A DNA stretch of 45,803 nucleotides, from NCBI GenBank assembly GCA_017478205.1, contig JAFVDZ010000002.1, forward strand, positions 1 through 45,803, read 5' to 3'. Position 1 is the first letter of the stretch. Each line of letters starts with the position of its first letter. The translations under genes and the position numbers were made by a program. The notes below the pieces were generated by a model, which saw only the letters and a program-made list of their open reading frames with translations, had not been told where the DNA came from and ran no database searches. Positions 1-45,803 of the stretch are shown here, piece by piece. This DNA is from Spirochaetales bacterium. Its GTDB lineage: Bacteria > Spirochaetota > Spirochaetia > Sphaerochaetales > Sphaerochaetaceae.

Positions 1-2
1 AA

Positions 3-137
3 CAGATGCTGGAAATACTGAAAAAGAAGCAGATTAAGCATCTGTTCTTCGGAATCTTTGCAGAAAGTGTGAACTTCAGCAATTTCACTATTCTATCCAT
101 CTCATATAAGCAAGCTAATTGGATCTACAAATATTAA
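3..137 (+). CDS. C-terminal end of an unidentified protein, cut by the window edge
   Basis: The frame beginning at base 3 is open from the window edge to a TAA at 135-137 and gives about 44 residues ending in QANWIYKY. The stretch is rich in Lys, Phe, Ile and Tyr and reads like a real protein tail. It lies 19 bases before the next gene on the same strand, so it probably belongs to the same polysaccharide operon. I do not recognise the family from this tail. An internal ATG follows the first codon, so a very small complete ORF is formally possible but less likely than a truncated larger gene. Confidence 0.45.
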   Translation, partial: QMLEILKKKQIKHLFFGIFAESVNFSNFTILSISYKQANWIYKY

Positions 138-156
138 ATGTTTATACAGGAAAAAA

Positions 157-1359
157 ATGAACACGAAAAGTCAGTTTCTTAAGAACGTAAATGATGAGAA
201 TCAAACAGCTAGTCGTTGGTTAATTTTATTTATCAGCATCTTTCTTGTTTCATTGTTTATACATATTTTGCTTTTGATTTTACAGATAGGGAATCAACTT
301 GATTTGTACTTTTTGAATCTAAATGATTTCTTGGCTGATTTCCTGAATCCTGTAAGATATACCGCAAATCGTGACCCTTACTTTGATGAGACAATACATC
401 CCATGCATCATAACAATCCTGGTCTGTTTTATATTGTTTGTTGGTGTGTGAAACAAATTGCAGGAATTGAAAGTAATAGTACACTTCAAGATTTATGGGC
501 CAATCATACAGTTATACTTATGACTTTCTACTATCTTATAATTCAATATCTTTTAATTGGCCACTCTATAATTTGTCTATGCAAAAAATTTAAGACCAAT
601 CAGTTAATTCTTATTCCTCTTATGATGTCATATCCAATGCTTTATACATTAGAAAGAGCAAATCATGTATTGTTCACGGCAGCATGCATCAATTACTTTA
701 TTGCCTTTTATGATAGAGATGAACAGTTACTCAGACTTCTTTCCTGTCTGTGTCTTGCTCTAGCAGCAAGCATGAAAATCTATCCAGCTTTGTTTGGATT
801 TCTATATTTTGAAAAAAAGCAAAACAAAGAGATTGTTATATCTGCGCTCATGACAATATTTCTCTTTTTTGTACCCTTTTTATTCTTCAAACACGGATTG
901 AATAATTTCACAAGATTGTTATGGAACATAAAACAATTTACAACAATGGAGAATCATAGTCTGTTTTTTTCGTTAGTTAGACTCTTTTGCATATTTTCTT
1001 TGATCCTTTCGATTTTTCAAAAAACACTGTTGGAACGTTTGATATGTATTATTTTTCCGTTCCTTTTGTTATCTACAAATGCCGGCTTTTATACCACGCT
1101 TTATTTCTATCCGCTAATTATTCTCTTATTTAATAACAATCAAGATGAAAGATACTCGATGAGTTCTTTTTATAAATATTTCTTTTTTATATATTTCTTT
1201 TGTCTTCTTAACCCGCTACAATTTACTCAATACATTCTTCCAACAAATCGAAATGACAATCTCTTGATTTGTTTTTACTCTTTAAGACATATATTCCTCT
1301 GTATTCTCACATATGAAGCTATCAAAACAATAAAATCAATGCGTAATAGAAATTTATGA
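157..1359 (+). CDS. Polytopic membrane glycosyltransferase or polymerase-like protein (GT-C / GT87-like)
   Basis: A 400-residue integral membrane protein with about nine to eleven hydrophobic helices, the first at residues 22-45. An extracytoplasmic-type loop follows, with DPYFDE and HPMHHNNP at about residues 72-90. That layout (helix 1, acidic loop, then many helices) is typical of GT-C enzymes such as DUF2029/GT87 mannosyltransferases that use polyprenyl-phosphate sugars. A Wzy-type polymerase is the main alternative, and none is otherwise evident here. The start is supported by AGGA six bases before ATG 157. The gene is visibly more AT-rich than the glycosyltransferases that follow. Its stop overlaps an ATG (ATGA, 1356-1359) that opens a decayed downstream gene. 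Membrane nature is seen; enzymatic role is inference. Confidence 0.6.
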   Translation: MNTKSQFLKNVNDENQTASRWLILFISIFLVSLFIHILLLILQIGNQLDLYFLNLNDFLADFLNPVRYTANRDPYFDETIHPMHHNNPGLFYIVCWCVKQIAGIESNSTLQDLWANHTVILMTFYYLIIQYLLIGHSIICLCKKFKTNQLILIPLMMSYPMLYTLERANHVLFTAACINYFIAFYDRDEQLLRLLSCLCLALAASMKIYPALFGFLYFEKKQNKEIVISALMTIFLFFVPFLFFKHGLNNFTRLLWNIKQFTTMENHSLFFSLVRLFCIFSLILSIFQKTLLERLICIIFPFLLLSTNAGFYTTLYFYPLIILLFNNNQDERYSMSSFYKYFFFIYFFCLLNPLQFTQYILPTNRNDNLLICFYSLRHIFLCILTYEAIKTIKSMRNRNL

Positions 1360-1536
1360 AAATCAATTTTGTCAGCTTTGCCTTCTTACTTCATAATGGT
1401 ATTCAACACTCAAGCAATATACCTCAAATTGTCTGTTGCAGAAAAAATATGATTCAGTTTCTGTTCGTGTGTATACTAAAAAAATAGTGACAAGTTAGAG
1501 TTTGACATAATCAACCTGCATTGTGATAATCAAATC
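1356..1536 (+). pseudogene. Remnant of a decayed glycosyltransferase-like gene
   Basis: ATG 1356 overlaps the upstream stop in an ATGA arrangement typical of coupled operon genes, but the frame closes after 43 codons (TAG 1485-1487). Protein-like sequence then continues in other frames. From 1433 one frame reads LLQKKYDSVSVRVYTKKIVTS before a TAG at 1496-1498. From about 1495 a third frame reads ELEFDIINLHCDN and runs directly into the next ORF. Taken together this resembles the N-terminal 60-odd residues of a GT4-like protein broken by at least two frameshifts and then fused to a GT2 gene. This is read by eye; a non-coding spacer with chance similarity is the alternative. Confidence 0.4.
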
Positions 1537-2388
1537 ATGATTTCAATTCTTGTTTCCGTTTATAACATGAAGGACTATCTCGTTCAGTGCCTGGACAGTG
1601 TCCTGGCACAGACCTACACAGACTACGAATGCATACTTGTCGATGACGGATCTAAAGACAATAGCCTTGAGATGTGCAATGAATATGCAAGAAAGGATAA
1701 GAGATTCGTTGTCGTTCATCAAGAAAATGGTGGCCTTTCTGCTGCAAGAAATACTGGATTGAAGCATGCAAAAGGTGATCTCATCACATTCCTCGATCCA
1801 GATGACTGGATTCATCCTGAATATCTCCAGCGCCTTGTAGAACTCAAGGAGAAACATAATGCGGACATGTCTGCTGTCAGCTTTGTAAAAACAAGCGACA
1901 GAAACTATCCGAGAGTAAAGGCAGAAGTAACAGTCAAGGAATATACCGGACGAGATTTCGTCGATAATATGAATACTCTCAGAAACCCTGTTGGAGATCA
2001 GGTATGGGCACGACTCTATGACAAGAAGGCCTTCGATGGAAAGCAGTTCCCACCAAGAAAGGATTATGAGGATGTTCATGTAATTCCTCAGACAGTCTAT
2101 CCAATGAAGAAAGTTGTCTACTCAACTGAAGTACTCTACTACTACTTCCAGAGAGTCGATGGGATATCACGCCTGAAGACTCGAATCAACAGCGACCTGC
2201 TCGAGGCATATATAATCAACGCAAAGTTTGCACGCAAGAATAATGATAAAAAACTACTTAGACAGATGAAGCTATTCTTCTTCACTGTTCACCTTGAAGC
2301 TGTATACAGAGTCAAGAAATACCATGCAGGAAATAAGGAACTGCTTGGTAAACTCAAGGTTCTGAAGAAGGAAATGAAGAGAGTATGA
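1537..2388 (+). CDS. Family 2 glycosyltransferase (GT-A fold)
   Basis: A 283-residue inverting glycosyltransferase, predicted cytoplasmic or membrane-associated, that adds a sugar from a nucleotide donor to a lipid-linked glycan. The N-terminus shows the GT2 signature MISILVSVYN, the nucleotide-binding LVDDGSKDNS at about residues 34-43, GGLSAARNTG at about 66-75, and the metal-binding LDPDDW at about 87-92. No membrane helix is obvious. It is closely similar through the catalytic domain to the GT2 at 8507-9382 (both have DPDDWI and then HNAD.SAV), so the two are paralogues. There is no good Shine-Dalgarno sequence before ATG 1537, and the frame is open upstream into the remnant. The next gene overlaps its stop by four bases. 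Donor and acceptor cannot be told. Confidence 0.9.
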   Translation: MISILVSVYNMKDYLVQCLDSVLAQTYTDYECILVDDGSKDNSLEMCNEYARKDKRFVVVHQENGGLSAARNTGLKHAKGDLITFLDPDDWIHPEYLQRLVELKEKHNADMSAVSFVKTSDRNYPRVKAEVTVKEYTGRDFVDNMNTLRNPVGDQVWARLYDKKAFDGKQFPPRKDYEDVHVIPQTVYPMKKVVYSTEVLYYYFQRVDGISRLKTRINSDLLEAYIINAKFARKNNDKKLLRQMKLFFFTVHLEAVYRVKKYHAGNKELLGKLKVLKKEMKRV

Positions 2389-3338
2389 GCAACATATGGT
2401 TTGTCAAGAATGGTCTTAGAGTCGCCCGTGATTTCTCACCCCTTCTCGATGTCTATACACTTGCAAGCTTCATGTACATGTCTCCCAAACTAAATTTCAA
2501 TTGGCTCTACAATCTTTCTGAAAAGAAGCACAAATATATCATCGAGTACCTTGAAAAGAACCAGAAGGAAGTAATTGAAAGGTATAAATCCTATCAAGAA
2601 CCCCTTATCAAGAGTGAAGAGAAAATCATATGGACTATCTGGTGGCAGGGTGAAGATCAAGCTCCACCTCTTGTAAAGGCTTGCCTTGATTCAATACGAA
2701 GAAATGCAAATGAAGCGAAACTGATCGTTGTCACAAAGGATAACTATAAGGATTATCTGACTCTCCCTGACTTCATCTGGGATAAATATAAAAATGGAAG
2801 AATTTCCTTTGCCCTACTTTCTGATATCATGCGCTTTCGCCTTCTTTCATTGTATGGTGGGATCTGGCTTGACTCGACAATCTTCGTTGGGCACAACATC
2901 CCAGAAGAGATCTTCTCTCTACCATTCTGGTCCCAGCATACAAAGTATGAAAAGAATGCATATGTTCAGAAGAATCTTTACCACTTCTTCACTATCGGAG
3001 GCTTGAAGGGCAACCTGCTGTGTACTTTTGCATATGATTTTCTGATCGAGTACTGGAAGAATCATGATACAATCATCGATTACTTCCTTTCAGACTATAC
3101 AATCTATGTCGCATACAGGAATTTTGATGCATTCAAGAGAGAAATCGATTCTCTCCCATATACAAGTGAAAGGCTGTATGAACTTGTTCACTCTCTCAGT
3201 GATAAATATGATGAAAACAAGTTGAACGAGCTCCTGTCTGAATGCACCTTCTCAAAACTTGATTGGCATAAGAAGTACAAAACTGAAGTAGATGGAAAAG
3301 AAACAATATTTACTCATATTACAAAGAATTTCCTTTGA
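2385..3338 (+). CDS. Capsular polysaccharide synthesis glycosyltransferase (GT32 / Caps_synth-like)
   Basis: A 317-residue protein of the capsular polysaccharide synthesis / OCH1-like group. Diagnostic stretches are KIIWTIWWQGEDQAPPLV at about residues 78-95 and the DXD-like catalytic segment RLLSLYGGIWLDSTIF at about 150-165, the counterpart of YGGIYLDTD in GT32 enzymes. It is expected to use a nucleotide sugar in the cytoplasm. The start ATG overlaps the upstream GT2 stop (ATGA, 2385-2388), so translation is coupled and the two probably extend the same glycan. A gap of 82 bases follows before the Wzi-like gene. The specific sugar is unknown. Confidence 0.85.
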   Translation: MSNIWFVKNGLRVARDFSPLLDVYTLASFMYMSPKLNFNWLYNLSEKKHKYIIEYLEKNQKEVIERYKSYQEPLIKSEEKIIWTIWWQGEDQAPPLVKACLDSIRRNANEAKLIVVTKDNYKDYLTLPDFIWDKYKNGRISFALLSDIMRFRLLSLYGGIWLDSTIFVGHNIPEEIFSLPFWSQHTKYEKNAYVQKNLYHFFTIGGLKGNLLCTFAYDFLIEYWKNHDTIIDYFLSDYTIYVAYRNFDAFKREIDSLPYTSERLYELVHSLSDKYDENKLNELLSECTFSKLDWHKKYKTEVDGKETIFTHITKNFL

Positions 3339-3420
3339 CCATATATCCTTTGCTCCCACATTGAACAAGTAATCATATTCACTTAAAATTCAATTCAAGC
3401 ATCGACAAAAGGAAAATAGA

Positions 3421-5172
3421 ATGAAGAAACTAATTGTCACTATTATTGTCCTCACAGCATTAACGCTTTCACTTTTTGCTGCTAATTATCAGAAGACCTA
3501 CCTTATGAGTGATGAAATATGGCAGAAGACAAATAGACTCTGTATCATGAATGGTTCATTGGGGCCGGCTCCTGTTTCCCCAACTTCTGGTGAAAACATC
3601 ATTAGAGCTCTCAAGAGACTTAATTACAATAGACTCTCAAATAAGGATAAGAAGATATACAACGAGATAATTGCAGAGCTTGATAATGCTACAAATTCAG
3701 CTCAATTCAAAGGTAGTGACTATGCATTCAGAATTAATGTAGATGCAGCACTCGAAGGATATGTATTCAACCATATGAAGAGCACATATCTCAATGAGTT
3801 CTTCATTCCTTATCAGGACAGACCTTCAATGATTGGTGTCGAGGGCGAAATCTTTGTTGGAAACAACCTATATTTTGACTTCAAGTATGATCTTATGGAC
3901 AACTATGCAGGTTTTGTTGATGATTCAGGCTTGAAAACAACCGATTCTGGCTATTTCTATAATTTCACAAACTTCTCTTATTTCCTTTCTCCTAGGTACA
4001 CCGGAGGTTGGGAAACTGTTACCTCTGACGAGCACAACATGTTCAACTCCACTCCACTCAAGGCCGGTGCTTCCTTTGGTAATCATCTATATAACTTCTT
4101 CATCGGTAGAAACAGACAGGCCTTCGGTAATGGTCAGACAGGTAACCTTGTCCTTGGAGACAATTTGCCATATCAGGAATTCATGAAGTTCGAGGCTTCA
4201 ACAGACTTCATTACCTATGAACTTTCTCTCACTCACTTTGACAACACACAGGGAGACCTTGCAAACTCCTATGATTATGGAACCAACGACTTTACACTCA
4301 ATGGCGAACATCAGAACAGGACAATACAGAGACTTGATTTCAACTTCTCTAACCGCTTGCGTCTCGCAATGAACATTGGTGCCATCTATAACACAGATGC
4401 CCCTCTCGATTGGCGCCTTATCATGCCAATGGCTCTAGTTCACAACTGGGAAAACCTGGATGAAGCAATTGAGCTTGAGGCAGGAGATGAAGGAAACAAT
4501 ATCATGGGTTTCGAAGTTGAATATGTCCTGAAACCAGGCATCATTCTTTCAGGCCAGATTGTTATAGACCAATTCAGGATTGCAGTTGAAAAGTATTCTG
4601 TTGTTCCAGATGCTTATGGCTTCATTGCAAACATCACGAAACTCAAGGATAGAGGAAACGTAACAATTCAAGATCAGGCAGAAGCTGTCTTCACAAGCCC
4701 ATACCTCTACCTCAACACAAAAACTAAGGATGGAAAGTATCACTGGGGCTATGACTTTATCGTAGGTTATGCATATAACGGAACAGAATCACTTGCATAC
4801 ACTGGCCACCCATACGGGCCTGGTACAATTGCATTGAATCTGAGAAGAACATATATCTACGAAAAGGGTTCTCAGCTTGCTTTCAATGCCCTAGTTAAGT
4901 TGCATGGCAACAAGGGTATCGAATATGGCTACAGGAACTCAAACAACCAGCATAATCAGGGTGCTGATAACAACACATCAACATCTGCAATTCTTCCAAC
5001 TGGGTATGTAGAGACCACTTTAAGATTCGATATCGCTTACTCTCGCCCTATCAACGAACACCTGAGTGTCAGATTACAGGGTGCAAGTATCTCTCAGTGG
5101 AATTATCAAAATGTGAAGAACGAATTCAAGCAGAGCTTCCAGGGAGCCTTTGGATTCAGATGGGTTATGTGA
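3421..5172 (+). CDS. Outer-membrane beta-barrel, capsule assembly Wzi-like (first copy)
   Basis: A 583-residue exported protein with a clear signal peptide (MKKLIVTIIVLTALTLSLFA, cleavage near residue 21) followed by alternating hydrophobic/polar strands rich in Tyr, Phe, Asn and Gly, as in beta-barrels. Near residues 229-250 it has GRNRQAFGNGQTGNLVLGD, nearly identical to GRDRLSWGNGEMGNLILGD in the second copy at 26595-28319. Wzi-family proteins bind surface polysaccharide at the outer membrane and help keep capsule attached. The family assignment is by architecture and context. The chain ends in WVM, not the usual terminal Phe. It stands between glycosyltransferase and nucleotide-sugar genes of the plus-strand unit. 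Confidence 0.7.
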   Translation: MKKLIVTIIVLTALTLSLFAANYQKTYLMSDEIWQKTNRLCIMNGSLGPAPVSPTSGENIIRALKRLNYNRLSNKDKKIYNEIIAELDNATNSAQFKGSDYAFRINVDAALEGYVFNHMKSTYLNEFFIPYQDRPSMIGVEGEIFVGNNLYFDFKYDLMDNYAGFVDDSGLKTTDSGYFYNFTNFSYFLSPRYTGGWETVTSDEHNMFNSTPLKAGASFGNHLYNFFIGRNRQAFGNGQTGNLVLGDNLPYQEFMKFEASTDFITYELSLTHFDNTQGDLANSYDYGTNDFTLNGEHQNRTIQRLDFNFSNRLRLAMNIGAIYNTDAPLDWRLIMPMALVHNWENLDEAIELEAGDEGNNIMGFEVEYVLKPGIILSGQIVIDQFRIAVEKYSVVPDAYGFIANITKLKDRGNVTIQDQAEAVFTSPYLYLNTKTKDGKYHWGYDFIVGYAYNGTESLAYTGHPYGPGTIALNLRRTYIYEKGSQLAFNALVKLHGNKGIEYGYRNSNNQHNQGADNNTSTSAILPTGYVETTLRFDIAYSRPINEHLSVRLQGASISQWNYQNVKNEFKQSFQGAFGFRWVM

Positions 5173-5250
5173 GGTATTACAATTGCTTTTCAACAGAATT
5201 ATTCACGGGTATACTTAGCAATGAGATAATTTTCTCTATGGAGTGGTGAT

Positions 5251-5973
5251 ATGAATTACGGACTTATCTTCGCTGGCGGTGTTGGACACAGAATGAACAC
5301 CAAAGCGAAGCCAAAACAGTTTCTTGAAATCCATGGTAAACCAATAATTGTCCACACAATTGAATACTTTCAGAAAAACACTGAGATAGATTACATTTGT
5401 GTAGTTGTTTTAGATGATTACATCGATTATATGAAACAATTGATTTTACGATTCCAACTTTCGAAAGTCAAATGGGTTGTTCCTGGAGGGAATACTTCTT
5501 TAGATTCTCAATATAATGGTTTAAAAGCAATCAAAGAATATTCACAAACAGATAAAGATATTGTGCTCATCCATGATGGAGTTCGTCCACTCATAAATAC
5601 AGAACTCATTTCCAGGTGTATTGCAGATGTAAAAGAATTCGGCTCAGCCGTTACAATAGCACCAGCCATAGAAACTATCGTACAGACAGATGGTGCTGAT
5701 ACCATACAAACCACGATAGAACGCTCCAAGTGCTTTCTAGCAAGGGCTCCTCAATGCTTCTACCTTGACGACATTCTGTCTGCCCATGAAAGAGCAATAC
5801 AAGAAAACAATCACATATTTATTGATTCCACATCCTTAATGCTCCATTTTGATTACAAGGTTCATATCGTAGAGGGACCGGCAGAGAATATAAAGGTAAC
5901 AAATCCTTCAGATTTCTATATTTGCAGAGCTCTTCTCGATGCTAGAGAAGATTCACAACTTTATGGAATTTAA
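5251..5973 (+). CDS. IspD/TarI-family cytidylyltransferase (ribitol-5-phosphate or methylerythritol-phosphate type)
   Basis: A 240-residue GT-A-fold nucleotidyltransferase that activates an alditol phosphate with CTP. It shows the CTP-binding loop LIFAGGVGHRM with KPKQFLEIHGKPIIVHTIEYF (residues 5-36), the acidic motif LIHDGVRPLI at about 108-117, and APQCFYLDDIL at about 165. The length matches IspD and TarI. Because it sits in a polysaccharide locus immediately before an epimerase/dehydratase, making a CDP-activated glycan unit such as CDP-ribitol is more likely than isoprenoid synthesis. Sequence alone does not separate IspD from TarI, and this could be the only ispD in the genome. Start ATG 5251 is preceded by GGAGTGGTG. 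Confidence 0.8.
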   Translation: MNYGLIFAGGVGHRMNTKAKPKQFLEIHGKPIIVHTIEYFQKNTEIDYICVVVLDDYIDYMKQLILRFQLSKVKWVVPGGNTSLDSQYNGLKAIKEYSQTDKDIVLIHDGVRPLINTELISRCIADVKEFGSAVTIAPAIETIVQTDGADTIQTTIERSKCFLARAPQCFYLDDILSAHERAIQENNHIFIDSTSLMLHFDYKVHIVEGPAENIKVTNPSDFYICRALLDAREDSQLYGI

Positions 5974-5974
5974 A

Positions 5975-6976
5975 ATGAATTATATAGAAGAAGATCTGAA
6001 TAACATTGCTGAGTTTATAAAAAATCTCGAAAGCTCCACTGTCCTTGTAACAGGGGCAACGGGTCTTATTGGCTCACTCTGTGTAAAGGCTATGCAAAAA
6101 AACGGAAAGATTCCCGTAATTGCAATGGCTCGTAATGAAAATAAAGTAAAAGCTCTCTATGAAGAAACAGAAGGAATTAAATTTTTATATCAAGAAATAA
6201 CTGATCCCCTTCCAAAAGATTTAAGATGTGACTATATCATACATACCGCAAACCCTACTTCATCAAAATACTTCATATCCAATCCTGTCGAAGTGATTGA
6301 TTGTATTTATGAAGGAACAAAACAAATACTAGAGTTTGCCAGAATTAATAAAATTAAAGGTGTTGTTTACCTTTCATCGATGGAAGTTTTTGGTGTAGTC
6401 AATGAAGCCAGAAGAGTCAGAGAGGATGAGTTAGGGATAATTGATATACAAAATATCAGAAGCTGTTACTCCGAAGGGAAACGTCACGCAGAACTACTTT
6501 GCAAATGCTATGCTGAAGAATATGATGTCAACGTAGTAATCGCTAGACTTGCACAGACTTTTGGAGCAGGCATTCCAAAGACTGATAATAGAGTATTCAA
6601 ACAATTTGCAAACAGCGCCACTAAGGGAGAAGACATCGTTCTACATACAACAGGAAAATCATTTGGCAACTATTGCTATACACGAGATGCTCTCAAAGCA
6701 ATCTTTTTGATCCTTACAAAAGGAAAAAAAGGAGATGTATATACTGTAGTTAACGAAGAAACCACTACAACGATTTCACAAATGGCAAGCATGGTAGCAG
6801 AAAGATTCTCTAGAGGACAATCAAAAGTAGTTTTTGACATTCCGGAAAACAATTTGTATGGCTATGCTCCGGAAACAAGACTAAAACTATCATCCAAAAA
6901 GCTTAGAGATCTTGGATGGGAGCCTGAAATACCTTTAGAAGAAATGTACGAACGCATGATAAACAACGAAAAATAA
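5975..6976 (+). CDS. NAD-dependent epimerase/dehydratase (extended SDR)
   Basis: About 333 residues of an extended short-chain dehydrogenase/reductase acting on a nucleotide-activated sugar or sugar alcohol. The Rossmann motif TVLVTGATGLIGS lies near the N-terminus, LSSMEVFG carries the catalytic Ser region, and SCYSEGKRHAE provides the YxxxK pair. The C-terminal half (NYCYTRDALKAIFLIL, LGWEPEIPLEEM) is standard for sugar epimerases and dehydratases. Longer starts at 5939 and 5963 overlap the cytidylyltransferase; I prefer ATG 5975, one base after the upstream TAA, with a weak GGAATT ahead. The tight pairing with the cytidylyltransferase implies that both act on the same CDP-linked compound. 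Exact reaction unknown. Confidence 0.75.
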   Translation: MNYIEEDLNNIAEFIKNLESSTVLVTGATGLIGSLCVKAMQKNGKIPVIAMARNENKVKALYEETEGIKFLYQEITDPLPKDLRCDYIIHTANPTSSKYFISNPVEVIDCIYEGTKQILEFARINKIKGVVYLSSMEVFGVVNEARRVREDELGIIDIQNIRSCYSEGKRHAELLCKCYAEEYDVNVVIARLAQTFGAGIPKTDNRVFKQFANSATKGEDIVLHTTGKSFGNYCYTRDALKAIFLILTKGKKGDVYTVVNEETTTTISQMASMVAERFSRGQSKVVFDIPENNLYGYAPETRLKLSSKKLRDLGWEPEIPLEEMYERMINNEK

Positions 6977-7002
6977 ATTTGTGCCTTAAAAATAATATAA
7001 CG

Positions 7003-8493
7003 TTATTGATTGGTACTCCTCTGATTAGGATCGTACTTCTTCAATATCATGTTGTTATATCTACGCTCACGTATATTCTCTACAAGATTCCAAGGGCTTA
7101 CGAATAGGGTTATGTTATACCCTGCCAGAATCAGGAATCTTTCTAAACTGATTCTCCATTCAGGAATCCTGTTTACAGATGACTTCCCCTCTTCATATTT
7201 CACAAGGATTTCATCGTCATACTGGAATTCCTGATGACATTCATACACCTCGACTTCAGTAAGACCTGGCATTGGGCCAGAGGTTTTCTGAAGCTTGAAG
7301 ATAATCCGTAAAATACCAGTTTGTTTTTCAAAGGTAAACACAGATGCACTTCCATCATGCTTCAGTTCTCCTGTATGGAAGGAGTATCCATTGTCAAAAC
7401 AGATTTCCATGTCATCTATATTCGATTCAGGATCGAAGTTCTCGAACAGGATTATTTCACCAATATCCTTAGGAGAGGAAAAAGTCATCGTAAACTCTTT
7501 CTTGTTGTCTTCCTCTTCTGGTGACCAAACACAACGATCGAACATCTTTATCGATCCATAAGGTGGATAGATATCAGAACAGTCGATATATTTGAAGTCA
7601 TTGAGGTATGCAGCGTTTCCACTAGATGCATCAATTTTTGCATCATATTGAAGGCCCTTTGTGTTCCTCCACCAATAGACAGCATCGTCATTGATCATGT
7701 ACCAAAGTCTATTGGTCATGAGCTGCGATCGATATAGCTTGGAAACACTGAAAATATATGAACCCCGTAGTGGAATCTTCTTGAGGTCATCGTCGACCTT
7801 CAGTCTAATCCTATCTTCCCATCTATATTGAGGCACATCGGTATCGAATCTATCATCATTTAACAAATTCTTGATTGGTGGTTCTGTAGGTTTGAATGGA
7901 TATGAGTAGTAATCATCCACACCTTCAAAAACGCTTGCGTATGCAAACTTCTTAAGGACTATAGGACGATAATCTTTTTCTTTGATAAGAGCACACATTG
8001 CCTCATCAAAAACCAGAGTGAGAGCTCGATGTTCGTCATGACGATCGAAATCTGTGCAGATGATGATATCAGCTTTGACATCATAAATAGCATCCTTAAG
8101 ATCATTAAGGTAGTTCTTTCTTGTGAACTTGCTGTGATAGCCAGACTTCTTGTATCGATAATCCTGTACATTTCCATATCCAGCAGTTTCTTCCCTAAGA
8201 CTATAACTGATGCATTGTTTATTCCCTTCCTGATTATAAGGGTGCTTTGGTCCAAGCCACCTATCACCATAGCCAAGATAGATAATCTTATCTTCAGGAA
8301 GTCCAAGAGAAGCAAGAACCTTGACAGATTCATTGATTCTAAGTTTCTGCCACCATGGGTAGTAATCACCATTTGTGGTAAAGAGGACAAACAACTCGTG
8401 CTTTTTCTCTTTGCACAATGTGTAAATCAATGAAAGTGCAATATTTAGTTCATCATCTTGATGTGGAACTATTACAAGAACACGTTTTTTGAT
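7003..8493 (-). CDS. PIG-L family deacetylase with C-terminal sugar-binding-like domain; no canonical start codon
   Basis: A zinc-dependent de-N-acetylase of the PIG-L/LmbE family, about 496 residues if read from 8493. The metal-binding motif reads PHQDDE, encoded at about 8463-8446, with CTDFDRHDEHR further on. The middle part (EFTMTFSSPKDIGEIILFE to EVEVYE) looks like a galactose-binding/discoidin beta-sandwich. The first ATG/GTG/TTG in frame after the in-frame stop at 8499-8497 is TTG 8430, which would remove PHQDDE. GAGGAG at 8506-8501 lies exactly seven bases before ATC 8493-8491, so either ATC is used as start or a former ATG has mutated. The gene follows the GT2 by 13 bases and probably trims N-acetyl groups from the glycan or its precursor. 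Confidence 0.75.
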   Translation of the reverse strand: MKKRVLVIVPHQDDELNIALSLIYTLCKEKKHELFVLFTTNGDYYPWWQKLRINESVKVLASLGLPEDKIIYLGYGDRWLGPKHPYNQEGNKQCISYSLREETAGYGNVQDYRYKKSGYHSKFTRKNYLNDLKDAIYDVKADIIICTDFDRHDEHRALTLVFDEAMCALIKEKDYRPIVLKKFAYASVFEGVDDYYSYPFKPTEPPIKNLLNDDRFDTDVPQYRWEDRIRLKVDDDLKKIPLRGSYIFSVSKLYRSQLMTNRLWYMINDDAVYWWRNTKGLQYDAKIDASSGNAAYLNDFKYIDCSDIYPPYGSIKMFDRCVWSPEEEDNKKEFTMTFSSPKDIGEIILFENFDPESNIDDMEICFDNGYSFHTGELKHDGSASVFTFEKQTGILRIIFKLQKTSGPMPGLTEVEVYECHQEFQYDDEILVKYEEGKSSVNRIPEWRISLERFLILAGYNITLFVSPWNLVENIRERRYNNMILKKYDPNQRSTNQ

Positions 8494-8506
8494 AAGTCAG
8501 CTCCTC

Positions 8507-9382
8507 TCAGATAAAGTATAACAGCCACTTCCACCACCATCTGGCAACAGATCTCTTTCCCAGGGCCCACACTCGCTTGCTATCTCCCCCATACTTTCTA
8601 AGTATGAATGGCATGCCAATGTAATAACGAATCAGAGTGTACCTCATATTCCAACATAGTTTATGGTCCTTCTTCTCTTCTGCAAACTCTTCAAGCTTTA
8701 TAAGAGCCTCAATATGGTCACAGTTAAGATATTGACGATGGACAATGCTATCTGAACGCATCAGATAGAAGTAAAGGTACTCTGAAGAATATACTACCTT
8801 TCCTACGTTATAGAATAAATAAGGAAGAGTGAGTGCATCCTCATAAGTCTTCCCTTCTGGGTACATATTTTTAGGCAAAAGATGCTTGTCATACAGCTTT
8901 GCAACCTGATAATTTCCAAGCTGCTTCTTAGAGCGATTCATCATTCGTGTGAACTCTGGTCCCGAATACTCATGTATACCTTCAGGAGCACAGGTCTCAA
9001 CCTTGTAAAAACCTTGCTCTTCAGAAAAATTCATTATCGCAACAGCAGAGACATCAGCATTGTGCTCTATTTTTAAATCATATAGTCTTTCAAGATAGTG
9101 TTCATCGATCCAGTCATCGGGGTCAACAAAGGTAAGATATTCGCCATTTGAATTCTCTATGCCAGCATTTCGTGCAGAACTGACCCCTCCATTCTTTTTT
9201 CTAACGAGCTTGAAACGTGAATCTTTCGAAACGTATTCTTCACAAATTGATGCACTGTTATCAGGAGAACCATCATCGACAAGGACAACTTCAAAATCTT
9301 CGAATGTCTGATTCTTTATACTGTCCAAGCATTTTCTCAAGTACTGCTCAACATTATATATAGGTACGATGATTGATATCAC
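8507..9382 (-). CDS. Family 2 glycosyltransferase
   Basis: A 291-residue GT-A enzyme with MISIIVPIYN, LVDDGSPDNSA, GGVSSARNAG and the metal-binding VDPDDW, all in GT2 order. It starts at GTG 9382, overlapping the TGA of the upstream glycosyltransferase by four bases (GTGA), so translation is coupled. The C-terminus ends in an aromatic stretch (RWWWKWLLYFI) that could seat it on the membrane. It is a close paralogue of the GT2 at 1537-2388 on the other strand. The PIG-L deacetylase begins 13 bases downstream, so deacetylation and transfer are probably linked. Substrate unknown. Confidence 0.9.
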   Translation of the reverse strand: MISIIVPIYNVEQYLRKCLDSIKNQTFEDFEVVLVDDGSPDNSASICEEYVSKDSRFKLVRKKNGGVSSARNAGIENSNGEYLTFVDPDDWIDEHYLERLYDLKIEHNADVSAVAIMNFSEEQGFYKVETCAPEGIHEYSGPEFTRMMNRSKKQLGNYQVAKLYDKHLLPKNMYPEGKTYEDALTLPYLFYNVGKVVYSSEYLYFYLMRSDSIVHRQYLNCDHIEALIKLEEFAEEKKDHKLCWNMRYTLIRYYIGMPFILRKYGGDSKRVWALGKRSVARWWWKWLLYFI

Positions 9383-10344
9383 ATTTTTTCCCCTACAAAG
9401 AAAGGAAGAAGGACATATCTGGTCATTCTCAATATCTTGAAATCCAGTCTGTTATTTGTTGCCTCGTATATATACTTATAATTCTTCTTCAGATAAGCGT
9501 CCTCTTCCATTAGAATTTTTCTTACATTTTTTACTTTACCATAACTTTTTCTAATAGAAATCATATTTGATCTATATGTTTGAGCAACTCTACTTATCAG
9601 ATGAATGTTCTTCTTGTTATCATTTTCATCAAGAACTTTTAGCCCGAGTCTAGTTACAAGTAAAAGTTCCTTATAGTGTTTCATTACAGATTCAGCACTC
9701 ACACTTTGCCCAACTCTGCCAACTCGATAATTATATAAAGGGATATTGATAAAGAACACTTTATTTAAAAATGGAATAATTTGGGAAAGAAACAAGGTAT
9801 CGGTATATAAGGTCTTTTCAGGCAAGTCTCTATGGTGGGCCTGTACAATTGAAGTTTTGAAGCAAGCATCCCAGATAGAGAAAAAAATAGAATCTTTCAA
9901 CTGGTCCAAATACTGCAACGAGCCTGAATACATTCTCCAATCAGGAATATCAACAACCTTTTCGATAGAAGAAACTTCGGCATGACTTGAAATAAAAGCA
10001 TCTGTATCATTTTTTTCGAGCAAGTCCAGAAATTGCACTAACAGACTTTTATCAAACCAGTCATCTGCATCAAGGACTTTGAAATATTTTCCTTTAGCCA
10101 TTCCAACAGCAAGATTGATGTTTGATCCCCAACCTCCATTTGGTTTATCAACAAGTTTAAATACTTCTGGATATTTTTCTTGATAGCTCCTAGATATCTC
10201 TGCCGTCTTGTCAGTTGAGCCATCATTCATGATAAGAACCTCAATTCGATTCATATTATCAACAATGCAACTATCAAGAGCTTCTTGAATATACTTTTCC
10301 ATGTTGTAGGCACAAATCACAATTGTTAAAATCTTTTTTTCCAT
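9379..10344 (-). CDS. Family 2 glycosyltransferase
   Basis: A 321-residue GT2 with ILTIVICAYNMEKYI, LIMNDGSTDKTAEI, GGWGSNINLAVGMAKGKY and LDADDWFD. The GWG in place of SAARN and LDADDW in place of LDPDDW set it apart from the other two soluble GT2s here and suggest a different donor or acceptor. A predicted start at ATG 10344 is preceded by GGAG about ten bases upstream. The 110-base gap before it has no gene, so a separate promoter is possible. The C-terminal 60 residues are basic and helical. No membrane helix is evident. Confidence 0.88.
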   Translation of the reverse strand: MEKKILTIVICAYNMEKYIQEALDSCIVDNMNRIEVLIMNDGSTDKTAEISRSYQEKYPEVFKLVDKPNGGWGSNINLAVGMAKGKYFKVLDADDWFDKSLLVQFLDLLEKNDTDAFISSHAEVSSIEKVVDIPDWRMYSGSLQYLDQLKDSIFFSIWDACFKTSIVQAHHRDLPEKTLYTDTLFLSQIIPFLNKVFFINIPLYNYRVGRVGQSVSAESVMKHYKELLLVTRLGLKVLDENDNKKNIHLISRVAQTYRSNMISIRKSYGKVKNVRKILMEEDAYLKKNYKYIYEATNNRLDFKILRMTRYVLLPFFVGEKM

Positions 10345-10454
10345 AAAGTCTTATCTCCGAAAAACTATTCAACTATTAGCATAACACTTAACTCATATAG
10401 TTAAAAACTTAATAGCCAATCAATATTACTTTTCTAGAGTAAACTACCAATTAT

Positions 10455-11258
10455 CTATTTCCAATAAACAACCAAAGAATGTTCAGGAATACGTTTATCT
10501 TCTGGTGGCAATTCCATATAGTTTCCATAAAAATGTCTAAGAACAGTATCGTAATCTGCAGGAGCTAGAAGCTTATATCCCTCAAAATCAATGTCCAAGG
10601 TATTTTCAAGGAATTTCTTTGGTTTGATCTCCTTTTCCCTTTGTCTTCCTCCACTACTGAACACTTCCTTTGAATCGTCAAAGTTATATGCAGTTACGAT
10701 ATCGTGATGTAACCTTCTCCAATAATCGAGCCCTTTTTTCTTGATGGATTTCCATCTTAATTCTCTTATGAAATCGTAAATCTTATTCCCGGTCTTATCA
10801 AAACCATCCTGCCCAAAATAATAAAGATAATCTTGAAGTTTTCTAGCCCTTCTAAAATGCTTCAGGGCTGCAGAATGATTATCAGGAAGACCATCTTGAG
10901 GGAAAACATCAATAAAAATTCCCATCCCCGGGATATCGGCCAATGTAGATTCACGCAAATAAGTTCGCTTATCTACTATTTTATACATGCAATTATAATT
11001 CTCTTCTGAATTGTCACCCAATACTCCTAGAACAGGATGATTCTCCAAAAGCCTTTCTAGAATCAGAAGATCCTTTCTGGGCATATCAATATCTATATCG
11101 TCATCCCATGGGATGAATCCCTTATGCCTGACCGCACCTAAAAGAGTTCCCCCACATAGATAGTATCGGAGATTATTCTTACGACATATTGAATCGATTT
11201 CCACTAATATGCTCAGTTGAATATGTCTAATCTCTTCTTCTGATAGTCTTTTACTCAT
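10455..11258 (-). CDS. LicD family phosphotransferase (first copy)
   Basis: A 267-residue LicD-domain protein. LicD enzymes move a phospho-substituent, classically phosphocholine from CDP-choline, onto surface glycans; fukutin-type relatives use CDP-ribitol. The core motif is present as YYLCGGTLLGAVRHKGFIPWDDDIDI at about residues 31-56, with the metal-binding DDDID triad, and FIDVFPQDGLP further on. It lies 33 bases after the flippase gene and before two GT2s. Which CDP compound it uses is open: three different cytidylyltransferases are encoded in the window. No licA/licB/licC choline-uptake genes are seen, so phosphocholine is not specifically supported. Confidence 0.88.
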   Translation of the reverse strand: MSKRLSEEEIRHIQLSILVEIDSICRKNNLRYYLCGGTLLGAVRHKGFIPWDDDIDIDMPRKDLLILERLLENHPVLGVLGDNSEENYNCMYKIVDKRTYLRESTLADIPGMGIFIDVFPQDGLPDNHSAALKHFRRARKLQDYLYYFGQDGFDKTGNKIYDFIRELRWKSIKKKGLDYWRRLHHDIVTAYNFDDSKEVFSSGGRQREKEIKPKKFLENTLDIDFEGYKLLAPADYDTVLRHFYGNYMELPPEDKRIPEHSLVVYWK

Positions 11259-11291
11259 TTTGTTATTATAAAGTCGCTATGAATATAATTG

Positions 11292-12731
11292 TCAAGTTGA
11301 CGTATTCCTCTGACTTAGCTTCTGAATCTTTTGAAATACTATCTTATCTTTGAGTACAACAAGAATAATCAGATAAATAAGTAGGCCAATGAAAGCACTT
11401 ATAGCAAAAGAAAATACTGAAGTCGTTATTGTTGAAGTGATAACAAAGAACGCAACAAGACAAATCGAAGAAATTATATAATTCTTTCCTTCTTTGAGTA
11501 CTTGAGAAATTTTTAGAATTCCATGTCTATCTGCCACAATCAATTGAGCGACAGTAACAAAGCCTTCTGCACATATTGTTGCAATACTGGCACCAACCGA
11601 AAAGAATCTTAAAATAAGGAAAACATTGAGGACAAGGTTTATTCCAGCCCCTCCAAACAAAATAGCTGTTTGAGTATTGGTATATTTGCAAGGAATTAAA
11701 TACTGCTCTCCTGTGATGCCACTAAAAGTAATAAATATAACAAGCGGAGAAAGGATCTTCAGCAGTATTATTACCCCGTCATACCCCGTTCCAAAATATA
11801 GAGGCACAATATAATCCGAGGCCTTGAATATAAGAAGCGTGATAGGAAGAGTTATAAACCACCCTATCCGGTAAGATTCATATAGTGTTTCTGATATCTC
11901 TTCTTTTTTATTATTGGCATTTAGATAGGCGATCCTTGGAGCTGTTACTTTAGTTAGAGAGCTTCCAACAAGAAGGAATGCCTTAACAATACCTTCTGCC
12001 AAACTATAATATGAGTTCTCTTCGTAATTACCTGCTGATAGAAAACCTAGCATAGTTTTATCTAAAACAACATAAATTTGAACGGCTATAGAAGGAAGAA
12101 ATAGAAGAATAGATTCTTTCACATGCTTAAATGGATTCAGATGTCTCGTCCATCTTATATGTTTTCGAATGCTTGTCCATAGCATTCCATTGAACAAAAG
12201 ATTATACGCAACCTCTATTATGACATATCGAATAAAATCATCACTGGACCTGACAAAGGTGAGAATCGAAATCAGGAAAATGATCCTCATTAAAAAAGTA
12301 GAATAGAAAATGATTTTAAAGTTCTCTACTCCATGGCAGAACCACGTAATATCAACAACTTCATTAACAATAAAGAAGGATATTATTATAATGAGTCTTG
12401 AATCGAAATTGGAAAAATGCATTATAAGGAAATAGACAGCAAAAGCAATTGCATTTAGAAAAAAACGAAGAAGAAGAACCTCTTCGAACAACCTACTCAT
12501 TTCTTCCTTATCATCTCGCCTATAAGCAATTTCTCTACTTGCATATTTTGCAGTTCCAATGGAACCGAACAAAGTAAAATATGAAACGATAGAAACAAGA
12601 TACGAATAAAGACCAATATTATTTGCGCCAAGGACTCTAGCAAGATACCCTGTTGCAAAAATAGATATCAAAGTGTTGACTATGTTAACTATTATATTGA
12701 AAACAAAATTGATCTTTATATTTTTCTTCAT
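11292..12731 (-). CDS. Polysaccharide flippase (Wzx, MOP/PST superfamily)
   Basis: A 479-residue polytopic protein with about 12-14 helices. It opens with NFVFNIIVNIVNTLISIFATGYLARVLGANNIGLYSY, the usual start of Wzx/PST exporters, and later has SPLVIFITFSGITGEQYLIP. It is expected to flip undecaprenyl-linked oligosaccharide across the inner membrane. It precedes licD by 33 bases and follows a 209-base gap after the gtrC-like gene, so it may begin a new transcription unit. A second, divergent flippase sits at 24149-25381, implying two lipid-linked products or two loci joined. Confidence 0.9.
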   Translation of the reverse strand: MKKNIKINFVFNIIVNIVNTLISIFATGYLARVLGANNIGLYSYLVSIVSYFTLFGSIGTAKYASREIAYRRDDKEEMSRLFEEVLLLRFFLNAIAFAVYFLIMHFSNFDSRLIIIISFFIVNEVVDITWFCHGVENFKIIFYSTFLMRIIFLISILTFVRSSDDFIRYVIIEVAYNLLFNGMLWTSIRKHIRWTRHLNPFKHVKESILLFLPSIAVQIYVVLDKTMLGFLSAGNYEENSYYSLAEGIVKAFLLVGSSLTKVTAPRIAYLNANNKKEEISETLYESYRIGWFITLPITLLIFKASDYIVPLYFGTGYDGVIILLKILSPLVIFITFSGITGEQYLIPCKYTNTQTAILFGGAGINLVLNVFLILRFFSVGASIATICAEGFVTVAQLIVADRHGILKISQVLKEGKNYIISSICLVAFFVITSTITTSVFSFAISAFIGLLIYLIILVVLKDKIVFQKIQKLSQRNTST

Positions 12732-12940
12732 CCAGAAAACAATGTCTCCAAATATCTTTAACTAGGTTCTACCATGAAAATGTCAAAATATCTACACGAT
12801 ACTTCAACAAGTATGAATGTTGACAATATCAACTCATGCAAGCAACAAATTGCTCTCTTCTTGATCTTTATCCATTGCCCTACGATGTAATTTTAAAACT
12901 CCAACCTTGGATATCTTTGAAAGAACAAACAAGAAAAATA

Positions 12941-14476
12941 TCAACGTTTTGCAAAATACTTGAAAAACAGACTTTTTTCAGCGTTTCCTGAAAAGTTACC
13001 TCCTGTCATAATCATTTCTTCTGGAAGTTCCTTCATATATCCATATACGCCTAGTTTATTTTGTAATATAATTACATCTTTAAAAATAATGTAATCAACA
13101 AAATCAGAACTCCCTTTCTTGATAGCTGCAGTATTGATAATCGTTCTTGCAAATTCATTTATGGGTGTAATTGCCCCGATACAAAGAATAAATATCAAAG
13201 CAAATTTTAAAAGTTTAGGTTTTGGGTTATCCAAAGCTTCTAGGCAAAGAAGATAGAGCATAATAAGAGCAGGGATAGATGCTCGCATACAGAAATCTCC
13301 ACCATTACCAATTCTGCCGAAAGGAAAAAGAAGTAACAACATACAAGTCAAGTAATACATGTAATTTTTCTTATGGAAAAAGAACAGTATGATTATGAAT
13401 GCTAGAACTTCTAAAGCTATAAAAAGCAAATAGTCATTCAAAAACCTGGTTGTATTGTTCGGAGCTCCAATAGCTTGTCCAGAATCATTATTCATTAGAT
13501 AAAGAAAAGTTAGAATGCCAGAAATACCACCCCCAAAGAAGTTCTGGAAGGTGAAGGTGTCTTTGAACAATGCCTTGAAATAATCAAGAGAGATAAACTT
13601 TTCACCATATTTTCTAGAAAGGCATACATAGACAGCGTATGGAAGTAATCCAATGAAAGGTAATGGGCTACATATAAGCACTAGTCCCAGCAAGAGAACA
13701 ATATTTCTATTATTTCTTGAGTTCAAAACAGCAAGAAAGCAAAGCCATGCAGGCATCGCTTGGTTGAATACCCAAAAAAGTTGTTTGGTTATGCATGAAT
13801 ACTCGAATTTATACCAGCAATCTATATGAGTGCCTAATGTCAGCTTATGACCCCAACAAAAAACACCCAATACCCAACCGACAATATCTATTGTAGAGAA
13901 AAATATAAATAAAAGCAGAGGCCAAATCTCTATTTTCTTGCGGTAGATACATACTCCACAATAAAAAAGAAAAATACCTAAAGAAGCCCAGATGAGCTGA
14001 AAAATATTACCGATACCAATTGAAGTAAGCTTTCCTATCAATGCTGCAGGAAGCCAAAAACCTATATAATAAACAAGGCCTCTTGTCTCTGTAACACCAT
14101 CAACAGAAAGTTTTGTAACTACAGGCCAATCATACTTCACAAGAATATTGAAAATAGTATTTCGCCAAATATGATCTGTATTCTGGAATACAAAACCTCC
14201 TATGCCCGAAAGATAGACCCAAACAATGATCACACACCATGCAATCAAGAGCTTGTACCATTCATTCTTTGATAACGAATAATGTTGTCCCTCTTCCTGT
14301 TTCTTCTCGTTGTGTATAGCCTTGATAATTGATATGCACATTATCAAGAACAGAGGTATAGCAATAACAGGGCGCACCCAAAAAAGCAGAAACAGACAGA
14401 AAGGAAGGCCAAGATAGATAATTGCTGAGGAGTTTACTACTCTTTTAAATTCAAGAAGCTCTTTTTTTTCACTCAT
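12941..14476 (-). CDS. Polytopic membrane protein, candidate GtrC-type (GT-C) glycosyltransferase
   Basis: A protein of about 511 residues with roughly ten to twelve hydrophobic helices and an early extracytoplasmic loop NTDHIWRNTIFNILVKYDWP at about residues 98-117, the position where GT-C enzymes carry their catalytic acidic residue. I place the start at ATG 14476 (MSEKKE), which overlaps the gtrB-like stop by eight bases (ATGAGTGA) behind GAGGAG; the longer TTG at 14503 is less likely. Coming straight after gtrA-like and gtrB-like genes, it fits the third, sugar-specific Gtr enzyme that adds a side-chain residue in the periplasm. A Wzy-like polymerase is the alternative. Confidence 0.6.
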   Translation of the reverse strand: MSEKKELLEFKRVVNSSAIIYLGLPFCLFLLFWVRPVIAIPLFLIMCISIIKAIHNEKKQEEGQHYSLSKNEWYKLLIAWCVIIVWVYLSGIGGFVFQNTDHIWRNTIFNILVKYDWPVVTKLSVDGVTETRGLVYYIGFWLPAALIGKLTSIGIGNIFQLIWASLGIFLFYCGVCIYRKKIEIWPLLLFIFFSTIDIVGWVLGVFCWGHKLTLGTHIDCWYKFEYSCITKQLFWVFNQAMPAWLCFLAVLNSRNNRNIVLLLGLVLICSPLPFIGLLPYAVYVCLSRKYGEKFISLDYFKALFKDTFTFQNFFGGGISGILTFLYLMNNDSGQAIGAPNNTTRFLNDYLLFIALEVLAFIIILFFFHKKNYMYYLTCMLLLLFPFGRIGNGGDFCMRASIPALIMLYLLCLEALDNPKPKLLKFALIFILCIGAITPINEFARTIINTAAIKKGSSDFVDYIIFKDVIILQNKLGVYGYMKELPEEMIMTGGNFSGNAEKSLFFKYFAKR

Positions 14477-15407
14477 CGAAATTAATTCTCCTCTCTTCAA
14501 CAACCAAAGGTCTATTCATGATTCGAGAATTCATGGCCATTATATACTCTCCCAAAAAGCCCATGAATGCTAATTGGACACCACCCATAAAGAATACAGC
14601 AATTATTATAGGAACATACCCCGCATCAAATCTGTTCCACCATTTAAGCTTCGCAACAAAAAAGCCCAAAGCAGCCAGGAAGCTGCAAAAGGATATCAGA
14701 AAGCCTAAAAATGTGGCCAATCTCATTCCGACCTTTGTATAGCTTGTGAAACTAAGCATTGCTGCATCATAAAGACTATAGAAATTGTTATGTGTCTTTC
14801 CAGCTCTTCTCGCAGGTTGTTCATATTCAATTTCTTTTCTTGCGGGGCCAAGTTCTGCGACTATTCCGCGGATAAAAGGAGTTGGATCATGTAAGTTTCT
14901 CAGTACATCAACAAATGATTTATCATAGAGACCAAATCCAGTGAACTGTTCAATCTGTTCAACGCTACTCATTTTGCGGATCAGCTTGTAGTATACGCCT
15001 CTGAGAAAATACATTATGCGATTTTCTTTGCTCTTTGTTTTCCTACCAATTACTATCTTGTATCCCTTTTCCCACTCTTCGATGAATCTAGGAATCAATT
15101 CGACAGGATCCTGGAAATCGGCGCAAAGAGGTATGGTACAGTCACCACTTGTATTCAATATCCCATAGTATGGGCTGTTGAACTGACCAAAATTCTTGGA
15201 GTTGAAGATTGCCTTAACCCTCTTATCTTCCTGACAAATGGCTTCAATTATCTCTCTCGTCCTGTCAGTACTACAATTATCTATGAACAGAATCTCAAAA
15301 TCGTAGCATGAGCAGCTAGTAGTCAACTCCTTCTTGACTGCTTCGTAAATTGGACGTGCATTCTCCTCTTCGTTATAGCAGGGAATCATTATGCTTATCT
15401 TTTTCAT
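14469..15407 (-). CDS. GtrB-like polyprenyl-phosphate glycosyltransferase (DPM1-type GT2)
   Basis: A 312-residue GT2 of the dolichol/bactoprenol-phosphate sugar synthase type. Visible are ISIMIPCYNEEENA, LFIDNCSTDRTREII, FNSKNFGQFNSPYYGI and CADFQDP, then a C-terminal pair of membrane helices (about residues 230-255 and 263-290) ending in GEYIMAMNSRIMNRP, all diagnostic of GtrB/ArnC/YfdH. It charges undecaprenyl phosphate with a sugar from a UDP or other nucleotide donor. The start ATG 15407 has GGAG eight bases upstream. It lies 30 bases after gtrA-like and overlaps gtrC-like, forming the classic three-gene cassette. Confidence 0.88.
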   Translation of the reverse strand: MKKISIMIPCYNEEENARPIYEAVKKELTTSCSCYDFEILFIDNCSTDRTREIIEAICQEDKRVKAIFNSKNFGQFNSPYYGILNTSGDCTIPLCADFQDPVELIPRFIEEWEKGYKIVIGRKTKSKENRIMYFLRGVYYKLIRKMSSVEQIEQFTGFGLYDKSFVDVLRNLHDPTPFIRGIVAELGPARKEIEYEQPARRAGKTHNNFYSLYDAAMLSFTSYTKVGMRLATFLGFLISFCSFLAALGFFVAKLKWWNRFDAGYVPIIIAVFFMGGVQLAFMGFLGEYIMAMNSRIMNRPLVVEERRINFDE

Positions 15408-15437
15408 AAAAGTTCTCCAATCAATTCACTTTGTATA

Positions 15438-15875
15438 TCATTTTTTGAAAGCCCAATACTTATTCAACAAGAAATTGATTGGAACACTCAATACAAGGTT
15501 GAATAAAGGTGCAATGTATTTTGAAATATTGAAAATATCAATCCAGACCCATGATAGTAGATTACTCAGGACAATTCCAGAAAAGCCATAGGAAATATAT
15601 GTTTTCAGCAAACTGATGAATACATTTTCCTCACTTCCATTGAAAACATATCTTCTGTTCCAGCAAAAGGACCAAAGAACACTCAAAATAAAAGCAACAA
15701 CATTTGCAATGATGTAATCATAGCTTAGTTGAGAATCCTTCAACATGGTAATCACAGCAACATATATTAGATATGATAAAAGAGTATTTGACACACCCAC
15801 AAAACAGAATTTAATGAACTGCCATATTCCATACTTACGAAACATATCTTTAACGAACATTATTTTAGAATCCAT
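15438..15875 (-). CDS. GtrA-family flippase for polyprenyl-linked sugar
   Basis: A small protein of 145 residues with four predicted helices. It shows the GtrA pattern IKFCFVGVSNTLLSYLIYVAV near the N-terminus, SVLWSFCWNRRYVF in the middle and NFLLNKYWAFKK at the C-terminus; these N(R/K)-x-W/Y-x-F motifs are characteristic. GtrA proteins are thought to turn undecaprenyl-phosphate sugar to the periplasmic face for GtrC. It starts nine bases after the YerF-like reductase, so it is transcribed with the CDP-sugar genes. Confidence 0.88.
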   Translation of the reverse strand: MDSKIMFVKDMFRKYGIWQFIKFCFVGVSNTLLSYLIYVAVITMLKDSQLSYDYIIANVVAFILSVLWSFCWNRRYVFNGSEENVFISLLKTYISYGFSGIVLSNLLSWVWIDIFNISKYIAPLFNLVLSVPINFLLNKYWAFKK

Positions 15876-15884
15876 AGAGCATCA

Positions 15885-16790
15885 TCACTTTCGAACATCA
15901 ATTTTCTTTATTCCATCATGAAAAGAATACAAAGGCATCCAGTCTGTATCCGCTTTCAGCTCAGATATGTCTGCACACAGATGCATTACCTGTCTATCTG
16001 AATATGGCAATTCTCCAAAACCAAGTTTTGCGCCAGGAGCTACAACATCTCTAATTGTTTCTATGTACTCCCTTAGAGGTCTTGCCACACCTCCTCCCAA
16101 TACATATGTCTTTCCATCTATACCCTTATCACCAAGCAAATAGAAGGCTCTAGCTGCATCTTCACTATATAGATAGTCCCAGACCTGTTCACCTTTCGTC
16201 AGTGCAGGTACCTCTCCTGCCTTCAACTTTGAAATTGTGGACATTACCATTGACTGCTTTCCATCATTTGGGCCATATACACTGAGCACACGAACCCAAA
16301 TATGGTTCATATCGCACTGATGTGCGAACTCTCTAGTCATGAATCCAGCTGCAAGCTTTCCAATGCCGTAGCCGTTATCAGGATGCACCGGAGTATAAGG
16401 TGTCAAAACACCTTCATATCTTCCATATTCAGCCTGAGATCCTGCACCAATAAAAGTTGTGCAACCAAATCGCTTTGCAAGATTCACGGCATCCAAAGAA
16501 TATCTCACATTCTGATTTTGCATGTACATATCATTTCTTGCCTGTCCACTAGTTCCTTCCCAGGCCAGATGATAGAACACATCATATTGCTTACCAGTTA
16601 CATTCTCTGCATCGTGATATTCATCTATAGACAGATATAATTTCTCTACTAGCGGATGAACTGGGATTACATCATTTCTTTTTGAATCCTTACGGCAAAG
16701 GACAAGTACTTCAACCTTGTTCCTGATTAACTCTGCGACAAGGGCAGTACCAATAGCTCCAGTAGCGCCAGTGACAATAGCTGATTTCAT
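15885..16790 (-). CDS. SDR-family sugar reductase/epimerase, YerF-like
   Basis: About 301 residues of an extended SDR. SAIVTGATGAIGTALVAEL is the NAD(P)-binding Rossmann loop, GAGSQAEYG carries the Ser region, and YGIGKLAAG is the YxxxK pair. ATG 16790 is chosen over the upstream ATG 16808 because AGGA sits seven bases before it. It follows the YerE-like ThDP enzyme by 26 bases. In Yersinia, YerF reduces the carbonyl left after YerE attaches a two-carbon unit, giving CDP-yersiniose; the same order here supports that role. The motifs alone would also fit an ordinary 4-reductase or epimerase, so the specific reaction is inferred from neighbours. Confidence 0.65.
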   Translation of the reverse strand: MKSAIVTGATGAIGTALVAELIRNKVEVLVLCRKDSKRNDVIPVHPLVEKLYLSIDEYHDAENVTGKQYDVFYHLAWEGTSGQARNDMYMQNQNVRYSLDAVNLAKRFGCTTFIGAGSQAEYGRYEGVLTPYTPVHPDNGYGIGKLAAGFMTREFAHQCDMNHIWVRVLSVYGPNDGKQSMVMSTISKLKAGEVPALTKGEQVWDYLYSEDAARAFYLLGDKGIDGKTYVLGGGVARPLREYIETIRDVVAPGAKLGFGELPYSDRQVMHLCADISELKADTDWMPLYSFHDGIKKIDVRK

Positions 16791-16816
16791 CACATGTTCC
16801 TCAAACAATATTTAAA

Positions 16817-18655
16817 TCAATGCCCCTGCTTCTCATCCATCAGCGGTATGACCATAATCTTTTCCAACTCTTCTCTAGGAAGGAATGGAGTCAGATCTTC
16901 CAAAGGCGGAGATACAAGTGTACCATCTTCCAATCTCTTTGTACCACTCTTTGGTTCCCATACCTGCTTTGTGTCTGTGAAGATTTCTGTAAATACCGGA
17001 CCATCGAGATTCAGTACTTCATCGACCACCGCTTTCATTTCAGCATTACTGTGAGCACTGAAATAGCGATATCCAAAAGCTTCAGCTATCTTCTTGAACT
17101 CAGGGAAGGAAATATCACCAGATTCAGGACCAACACCAACAAAGTTCTTGTTGAACAGGTTGGTTTGAGTGATGCGAATGGAATGATATCCATTATTGTT
17201 GATAAGGAAGATTTTGACAGGCAGCTTGTTGCTGATGATTGTTTGAAGTTCCTGCAAGTTCATCATTATAGAACCATCACCTTCAAGGCAGATCGTATTT
17301 CTTCTTCCTCCTCCAATGCATGTACCTATGCTGGCAGGAAGTCCATAGCCCATTGATGCAGTCGCACTGTTATTGGCCATACGGCTCCCCTTTTGGATTA
17401 CATATGCCTGATTGCCAACAACACAGCAGGCACCATTAGAAACAGCTGTAAGACTATTTTCTGGCAATCGAGAACTAAGATAACGAATGAAGGCATATAC
17501 ATTGGCAGTCTCACCATTCTCTTCCCATTGACGAGGAAGCACTACAGGATAGTCTTTTTTCCACTTCTTGCAGACATCAAGCCATTCTTGGCCAGTAAAC
17601 ACCTTTTCACTAGTTGCCTTGTCCAGCTTTGTCAAGAAATCCTTAGCGTCTGCCCAGATAGGCATATCTACGTGAAGAGTATGCTTCTTCATTTCTCCCT
17701 GATCTATATCGACCATGATGACTTCAGCAGCTCTAGCCCATGTTTTCCAGTTGTAGCCAACCTGTCGAATTGAAATACGGGTTCCAATGGCAATAATCAA
17801 GTCAGCGTTCTGAATTGCCCAGTTGCCCGGACGATCACCCATATTTCCTGCTCGCCCTACATAAAGTGGGTGTTCATCCTCGATGAGGTCCACTGCATTC
17901 CAGTATGTAACTACAGGAATATTCAACTTTTCGAGTACAGAGCGAAATGCTTCATAGCCACCAGATAGACGAACACCATAACCTGGATGGAATACAGGAC
18001 GTTTTGCCTTCTTGATCTTCTCCAATACTGCTTGTATTAAATTATCAGAGACTGGAGGCGGAAGCTTTGCATCATCGTCTGACGAATTATATTCTTCAAG
18101 TTCATCAGTTTCGATATAACAGCCCTGATAGTTAACAGGGATATCAACCCACACAGGACCCGGTCGTCCTGTAGTTGCAAGATGCCATGCTCGTTCAAGA
18201 TGATATCTGATTGTTTTTGGATCTTCTATCATCACGGCATATTTAGTCATAGACTCTACAGACTTGACAATATCATACTCCTGATCACCTAAGGCTCGAA
18301 CAACAGCTCCTGTTTCTTTCAATGCAAATCTTGCCGTAGTATCATAGCGAACCTGACCGCTGATTATGAACATAGGAATGGAGTCCAGCCATCCTCCGAC
18401 TACTCCTGTCAGAGCATTCGTTCCACCAGGACCAGTTGTGACGCATACAGCTGCGATACGATTGTCCAGACGAGCATATGCCTCAGCTGCGATAGAACAG
18501 GCTTGTTCGTGATGATTGTAAGTAACTTTAAGTCCTTGACAATGACCAAATGCATCATTCAGATGCATAGCACCACCGCCAACTACACTGAATACATCTG
18601 TAACGCCCTTCTCTACTAGAAAATTCGCCACATAGTCCGCAAGCCTAATCTTCAT
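16817..18655 (-). CDS. ThDP-dependent acetolactate-synthase-like enzyme, YerE-like
   Basis: A 612-residue thiamine-diphosphate enzyme of the acetolactate synthase superfamily with PYR, central and PP domains in order. Evidence includes KGVTDVFSVVGGGAMHLNDAF and the catalytic Glu region YNHHEQACSIAAEAYAR near the N-terminus, TTGPGGTNALTGVVGGW, and the ThDP/Mg motif LEGDGSIMMNLQELQT...NNNGYHS near residues 473-506. The flanking genes argue against branched amino-acid synthesis: it lies 39 bases after rfbH and just before an SDR reductase, with no ilvN, ilvC or ilvD. The best match in logic is YerE, which uses pyruvate to add an acetyl unit to C4 of CDP-3,6-dideoxy-4-keto-glucose. Activity is inferred. 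Start ATG 18655 has GGGAG six bases upstream. Confidence 0.78.
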   Translation of the reverse strand: MKIRLADYVANFLVEKGVTDVFSVVGGGAMHLNDAFGHCQGLKVTYNHHEQACSIAAEAYARLDNRIAAVCVTTGPGGTNALTGVVGGWLDSIPMFIISGQVRYDTTARFALKETGAVVRALGDQEYDIVKSVESMTKYAVMIEDPKTIRYHLERAWHLATTGRPGPVWVDIPVNYQGCYIETDELEEYNSSDDDAKLPPPVSDNLIQAVLEKIKKAKRPVFHPGYGVRLSGGYEAFRSVLEKLNIPVVTYWNAVDLIEDEHPLYVGRAGNMGDRPGNWAIQNADLIIAIGTRISIRQVGYNWKTWARAAEVIMVDIDQGEMKKHTLHVDMPIWADAKDFLTKLDKATSEKVFTGQEWLDVCKKWKKDYPVVLPRQWEENGETANVYAFIRYLSSRLPENSLTAVSNGACCVVGNQAYVIQKGSRMANNSATASMGYGLPASIGTCIGGGRRNTICLEGDGSIMMNLQELQTIISNKLPVKIFLINNNGYHSIRITQTNLFNKNFVGVGPESGDISFPEFKKIAEAFGYRYFSAHSNAEMKAVVDEVLNLDGPVFTEIFTDTKQVWEPKSGTKRLEDGTLVSPPLEDLTPFLPREELEKIMVIPLMDEKQGH

Positions 18656-18694
18656 TTATCTCTCCCTATCCTTTTATACATCCAGACCGATAAT

Positions 18695-20032
18695 TTAACT
18701 GACAGCCTCAATAATCACCTTGGCCATATAGTCTATCATCTCATCAGTCATGCCAGGGTATACACCAACCCAGAATGAATTGTTCATTATGAATTCTGTG
18801 TTGGAAAGATCACCTACAACCCTATATGAATCAGTACCCCTCAATTGATCGAAACAAGGATGCTTTATCAGATTCCCGCTGAAAAGCAATCTTGTCTGAA
18901 CATTATGGCTTTCAACATATCGTGTGACAACATTTCGATTGATTCCCTTTTCAGGGCGAACTGACATGAGAAAGCCAAACCAGGAAGGTTCACTGTGCTC
19001 TGCTGGTTCAGGAAGAATAATTCTGTCCTTTACGCATTCTAAGGCCTTATAAAGCCTTTCCCAGTTATGTCTTCTTCTCTCGATAAACTTAGGGAATTTC
19101 TTCAGCTGTTCGCATCCAATGGCAGCTTGCATATCTGTAACCTTGAGATTGTAACCAAAGTGTGAATATACATACTTATGATCATATCCTGCAGGCAATT
19201 CTCCATATTGGCCGTCAAATCTGTGACCACAGAAGTTATCTCTTCCCGAAGGACAAACACATTCTCTACCCCAATCTCTATATGAAAGGATCAGCCTGTG
19301 AAGCAAAGGATTGTCAGTATAGACACAACCACCTTCCCCCATCGTCATATGATGAGGGGGATAGAAACTGCTTGTACCGATGTCACCCCAAGTTCCAGTA
19401 AATTTCGTTACACCATCAATCGTATACTTCGATCCAAGAGAATCACAATTGTCCTCAATGAGCCAAAGCTCATGCTTGTCACAGAAGGCCTTCACTGCTT
19501 TCAAGTCGAAAGGATTGCCTAGAGTGTGAGCAATCATAACAGCCTTTGTCTTTTCTGAAAGAGCATCTTCCAGCTTTGAAATATCAATATTGTATTGAGG
19601 GACAGTCACATCCACAAAGACAGGAATCGCACCATATTGGATAATTGGTGCAACAGTGGTAGGGAAACCGCATGCAACTGTAATTACTTCATCACCCTTT
19701 CTTATTTGCCTTTCCTTAAGTTCAGGTGCTGTCAATGCCATGAAGGCAATCAGATTGGCAGAAGACCCACTATTTACCAAATGAGCATACTTTACACCAA
19801 TCCATGAGGCAAACTCCTTCTCGAATTTGTCTGCAAATCTACCTGTGGTCAACCAGAAATCAAGTGTCGCATCTGTGAGTGCCTGCATCTCCTTTTCATC
19901 AAATACACGGGACGCATAACTAATGCGATCTCCCTCTTTGAAATCCATCTTTCTCTCTTTGAAGTCATGATAGTATTGTGCAACAACACTCTTTATATAT
20001 TCTCTTGCTTCTGCTTCATTTTCCCATTTCAT
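18695..20032 (-). CDS. rfbH: CDP-4-keto-6-deoxyglucose 3-dehydrase (E1 / DdhC / RfbH)
   Basis: A 445-residue fold-type I protein of the sugar aminotransferase family that removes the C3 hydroxyl of CDP-4-keto-6-deoxyglucose. The usual PLP-binding Lys is replaced by His in SSFYPPHHMTMGEGG (about residues 217-231), the hallmark of this PMP-dependent dehydrase. A C-x-C-x7-C cluster in GRECVCPSGRDNFCGHRF plus an upstream Cys in EDNCDS fits the [2Fe-2S] site of E1. The full reaction needs the flavin/Fe-S reductase E3 (DdhD), which is not in this window. ATG 20032 follows the rfbG stop by one base, with AAGGA nine bases ahead. It feeds the YerE-like enzyme next downstream. Confidence 0.92.
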   Translation of the reverse strand: MKWENEAEAREYIKSVVAQYYHDFKERKMDFKEGDRISYASRVFDEKEMQALTDATLDFWLTTGRFADKFEKEFASWIGVKYAHLVNSGSSANLIAFMALTAPELKERQIRKGDEVITVACGFPTTVAPIIQYGAIPVFVDVTVPQYNIDISKLEDALSEKTKAVMIAHTLGNPFDLKAVKAFCDKHELWLIEDNCDSLGSKYTIDGVTKFTGTWGDIGTSSFYPPHHMTMGEGGCVYTDNPLLHRLILSYRDWGRECVCPSGRDNFCGHRFDGQYGELPAGYDHKYVYSHFGYNLKVTDMQAAIGCEQLKKFPKFIERRRHNWERLYKALECVKDRIILPEPAEHSEPSWFGFLMSVRPEKGINRNVVTRYVESHNVQTRLLFSGNLIKHPCFDQLRGTDSYRVVGDLSNTEFIMNNSFWVGVYPGMTDEMIDYMAKVIIEAVS

Positions 20033-20033
20033 A

Positions 20034-21089
20034 TCAATTATCCTTTAAAAACTCATCAATCTGATTTCTCATGCATTTTCTTACGTCCATACCCGAAATC
20101 CAACATTTTGTCCATTCAACTGTCTCTTCAACAGCTTTATCCAGATTCCAGTGAGGCTTCCAACCAAAAGTATTTTTGATCTTTGAGCAATCAAGCTTCA
20201 AGAATGTTGCCTCATGAGGACCATCGTCACTCTTATTTATCCAGCTAGATCCATCCTTCCAGTGCTTAACAAATAAGTCCACCAATGCTCCTGTCTGAAA
20301 ACAATCCCTATCATCTGGTCCAACATTATACCAACCTGCTTTAGCACTATCTTTATACTGTTCAGCTGCGATCATCAAATATGCACAAAGAGGTTCAAGT
20401 ACATGCTGATAAGGTCGAGTAGAGTAAGGATTTCTTACTATTATTGGCTCTTTTCTGGACACAGCCCTTACACAGTCAGGTATGATTCTATCATTTGCAA
20501 AATCACCACCACCAATTACATTTCCTGCACGAGCAGTCGATATTGGCACTGATCCATCAGAGAAAAAACTATTTTTATAGCTATGTGTAATTATTTCGCT
20601 ACAAGACTTGGAATTAGAATATGGGTCAAAGCCATCGAGCGCATCATCTTCTCTGTATCCCCAAGGCCACTCTTTGTTGAGATAGACTTTGTCAGTAGTA
20701 ACATTGAGAAATGATTTCACACAGTTACTTTTCCTAACACATTCTAATATGTTTACAGTACCCATAACATTGGTTTCATAAGTATATTTTGGGTTCTTGT
20801 AGCTATCTCGCACAATTGGTTGAGCAGCCAAGTGTAAAACTATTTCAGGCTTGAAATCAGAAAACACTTCCCATAATTTATCAAAATCCCTTATATCACC
20901 AATGACAGAATTTATATCACTTTCGATTTCAGCTATCTCAAACAGAGAAGGATGTGTTGGAGGTTCAAGTGAATATCCTGTAACTTCTGCACCTAAATGA
21001 TAAAGAAGAAAACAAAACCACGAACCCTTGAATCCTGTATGCCCTGTAACAAGGACTCTTTTGCCTTTATAAAAACTCAAATCTAACAT
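20034..21089 (-). CDS. rfbG: CDP-glucose 4,6-dehydratase (RfbG / DdhB)
   Basis: An extended SDR of 351 residues converting CDP-glucose to CDP-4-keto-6-deoxyglucose. Recognisable are RVLVTGHTGFKGSWFC (with the GHTGFKGSW signature of this family), HLAAQPIVRDSY, and DPYSNSKSCSE containing the YxxxK catalytic pair. I start it at ATG 21089, two bases after the rfbF stop at 21092; a longer ORF from 21134 would overlap rfbF by 43 bases without family homology. It is the second step of the CDP-dideoxysugar pathway. Confidence 0.93.
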   Translation of the reverse strand: MLDLSFYKGKRVLVTGHTGFKGSWFCFLLYHLGAEVTGYSLEPPTHPSLFEIAEIESDINSVIGDIRDFDKLWEVFSDFKPEIVLHLAAQPIVRDSYKNPKYTYETNVMGTVNILECVRKSNCVKSFLNVTTDKVYLNKEWPWGYREDDALDGFDPYSNSKSCSEIITHSYKNSFFSDGSVPISTARAGNVIGGGDFANDRIIPDCVRAVSRKEPIIVRNPYSTRPYQHVLEPLCAYLMIAAEQYKDSAKAGWYNVGPDDRDCFQTGALVDLFVKHWKDGSSWINKSDDGPHEATFLKLDCSKIKNTFGWKPHWNLDKAVEETVEWTKCWISGMDVRKCMRNQIDEFLKDN

Positions 21090-21091
21090 AT

Positions 21092-21874
21092 TCAGTCGTT
21101 CCAAACTTTCCAAGGAGCTTTTCCGCTGTTCCAAAGCTCTTCCAGTCTATCCTTTTCTCTTTTTGTATCCATGCACTGCCAAAAATCCTTATGGAAATAT
21201 GTATTCAATTTCTTTTCTTTGGCAAGAGTATTCATTGGTTCTTTCTCGAATACAGTTGAATCGTCCTTGAGGTATCTGAAGATTTGAGGACTGCATACCA
21301 TAAAGCCACCATTTATTACTGCTCCATCATCCTTGCTTTTTTCCCGGAACGACCGAACATTTCCATTGCAATCGACATCCAGGACTCCCTTTTGCTGTGA
21401 AATACTGACACTTGTCAAAGTCACTATGCTGTCATGTCTGTTATGATAATCTACAACATCATTGATGTTCACATCACTTACAGCATCACCATAAGTAAGG
21501 CAGAAAGTTTCATCTCCTACATATTTCTGTATTCTCTTTATTCTTCCGCCTGTCATAGTATTGAGGCCAGTATCGACAATTGTCACCTTCCATGGTTCAC
21601 AATGCTGCTCGTGGATAATCAAATCATTTTTACCGCTTGTAAAATCAAATGTGACATCACTGTTGTGTAAAAAGTAATCAGCAAACCACTCCTTGATAAC
21701 ATATTGTTTGTAGCCAGCGCAAATTATGAATTCATTAAAGCCACGAAATGAATACAATTTCATGATATGCCATAATATTGGCTTACCGCCAATCTCGATC
21801 ATTGGCTTAGGTTTATATAATGACTCTTCTGATATTCTAGTCCCATACCCACCCGCAAGAATTACAACTTTCAT
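21092..21874 (-). CDS. rfbF: Glucose-1-phosphate cytidylyltransferase (RfbF / DdhA)
   Basis: A 260-residue nucleotidyltransferase that makes CDP-glucose from CTP and glucose-1-phosphate. The N-terminus VVILAGGYGTRISEESLYKPKPMIEIGGKPI is the family signature, and YGDAVSDVNI and FWQCMDTKREKDRLEELW near the C-terminus are also typical of RfbF. ATG 21874 is preceded by AAGGAAAGATA. It is the first gene of the rfbFGH-yerEF-gtrABC unit, which lies downstream of a 330-base gap with hairpins. Confidence 0.94.
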   Translation of the reverse strand: MKVVILAGGYGTRISEESLYKPKPMIEIGGKPILWHIMKLYSFRGFNEFIICAGYKQYVIKEWFADYFLHNSDVTFDFTSGKNDLIIHEQHCEPWKVTIVDTGLNTMTGGRIKRIQKYVGDETFCLTYGDAVSDVNINDVVDYHNRHDSIVTLTSVSISQQKGVLDVDCNGNVRSFREKSKDDGAVINGGFMVCSPQIFRYLKDDSTVFEKEPMNTLAKEKKLNTYFHKDFWQCMDTKREKDRLEELWNSGKAPWKVWND

Positions 21875-21974
21875 TATCTTTCCTTGAATTAATCTAATAA
21901 AACAATCCTAACACATCATATGACTTGTGTAACCAAACAAGAGACCTTTAAGGATGCAAATTACATATATTGAC

Positions 21975-22002
21975 AAAAAAAAGCGTTAGCTACGAATAGC
22001 TA
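21975..22002 (-). terminator. Hairpin with UUCG loop followed by eight U (minus strand)
   Basis: TAGCTA at 21987-21992 and 21997-22002 form a six-pair stem around a four-base loop, UUCG when read on the minus strand. Four bases later comes a run of eight T (minus strand, 21982-21975). It lies between the cytidylyltransferase gene (22205-22606) and rfbF, both on the minus strand. The stem is short and AU-rich, so termination efficiency is uncertain. Confidence 0.45.
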
Positions 22003-22019
22003 GAAGTTGAATCAGCAAC

Positions 22020-22043
22020 AAAAAGATGACTCAAAGTCATTTT
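22020..22043 (-). terminator. Probable terminator of the flippase-licD-racemase-cytidylyltransferase operon
   Basis: ATGACT and AGTCAT (22026-22031, 22035-22040) form a stem extendable to nine pairs (22023-22043, one G-U) with a three-base loop. On the minus strand it is followed after one base by five T. It sits about 160 bases downstream of the cytidylyltransferase stop. An outer inverted repeat AATCAGCAA (22010-22018) / TTGCTGATT (22065-22073) encloses it. Confidence 0.5.
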
Positions 22044-22204
22044 CTTTATCTCTTTCAGACATCCTTGCTGATTTTGTTTTTTCCAGTAGCCTTAACTGAA
22101 GCTATTGTCAAATCAAGTAAACACTTTGAGCGTTGATAATCTTTATTGAATTACATGTAAAGCCTTTTTACGTAACGTGTAACTTAGTAATTACTCTTAG
22201 TATA

Positions 22205-22606
22205 TTATCTTGATAAATCTTTCTTGATTTCAGAAGATGCAATTCCTGGTGTTCTCTTCAGCCTTACAACCTGTTTCCCATGAGACTTGCACCAGTCTGT
22301 AATCTCATCAAATCTTGCTCCAATATGATCTTCACCAAGAGCAAGAATATCAAAATCTATCTTTTCAAGGGCTGAAATACCAACTGTATCGTAAACGACA
22401 ACTTTGTCTACAATTCTTAAAGCCTCAAGGATTTCAACCCTTTCATCTGTACTATATAGAACTTCTGCGTCGGACTTGAATTTTTTTATATATTCTCCAT
22501 TCTGTACGGCGACAATTAGATAATCAGCATGCATTTTGCACTGTTTGAAAAGGCGGAGATGCCCAAAATGGAAATAGTCAAATACACCAAAAGTAAGAAT
22601 CCTCAT
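22205..22606 (-). CDS. TagD/LicC-type small cytidylyltransferase (nucleotidyltransferase fold)
   Basis: A 133-residue cytidylyltransferase of the HxGH class. It has TFGVFDYFHFGHLRLF (residues 4-19) with HFGH as the CTP-binding motif, and RTPGIASSEIKKDL at the C-terminus, equivalent to RTxGISTT of TagD. Such enzymes make CDP-glycerol, CDP-ethanolamine or related compounds. ATG 22606 is chosen because AAGG lies eight bases ahead; the ORF can be read from a TTG one codon earlier. It is the last gene of a four-gene unit containing LicD, so its product is a natural candidate donor for that LicD. Confidence 0.88.
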   Translation of the reverse strand: MRILTFGVFDYFHFGHLRLFKQCKMHADYLIVAVQNGEYIKKFKSDAEVLYSTDERVEILEALRIVDKVVVYDTVGISALEKIDFDILALGEDHIGARFDEITDWCKSHGKQVVRLKRTPGIASSEIKKDLSR

Positions 22607-22642
22607 CAAATAAACCTTTTTAAGAACTTTTTTATCTCCACA

Positions 22643-23359
22643 TCATTCATTATCGACAAATTCATCATGAATATTATTAAGTGCAATAAAGAGGGGGTCA
22701 TAAACATTCTTGCAAGAAACCCCTTCTTTATACATCTCATACAGTATAGGAAGTTCTGTGCATCCAAGAATACATGTTTCAAATCGGTTTATCAACGTCA
22801 TAAATGTTTCTCTTGTTTCTTCAAAGTACTTGTTCTGCTTTACAGCTTCAATACAATCTCTCAGCATATGATATTCGTCCAAACTTGGAGTTTCACACCT
22901 GATGCCTTTATCCTCAAGTGCTCTTTGATAAACACCTGAGTCTATGGTTCCTTCAGATCCAAGCAGATAGACTGAAGATATCTTATCTTTATCAAGCTGC
23001 TGCACGCAGGCATGAATGATGTTAACAACTCTATCTTCCAATTCCGGAACTTTTTCATAAATCTTTGGAAGAAACAAATGCGATGTATTACAGGCAAGTA
23101 AAATTCGGTTTGCCCCAGCATCTACCAAATGCTGCATTGAATTTGCCATTTCATCTACAAGCTGATCTACGTTTTCTTTATATAGAAATGCCCTCACCCG
23201 GCTCGGCATCGTGCATCTGTTATCAATAATGATTCGGGGTCTTTCCCATTCCTTCTCTGCCGGAAATACTTCTGCATACTGTTGAAATAGATGTATGGTT
23301 GCGTATGTGCCCATTCCTCCAAGCACACCTATGATGAAATCTTTAGTTTGATTCTGCAT
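22643..23359 (-). CDS. Aspartate/glutamate racemase family protein
   Basis: A 238-residue racemase of the cofactor-independent Asp/Glu superfamily. The two catalytic cysteines are visible in LLACNTSH and LGCTELP, and the start IIGVLGGMGTYAT is the aspartate racemase (RacX/YgeA-like) signature. The TTG read-through start at 23368 is less likely than ATG 23359. It overlaps the licD stop by 17 bases. A racemase between licD and a cytidylyltransferase is unusual: it may supply a D-amino acid to decorate the glycan, or act on a different hydroxy- or amino-acid. Broad substrate range is known in this family, so D-Asp cannot be assumed. Confidence 0.82.
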   Translation of the reverse strand: MQNQTKDFIIGVLGGMGTYATIHLFQQYAEVFPAEKEWERPRIIIDNRCTMPSRVRAFLYKENVDQLVDEMANSMQHLVDAGANRILLACNTSHLFLPKIYEKVPELEDRVVNIIHACVQQLDKDKISSVYLLGSEGTIDSGVYQRALEDKGIRCETPSLDEYHMLRDCIEAVKQNKYFEETRETFMTLINRFETCILGCTELPILYEMYKEGVSCKNVYDPLFIALNNIHDEFVDNE

Positions 23360-24149
23360 GACTAACAAACCATTTATAATCCTTTACAGGTGTCATATAA
23401 TCTCCATACATTTGAGTAAGTATCTGATCATAGCCTGACGGAAGAGAGACTTCTCTTCCATGAAATTTCATATAAACAGTTCCTTTGTAACTTTCCTTTG
23501 GAAAGAAATCTATGAAATACAGCAAAGAATTGCTACGGATAATTGTGTTAGAGTGGATGCCATGATACCTTACAGTATTGTTTTCATACATTTTCAGCAG
23601 CGTCTCAAGCTGAAAAGGCTTTCCTAGAATATAACATAACCCTCCAGCTAATTTTTCAACACATGAAGTTTTCTTGTCGTAGACCATATGATATCTTTTT
23701 GATCTAGCTAAACCATAAAGAAACTTACACTTGAATTTTATAATTTTTTGCTTCCATTTAGCATCTGGGACCTCATCCAAAATAATGAAATCGATACTCA
23801 TGCGGTTTTGAAAGTTCTTATATGCACGATCTTCTGCAGTTTCAGACCTAAGAGGAACTGTGAGATCGATCAGCTTCGGGATGAAATCAAAAAAATAAGG
23901 AGAATAATCCTTCGGTTCAACAAGCTTATACTTCGAATCCAATTCTTGAGTAAGCACTACCTTCAATCGGTTGAAATCGTCTCTCATAATTGCAACATCG
24001 ATATCATCATCCCATGGTATGAAATCTTTCTCTCTAACAGCCCCAATAGCACATCCGCTATCGAGCCAATATGGAATATTATATTTCTTACATAACCCAT
24101 CGAAGACATCCCACATTTCGATTAGATTTTCGTGTAATTGCTCAAACAT
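23343..24149 (-). CDS. LicD family phosphotransferase (second copy)
   Basis: About 268 residues with the LicD core YWLDSGCAIGAVREKDFIPWDDDIDVAI at about residues 26-53, including the DDDID metal triad, and MYGDYMTPV near the C-terminus. ATG 24149 overlaps the flippase stop by one base (TGATG) with AGGA eight bases ahead; an ATG at 24155 is possible. It is expected to transfer a phospho-group from a CDP donor to the glycan, and the TagD-like enzyme two genes on may make that donor. It differs clearly from the first LicD in length of loops and C-terminus. Confidence 0.88.
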   Translation of the reverse strand: MFEQLHENLIEMWDVFDGLCKKYNIPYWLDSGCAIGAVREKDFIPWDDDIDVAIMRDDFNRLKVVLTQELDSKYKLVEPKDYSPYFFDFIPKLIDLTVPLRSETAEDRAYKNFQNRMSIDFIILDEVPDAKWKQKIIKFKCKFLYGLARSKRYHMVYDKKTSCVEKLAGGLCYILGKPFQLETLLKMYENNTVRYHGIHSNTIIRSNSLLYFIDFFPKESYKGTVYMKFHGREVSLPSGYDQILTQMYGDYMTPVKDYKWFVSHAESN

Positions 24150-25381
24150 CACCATCTTCCTTTTCCATGAGCTAGTCTATATTGACTATAAATTTCAAAT
24201 CCCAGCGAAACTGCTGCATTTACAAGCATTACAAAGAAAACCCCTAGGGCAACACCATTGATTCCATTAAATGCAATCAATGGCTTATATATAAACAAAG
24301 AGAAAATCGAAGCAACTGTAAAAGCAATTAGAGCATATCGAGGTTTTTTCTCTATTACAAGGGTTGTACTCAAAAAAGTAGTAACAGCATAACAACCACT
24401 AGCTAACATCAATATCATCAACGCCTGCTTATAAGGATAAAGATTGACAGCATATATAAAGTTTAAAATTGGGATTCCTATCAAATCAACACCAATCAAC
24501 GAAATAATTGTAATGACAACAATAGCAAGCAACTGTATTGCTACGCGTTTGCGATATGTTTTCCATCGTTTTGCAAACAAATCTTTAGAATAATCAACAA
24601 TTTGTGGATTATATATAAAACCACTTAATAGGTTTACACCAAAAATTGGCATAGAGATAAAGCCAAATATAGCAACCTCTTTGCTTCCTAAATTTGCGTC
24701 GACAGATATTTTTGCAGCGTTTATGATATAAAACGATAGAAAGGATGTAATCATAATTTGAAAACACCTTCTTAAGATATCTTTTTCGGCATGCTTATAT
24801 TTTTCTTTCATTTGCTTGTATGGAATCCACGTCCTTTTAAGAGCAAAATAAAGGACAACGAAAGAAAGTATTGCTGCAACTGTTATCGATAAAACTATGC
24901 TATGCGTAGCATACAGAATGATGCCATAAGAAATAATTATGACAGACCATCTAAGTATAAATATCTTTGCCCCGGTTTCAATATGACCAAATTTTTGAAA
25001 ATGTCCCCAAAATGTATCCTCAATTATCTCCGAAGCATAAATCAAAGACATGACTATCATCACATATGTCTTGATGAGTGAACAACCAGCGACAGCTAAA
25101 TATGCCAATATATATATGAACGAAGATAAAATTTGTACTGAGATTGAAATCTTCCTTGCGTTGGAATAATCTTTGAAAGAAAATTCTCCACCATCAGTAA
25201 CCTGTACAGTCCTTATTCCCCATCGCCCAATACTGGAAAACAAATTACCAATTGAGAACGCAACAGTCAAAATTCCAGAATCGGAGAGTCCTGTAATCCT
25301 ATTGGTGAACATACATAAGAAAATAGCCTCTGATGCATTCAGCAAGCCAGCAATTGTATTCCAAAAATATTTATTTTTCAC
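24149..25381 (-). CDS. Second polysaccharide flippase-like membrane protein (MOP superfamily)
   Basis: A 410-residue polytopic protein with about twelve helices, shorter than the first flippase. The opening YFWNTIAGLLNASEAIFLCMFTNRITGLSDSGILTVAFSIGNLFSSIGRWGIRTVQVTD is arranged as in Wzx/MATE-like exporters. It uses GTG 25381 with AGAGGG five bases before. It leads the licD-racemase-cytidylyltransferase unit and probably exports that unit's lipid-linked product. The sequence is divergent enough that I recognise it mainly by helix pattern and context. Confidence 0.75.
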   Translation of the reverse strand: MKNKYFWNTIAGLLNASEAIFLCMFTNRITGLSDSGILTVAFSIGNLFSSIGRWGIRTVQVTDGGEFSFKDYSNARKISISVQILSSFIYILAYLAVAGCSLIKTYVMIVMSLIYASEIIEDTFWGHFQKFGHIETGAKIFILRWSVIIISYGIILYATHSIVLSITVAAILSFVVLYFALKRTWIPYKQMKEKYKHAEKDILRRCFQIMITSFLSFYIINAAKISVDANLGSKEVAIFGFISMPIFGVNLLSGFIYNPQIVDYSKDLFAKRWKTYRKRVAIQLLAIVVITIISLIGVDLIGIPILNFIYAVNLYPYKQALMILMLASGCYAVTTFLSTTLVIEKKPRYALIAFTVASIFSLFIYKPLIAFNGINGVALGVFFVMLVNAAVSLGFEIYSQYRLAHGKGRW

Positions 25382-25603
25382 AAAACCCTCTTCAAAATCT
25401 GAAATCCATATATTAGTTAAAAACGAAATACAGAGTCTATTTTCCTTGGAGAAAAGCAGAATACTATATCAACCTCCCAACAACAAGAATTGATAACCTT
25501 TTTTTTCACATATTCACAAAAACCGTGTAATTCGAAGCTTAATCTAGAAAACAAAGATTTATTATGACGCATAGTGTCCTAATGAATAAGTAGCTTTATG
25601 TCT

Positions 25604-26563
25604 TTACACTATACTCTTCAAGATATGCAGCTTTGCAAGCAGCATCTCAAGCTGGAATCTTATCGCTCCTTTCTTTATATTTGTCCAAAGTTCCTTGCTT
25701 CTTGCCTTCTTCCAATGCCAACAGATTCTCTGTTTTGCCTGCTCTTTGACACAAGAAGCAATATCCTTGTCGTCAATATCCAAGAATTCGTTTGGAATTA
25801 CATAATAGCTTTCAATGGAACGATTATTTCTCTCCATCGGCCTTTTTTGAAGGTGCATGTAGATATATTCTCGTTCTTTCAATTCACCCTTCTCTTCATA
25901 GATACAGATGACCTTCCCATCGTGATAGCGATAGATCTGAGGAAATCTTCCAATGTCTTCACTTGTATTACTGAAACGATATCTGAATGGAAGGATATCA
26001 GCCATATCCACCTTGAAGTACTGTTTCAGTCCATACTTCGAATAATACTCTGTAATCCCACCTCCCTCATCGAAATGGAAAGGATAACTGTGTGAGAAAA
26101 CCTTTCTATAATCCATATTGCGATATAAAAGATTGAGTTCTCTTGTATTTCTAAAGACTGTCAGATGTCCATGGGCATAGAATTTATCATAGCTATCAAG
26201 AATCTCATCGGTTAAACATTTTCGGATATCACCCAAAATCAGATCGACATCCACAAAGCCCCAGTAATCAAAACCTTCAAGTTCTTTTGAGAATACTTCT
26301 CCATAGGCTGGACGGAAATCACAGAACTTATATGGGCTGTCAAGGCAGATAGGAAAATCATAGCAGTTCTGGAATCTTCTAACGGTCTCATCAAACTCTT
26401 CCTTGATGTATATAAAGTTCTCAGGAAGATTTTCTGGTCTATCATTGTTACTTATCAAAAGGAAAGAAATATCTTTATTCTGGCCACAGGAATATAGCCA
26501 CATATCAAAGTAATTTGGAAATTTGCCAAAATATGGCACAATTAAGCAAATAGAATGATTCAC
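25604..26563 (-). CDS. DUF6625-like glycosyltransferase
   Basis: A 319-residue GT-A-like protein. The N-terminus SICLIVPYFGKFPNYFDMWLYSC and the metal-binding stretch YWGFVDVDLILGDI at about residues 94-107 are the marks of the DUF6625 group found in polysaccharide loci. The start is GTG 26563, with AAGGA seven bases before. It lies 32 bases after the second Wzi-like gene and is probably co-transcribed with it. The basic C-terminal tail (WKKARSKELWTNIKKG) suggests membrane association. A gap of 222 bases without a gene follows before the flippase. Confidence 0.75.
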   Translation of the reverse strand: MNHSICLIVPYFGKFPNYFDMWLYSCGQNKDISFLLISNNDRPENLPENFIYIKEEFDETVRRFQNCYDFPICLDSPYKFCDFRPAYGEVFSKELEGFDYWGFVDVDLILGDIRKCLTDEILDSYDKFYAHGHLTVFRNTRELNLLYRNMDYRKVFSHSYPFHFDEGGGITEYYSKYGLKQYFKVDMADILPFRYRFSNTSEDIGRFPQIYRYHDGKVICIYEEKGELKEREYIYMHLQKRPMERNNRSIESYYVIPNEFLDIDDKDIASCVKEQAKQRICWHWKKARSKELWTNIKKGAIRFQLEMLLAKLHILKSIV

Positions 26564-26594
26564 AAATCTTTCCTTATAAAAGCATTATATCACA

Positions 26595-28319
26595 TCAGAA
26601 TACGTATCTAGCACCACCAGCTAGCTGGATATCGAATCCTGTCTCATCCTTTACATTCTTGTAATTTGTTGCACCAAGGACGAAAACACTTCCATTGACA
26701 GTAAGTCTTTCGTTTATTGGCTTTTCAACCTTCAAGCCTGCAATAACAGAATATTCGATCTCTCCTGTTTCTGAGGTATCGAATGGATTTGTCTTGCAAA
26801 GGAATCCTGGAGTAGATCCATTATCATATGTGCTACCGTAGTAATATGTCTTGCTGTACTTATCAATTACACCATGAGCCATCAAGAGGATTGATCCTTC
26901 ATATGAAAGACCCTCAAATCTCCTGTAGCCCATCTTATACTGAGCAACTAGAGCATCGCTACCAAAGGAATAAGAAAGATATCTTGAAACATTATCAACA
27001 GAGCCACCATTGGATATTCTTATTGTAGAGACATAATAGAGCGCCTGATCGTTATCTGTAGATTTTCCATTTGCCCTGTGATACATGAATGGAGAAGTAT
27101 AGACAAGCTCGAATGAGTTATAACGATAACCATCCATTTCTGCCCTGGTCTGCTTCCTTCCCAAAACAACGGCATATCCATCAGCAGAAGCACCATCTTC
27201 TGGCGCCTTTGCTTCTCCGACAGCAAGATCATCGATTGCAAGCTGCATGTAGTAGGAGACATTCTTGTCCTTTGCATAGTTGATTTCTATAGAAGCAAGA
27301 GAGTTTGCGTTGCCAGCGATATAGAAATTATGCATGAAAAGAAGTGGGTTCAATACTCTGTAGTCCACATCGCCAGATTTAGATTGATACATGACAGCTT
27401 CATTTAAAGCAACAGATAGGCGTCCCTGCATGAATGTAAATTCAAATCTATGTCCAAGCATGAATCTGATTCCATTTGTTGGACGTCTGTCATAATCATT
27501 TGCAGCACTTCCAGATTCAACCTCAGCAAGGTTGTAATTATTAGGATGTGTAAAGAAGCTTGTCAGCAATTGATACTTGAACTTATTTCCAGCTCGATAT
27601 GTCAATGTGAAATAATCATGGTAAGGAAGAGTATCACCCAAGATCAGGTTGCCCATCTCTCCATTACCCCAAGAGAGTCTATCTCGTCCAACAGTAAATC
27701 GAGCAAAGCTGTTTCCAAGTGTCACATATGCCCTATTTGGGAAGTCCATTGCAACTCCATCGTTCATGAAGTATGGGACATTTGTTCCTATTGCATGCTC
27801 ATATCGCTTGGACATCTTATAATATCCATTTGTGCCATATTTAGCATGATCTTCCACATCCCCATCCTTAGCTCCGATATTGAGGTTTGCAAAACCTGTC
27901 AGAAGGTTTCCATGGTTTATGGTTGCAGCTATGTTTATTGGATCTTCTTCAAGGTCTGAAGGAAGTACAGCCATAGAGGTTGCATAGCTATCTCCTGTCT
28001 GGAAGATAGCCTTCGGAGTAAGCACTATGTCATAACTGTAATTGAAGCCTTCCTCATCATCGACTAAAAGAGAGAGAAGATAATTCTTTCTGCTTTCAAC
28101 GAATCTATCACTTGCTCTGAGAGAAGTTAATATCTCTTTAGCTTCACCTCGAGTCCAAGGCCTTGCACCTGAAGGCAATGCCTTTCCTTCCATTATGTAC
28201 AGTGAATCGATTTCTCTATATATCGAATCAGAAAGTGGTATTATTTCCTGTTCCCCCGCAACAAGAGATAATAGGCAGACGAAAAATATAAACAGTACAA
28301 CAGTAATATGCTTATTCAT
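26595..28319 (-). CDS. Outer-membrane beta-barrel, capsule assembly Wzi-like (second copy)
   Basis: About 574 residues from ATG 28319, beginning with signal peptide MNKHITVVLFIFFVCLLSLVAG; the in-frame ATGs at 28334 and 28355 would add residues before it. The mature part has LSDSIYREIDSLYIMEGKALPS, matching LMSDEIWQKTNRLCIMNGSLGPA in the first copy, and the shared block GRDRLSWGNGEMGNLILGDTLPY. It ends in GGARYVF, a C-terminal Phe typical of Bam-assembled barrels. It probably binds or anchors surface polysaccharide in the outer membrane. It is first in the minus-strand run and diverges from the GT4 gene across a 184-base gap. Confidence 0.7.
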   Translation of the reverse strand: MNKHITVVLFIFFVCLLSLVAGEQEIIPLSDSIYREIDSLYIMEGKALPSGARPWTRGEAKEILTSLRASDRFVESRKNYLLSLLVDDEEGFNYSYDIVLTPKAIFQTGDSYATSMAVLPSDLEEDPINIAATINHGNLLTGFANLNIGAKDGDVEDHAKYGTNGYYKMSKRYEHAIGTNVPYFMNDGVAMDFPNRAYVTLGNSFARFTVGRDRLSWGNGEMGNLILGDTLPYHDYFTLTYRAGNKFKYQLLTSFFTHPNNYNLAEVESGSAANDYDRRPTNGIRFMLGHRFEFTFMQGRLSVALNEAVMYQSKSGDVDYRVLNPLLFMHNFYIAGNANSLASIEINYAKDKNVSYYMQLAIDDLAVGEAKAPEDGASADGYAVVLGRKQTRAEMDGYRYNSFELVYTSPFMYHRANGKSTDNDQALYYVSTIRISNGGSVDNVSRYLSYSFGSDALVAQYKMGYRRFEGLSYEGSILLMAHGVIDKYSKTYYYGSTYDNGSTPGFLCKTNPFDTSETGEIEYSVIAGLKVEKPINERLTVNGSVFVLGATNYKNVKDETGFDIQLAGGARYVF

Positions 28320-28439
28320 GACTAGAAGTATCATGCAAAATCCAAAGTCATTCAATTAAAAACAGACTTTTGAACAAGTTTTAGTAACCAATTTCATGTT
28401 TCAGACCTTATAAAATAAGTGATAATAATTAGGTTATGG

Positions 28440-28453
28440 AATTGAATTCAATT
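28440..28453. promoter_or_regulatory. Perfect 14-base palindrome in a divergent intergenic region
   Basis: AATTGAATTCAATT is exactly self-complementary and lies between the divergently transcribed Wzi-like gene (start 28319) and the GT4 gene (start 28504). Its position fits an operator serving one or both genes. AT-rich spacers yield such sequences by chance, so confidence is low. Confidence 0.25.
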
Positions 28454-28503
28454 TTATTACATAATAAAGGTAATAATTTAGTAGAGAGGCATTTCAGATA
28501 ACA

Positions 28504-29751
28504 ATGCGAATAGCATTTGGATTTGACATATTCTATCCCGAGACCAATGGTGTCATAACTGCCACCATCGACCTGGCAAGGAACCTTATCGACATGGGAC
28601 ATGAAGTTTTCTTCTTTGTCCCAGATGATAGAGAGTTCAAGGATGATGTCATTGAAAATGGAATCAAGATAATTCACATAAAAGCCCTCCCTACATTTAT
28701 CTACAAAGGGATCAAGATAATGCCTATCTGGGGTTGGTTCCTTTCAAAGTATTTCAAGAAGTATAACTTCGACATCATCCATAACACCTCTCCTTGGTTG
28801 ATGTGCATGGCACTTAACCATGCAGCAAGAAGAACCCATACTCCTGTTCTGGCAACCCACCATACACTCATCGATGATCCGAACTACATCAAGTATGCAC
28901 TCAAGAGTGACACTCTGGCAAAACTTGCCAGAAAGCCAATGTGGCAGATCATCTTCAGTCCTTTCTTTGAACTTGTCTGGATGGCAACAGCACCAAACAA
29001 GCAGACTTGTGAAAGCGTAAAGTCACACATGCCATTTCTAGATGTAAGATATGTTTCCAATGGAATCGATATTTCCAAGTTCGATGATGCTGTGTGCTCA
29101 GGAAAACTTCCTAAAGCGATCTCAGAAGAGTGGCTTGGAAAGAAGACCTTCATCTATGTCGGAAGACTCGGCTTCGAGAAGGCAATCGATGTTGCGATCA
29201 AGGCCTTCTCCATTGCTCACAAGAAGCATCCTGAAGCGAAATTCATCATCGTGGGACAGGGCCCTGCAAAGAATGAGCTCAAGGACATGGTAAGAGTAAA
29301 TGATCTTGAAGACAGTGTCCTCTTCACAGGCATGATTCCAAACACAGAGGTCATAGATTCTAGACTCATGAAGAGAGTAAACTCATTTGTAACAGCTTCA
29401 CTCTCTGAAAACCAGTCCATGACCATCATAGAGGCAATCTGCTCCGGCACTCCTGTTATCTGCGCAGATGTATATAACATGACAAGTCTTGTAGGACCAG
29501 ATGCAGGCTGGTACTTCCAGCCTTCCAACCCAGAAGACATGGCATCCAAGATGATAGAAGCACTTTCCAATGAGGAAGAGAGAGATAGAAAGGCAGCAAA
29601 TGCACTCAAGAACAAAGAGCTATATGACGGCAAGAAGATTGCAAAGCAGTTCGAAGCTCTCTACAACGAACTTCTAGAGAGAAAGAAAAGTGGCTTCTAT
29701 GTAAAGAAAGGCAAGGAAAAGGCCCGATATTACAACAGGAACTTTACTTGA
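28504..29751 (+). CDS. Family 4 glycosyltransferase, diacylglycerol glucosyltransferase-like
   Basis: A 415-residue GT-B retaining glycosyltransferase. It starts MRIAFGFDIFYPETNGVITATIDLARNLIDMGHEV, has FIYVGRLGFEKAIDVAI at about residues 216-232 opening the C-terminal domain, and the E-x7-E motif ENQSMTIIEAICSGTPVI at about 301-318. This arrangement is typical of the alpha-monoglucosyldiacylglycerol synthase and mannosyltransferase branch. With the convergent GT28 lipid-type enzyme next door, a glycolipid role is reasonable but not proven. Its last eight bases overlap the end of that gene on the opposite strand. Shine-Dalgarno is weak. Confidence 0.85.
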   Translation: MRIAFGFDIFYPETNGVITATIDLARNLIDMGHEVFFFVPDDREFKDDVIENGIKIIHIKALPTFIYKGIKIMPIWGWFLSKYFKKYNFDIIHNTSPWLMCMALNHAARRTHTPVLATHHTLIDDPNYIKYALKSDTLAKLARKPMWQIIFSPFFELVWMATAPNKQTCESVKSHMPFLDVRYVSNGIDISKFDDAVCSGKLPKAISEEWLGKKTFIYVGRLGFEKAIDVAIKAFSIAHKKHPEAKFIIVGQGPAKNELKDMVRVNDLEDSVLFTGMIPNTEVIDSRLMKRVNSFVTASLSENQSMTIIEAICSGTPVICADVYNMTSLVGPDAGWYFQPSNPEDMASKMIEALSNEEERDRKAANALKNKELYDGKKIAKQFEALYNELLERKKSGFYVKKGKEKARYYNRNFT

Positions 29752-30889
29752 GGTTTTTCTTGAACTCCTCGACATCTGAAATGATTATCTTTGCAAGCTC
29801 ATCAGCTCCATATGATATGGGAACCTTATCGAACTTGTCATCAAACTGAGCAAGTTTTTCAGGATGTGTTGCATAATCGATGACAATTGATGCTTGCTTC
29901 TCATAATCGAAGGAAGCATTCCAACCCAGGTTATAACGTTCAATATAACTTGCGGAAGCCAATACTGTATAAACTGTCTCTGTAATCAAAAATGGTCTAT
30001 GCGCATAGATTGTTTCAACAATTGTGTTGATACCAGCTCTACCTGCTACGACATCAGCTGCATAGACATATTCATTGACATTGGAAACAAAGCCCCTGAT
30101 ATATACCTTCACATGAGGAGGGAAGTTCTTGATGATCCCTTCAAGCTTCGATCTCATCGTATCTCTCATTCCACCAATGATAACGATCTGCATAGGAACA
30201 TTGGCCTTGCCCAGGAGCTCAAGCAGACCTGTTGTGCCAAGTCCTTCTCCTCCAAAGTTAAGCTGTAGAGTGAATGGCTTCTGTTCAAGACCAAGCTTCT
30301 TTCTTGCTTCTGACTTTGTAAGCACAGGAGAAGAAGCGAGAGAAGATTGGAGAGGGAATGGGACTAGCTTAAGGCTGTCTGGCCTCTGGCCCTGCGCTTT
30401 GGCACTTTCCAACCCTTCCACAGTGGAAACATAGAACTTATCAAGACCGTTGTTGATAGTAGCCCGAGGGACCGAGAATACATCGGTTGCAAAATAGTAT
30501 ACAGGAATCTCAGAGTGTCCACAGCTTCTGACCAGATCAGTCAAAAAACGATTTGGATAAGGGTGTGTAGTGAAGATGAAGTCTAGCTTCTCTTTCTCAA
30601 CGATCTTCTTCATCTTACCTGTCAAAAGACGACATATCCATTTTGAAGCATTGTCCATAGCACTCGAGCTATGGTCATTCTTCTCACTCATCTTGCGTTC
30701 ATATTTCGGCATTTTCAGCATTGTTCTCCAATACCTCTTGTTTATCTTTCCTACCATCTTGATATCCAAGAGTTCAAAGAACTCGACAATTTTGACTTCA
30801 TGACCCATCAGAGCAAGCTTTTCTTCGACAGCTTTCGCAGGAACATAGTGCCCTTTTCCACCATCAATATAAACACACAGAGCTTTCAT
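29744..30889 (-). CDS. MGDG-synthase-type processive glycosyltransferase (GT28)
   Basis: A 381-residue GT-B enzyme of the MGDG synthase / UgtP-like group, which transfers galactose or glucose from a UDP donor to diacylglycerol. LCVYIDGGKGHYVPAKAVEEKL is the N-terminal lipid-acceptor domain motif, TTHPYPNRFL follows, LQLNFGGEGLG opens the C-terminal domain, and AGRAGINTIVE is the donor-binding loop of GT28. It is divergent from glf (75-base gap) and convergent with GT4, overlapping it by eight bases. Spirochaetes are known to contain monoglycosyldiacylglycerols, which suits this pair; the sugar is unknown. Confidence 0.85.
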   Translation of the reverse strand: MKALCVYIDGGKGHYVPAKAVEEKLALMGHEVKIVEFFELLDIKMVGKINKRYWRTMLKMPKYERKMSEKNDHSSSAMDNASKWICRLLTGKMKKIVEKEKLDFIFTTHPYPNRFLTDLVRSCGHSEIPVYYFATDVFSVPRATINNGLDKFYVSTVEGLESAKAQGQRPDSLKLVPFPLQSSLASSPVLTKSEARKKLGLEQKPFTLQLNFGGEGLGTTGLLELLGKANVPMQIVIIGGMRDTMRSKLEGIIKNFPPHVKVYIRGFVSNVNEYVYAADVVAGRAGINTIVETIYAHRPFLITETVYTVLASASYIERYNLGWNASFDYEKQASIVIDYATHPEKLAQFDDKFDKVPISYGADELAKIIISDVEEFKKNLK

Positions 30890-30964
30890 TCTTTTATTGT
30901 AATCTTAAATGCAGTAAAATAGCTACACATCTTTGATGAATGAAGCAAGGGGAAAAGATAGAAA

Positions 30965-32059
30965 ATGTACGATTATCTAGTTGTTGGTTCAGGTCTTTTT
31001 GGTTCAGTTTTCGCCCATGAAGCAAAAAAGAGAGGAAAGAGTGTCCTTGTTCTTGAGAAGAGAGACCATATCGGGGGAAATATCTACACATACAAGGAAG
31101 ATGGTATAAACATCCACAAGTATGGAGCCCACATATTCCACACATCCATAAAGGAAGTCTGGGATTACATGAATAGGTTCGTCTCCTTCAATAACTACAT
31201 CAACAGTCCTATTGCCAACTACAAAGGTGAAATCTATAACATGCCGTTCAACATGAATACATTCTCAAGGATGTGGAATATAAGCACACCTGAGGAAGCT
31301 AAAGAGATAATCGACGAGCAGAAAAAGGAAATTACAGGCTCTATCGAAAACCTTGAGGACCAGGCAATCAGCCTAGTTGGCAGAGATATCTACGAAAAGC
31401 TCGTCAAGGGCTACACAGAAAAGCAATGGGGAAGAGACTGCACAGAGCTTCCTTCCTCGATCATAAAGAGACTCCCAGTCCGATTTACATACGACAACAA
31501 CTACTTTAACGATATCTATCAGGGAATCCCAATTGGTGGATATACACAGATAATCGAAAAGCTTTTAGAGGGAATCGAAGTAAAGCTTGGTGTCAACTTC
31601 AATGAAGAAGAGGAGAAATGGAAGGCCATGGCAAATAAGGTAGTCTATACAGGTTGCCTAGATGAGTACTTCCACTACTCTCTCGGTCCTCTTCAATACC
31701 GCTCTGAGAAGTTCGAACTTGAAAGAATCGAGACGGAGAACTATCAAGGAGTCGCAGTTGTCAACTATACAGATAGAGAGACACCTTGGACAAGAATTAT
31801 TGAGCACAAGCACTTTGAAAAGGACCAGAGTCCAGTCACCTGGATCAGTCGCGAATATCCTGTTGATTACAAGGAAACTGGTGAGCCTTATTATCCAATC
31901 AACGACAAGAAAAATACTGAACTATATCAGAAGTACAAGGAACTTGCCCAAAAGGATTCAAAGCTCATCCTCGGCGGTCGCCTTGCCCAATATGCATACT
32001 TTGATATGGACAAGACTGTTCTTGCAGCATTGGAGCTTGTAAAAGCAGAGCTTGATTGA
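30965..32059 (+). CDS. glf: UDP-galactopyranose mutase
   Basis: A 364-residue flavoenzyme interconverting UDP-galactopyranose and UDP-galactofuranose. DYLVVGSGLFGSVFAHEAKKRGKSVLVLEKRDHIGGN is the FAD-binding N-terminus with the GGN motif. KYGAHIFHTS and YTEKQWGRDCTELPSSIIKRLPVRFTYDNNYFND are characteristic substrate-binding blocks, and GGRLAQYAYFDMD closes the family pattern. Length is standard. AGGGGA stands about eleven bases before ATG 30965. It indicates that the surface glycan or glycolipid contains galactofuranose. A strong terminator follows ten bases after the stop. Confidence 0.96.
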   Translation: MYDYLVVGSGLFGSVFAHEAKKRGKSVLVLEKRDHIGGNIYTYKEDGINIHKYGAHIFHTSIKEVWDYMNRFVSFNNYINSPIANYKGEIYNMPFNMNTFSRMWNISTPEEAKEIIDEQKKEITGSIENLEDQAISLVGRDIYEKLVKGYTEKQWGRDCTELPSSIIKRLPVRFTYDNNYFNDIYQGIPIGGYTQIIEKLLEGIEVKLGVNFNEEEEKWKAMANKVVYTGCLDEYFHYSLGPLQYRSEKFELERIETENYQGVAVVNYTDRETPWTRIIEHKHFEKDQSPVTWISREYPVDYKETGEPYYPINDKKNTELYQKYKELAQKDSKLILGGRLAQYAYFDMDKTVLAALELVKAELD

Positions 32060-32068
32060 CAAAGAAGA

Positions 32069-32098
32069 AGCCACTTCGATTGAACGAAGTGGCTTTTT
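32069..32098 (+). terminator. Rho-independent terminator after glf
   Basis: Ten-base-pair stem AGCCACTTCG (32069-32078) / CGAAGTGGCT (32085-32094) with a six-base loop, followed by T-rich TTTTTAT. It lies ten bases after the glf stop and 27 bases from the end of the convergent hsp20 gene. Confidence 0.88.
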
Positions 32099-32124
32099 AT
32101 GTGTGTCAGGATTCTCCTGTTGTT

Positions 32125-32535
32125 TTAGTTGATCTTAACCTCAATCCTTCTTGGCTGAACCTTTTCCTTCTTAGGAATTGTGATAGTAAGGATGCCCTTG
32201 CTGTAATCTGCCTTGATTGCATCCTCCTCAACACTGTCTGGTAGCGAGAAGCTTCTTGAGAAGGAAGGAGTCATGATCTCCTTAACAAGAACAGTCTCCT
32301 TTTCTCTCTTCTTCTCTTCTACCTTGCAAGAAAGTGTGAGAATGTGCTTATCAACATTGAGCTCGATCTTGTCCTGATCATAGCCGGCAACCTCTGCCTC
32401 GATCACATATTCCTTCTCAGTCTCATATACATCGACTGATGGAATCTTCTTTACTGGGTTTGACCATGCATCAAAAAGGTCATTGAAAATTGGATCGAAT
32501 CCAAGGAATGGGTCTACGTTTCTATAGAATTTCAT
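32125..32535 (-). CDS. Small heat-shock protein Hsp20 (second in operon)
   Basis: A 136-residue alpha-crystallin-domain chaperone that holds unfolding proteins in the cytoplasm. The alpha-crystallin domain runs from about residue 32 (KIPSVDVYETEKEYVIEAEVAGYDQDKIELNV) to SFSLPDSVEEDAIKADYSKGILTITIPKKE, followed by a short tail RRIEVKIN. AAAGGAG precedes ATG 32535. The 19-base gap after the first hsp20 implies co-transcription, so both share the sigma-54-type promoter upstream. The two copies are diverged, suggesting hetero-oligomers or different clients. Confidence 0.95.
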   Translation of the reverse strand: MKFYRNVDPFLGFDPIFNDLFDAWSNPVKKIPSVDVYETEKEYVIEAEVAGYDQDKIELNVDKHILTLSCKVEEKKREKETVLVKEIMTPSFSRSFSLPDSVEEDAIKADYSKGILTITIPKKEKVQPRRIEVKIN

Positions 32536-32554
32536 AATTGTCTCTCTCCTTTAC

Positions 32555-32974
32555 TTATCTGTTGATTGTTACGCTGATCTTCTTAGCTTCCTGCTTTGCC
32601 TTCTTAGGCACTGTAAGAGTCAGGACGCCCTTTTCAAATGCAGCGCTTATATTCTCTTCATCTGCTTCCTCTGGAAGAGTGAATGCTCTATCGAATGTGG
32701 AGCTGTATCTCTCCTTGAGGATGTAGTGTCGCTCTGTAGTATCTTCACTCTTGCTAGAGTTCTTTCCCGCAATGTGGAGCACGTGGTCATCTACATGAAC
32801 ATCAAGCTCCTTTTCATCTACGCCTGGAAGGCTTGCCTTGATGACATACTCATTGTTTGTTTCCTCGATGTCTACAGGTGGAATCTTACCACCCTTGAAA
32901 GTCCAACCATCGAAGAAGGAATCGAGCATCCTCTCAAAACCTGTTTCATTATATTTCTGTACATCGTTTGCCAT
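32555..32974 (-). CDS. Small heat-shock protein Hsp20 (first in operon)
   Basis: A 139-residue Hsp20. It shows KIPPVDIEETNNEYVIKASLPGVDEKELDVHV and FDRAFTLPEEADEENISAAFEKGVLTLTVPK, the conserved alpha-crystallin beta-strands including the GVLTLTVP element. AAGGAGG lies six bases before ATG 32974. About 45 bases upstream is a near-consensus sigma-54 promoter, with tandem repeats a further 80 bases up. No CIRCE element is present, so HrcA control is not supported. Confidence 0.95.
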   Translation of the reverse strand: MANDVQKYNETGFERMLDSFFDGWTFKGGKIPPVDIEETNNEYVIKASLPGVDEKELDVHVDDHVLHIAGKNSSKSEDTTERHYILKERYSSTFDRAFTLPEEADEENISAAFEKGVLTLTVPKKAKQEAKKISVTINR

Positions 32975-33018
32975 ATTCGGCCTCCTTGTAATATCTTTTT
33001 CTTTTGTACCAATATATA

Positions 33019-33034
33019 TGCAAAAGCTGTGCCA
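33019..33034 (-). promoter_or_regulatory. Sigma-54 (RpoN) -24/-12 promoter for the hsp20 pair
   Basis: On the minus strand this reads TGGCACAGCTTTTGCA. It matches the sigma-54 consensus TGGCAC-N5-TTGC[A/T] at all fixed positions, with the GG and GC doublets at correct spacing. Transcription would begin near 33008, about 34 bases before ATG 32974 and its Shine-Dalgarno. It was the only good match I noticed in the window. Confidence 0.78.
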
Positions 33035-33112
33035 AAATAAAATATTTCATTGTATTACAACGATTTGTATTTTCTAGCCAAGAATAGGATAGAGATATGG
33101 AAAGGCATAGGG

Positions 33113-33145
33113 TGTCATTTTGATACACATTGTCAGAACGATACA
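33113..33145. promoter_or_regulatory. Tandem 15-base repeats, candidate enhancer-binding sites
   Basis: Two copies of TGTCA-N4-GATACA lie at 33113-33127 and 33131-33145, 18 bases apart. Each is also an imperfect dyad TGT-N9-ACA. They are about 105-137 bases upstream of the predicted sigma-54 start site, the usual place for bacterial enhancer-binding protein sites, in a gene-free interval. Confidence 0.6.
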
Positions 33146-33186
33146 AAAATTGGGTCAAAATGGGCTTTCATCATCTATCTAAACCT

Positions 33187-33909
33187 TCAAGAACCGGGGC
33201 AAATAGAACCAAGGAACTCTCTTAAGGTCAAATTCACTATCCTCTTGAAATGAATTGTATGGCTTTTTTCACTCACCAGGATACATTTTATTCCTTCATC
33301 AAGGCCAAGCAGTGCAAGTTGCGCTTCATTTTCCCCATAACAAACTGAAAATCTTTCATCAAGTCTTTCTGCATGGAATAAGATTACTCTTCCGACCATC
33401 TCATACTTTACACGAAAACCCAAAGAAAGCAGGTGACGGACAATTAGTACATTTGGATCATCTCCATGATAGAAGTAAGTAAGATAGATATCTCTTTCAC
33501 TCTTACTTATACTGCTGAGAGGAATTACAAGCCCAATTTCTACAAGACGCTCAAATATCTTTCGTACTTTGTAAAAATCCTTGATCCCACTTCCTTTCAT
33601 CATTGCTTTCAGGCTCAAATCTTCTAAAGGTCTTTCCTTTAGAAATGAATAGAGAGAAAGTACACAGGTTGCATTTGCAAAATCTTCCATGATGACCTTT
33701 CTGAAAATTATATGGTCCTCATAGAAGATATCTTCCCCCTTTGTGAACTCATAGACATAGATATAATTGTCTGTGCCAGCTCTGGGGACATTGGCTGTAT
33801 CTATCGAATAGAGCTTCCTCTCTCCATCCTGAGAAATATATCTAAGAGGAGAGACGATTGCTATCTTCTTTGAAAGAGAAATAAGAGAAAGTGCAAGTTT
33901 TTCATCCAT
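33187..33909 (-). CDS. Uncharacterised protein, possibly with winged-helix segment
   Basis: About 240 residues if started at ATG 33909; a TTG at 33927 would add six. I do not recognise the family. There is no signal peptide or membrane helix. The central part, FLKERPLEDLSLKAMMKGSGIKDFYKVRKIFERLVEIGLVIPLSS, has the helix-turn-helix-wing rhythm of a DNA-binding domain, and the flanks alternate strands and helices. GGAGG abuts the ATG with only one spacer base, which is unusually close. It lies upstream of the hsp20 regulatory region on the same strand and diverges from the Rpn gene. A regulatory role is a guess. Confidence 0.6.
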   Translation of the reverse strand: MDEKLALSLISLSKKIAIVSPLRYISQDGERKLYSIDTANVPRAGTDNYIYVYEFTKGEDIFYEDHIIFRKVIMEDFANATCVLSLYSFLKERPLEDLSLKAMMKGSGIKDFYKVRKIFERLVEIGLVIPLSSISKSERDIYLTYFYHGDDPNVLIVRHLLSLGFRVKYEMVGRVILFHAERLDERFSVCYGENEAQLALLGLDEGIKCILVSEKSHTIHFKRIVNLTLREFLGSICPGS

Positions 33910-33969
33910 ACCTCCTTCTACACTCAAAATTTAAATAATGTTTCAAATTGTAGAAATCCACGCCTCTCC

Positions 33970-33992
33970 TTTGAAAAAAATATTTTTTCAAA
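33970..33992. promoter_or_regulatory. Inverted repeat in the divergent promoter region
   Basis: TTTGAAAAAA (33970-33979) and TTTTTTCAAA (33983-33992) form perfect ten-base arms around a three-base centre. The element lies between the divergent genes starting at 33909 and 34067 and could be an operator. With its T/A runs it could also form a weak bidirectional terminator, though no gene ends here. Confidence 0.35.
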
Positions 33993-34066
33993 CATCTATA
34001 AAAATTAGAACAAAAAACAAATTTCGAGGGTAGAGAGAAGTATAAATATTATTTCGGAGGTATCAG

Positions 34067-34897
34067 ATGGCTTCTGTTGATGAAAAAATTCAAAAGACAA
34101 TTGATGATTTCACTCTCATGGACAATCTTTTCTTCCACCACTTCTTCGCAGCATGTCCGAAAGGGCTCGAGAAGGTAATCTCGATCTGTCTCGATGATGA
34201 TAAGGTGAAATTGAAAAGCATGACCATAGAGAAGGAAATCACGAACATCGAAGCCCATTCGATAAGAATGGATGCACGAGCTATCCTCATGGATAGAAAG
34301 CACATAGACCTTGAAGTCCAGAATGGTAGTTTCAAAGAGATGAAGAGGAGGGCCAAATTCTATCTTGGTGCACTTGTCTTCAACTCTCTTCCAAAGAATG
34401 AGGATTATACGAACATGCCCGATTCCTATTTCATCTGCATCCTGGACAAGGATTACTGGAAAGGAGGCTATGAGAAGTACGAGACACTGGATAATGTTGC
34501 TTACAAGCAGTCTTTCCCTGAGGTCGATGAGAACCAGTGTCATATTATATACATCAATGGTCAGGCAGACAGTGAGACAGCCATTGGCTATCTTATGAGA
34601 GATTTCAGGTGCACATCATATGAAGATATGTACTATAATGTTCTCAAAGAGAGAATGAGAGATATCAAGAGTCCGGAGGGTAGAAAGGAAATGTATAGTA
34701 AAATCAGAGAAATCTTCAGTGAAGAGATCAAGCAAGGAGTTGAACAGGGAATTGAACAGGGAATTGAACAGGGAATTGTACAAGGAAGAGAACAATATCG
34801 CGATGAAACTATTCAGAAAATGAAAAGAAAAGGCCTGACAAATGAGCAGATATCTAACTTCACTGATATCCCACTAAATATAGTTCAGGCTATTTGA
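34067..34897 (+). CDS. Rpn-family PD-(D/E)XK nuclease / putative transposase-like protein
   Basis: A 276-residue member of the Rpn (recombination-promoting nuclease, formerly PF12784 transposase) family. Features are the N-terminal FTLMDNLFFHHFFA, the nuclease core RMDARAILMDRKHIDLEVQNGSF at about residues 67-89 (D...E-x-Q catalytic arrangement), and RRAKFYLG. Next comes a helical C-terminus with VEQGIEQGIEQGIVQGREQ, then KRKGLTNEQISNFTDIPLNIVQ, a short helix-turn-helix-like end. GGAGG lies six bases before ATG 34067. Such proteins occur in many copies in spirochaetes and gut bacteria. No terminal inverted repeats mark it as an active element. Confidence 0.9.
   Translation: MASVDEKIQKTIDDFTLMDNLFFHHFFAACPKGLEKVISICLDDDKVKLKSMTIEKEITNIEAHSIRMDARAILMDRKHIDLEVQNGSFKEMKRRAKFYLGALVFNSLPKNEDYTNMPDSYFICILDKDYWKGGYEKYETLDNVAYKQSFPEVDENQCHIIYINGQADSETAIGYLMRDFRCTSYEDMYYNVLKERMRDIKSPEGRKEMYSKIREIFSEEIKQGVEQGIEQGIEQGIVQGREQYRDETIQKMKRKGLTNEQISNFTDIPLNIVQAI
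34742..34777 (+). repeat. Three perfect 12-base tandem repeats within the Rpn gene
   Basis: GAACAGGGAATT occurs three times in a row, encoding EQGI each time, with a degenerate fourth unit following. Copy-number change would lengthen or shorten the linker in frame. This repeat is a common property of the protein family, not a CRISPR or replication element. Confidence 0.9.
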
Positions 34898-34916
34898 TTG
34901 CAATACTGCGAGAATG

Positions 34917-34961
34917 AAGGGCTGTAATAATGGATGACCAGGATTACAGCCTTTCTATTTT
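34917..34961 (+). terminator. Terminator after the Rpn gene
   Basis: GGCTGTAAT (34920-34928) pairs with ATTACAGCC (34943-34951), extendable to twelve pairs, with a 14-base loop and TTTCTATTTT after it. It lies 22 bases beyond the Rpn stop codon on the plus strand. Confidence 0.75.
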
Positions 34962-34985
34962 GAGTGTTCTGATGATTCAAATAAT

Positions 34986-35025
34986 AAGAGGCTGTAACTC
35001 CTCATCAGATTTGTTGCAACCTCTT
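34986..35025 (-). terminator. Terminator after the RND efflux operon
   Basis: AAGAGG (34986-34991) pairs with CCTCTT (35020-35025). An inner GTAAC/GTTGC helix (one G-U) is separated from it by a two-base internal loop. On the minus strand it is followed by ATTATTT, five bases past the RND permease stop at 35031. It resembles the neighbouring Rpn terminator in sharing GGCTGTAA. Confidence 0.65.
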
Positions 35026-35030
35026 TTCGC

Positions 35031-38000
35031 TTAGGCCTTATCGTATCGGCCTAATGGGAATTCCTGATCGAAGGAAGCAAGCTGATTCATCAAGCTCTCA
35101 GGGTTGTCGAATCTCTTCTCCCTTCGCTTGTTGAATATCATATAAAGCGTTGGCGACAACAGAAGTGTCAGGAAGGCACCTGTTACAAGACCACCGACAA
35201 AAGTAAGTGCAATTGGCTGCATCATCTCAGCACCACTACCTGGGAAGAAAGCCATTGGGACCATGCCCAGAATTGTAGTGAGTGTTGTCATCAATATAGG
35301 TCTGAGACGAGTCTTTGCAGCCCTCAGGCAGGCTTCTCTTACCATTGTCTTCTTTCTTACAAGCTGATTGATGGAATCGACCATTACGATACCATTGTTG
35401 ACAACGACACCGATGAGGGCAATGATGCCAACTATCGAAAACAGCGAAAGAGCCTGATTCATCCACAGGTGAATGAATACAACACCAATCAAGAGCAACG
35501 GTATCGTTGCGAAGATGATGAAAGGGTCTATCATCGACTCAAATTGAGCAGCCATAACTGCATATACCAACACAAGTGCCAGTATGATAATCAAGGCAAG
35601 AGTTGGTGCATACTCAGCAAAGTCTGACATCTCACCACTCTGAGATACAGTTACACCTTCAGGGACGAACAGATGTTCATCGAGAGCCCTATCTACTGCA
35701 GCTTGAACTTCAGAAGATGTCAAACCTGCTGCAGCTGCGGCTGTTACGTGGTTGATCCTCTTCTTATCCACTCTAGAAATGGATTTAGGTGCAGTTCCAA
35801 GCTCGAATGTGGCTATGGAATCAAGTCGTACGTACCCATTTCTTGCAGGAATCAAGAGAGCACCCAGCGCATTGATATCTGTGAGCGTGCTGTCATCCAT
35901 AGTAACCTTCAAGCTATAGGTAGTATCAGATGAGAATGTAGTAAGAGAAGTTGCACTTTTGCCAGAAAGAGCATAAGTCAGGATCTGGGAAACGTTTGAA
36001 AGAGAGACACCAAGATCTGAAGCTAAGTCCATATTCACATTCACACTCACCTTTGGAGCACCATTGGCCAAATCTGTATCGACATCAGTTGCTTCAGGAA
36101 CATAGGTTCTCAGAATTGCAGCAATCTCATTTACAGTCTCAAGTGTCTTATCAATATCACTAGATGAAACAGATATATTGATTGCAGACCCAGAACCAGG
36201 TCCTCGTCCTGCAGAATAGGTCCAGACAGCATCTGGATTTCCCTCAAGGAGAGGAGAACAGATCTTCTTTATGTCATCAACAGAGTACTTCTGCTCTGTT
36301 ATATCTGGCATGCAGATTTCTATAGAACCTGTATTGGAAGACCCCGCATTGATCATTATGTATTCAAACGCTTCTTTTGGAAGCACTTTCAATATCTCGC
36401 CATAGATTCTGAATACTTCCTCCAGAGTTACATCCTTGTCGGTACCGGCAGGAAGTGTAAGGTTCATTCTTACACTATCATCTGTACTCATTCGTGGAGT
36501 GAGTGACATTCCGACACCTGAAAATTCACCAAGAGAGAATGCAAGCAGGAGAACAAGCAACACGATAAGCAATAGCTTGTGGTCAAGGAAATAATCCAGA
36601 ACCTTTACATAGCTATCTTCAAGCACATCCTCAATTCTCGCAAAGAAGGTATCGACTTTTCTGAGATAAGCATTTCTGATCGGCTTCTGGACTCTTGTCG
36701 AGATTCCCATGATAGAACCAGAAAGAGCTGGTACCAGCGTCAAAGCAACAAAGAGAGAAACGACCAGAGAGATACAGACAGTGTATATCAGATCCTGGAA
36801 CATCATACCGATCATCTCAAGCTTTCCCTTGTAGATGATAAGAGGGATGAATACACACAGAGTTGTCATTGTCGATGACATGATCGCATTGGTCATGTTG
36901 TGGCTTCCAAGGATTGCTGATGCAGCTGAGCTTCTGCCCTGCTCTCTGAATTTTACAGTATTCTCGAGGATAACAATGGATGCATCGACAATCATACCGA
37001 TACCCAAGATAAGTCCAGACATTGACATTGCATTCACAGTAATATCCATCACCGACATACAAGCAAGTGTTACCAGGATCGAAATAGGCATCGAGAGTGC
37101 GATGATGAATGTAGTTCTGAAGGAACGAAGGAAGATAAAGATGATGAGAGCTGCAAGGATTACACCCATGACGGCACTCTTGTACACTTCGTTCATCGTC
37201 GATGAAATCATCGAAGTGTTATCCCTCTGAACCTGCAATCTGTAGCCTGTTGGGAGCCCCTTGTTTATTTCATCTAACGATGCATAGACAAGCTTTGCAA
37301 CATCAGCAGAATTTGTGTCCGAATCATTTGAGAGTCTCAGCGTTATGACTCTTTCTCCATCGATGAAGCTTCTTCTTGAGCTTGTGGACTCCTCCACTAT
37401 TACTTCAGCAACATCCTCAACTCTTATCTGTACGCCATCGATTGTTGCAATTGTGGTATTTCCAATCTCATCAAGGGTTCGATATCTTGCATCGATTGTT
37501 ACCTGATAGTTCATACCCTCCTGGGTAAGAGTACCACCAGAGGACTGGACATTTCTGGCAGAGAGAGATGATGTAACAGAAGAAAGAGAGAGGCCGTATG
37601 CTTCAAGCCTGATTGGATCGACAAGCACCTTGTATTCGCTTGAAGTACCACCATAGACTGTGACTTGGGAAATGCCATCGATTCTTTCAAAGAGTGGCTT
37701 TGCCACATCATTTGCGACATTGTATGTCTCCTCAGTTGATCCAGGTCCCGAGATAATCAGAGTCATGAAGGATGAGCTTGAAGACATATCGAACTGCATT
37801 ACTCGAGGAGTTTCTGCCCAGTCTGGCCAGCTCGAAAGCAATCTGTTGATGACATTCTGGACATCAGACTGTGCTTCATCTAGGTCAGTTCCATATTCGA
37901 ATTCAAGTATTACATTACAGCTGGATGAGGAGGCACGAGAAGACATGGTCTTAAGACCCGTAATCGAGGTCACAGAATTCTCAATCCTCTTTACAAGCTG

Positions 38001-38186
38001 AAGCTCTACCTGCTCTGGGTCTACATCCTCATCAAGGGAGACCATGACTCCGATAATAGGTAAATCTACAGATGGGTAGAGAGCTATCGATAGATTTGAC
38101 AGGAAGAGGGCCGAAACAACGATTACCAGAACAAAGAGCATGGTAATCGTGACAGGTCTTCTGACCGATAATTCACTGATTTTCAT
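35031..38186 (-). CDS. RND efflux transporter permease (AcrB/MexB-like, HAE1/HAE2 type)
   Basis: A 1051-residue inner-membrane proton-driven drug/metabolite exporter. The N-terminus MKISELSVRRPVTITMLFVLVIVVSALFL is the first helix. Two large periplasmic loops and two blocks of membrane helices follow the standard RND plan, with FRTTFIIALSMPISILVTLACM and GMIVDASIVILENTV in the first block and IGVVVNNGIVMVDSINQLVRKK in the second. Length is normal. It is third in a tolC-adaptor-permease operon, 11 bases after the adaptor. Substrate is unknown. No local regulator is adjacent. Confidence 0.95.
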   Translation of the reverse strand: MKISELSVRRPVTITMLFVLVIVVSALFLSNLSIALYPSVDLPIIGVMVSLDEDVDPEQVELQLVKRIENSVTSITGLKTMSSRASSSSCNVILEFEYGTDLDEAQSDVQNVINRLLSSWPDWAETPRVMQFDMSSSSSFMTLIISGPGSTEETYNVANDVAKPLFERIDGISQVTVYGGTSSEYKVLVDPIRLEAYGLSLSSVTSSLSARNVQSSGGTLTQEGMNYQVTIDARYRTLDEIGNTTIATIDGVQIRVEDVAEVIVEESTSSRRSFIDGERVITLRLSNDSDTNSADVAKLVYASLDEINKGLPTGYRLQVQRDNTSMISSTMNEVYKSAVMGVILAALIIFIFLRSFRTTFIIALSMPISILVTLACMSVMDITVNAMSMSGLILGIGMIVDASIVILENTVKFREQGRSSAASAILGSHNMTNAIMSSTMTTLCVFIPLIIYKGKLEMIGMMFQDLIYTVCISLVVSLFVALTLVPALSGSIMGISTRVQKPIRNAYLRKVDTFFARIEDVLEDSYVKVLDYFLDHKLLLIVLLVLLLAFSLGEFSGVGMSLTPRMSTDDSVRMNLTLPAGTDKDVTLEEVFRIYGEILKVLPKEAFEYIMINAGSSNTGSIEICMPDITEQKYSVDDIKKICSPLLEGNPDAVWTYSAGRGPGSGSAINISVSSSDIDKTLETVNEIAAILRTYVPEATDVDTDLANGAPKVSVNVNMDLASDLGVSLSNVSQILTYALSGKSATSLTTFSSDTTYSLKVTMDDSTLTDINALGALLIPARNGYVRLDSIATFELGTAPKSISRVDKKRINHVTAAAAAGLTSSEVQAAVDRALDEHLFVPEGVTVSQSGEMSDFAEYAPTLALIIILALVLVYAVMAAQFESMIDPFIIFATIPLLLIGVVFIHLWMNQALSLFSIVGIIALIGVVVNNGIVMVDSINQLVRKKTMVREACLRAAKTRLRPILMTTLTTILGMVPMAFFPGSGAEMMQPIALTFVGGLVTGAFLTLLLSPTLYMIFNKRREKRFDNPESLMNQLASFDQEFPLGRYDKA

Positions 38187-38197
38187 TTCCTGCCACC

Positions 38198-39130
38198 TTA
38201 TTCGACAATCTTGAGAGCAGAGCCCTCTGTTACGGTACCCTTGACGACAACCCTTTCACCTACATTCAGACCAGATGTGATGATGCTTCTACCCTTTTCA
38301 CTCTTTCCTGTAGTGACCAATCTTCTTGTCGCCTTGCCATCCTCTACAACATATACGCAAGGATCGTTTATGTATGTGCCGATTGCAGTAGTTGGCAGCA
38401 TCAAAACACCTTCCTCTATATCGGTTGTGAGACTTAAGGTGACATACATACCTGCCTTGAGTCTTTCATCTGGATCAACAGTAAGCGTTACTGTAAAGGT
38501 TCTATTGGATGTGTTTACAGTGCTGGAAATGGACTTTACTGTGGCCTTCATCTCGTCATTTGGCCATGCAGCAGTTGTAAAGGTTGCTTCCATTCCTACC
38601 TTGATTGTAGAAAGATATCTTTCTGGGAGCTTTGCTGTGATCTCAAGCTCTCCAACAGAGCCAACGGAAGCAATTGCGGTCGAGGAAGATATAGTCTGTC
38701 CTACATATACCTTCACATCATCGATAACACCTGAAAGAGAGCTGACAACTGGCTGTACTTTGTATTCAGCTCCAGGAACAGATGGGTCTACATAGGCGAT
38801 GATATCGCCCTTGCTGACACTCTGATTCTTCTCGACCAAGATTTCCGTGACCTTTCCTCCAACATCGGATGTTAGGCTATAGCTATCAAGGGCATTAGTA
38901 ACTTCTGCACCGATGGTTGTGATCTGGATGAAGGTCTCCTTCTCCATATTCTGTACCATAACCGATATTTCGTTGGACCTCACATCTCCACCTTGTCTTC
39001 TCGTCATGTCTACATCGCCAGCATTTCTGACAAGCTTCATCAGGATAACAACTGCGAGAACAATAATTACTGCAAGCAGGATAAGTGTGACAATTCTATC
39101 GAATGTCAATTTTCTATTTTCATTGGACAT
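38198..39130 (-). CDS. Periplasmic adaptor (membrane fusion protein) of the RND pump
   Basis: A 310-residue adaptor with one N-terminal membrane helix (about residues 10-30, IVTLILLAVIIVLAVVILMKLV), so it is anchored in the inner membrane and not lipidated. The lipoyl-like half motifs GGKVTEILVEKNQSVSKGDIIAYVD and SSLSGVIDDVKVYVGQTISSSTAIASV and the beta-barrel part ERLKAGMYVTLSLT are typical of the HlyD/AcrA group. The alpha-hairpin between the lipoyl halves is almost absent, making it a short adaptor. GAGGAG lies eight bases before the start. Confidence 0.92.
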   Translation of the reverse strand: MSNENRKLTFDRIVTLILLAVIIVLAVVILMKLVRNAGDVDMTRRQGGDVRSNEISVMVQNMEKETFIQITTIGAEVTNALDSYSLTSDVGGKVTEILVEKNQSVSKGDIIAYVDPSVPGAEYKVQPVVSSLSGVIDDVKVYVGQTISSSTAIASVGSVGELEITAKLPERYLSTIKVGMEATFTTAAWPNDEMKATVKSISSTVNTSNRTFTVTLTVDPDERLKAGMYVTLSLTTDIEEGVLMLPTTAIGTYINDPCVYVVEDGKATRRLVTTGKSEKGRSIITSGLNVGERVVVKGTVTEGSALKIVE

Positions 39131-39146
39131 AGGTGCATCTCCTCGA

Positions 39147-40454
39147 TTATTTCAAAAGTGTTTCGCTATCAACACCGAGCATCAGGGCAAGGTCTGAAAT
39201 CGCAGTTATGTATGAAAGCTTCTGGTCAAGCAGAGCAATCTCTCTTTCAAAGAGAGCACTCTTGGCATCAGAGAGCTCATTATATGTTGCCTTTCCACCC
39301 TCATATGATTCTTCTGTGAGAGTGAGTTTCTTCTGGGCCAGTGTCAGATATTTTTCATACTTTGTTATGTTGTTCCTTGCACTCTCAAGGCTTCTATATG
39401 CCTTCTCGACATTCTGCATCAGACTTTCAAGTGTACTTTCTGCACTTATCTGTGCTTTTGTGACATTGCTTGAAGCATTCTGCAAATTGACCTTTGCATT
39501 AGATCTTGGAAGCAGATGGTCAAGAGGAAGGGAGACAGACAAGCTTACACTTGCACTATCATACATTTCACCATCACCCCAGCTACTATTTTTCCTGCTT
39601 GAAGTCTTATATGGACCTTCGATACTCTGTCCAATTCTATAGCTTGCGTTGACAGAGACTGTTGGATACACCAATGAAGCTTTTCTGTTCTTCTCCGTAT
39701 CCTCGGCCTGAGAGACCTCGATGAGAGCTTTCTGATATGTCAGGGAGGAAGAAATCATCCCCTTGATCTCTTCATAACTCTTTATCTCTCTAATTTCAGG
39801 GAACTCTCTCTCGACTTCGAAATCATCAAGCCCGATAAGATAACTGAGAGCAAGATATGCATTCTCCTTTGTTGTGACTGCATTGTCATATGCTAGAGTG
39901 GCATCATAGAGTGAGAGCTCTGCCTGTGAAAGAGCAAGTGTAGTTGCTTTTCCACCTTCATACTGTCTTTCCACACTCTCATAGCTTCTCTTGTTATCCT
40001 GCAAGTTCCTTTCTGCACTCTCAACAGCGAGCATTGTACTGACAAGATTGTAATAAGCAGTCCTTACTGAGTTTTCAACAGATAATACGCTCTGCTCATA
40101 ACTATTGTAGGCGCTCTGCTTTGTCAGCTTGTTTGTATTGCCAGAGAGAAAGTCTGTAGATTTCACACTCATTGAAATACTTGCACCGATTGTTGGATCG
40201 ATGTTGGTCGCATAGGTCGAATCAATAAAGGATACATCCCTCAAGGAAGCAGTCGAACCAATGCTAAGGGAAGGTAGATACGATATTGCCGATGCACTTC
40301 TTATGCTGTTTTCCAAGTTGATGCGTGCAACTTGCAATTGCTTATTGTTATCTTGTGCGAGCTTTATCGCATCATCAACAGAAATCGTTGCTGCGCTCAC
40401 AAACGCTGAACAAAAGGCCATAAGAAGAAGTGCAATGATGCTCTTTTCTTTCAT
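39147..40454 (-). CDS. TolC-family outer membrane efflux protein
   Basis: About 435 residues from ATG 40454, chosen because AAAGGAG lies six bases upstream and a signal peptide (MKEKSIIALLLMAFCSAFVSA) follows at once; an ORF from 40496 would add 14 unlikely residues. The mature chain consists of two repeats of long coiled-coil helices (ISVDDAIKLAQDNNKQLQVARINLENS and SVSLPLDHLLPRSNAKVNLQNASSNV...LESLMQNVEKAYRSLESAR). The repeated YEGGKAT(T/Y)-L/N motif is diagnostic of TolC proteins. It forms the exit duct for the pump and is the first gene of the operon. Confidence 0.94.
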   Translation of the reverse strand: MKEKSIIALLLMAFCSAFVSAATISVDDAIKLAQDNNKQLQVARINLENSIRSASAISYLPSLSIGSTASLRDVSFIDSTYATNIDPTIGASISMSVKSTDFLSGNTNKLTKQSAYNSYEQSVLSVENSVRTAYYNLVSTMLAVESAERNLQDNKRSYESVERQYEGGKATTLALSQAELSLYDATLAYDNAVTTKENAYLALSYLIGLDDFEVEREFPEIREIKSYEEIKGMISSSLTYQKALIEVSQAEDTEKNRKASLVYPTVSVNASYRIGQSIEGPYKTSSRKNSSWGDGEMYDSASVSLSVSLPLDHLLPRSNAKVNLQNASSNVTKAQISAESTLESLMQNVEKAYRSLESARNNITKYEKYLTLAQKKLTLTEESYEGGKATYNELSDAKSALFEREIALLDQKLSYITAISDLALMLGVDSETLLK

Positions 40455-40566
40455 GTTGACTCCTTTTGACCTGAAAGTAGGTCCCCGTGTCTCCACCCAA
40501 AAAAGTATATGTAAATGAAAACAGTTTTTCGATTGTTTAATCTGAAGAATTAGTGAAGTTCTTTTG

Positions 40567-40606
40567 AAAAAAGAAGACTGAACACACCATCATGCGCTCA
40601 GTCTTC
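40567..40606 (-). terminator. Strong terminator after alaS
   Basis: GAAGACTGA (40573-40581) and TCAGTCTTC (40598-40606) pair perfectly, and the stem can extend inward to about 14 pairs with two G-U. On the minus strand six T follow immediately (40572-40567). It lies 25 bases past the alaS stop and insulates the tolC operon. Confidence 0.9.
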
Positions 40607-40630
40607 CTAAACGAATATCTCTTGCTATTC

Positions 40631-42424
40631 TTACTTCTCCAAAACAGCCTTTATTCTTCTTACTCCTGCAGAAGATGACTGCTCCTTGACAATTCTGAAG
40701 TGTCCCATTGTACCAGTGTGCTCAACGTGTGGACCACCACAGACTTCCATGGAGAAATCGCCAATCGAGTAGACCTTTACATCTTCGCCATACTTGGCAT
40801 CGAACTGAGCAAAAGCACCCTTATCTCTAGCCTCTTCAAGTGTCATAGTTTCACACTTTACAGGAAGGTCCTTGCTAATTGCATCATTTACGAGGTCCTC
40901 AACCTTCTTGAGCTCTTCCTTAGTTACAGGACATGGATGGTTGAAGTCGAATCTGAGACGTTCTGCAGTGATGTTGGAACCAAGCTGCTTTACATAGCCA
41001 CCGAGGACAACACACAGTGCTTTATGTAGCAGATGAGTTGCAGTATGAAGTGCAGTTGTTGCATCACTATGGTCGGCAAGACCGCCCTTGAACTGCTGCT
41101 CAGCACCAGCCCTGGAAACCTCCTGATGCTTCTCGAATGCTGCCTGGAAGCCCTTTTCATCGACTGTGAAGCCATTTTCTGCTGCGAGGTCTCTTGTGAT
41201 CTCGATTGGGAAGCCGTATGTATCATACAACTTGAATGCAAGGCGACCAGAAATCTCTCTAGAAGAACCCTTCATGAGGTTAGGAAGCATCTTCTGGAAT
41301 TCCTTCTCACCCTTTACAAGAGTATCGCTGAACTTTGCTTCTTCCTTATTAAGTTCGTCATAGATGAAATCTGTTCTACCAGCAATTTCTGGATATGGCT
41401 TTCCATAGAGGTCAACAACAATTCTTGCAAGATCAGAGAGGAATGCATTCTCGATTCCGAGCTTCTTTCCGTGTCTGATAGCTCTTCTGATCAGACGTCG
41501 TAGAATGTAACCCTGTCCAACGTTTGAAGGAGCCATACCGTTCTGGTCCCCAAGGATGAAGACACTTGTTCTGATATGGTCAGCGATGATTCTGATTGAA
41601 GTATCATCATCTTCATTCTCGCCATACTTTTTGCCTGTCAGGCCTTCGATACCACGAATAATTGGCTGGAAGACTTCAGTTTCGTATACACTTTTCTTTC
41701 CCTGGAGGATTGCTACAGTTCTCTCGATACCCATACCAGTATCGATACACTTTCTCTCCATTTCAAGGAAATTGCCGTTCTCATCTTTTCTGTAGCCCAT
41801 GAAAACGTCGTTCCAGATTTCGAAGTACTTTCCACATGAGCAGCCTGGGCGACAATCTGGGCCACAAGCTGGGCGACCTGTATCGATGAACATCTCAGAG
41901 TCTGGACCACATGGACCTGTCTCTCCTGCAGGACCCCACCAGTTGTCCTCTCTTGGGAGGAAGTAGATTCTCTCATCAGGGATACCGAGGCTTCTCCAGG
42001 CATCTGCAGCGATATCATCACGAGGAACATCATTATCTCCTGCGAAAACTGTTACACTGAGTTTGTTTGGATCGAGACCAAGTACCTGAGTCAGGAACTC
42101 ATAGCTATAGTTGATAGCTTCCTTCTTGAAGTAAGCGCCAAGGGACCAGTTACCAAGCATTTCGAAACATGTGAGGTGATGAGGATCGCCGACAGCGTCG
42201 ATATCACCAGTTCTGATACACTTCTGATAATCGGTAAGCATCTTTCCAGCTGGGTGTTCTGCACCAAGGATGTATGGTACAAGTGGATGCATACCAGCGG
42301 TAGTAAAGAGAACAGTTGGATCATTCTCAGGAATGAGAGATGCTCCGGAAATCTGTCTATGTCCTTTGGACACGAAGAAATCGATATAATTCTTTCTTAG
42401 TTCGTTTGCAGTTAAGGCTTTCAT
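40631..42424 (-). CDS. alaS: Alanyl-tRNA synthetase, short form without C-Ala domain
   Basis: A 597-residue class II synthetase charging tRNA-Ala. LRKNYIDFFVSKGHRQISGASLIPENDPTVLFTTAGMHPL and the block RIIADHIRTSVFILGDQNGMAPSNVGQGYILRRLIRRAIRHGKKLG are unmistakable. The editing domain is present with HTATHLLHKAL (zinc HxxxH) and MEVCGGPHVEHTG. The chain ends at FRIVKEQSSSAGVRRIKAVLEK, right after the editing domain, so the C-terminal oligomerisation/DHHA1 region of the usual 870-residue enzyme is missing. This is the known arrangement in some spirochaetes, so it is probably natural. It follows the dprA-like gene by 50 bases. Confidence 0.97.
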   Translation of the reverse strand: MKALTANELRKNYIDFFVSKGHRQISGASLIPENDPTVLFTTAGMHPLVPYILGAEHPAGKMLTDYQKCIRTGDIDAVGDPHHLTCFEMLGNWSLGAYFKKEAINYSYEFLTQVLGLDPNKLSVTVFAGDNDVPRDDIAADAWRSLGIPDERIYFLPREDNWWGPAGETGPCGPDSEMFIDTGRPACGPDCRPGCSCGKYFEIWNDVFMGYRKDENGNFLEMERKCIDTGMGIERTVAILQGKKSVYETEVFQPIIRGIEGLTGKKYGENEDDDTSIRIIADHIRTSVFILGDQNGMAPSNVGQGYILRRLIRRAIRHGKKLGIENAFLSDLARIVVDLYGKPYPEIAGRTDFIYDELNKEEAKFSDTLVKGEKEFQKMLPNLMKGSSREISGRLAFKLYDTYGFPIEITRDLAAENGFTVDEKGFQAAFEKHQEVSRAGAEQQFKGGLADHSDATTALHTATHLLHKALCVVLGGYVKQLGSNITAERLRFDFNHPCPVTKEELKKVEDLVNDAISKDLPVKCETMTLEEARDKGAFAQFDAKYGEDVKVYSIGDFSMEVCGGPHVEHTGTMGHFRIVKEQSSSAGVRRIKAVLEK

Positions 42425-42474
42425 AAGTTGTGAGTATATTCCTTTTGATTGTTTTGTTAAAGATAAAAAGGGGA

Positions 42475-43413
42475 CTAGAAGAGAGTAAGCTGATCAGGGT
42501 TGTCAGCTTTCTTCCTGACTCGTCTTTTCTCTATACCAAGAGAGCTTTTCAGCTCGCCCTTTTTTCTTATCACAGTTACCCCTTTGGTCCTTGAGAACTT
42601 GAAGGCGTAGGTATTATTAGAATCCTGAAGAGAGGACTCGAATATGAAGACAGGCTTCTGCATTTCGAGTGCAAGATTTGCAAGCATCCATGCCGGTCCT
42701 CCATCGCGCTCTTCAGGGATTGCCAGATTCTGGCTTATCTCGATAAACAGTCGATTTCGAGGAATAGAGAACCATTTCTCAACAGATGAACATGGAGAAA
42801 ATCCTGTAAGGAGAAGCGAGCCTGAATTGACTACCTGCACCATTATATCCCTCAAGGCTTCAGGATTACTTTGATGAAGAGGAGATGCAAGAACAACAAT
42901 CACAGGAAGATGAGTCTTGAGGGATTCCTGAAGTATCTTCTGCTCTATACCCTTTTCAAGTACACAAAAGAGGCTATATCCAGTCTTATGCATCTCATCG
43001 ACAATCCTCTTTGCATTATCAAGTCCCTTCTCTGTTGGGTTGACCTGTCCAAAGACACTTAGCCTTGGGCGGCTAAGTAGTTCACTGTTTCCACAAAGAT
43101 AAAGGAAGTGTACAGGATTATCTCCCTTCTCAGCTCCCTTTGGCCAGAGCTCATCATCTTCACTCAATATCGTATAATTGATGTGCTTTTCATATGCTTC
43201 GAACTTGAGTTCAAAGCGATTATATACACTAGTAAACACTTCAAGTGTCAAGGAAAGAGTTTCTAGGATGGCAGGAACAATTTCAGAAATAGGCTTACTT
43301 ACATCAGCCCTTTTTCCTATCTCCTGAAAAAGATTCCAGGCGCTATCATCCTTCTTTTTTACCAGCTCTTTTATCGTTTCATAGAGAAGAGCCTCTCTAT
43401 AGTTCTTTCTCAT
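42475..43413 (-). CDS. Divergent DprA/Smf-like protein with C-terminal clamp-binding-type motif
   Basis: A 312-residue protein with a Rossmann-like DprA region: PRLSVFGQVNPTEKGLDNAKRIVDEMHKTGYSLFCVLEKGIEQKIL, VIVVLASPLHQSNPEALRDIMVQVVNSGSLLLTGFSP, and FSIPRNRLFIEISQNLAIPEERDGGPAWMLANLALEMQKPVFI. IPRNRLFIEIS matches the FPxRNRIIAGLS signature, but the usual GxA-x-GID motif is altered to EKGIEQK. DprA loads RecA on incoming single strands during transformation; whether this version does so is unsure. It ends in QLTLF, close to the beta-clamp-binding consensus QL[S/D]LF. The gene precedes alaS in the same direction. Confidence 0.72.
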   Translation of the reverse strand: MRKNYREALLYETIKELVKKKDDSAWNLFQEIGKRADVSKPISEIVPAILETLSLTLEVFTSVYNRFELKFEAYEKHINYTILSEDDELWPKGAEKGDNPVHFLYLCGNSELLSRPRLSVFGQVNPTEKGLDNAKRIVDEMHKTGYSLFCVLEKGIEQKILQESLKTHLPVIVVLASPLHQSNPEALRDIMVQVVNSGSLLLTGFSPCSSVEKWFSIPRNRLFIEISQNLAIPEERDGGPAWMLANLALEMQKPVFIFESSLQDSNNTYAFKFSRTKGVTVIRKKGELKSSLGIEKRRVRKKADNPDQLTLF

Positions 43414-43453
43414 AACATTCCCTTTGGGAAATTCTACACCAAGTCAGAAGATG

Positions 43454-43476
43454 AGAAAAGGACGGAGATCCGTCCT
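43454..43476 (-). terminator. Terminator after the nifS-nifU-xre operon
   Basis: AGGACGG (43459-43465) pairs with CCGTCCT (43470-43476) around AGAT. On the minus strand it begins at the last base of the xre TAA and is followed by TTTTC. The overlap with the stop codon is tight but not unusual. Confidence 0.8.
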
Positions 43477-43787
43477 TAGCTCTTGAATTCTATAACCTTG
43501 CACTCAAGAAGTATATCTGGGTTGATCGCAAGCATATCCATCAAACGGCAGGATGCAGGAGATGGGTAATTTGCTCCATTCTCCCAAGCAACCACTGTAG
43601 CTAATGAAACACCCATAACCTCGGCAAAGAGCCCCTGTGAAAGCTGCAGAAAGCGTCTCAGCTTTCGAACTTGCGATGCTGAATAGCTTTGAGGCTTTTC
43701 GATGATGATAAGGTCTTTGTGCTTTGTTATATTGCCCTTCTTGGGGTAAAGAAGATCCTTCACCCCATCCTTGTATATGCTTATCAT
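43476..43787 (-). CDS. Small XRE-family helix-turn-helix regulator
   Basis: A 103-residue protein with a Cro/C1-type HTH in its second half: SASQVRKLRRFLQLSQGLFAEVMGVSLATVVAWENGANYPSPASCRLMDML. This pattern (Q-x-FA-x-x-x-GVS-x-x-TV-x-x-WE-x-G) is that of NadS/HigA-like antitoxin regulators. It starts five bases after the nifU stop, so it belongs to the nifS-nifU operon; the Shine-Dalgarno AAGGA is only about two bases from the ATG and overlaps the nifU stop. No toxin gene is adjacent, so it is more likely a stand-alone regulator, possibly of its own operon. Confidence 0.85.
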   Translation of the reverse strand: MISIYKDGVKDLLYPKKGNITKHKDLIIIEKPQSYSASQVRKLRRFLQLSQGLFAEVMGVSLATVVAWENGANYPSPASCRLMDMLAINPDILLECKVIEFKS

Positions 43788-43792
43788 CTTCC

Positions 43793-44404
43793 TTACTTGC
43801 TGTAGATGTGAAGCAGCTCCTCAAGCTCTTCCTTGATCTTGTTCTTGCACTTTCCACATACAGTAGAAACACCAGTGAGAGCCTGAAGTTCCTCAAAGGA
43901 GTGAACCTTATCTGTCTTTACAAGCTCCTCAATCTGTACATCGGTAACATTCTTGCATTCACACATGACCTTTGCGACCTTGTGCTTGTAAGGGTTAGGC
44001 ATATTGTGCTTCTCAAGATAGTCATCGATTGCAGCACGCAGTGCCTTGTCACCGAGAACAGAACAATGGAACTTATGCTCTGGAAGACCACCGAGCTTGT
44101 CCATGATCATGGTAGGAGTCAGATGATATGCCTCCTCGAGAGTCATACCAATTGCCATCTCGCTCATCATTGAGGTTGAAGCAATTGCACTTGCACAACC
44201 ATATGTGAGCCATCTGAGGTCTTCGATCTTTCCATCGACAACCTTGATTCCGACTCTCATCTGATCACCACAAGCAAGAGAGCCGACCTCTCCAACACCA
44301 TTTGCATCGAAATCTTCACCATCCTGCCAGAGATTGCGAGGATTCATGAAGTGTTCCTTGACTGTATCTGTATATACCCACTGGGACATGAAACTATTAG
44401 CCAT
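43793..44404 (-). CDS. nifU: NifU/IscU-type Fe-S scaffold with [2Fe-2S] BFD-like domain
   Basis: A 203-residue scaffold on which Fe-S clusters are assembled from sulfur supplied by NifS. The IscU-like domain has its three cysteines at 45 (GSLACGDQ), 70 (YGCASAIA) and 114 (KFHCSVLGDKA). The following BFD-like domain has C148-E-C150 and C183-x2-C186, the permanent [2Fe-2S] site of NifU. The third, Nfu-type domain of classical NifU is absent. Its ATG overlaps the nifS stop by eight bases. This is a general Fe-S system; no nitrogenase genes are present. Confidence 0.93.
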   Translation of the reverse strand: MANSFMSQWVYTDTVKEHFMNPRNLWQDGEDFDANGVGEVGSLACGDQMRVGIKVVDGKIEDLRWLTYGCASAIASTSMMSEMAIGMTLEEAYHLTPTMIMDKLGGLPEHKFHCSVLGDKALRAAIDDYLEKHNMPNPYKHKVAKVMCECKNVTDVQIEELVKTDKVHSFEELQALTGVSTVCGKCKNKIKEELEELLHIYSK

Positions 44405-45569
44405 TACTTTGCTCCTTACGGGTAGACATCATTCTTACCCTCTTGATAATTGGAGGAAGCTTCTCGAGTACATACTCGACATCTTCCTTTGTATTCTCAC
44501 GGCCAAGTGAGAAACGGATGGAACCGTGTGCGATTTCAACATCGACACCGCAGGCAAGCAGCACGTAGCTCGGTTCGAGGCTACCTGTTGCACAGGCAGA
44601 GCCTGTGGATACCTGAATTCCTTCCATATCAAGATAGAGGAGAATAGATTCACCTTCTGCACATGGGAAGGATACATCTAGAGTTCCAGGAAGACAATCA
44701 GTTGGATGACCATTGATAACGACATTAGGAATCTTTTCTTCGATACCCTTTCTGAGCATCTCTCTGAGATCCCAAAGATACTCTGCTTCTTCCTTCCAGG
44801 AAAGCTTTGCAAGCCTTGCAGCTTCACCCATACCAGCAATAGCAAGAGTGTTGTAGGTTCCAGCCCTGAAGCCCCCTTCCTGATGACCACCGTGGATCAG
44901 AGGTCTGAGGGGTACACCAGGACGGGCATAGAGAGCACCGACACCCTTTGGACCATAGAACTTATGAGCAGACATCGAAAGATAATCGACATCCCAAGCC
45001 TTTACATCCACATCGATCTTACCAATTGCCTGGGTTGCATCGGTATGGAAGAGAGCACCTGCCTTATGGGCAAGGGCGCAAGCTTCCTTGATAGGCTCGA
45101 TAGTTCCGACCTCATTGTTTCCAGTCATTATGGAAACAAGGGCAACATCGTCACCAAGTTTTTCTTCGAGCTCTTTCAGACTGATCTTTCCAGTTCTGTC
45201 AACAGATAGGAAGTCTACCTTGTAGCCTCTCTTGATCAGATACTGAGATGTCTCTTCGATACAAGGATGCTCGATAGTTGTGGTGATAATCCTGTTTCTC
45301 TTATATCCTTCGTCAATCAGATCTCTGAAGGTCAAAAAGACAAAGTTATTGGCCTCAGAAGCACCGCTTGTGAAGACAATACCCTTCTTGTCACAGTTTA
45401 TAAGAGAAGCAACCTGTTCGCGGGCCCATTCGACTGCTGTATCAGCATCTCTACCTGAACGGTGCATGCTAGATGCATTGCCGTAGAGCTCCACGTTATC
45501 CTTTATGAGCTCAATGACCTCTTTGGCCATTGGAGTTGTAGCGTTGTTATCTAGATATACGTTTCTCAT
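44397..45569 (-). CDS. nifS: Cysteine desulfurase (NifS/IscS)
   Basis: About 390 residues from ATG 45569; a 415-residue reading from 45644 adds 25 residues unlike the family, whose proteins begin with VYLDNNATTP. It is a PLP enzyme that takes sulfur from cysteine for Fe-S cluster assembly. MSAHKFYGPKGVGALY contains the PLP Lys and STGSACATGSLEPS the catalytic Cys. It heads the nifS-nifU-xre operon. A good promoter (45598-45626) and an inverted repeat (45571-45599) precede it, which suggests regulated expression. Confidence 0.95.
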   Translation of the reverse strand: MRNVYLDNNATTPMAKEVIELIKDNVELYGNASSMHRSGRDADTAVEWAREQVASLINCDKKGIVFTSGASEANNFVFLTFRDLIDEGYKRNRIITTTIEHPCIEETSQYLIKRGYKVDFLSVDRTGKISLKELEEKLGDDVALVSIMTGNNEVGTIEPIKEACALAHKAGALFHTDATQAIGKIDVDVKAWDVDYLSMSAHKFYGPKGVGALYARPGVPLRPLIHGGHQEGGFRAGTYNTLAIAGMGEAARLAKLSWKEEAEYLWDLREMLRKGIEEKIPNVVINGHPTDCLPGTLDVSFPCAEGESILLYLDMEGIQVSTGSACATGSLEPSYVLLACGVDVEIAHGSIRFSLGRENTKEDVEYVLEKLPPIIKRVRMMSTRKEQSNG

Positions 45570-45570
45570 T

Positions 45571-45599
45571 TTTAATCCCGTTTGTTTTATAGGATTAAA
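45571..45599. promoter_or_regulatory. Perfect 8+8 inverted repeat ahead of nifS, candidate operator
   Basis: TTTAATCC (45571-45578) and GGATTAAA (45592-45599) are exact reverse complements with centres 21 bases apart, two DNA turns. The left arm lies just before the nifS start codon and the right arm overlaps the predicted -10 box. A dimeric repressor or a leader hairpin that hides the ribosome site could use it. Confidence 0.5.
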
Positions 45600-45626
45600 G
45601 ATATAATCAATGGGCTTAATCGTCAA
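45598..45626 (-). promoter_or_regulatory. Sigma-70-type promoter of nifS
   Basis: On the minus strand TTGACG (45626-45621) and TATCTT (45603-45598) stand exactly 17 bases apart. Transcription would begin near 45590, about 20 bases before ATG 45569. The -10 box is only a moderate match. Confidence 0.5.
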
Positions 45627-45644
45627 CAAAGTCGAGTGCACCAT

Positions 45645-45803
45645 TTGTCATCACGCACTCCCTTTTAATTTGTCCAAAGCTGTCAATAACTTTTCAGAAG
45701 AATTATTCAGATGGCGTCCTTTCTAGGAAATTCATGGAAAGCATTGGGCAATAACAACCCAACCCATCCGAAATGGGTTGAAAAACAGGATGTAAGGATT
45801 TAG
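45645..45803. other. Gene-free window end with two overlapping hairpins
   Basis: No coding frame is convincing. AACCCAT (45761-45767) can pair with ATGGGTT (45773-45779), while CCCAA (45758-45762) can instead pair with TTGGG (45745-45749); the arms overlap, so the two structures exclude each other. No T-run follows on either strand. Confidence 0.35.

Follow-up and report, generated by a model that had tools for sequence, protein, structure and literature searches.

The stretch of DNA analysed here (the window; 45,803 nucleotides, contig JAFVDZ010000002.1 of a Spirochaetales bacterium of the family Sphaerochaetaceae) encodes two small heat-shock proteins in tandem on its minus strand. The second hsp20 gene begins 19 bp past the first, the tandem pair is kept in several relatives and the two genes are presumed to share one transcript. 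The features of the locus are:

32125..32535, minus strand: hsp20 gene 2, 136 aa (Pfam HSP20, E 1.7e-22)
32555..32974, minus strand: hsp20 gene 1, 139 aa (Pfam HSP20, E 4.6e-26)
32981..32985, minus strand: Shine-Dalgarno GGAGG of the first hsp20, from the sequence
33019..33035, minus strand: sigma-54 -24/-12 element TTGGCAC-AGCTT-TTGCA, a perfect consensus match, kept before hsp20 in 30/30 family genomes
33112..33126, minus strand: predicted upstream activator site 1 (the strongest), GTATCA-AAA-TGACAC, centre 86 bp upstream of the -24 GG, score 9.0 of 10
33130..33144, minus strand: predicted upstream activator site 2, GTATCG-TTC-TGACAA, centre at -104, score 7.5
33152..33166, minus strand: predicted upstream activator site 3 (weak), AGCCCA-TTT-TGACCC, centre at -126, score 7.5

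Upstream of the first hsp20, positions 33019-33035 read TTGGCACAGCTTTTGCA on the minus strand, which has the sigma-54 consensus TGGCAC-N5-TTGCW with its fixed GG/GC spacing at a gene start. Of the five matches to TTGGCAC-N5-TTGCA in the window it alone is free of mismatches, the remaining four having two each, and it confirms the perfect RpoN match claimed by an earlier sequence-only reading of this DNA. The transcription start near 33008 proposed in that reading is also what the promoter predicts: counted from the C of the -12 GC at 33020, +1 falls on 33008, which would give hsp20 a 5' UTR of about 34 nt before the ATG at 32974. CIRCE (TTAGCACTC-N9-GAGTGCTAA) has no match in the window even if up to three mismatches are allowed, in agreement with the same reading, which speaks against membership of the hsp20 pair in the CIRCE/HrcA regulon. 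Directly upstream of the putative enhancer lies an ORF of 246 aa without Pfam match (33187-33927, minus strand), its 3' end 21 bp from the weak site 3; positions 34067-34897 (plus strand) encode a transposase-like protein of the PD-(D/E)XK nuclease family with a C-terminal QGIEQGIEQG repeat.

The sequence-only reading described the region upstream of the promoter as two copies of TGTCA-N4-GATACA, 18 bp apart, and these are present at 33113-33127 and 33131-33145; the corresponding pattern GTRTC-N4-TGACA has two matches in the window; shuffled sequence gives an expectation of 0.20, and two matches were reached in 3 of 100 shuffles. As a functional unit the motif had to be redefined: when relatives are aligned, the operator consensus is a 15-bp inverted repeat, GKGTCA-N3-TGACMC, of which the repeat as first described is one register. 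NifA-type, CIRCE and PspF explanations were considered and rejected. Site 1 is one of two window positions with a score as high as 9.0 and is identical in the sister species (G069/L095). Sites 2 and 3 are each weak taken singly. The score of site 3 is reached by 7e-4 of window positions, its half-site TGACCC is retained in G069 and it lies exactly 40 bp from site 1 (-86/-126), the spacing usual in relatives. At the position of site 2, G069 reads GTGTCATTCTGACAA, with a score of 9.5. The 18-bp spacing is thus real in the window, but it is not the spacing that recurs in relatives, which is 40 bp; the 18-bp pair amounts to an extra site of the window's species and G069, and a site 2 at this spacing was not seen in other genomes.

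Promoter and repeats are conserved in relatives; the lack of conservation that the sequence-only reading had named as an argument against itself was not found. The sister species (G069/RUI394) has an Hsp20 with 87% identity, TTGGCACGAGCTTTGCA as its promoter and upstream sites at distances equal to those in the window. Among 30 Sphaerochaetaceae genomes, picked by Hsp20 similarity alone, the poorest -24/-12 element upstream of hsp20 still scores 11.2 of 13.4; as these genomes are related, the counts are not independent. Upstream of the promoters of hsp20 and of a sigma factor gene described below there are 83 sites that score at least 8.5 of 10, versus a mean of 0.46 in shuffles, with the scoring consensus derived from these same promoters and the sequences being related. 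The sites lie 65-220 bp upstream of the -24/-12 element, the commonest distance between two sites is 40 bp (20/33 pairs) and the distances to the promoter are periodic at 10.5 bp (R 0.48, n=83). Conserved inverted repeats on one helical face upstream of a -24/-12 element have the features of an enhancer (UAS), and we regard them as such on these grounds. In the genus members G073, G077, G087, G011, G061 and G081 the hsp20 pair is present twice, on two contigs and with equal or nearly equal protein scores; G073 has the promoter and an upstream site at both copies. The doubled pair probably reflects a recent duplication of the whole unit.

A total of 139 family genomes were searched, blind to gene content, for the repeat core GTCA-N3-TGAC followed at 60-90 bases by TTGGCAY-N6-TGCW: 41 places in 35 genomes matched, versus none for the reversed pattern. 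The first 30 places inspected all precede one of two genes: 23 lie before a sigma-70-family gene and seven before hsp20. A match read later (L269) precedes the sigma gene too; another, L268 of G038, is within a coding region with neither hsp20 nor the sigma gene behind it and was discarded as a chance match. When the search was extended to the class (393 genomes), eight further places were found outside the family, and all six that enter the count are on target (hsp20 for L262, L264, L265 and L266, the sigma gene for L263 and L267; G384 and G311 are left out). As the search was fixed to both elements at 60-90 bp, it misses targets with other spacings; the hsp20 site of the window itself escapes the exact pattern, having ATCA instead of GTCA. 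In the window's genome (G000), the sigma gene (G000:C94:14528-15349) has the promoter TTGGCATGAAAGGTGCA and sites at -119 and -159; apart from it and hsp20, no place with both a site and a promoter was found in this genome. A further repeat-like match of this genome, C63:12999, has no promoter in the little sequence left before the contig end. Of the NCBIfam models, rpoS_proteo matches the sigma factor best (278 bits, below the cut-off of 378.7), hence the term RpoS-like.

The window's genome (1.9 Mb, 97.5% complete) has an rpoN gene (PF04552, E 1.2e-52), and absence of rpoN, another possible objection raised by the earlier reading, therefore does not apply. It has exactly two NtrC-type activators with a PF00158 domain: P0001 (C30), a response regulator encoded behind a PAS-type histidine kinase, and P0002 (C31), a response regulator behind a second kinase. 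A third PF00158 match (30.9 bits, within an 868-residue frame) is weak and was not counted as an activator. The proposal made from the window alone, that the hsp20 pair is under sigma-54 control and has upstream enhancers, gains support from the conservation of promoter and sites, from their helical phase and from the presence of rpoN and activators.

The consensus TGGCAC-N5-TTGCW occurs 103 times in the window's genome with at most one mismatch (perfect sites included), versus 10 times for the reversed pattern. Seven sites are perfect; besides the one before hsp20, five were set aside as they are inside coding regions, which leaves C42:26761, an intergenic site without the repeat. This site (L009/L260, G000:C42:26761-26776, minus strand), the only other perfect intergenic -24/-12 element of the genome, precedes a leader with a strong hairpin (110-nt fold, -29.0 kcal/mol) and then an rlmE/ftsJ-like gene, and a different repeat, GTGAATAATTTTCACAC, lies upstream of it. 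It is possibly the promoter of a sigma-54-dependent small RNA or regulated leader and perhaps a target of P0002.

The activator of the enhancer is likely P0001, because genetic linkage, presence and absence across genomes and covariation between recognition helix and operator all point to it, while P0002 fails the same tests. In many genomes the sigma gene and its sites lie about 3-4 kb downstream of the P0001 orthologue, in the order murG, cvpA, holB, kinase, P0001, DinG-like helicase, groES (mostly on the opposite strand), sigma; such linkage of sigma gene and P0001 is absent from the window's genome. Genomes with a TITR helix in P0001 favour GGGTCA-N3-TGACCC and those with TLHR favour GTGTCA-N3-TGACAC (33 G : 5 T versus 18 G : 52 T, Fisher 9e-10; essentially one clade). 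In G006, both promoters have a shifted operator, GTAA-N3-TTAC, and the P0001 helix is TLAKK instead of TLHRK. In G013 and G030 (L287, L292), the gene behind holB encodes an Rrp2-type activator from which the receiver domain and the end of the recognition helix have disappeared, as has the kinase next to it. Both genomes lack hsp20, and the sigma promoter has a perfect -24/-12 element and no operator sites. G005 (86% complete) has the hsp20 sigma-54 promoter, but orthologues of P0001 and of the sigma factor were not found in it.

We consider it very probable that hsp20 has an enhancer-dependent sigma-54 promoter and that P0001 binds the repeats and drives both the hsp20 pair and the RpoS-like sigma gene. 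The alternative closest to this is that the promoter is as described but P0002, with its own kinase, binds the sites and P0001 serves other genes. Most of the family, the window's genome included, does have P0002; this reading is nevertheless unlikely, since the sites are kept in three genomes that have P0001 and in which no P0002 orthologue was found (G042, G069, G010), are gone in G013 and G030 together with the degeneration of the P0001 relative, even though P0002 is intact in G013, and have changed in G006 with the helix of P0002 being ordinary and unchanged; in addition, the linkage is to P0001. The sites could also be bound by a third activator outside the assembly, which at 97.5% completeness leaves some room, for example by a PspF-like protein: such activators are encoded about 9 kb from an hsp20 pair in the genus members G011 (C4), G061 (C17), G077 (C14) and G042 (C15). 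We give this little credit, as the window's genome and the sister species both retain the sites, yet neither yielded a PspF-like gene, and as the sites of the sigma gene are linked to P0001 and not to PspF.

Repressors, too, typically have inverted repeats of such a length as their operators, and the repeats could belong to an unrelated repressor or activator that acts on the sigma-54 promoter or on a sigma-70 promoter that escaped recognition. The position 65-220 bp upstream, the helical phasing and the 40-bp steps, however, fit an activator that acts by looping, and the sites are lost where the activator is damaged and are confined to the two sigma-54 targets, making such a regulator quite improbable. 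Hardly any weight is left for a chance match or relic, with hsp20 controlled by CIRCE/HrcA, sigma-32 or an RNA thermometer: the promoter is conserved in every one of the 30 genomes, there is no CIRCE and the reversed-pattern control was empty across 139 genomes.

With P0001 as the activator, the circuit may operate as follows. An unspecified stress would trigger the PAS-type histidine kinase at G000:C30, which would phosphorylate its partner P0001, an NtrC-type AAA+ response regulator. P0001 dimers would then bind the 15-bp inverted repeats at 33112-33166 and form a ring, and DNA looping would bring this ring to the sigma-54 polymerase parked at 33019-33035; ATP-driven opening of the promoter would lead to production of the two Hsp20 chaperones. 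Via its sites at 40-bp steps, P0001 would also switch on the RpoS-like factor and, with it, a second tier of genes. The computations cover the sites with their conservation, spacing and phase, the set of two target genes, the covariation, and the orthology of the kinase and of the regulator; from these we infer binding by P0001, its phosphorylation, looping, induction by heat or other protein-folding stress and the transcript starts.

The Rrp2-RpoN-RpoS cascade is the virulence switch of Lyme Borrelia, and Borrelia Rrp2 is a textbook oddity: it is NtrC-type and has a DNA-binding domain, yet we know of no site for it. Genome G178 (family f19), which by its size, its gene content and the layout of the bb0763-bb0771 region of Borrelia we take to belong to the Borreliaceae, shares the gene order murG-cvpA-holB-kinase-regulator with the P0001 locus. 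The G178 regulator has 49.7% identity with P0001 and 40% with P0002, and groups with the P0001 orthologues with 100/100 support in the regulator tree. Judged by gene order and tree, P0001 and its kinase are syntenic orthologues of Borrelia Rrp2 and Hk2. The rpoS gene of G178 is about 7 kb from the regulator and has the promoter TTGGCACGATTTTTGCG, with no recognisable operator within 420 bp upstream; the sigma factor described here, a possible orthologue, is 41% identical to Borrelia RpoS, with a very long branch in the sigma tree. Borrelia Rrp2 activates rpoS without an enhancer, with no specific site identified and no binding up to 238 bp upstream (PMC1976401); enhancer-independent activation of rpoS is also the result for which a passage of PMC12472547 cites Blevins 2009, and Rrp2 has been reported to have a role outside RpoN-RpoS that is essential for growth (PMC12472547).

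The circuit described here thus resembles Hk2-Rrp2-RpoN-RpoS of B. burgdorferi in its orthologous kinase and NtrC-type regulator and in the sigma-54 promoter found on the gene of a sigma-70-family, RpoS-type stress sigma factor. It differs in that GKGTCA-N3-TGACMC arrays are conserved in the spirochaetes analysed here, whereas Borrelia is enhancer-independent, and in that hsp20 is a putative second direct target. Enhancer-independent activation does not appear to apply, with conserved arrays at both targets, and the circuit is therefore a variant and not the Borrelia form. Given the published enhancer-independence of Borrelia Rrp2, it looks like the ancestral, enhancer-dependent Rrp2-RpoN-RpoS switch, which would also drive Hsp20. 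The binding sites so far missing for a spirochaete regulator of the Rrp2 type are most probably those described here. On balance we favour the view that Rrp2-RpoN-RpoS is an ancient stress circuit of spirochaetes, in which the ancestral Rrp2 bound 40-bp arrays of GKGTCA-N3-TGACMC and directly controlled just the RpoS-like sigma factor and Hsp20, and that the enhancer was lost in Borrelia and in an independent reduced lineage (genus g13). Loss of the enhancer in Borrelia would explain the puzzling enhancer-independence of its Rrp2, and G013/G030 apparently represent a second move to enhancer-independence besides Borrelia.

A conserved operator for Rrp2 orthologues provides a specific DNA sequence that can be tested on proteins of the Rrp2 family, would tie the Rrp2 cascade to protein-folding stress via Hsp20 and can serve as a signature by which sigma-54/RpoS circuits are recognised in the sequences of uncultured spirochaetes. 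G006 and G013/G030 amount to natural experiments with a joint change or loss of recognition helix and operator.

Sigma-54 enhancers, Rrp2-type regulators and sigma-54-driven small heat-shock genes are already known kinds of elements; what appears to be new against the literature searched is an Rrp2-family enhancer with a direct set of two targets that includes hsp20, as the open-licence literature yielded neither an Rrp2-type enhancer nor a sigma-54-driven hsp20 in spirochaetes. NtrC, likewise a response-regulator activator, has paired inverted-repeat sites upstream of the -24/-12 element at glnA, unlike the present sites in operator sequence and in spacing (40 bp in the spirochaetes here). 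The E. coli ibpB gene is a small heat-shock gene with a sigma-54 promoter; this is what it has in common with the hsp20 pair, while phylum and chaperone lineage are different, and this analysis yielded no evidence that activator or operator are the same. Sigma-54 promoters have been predicted at small heat-shock genes (COG0071, IbpA) of Planctomycetota and Bacteroidota, in which a chaperone cluster is enriched, and the passages of PMC12316311 that report this make no mention of hsp20, an enhancer or an activator for spirochaetes (PMC12316311). The spirochaete Leptospira interrogans, which is without RpoS and RpoH, has a sigma-54 activator with upstream sites too, EbpA-RpoN; EbpA differs from P0001 in being GAF-type and in its targets, which are amtB and lipoproteins (PMC12655853).
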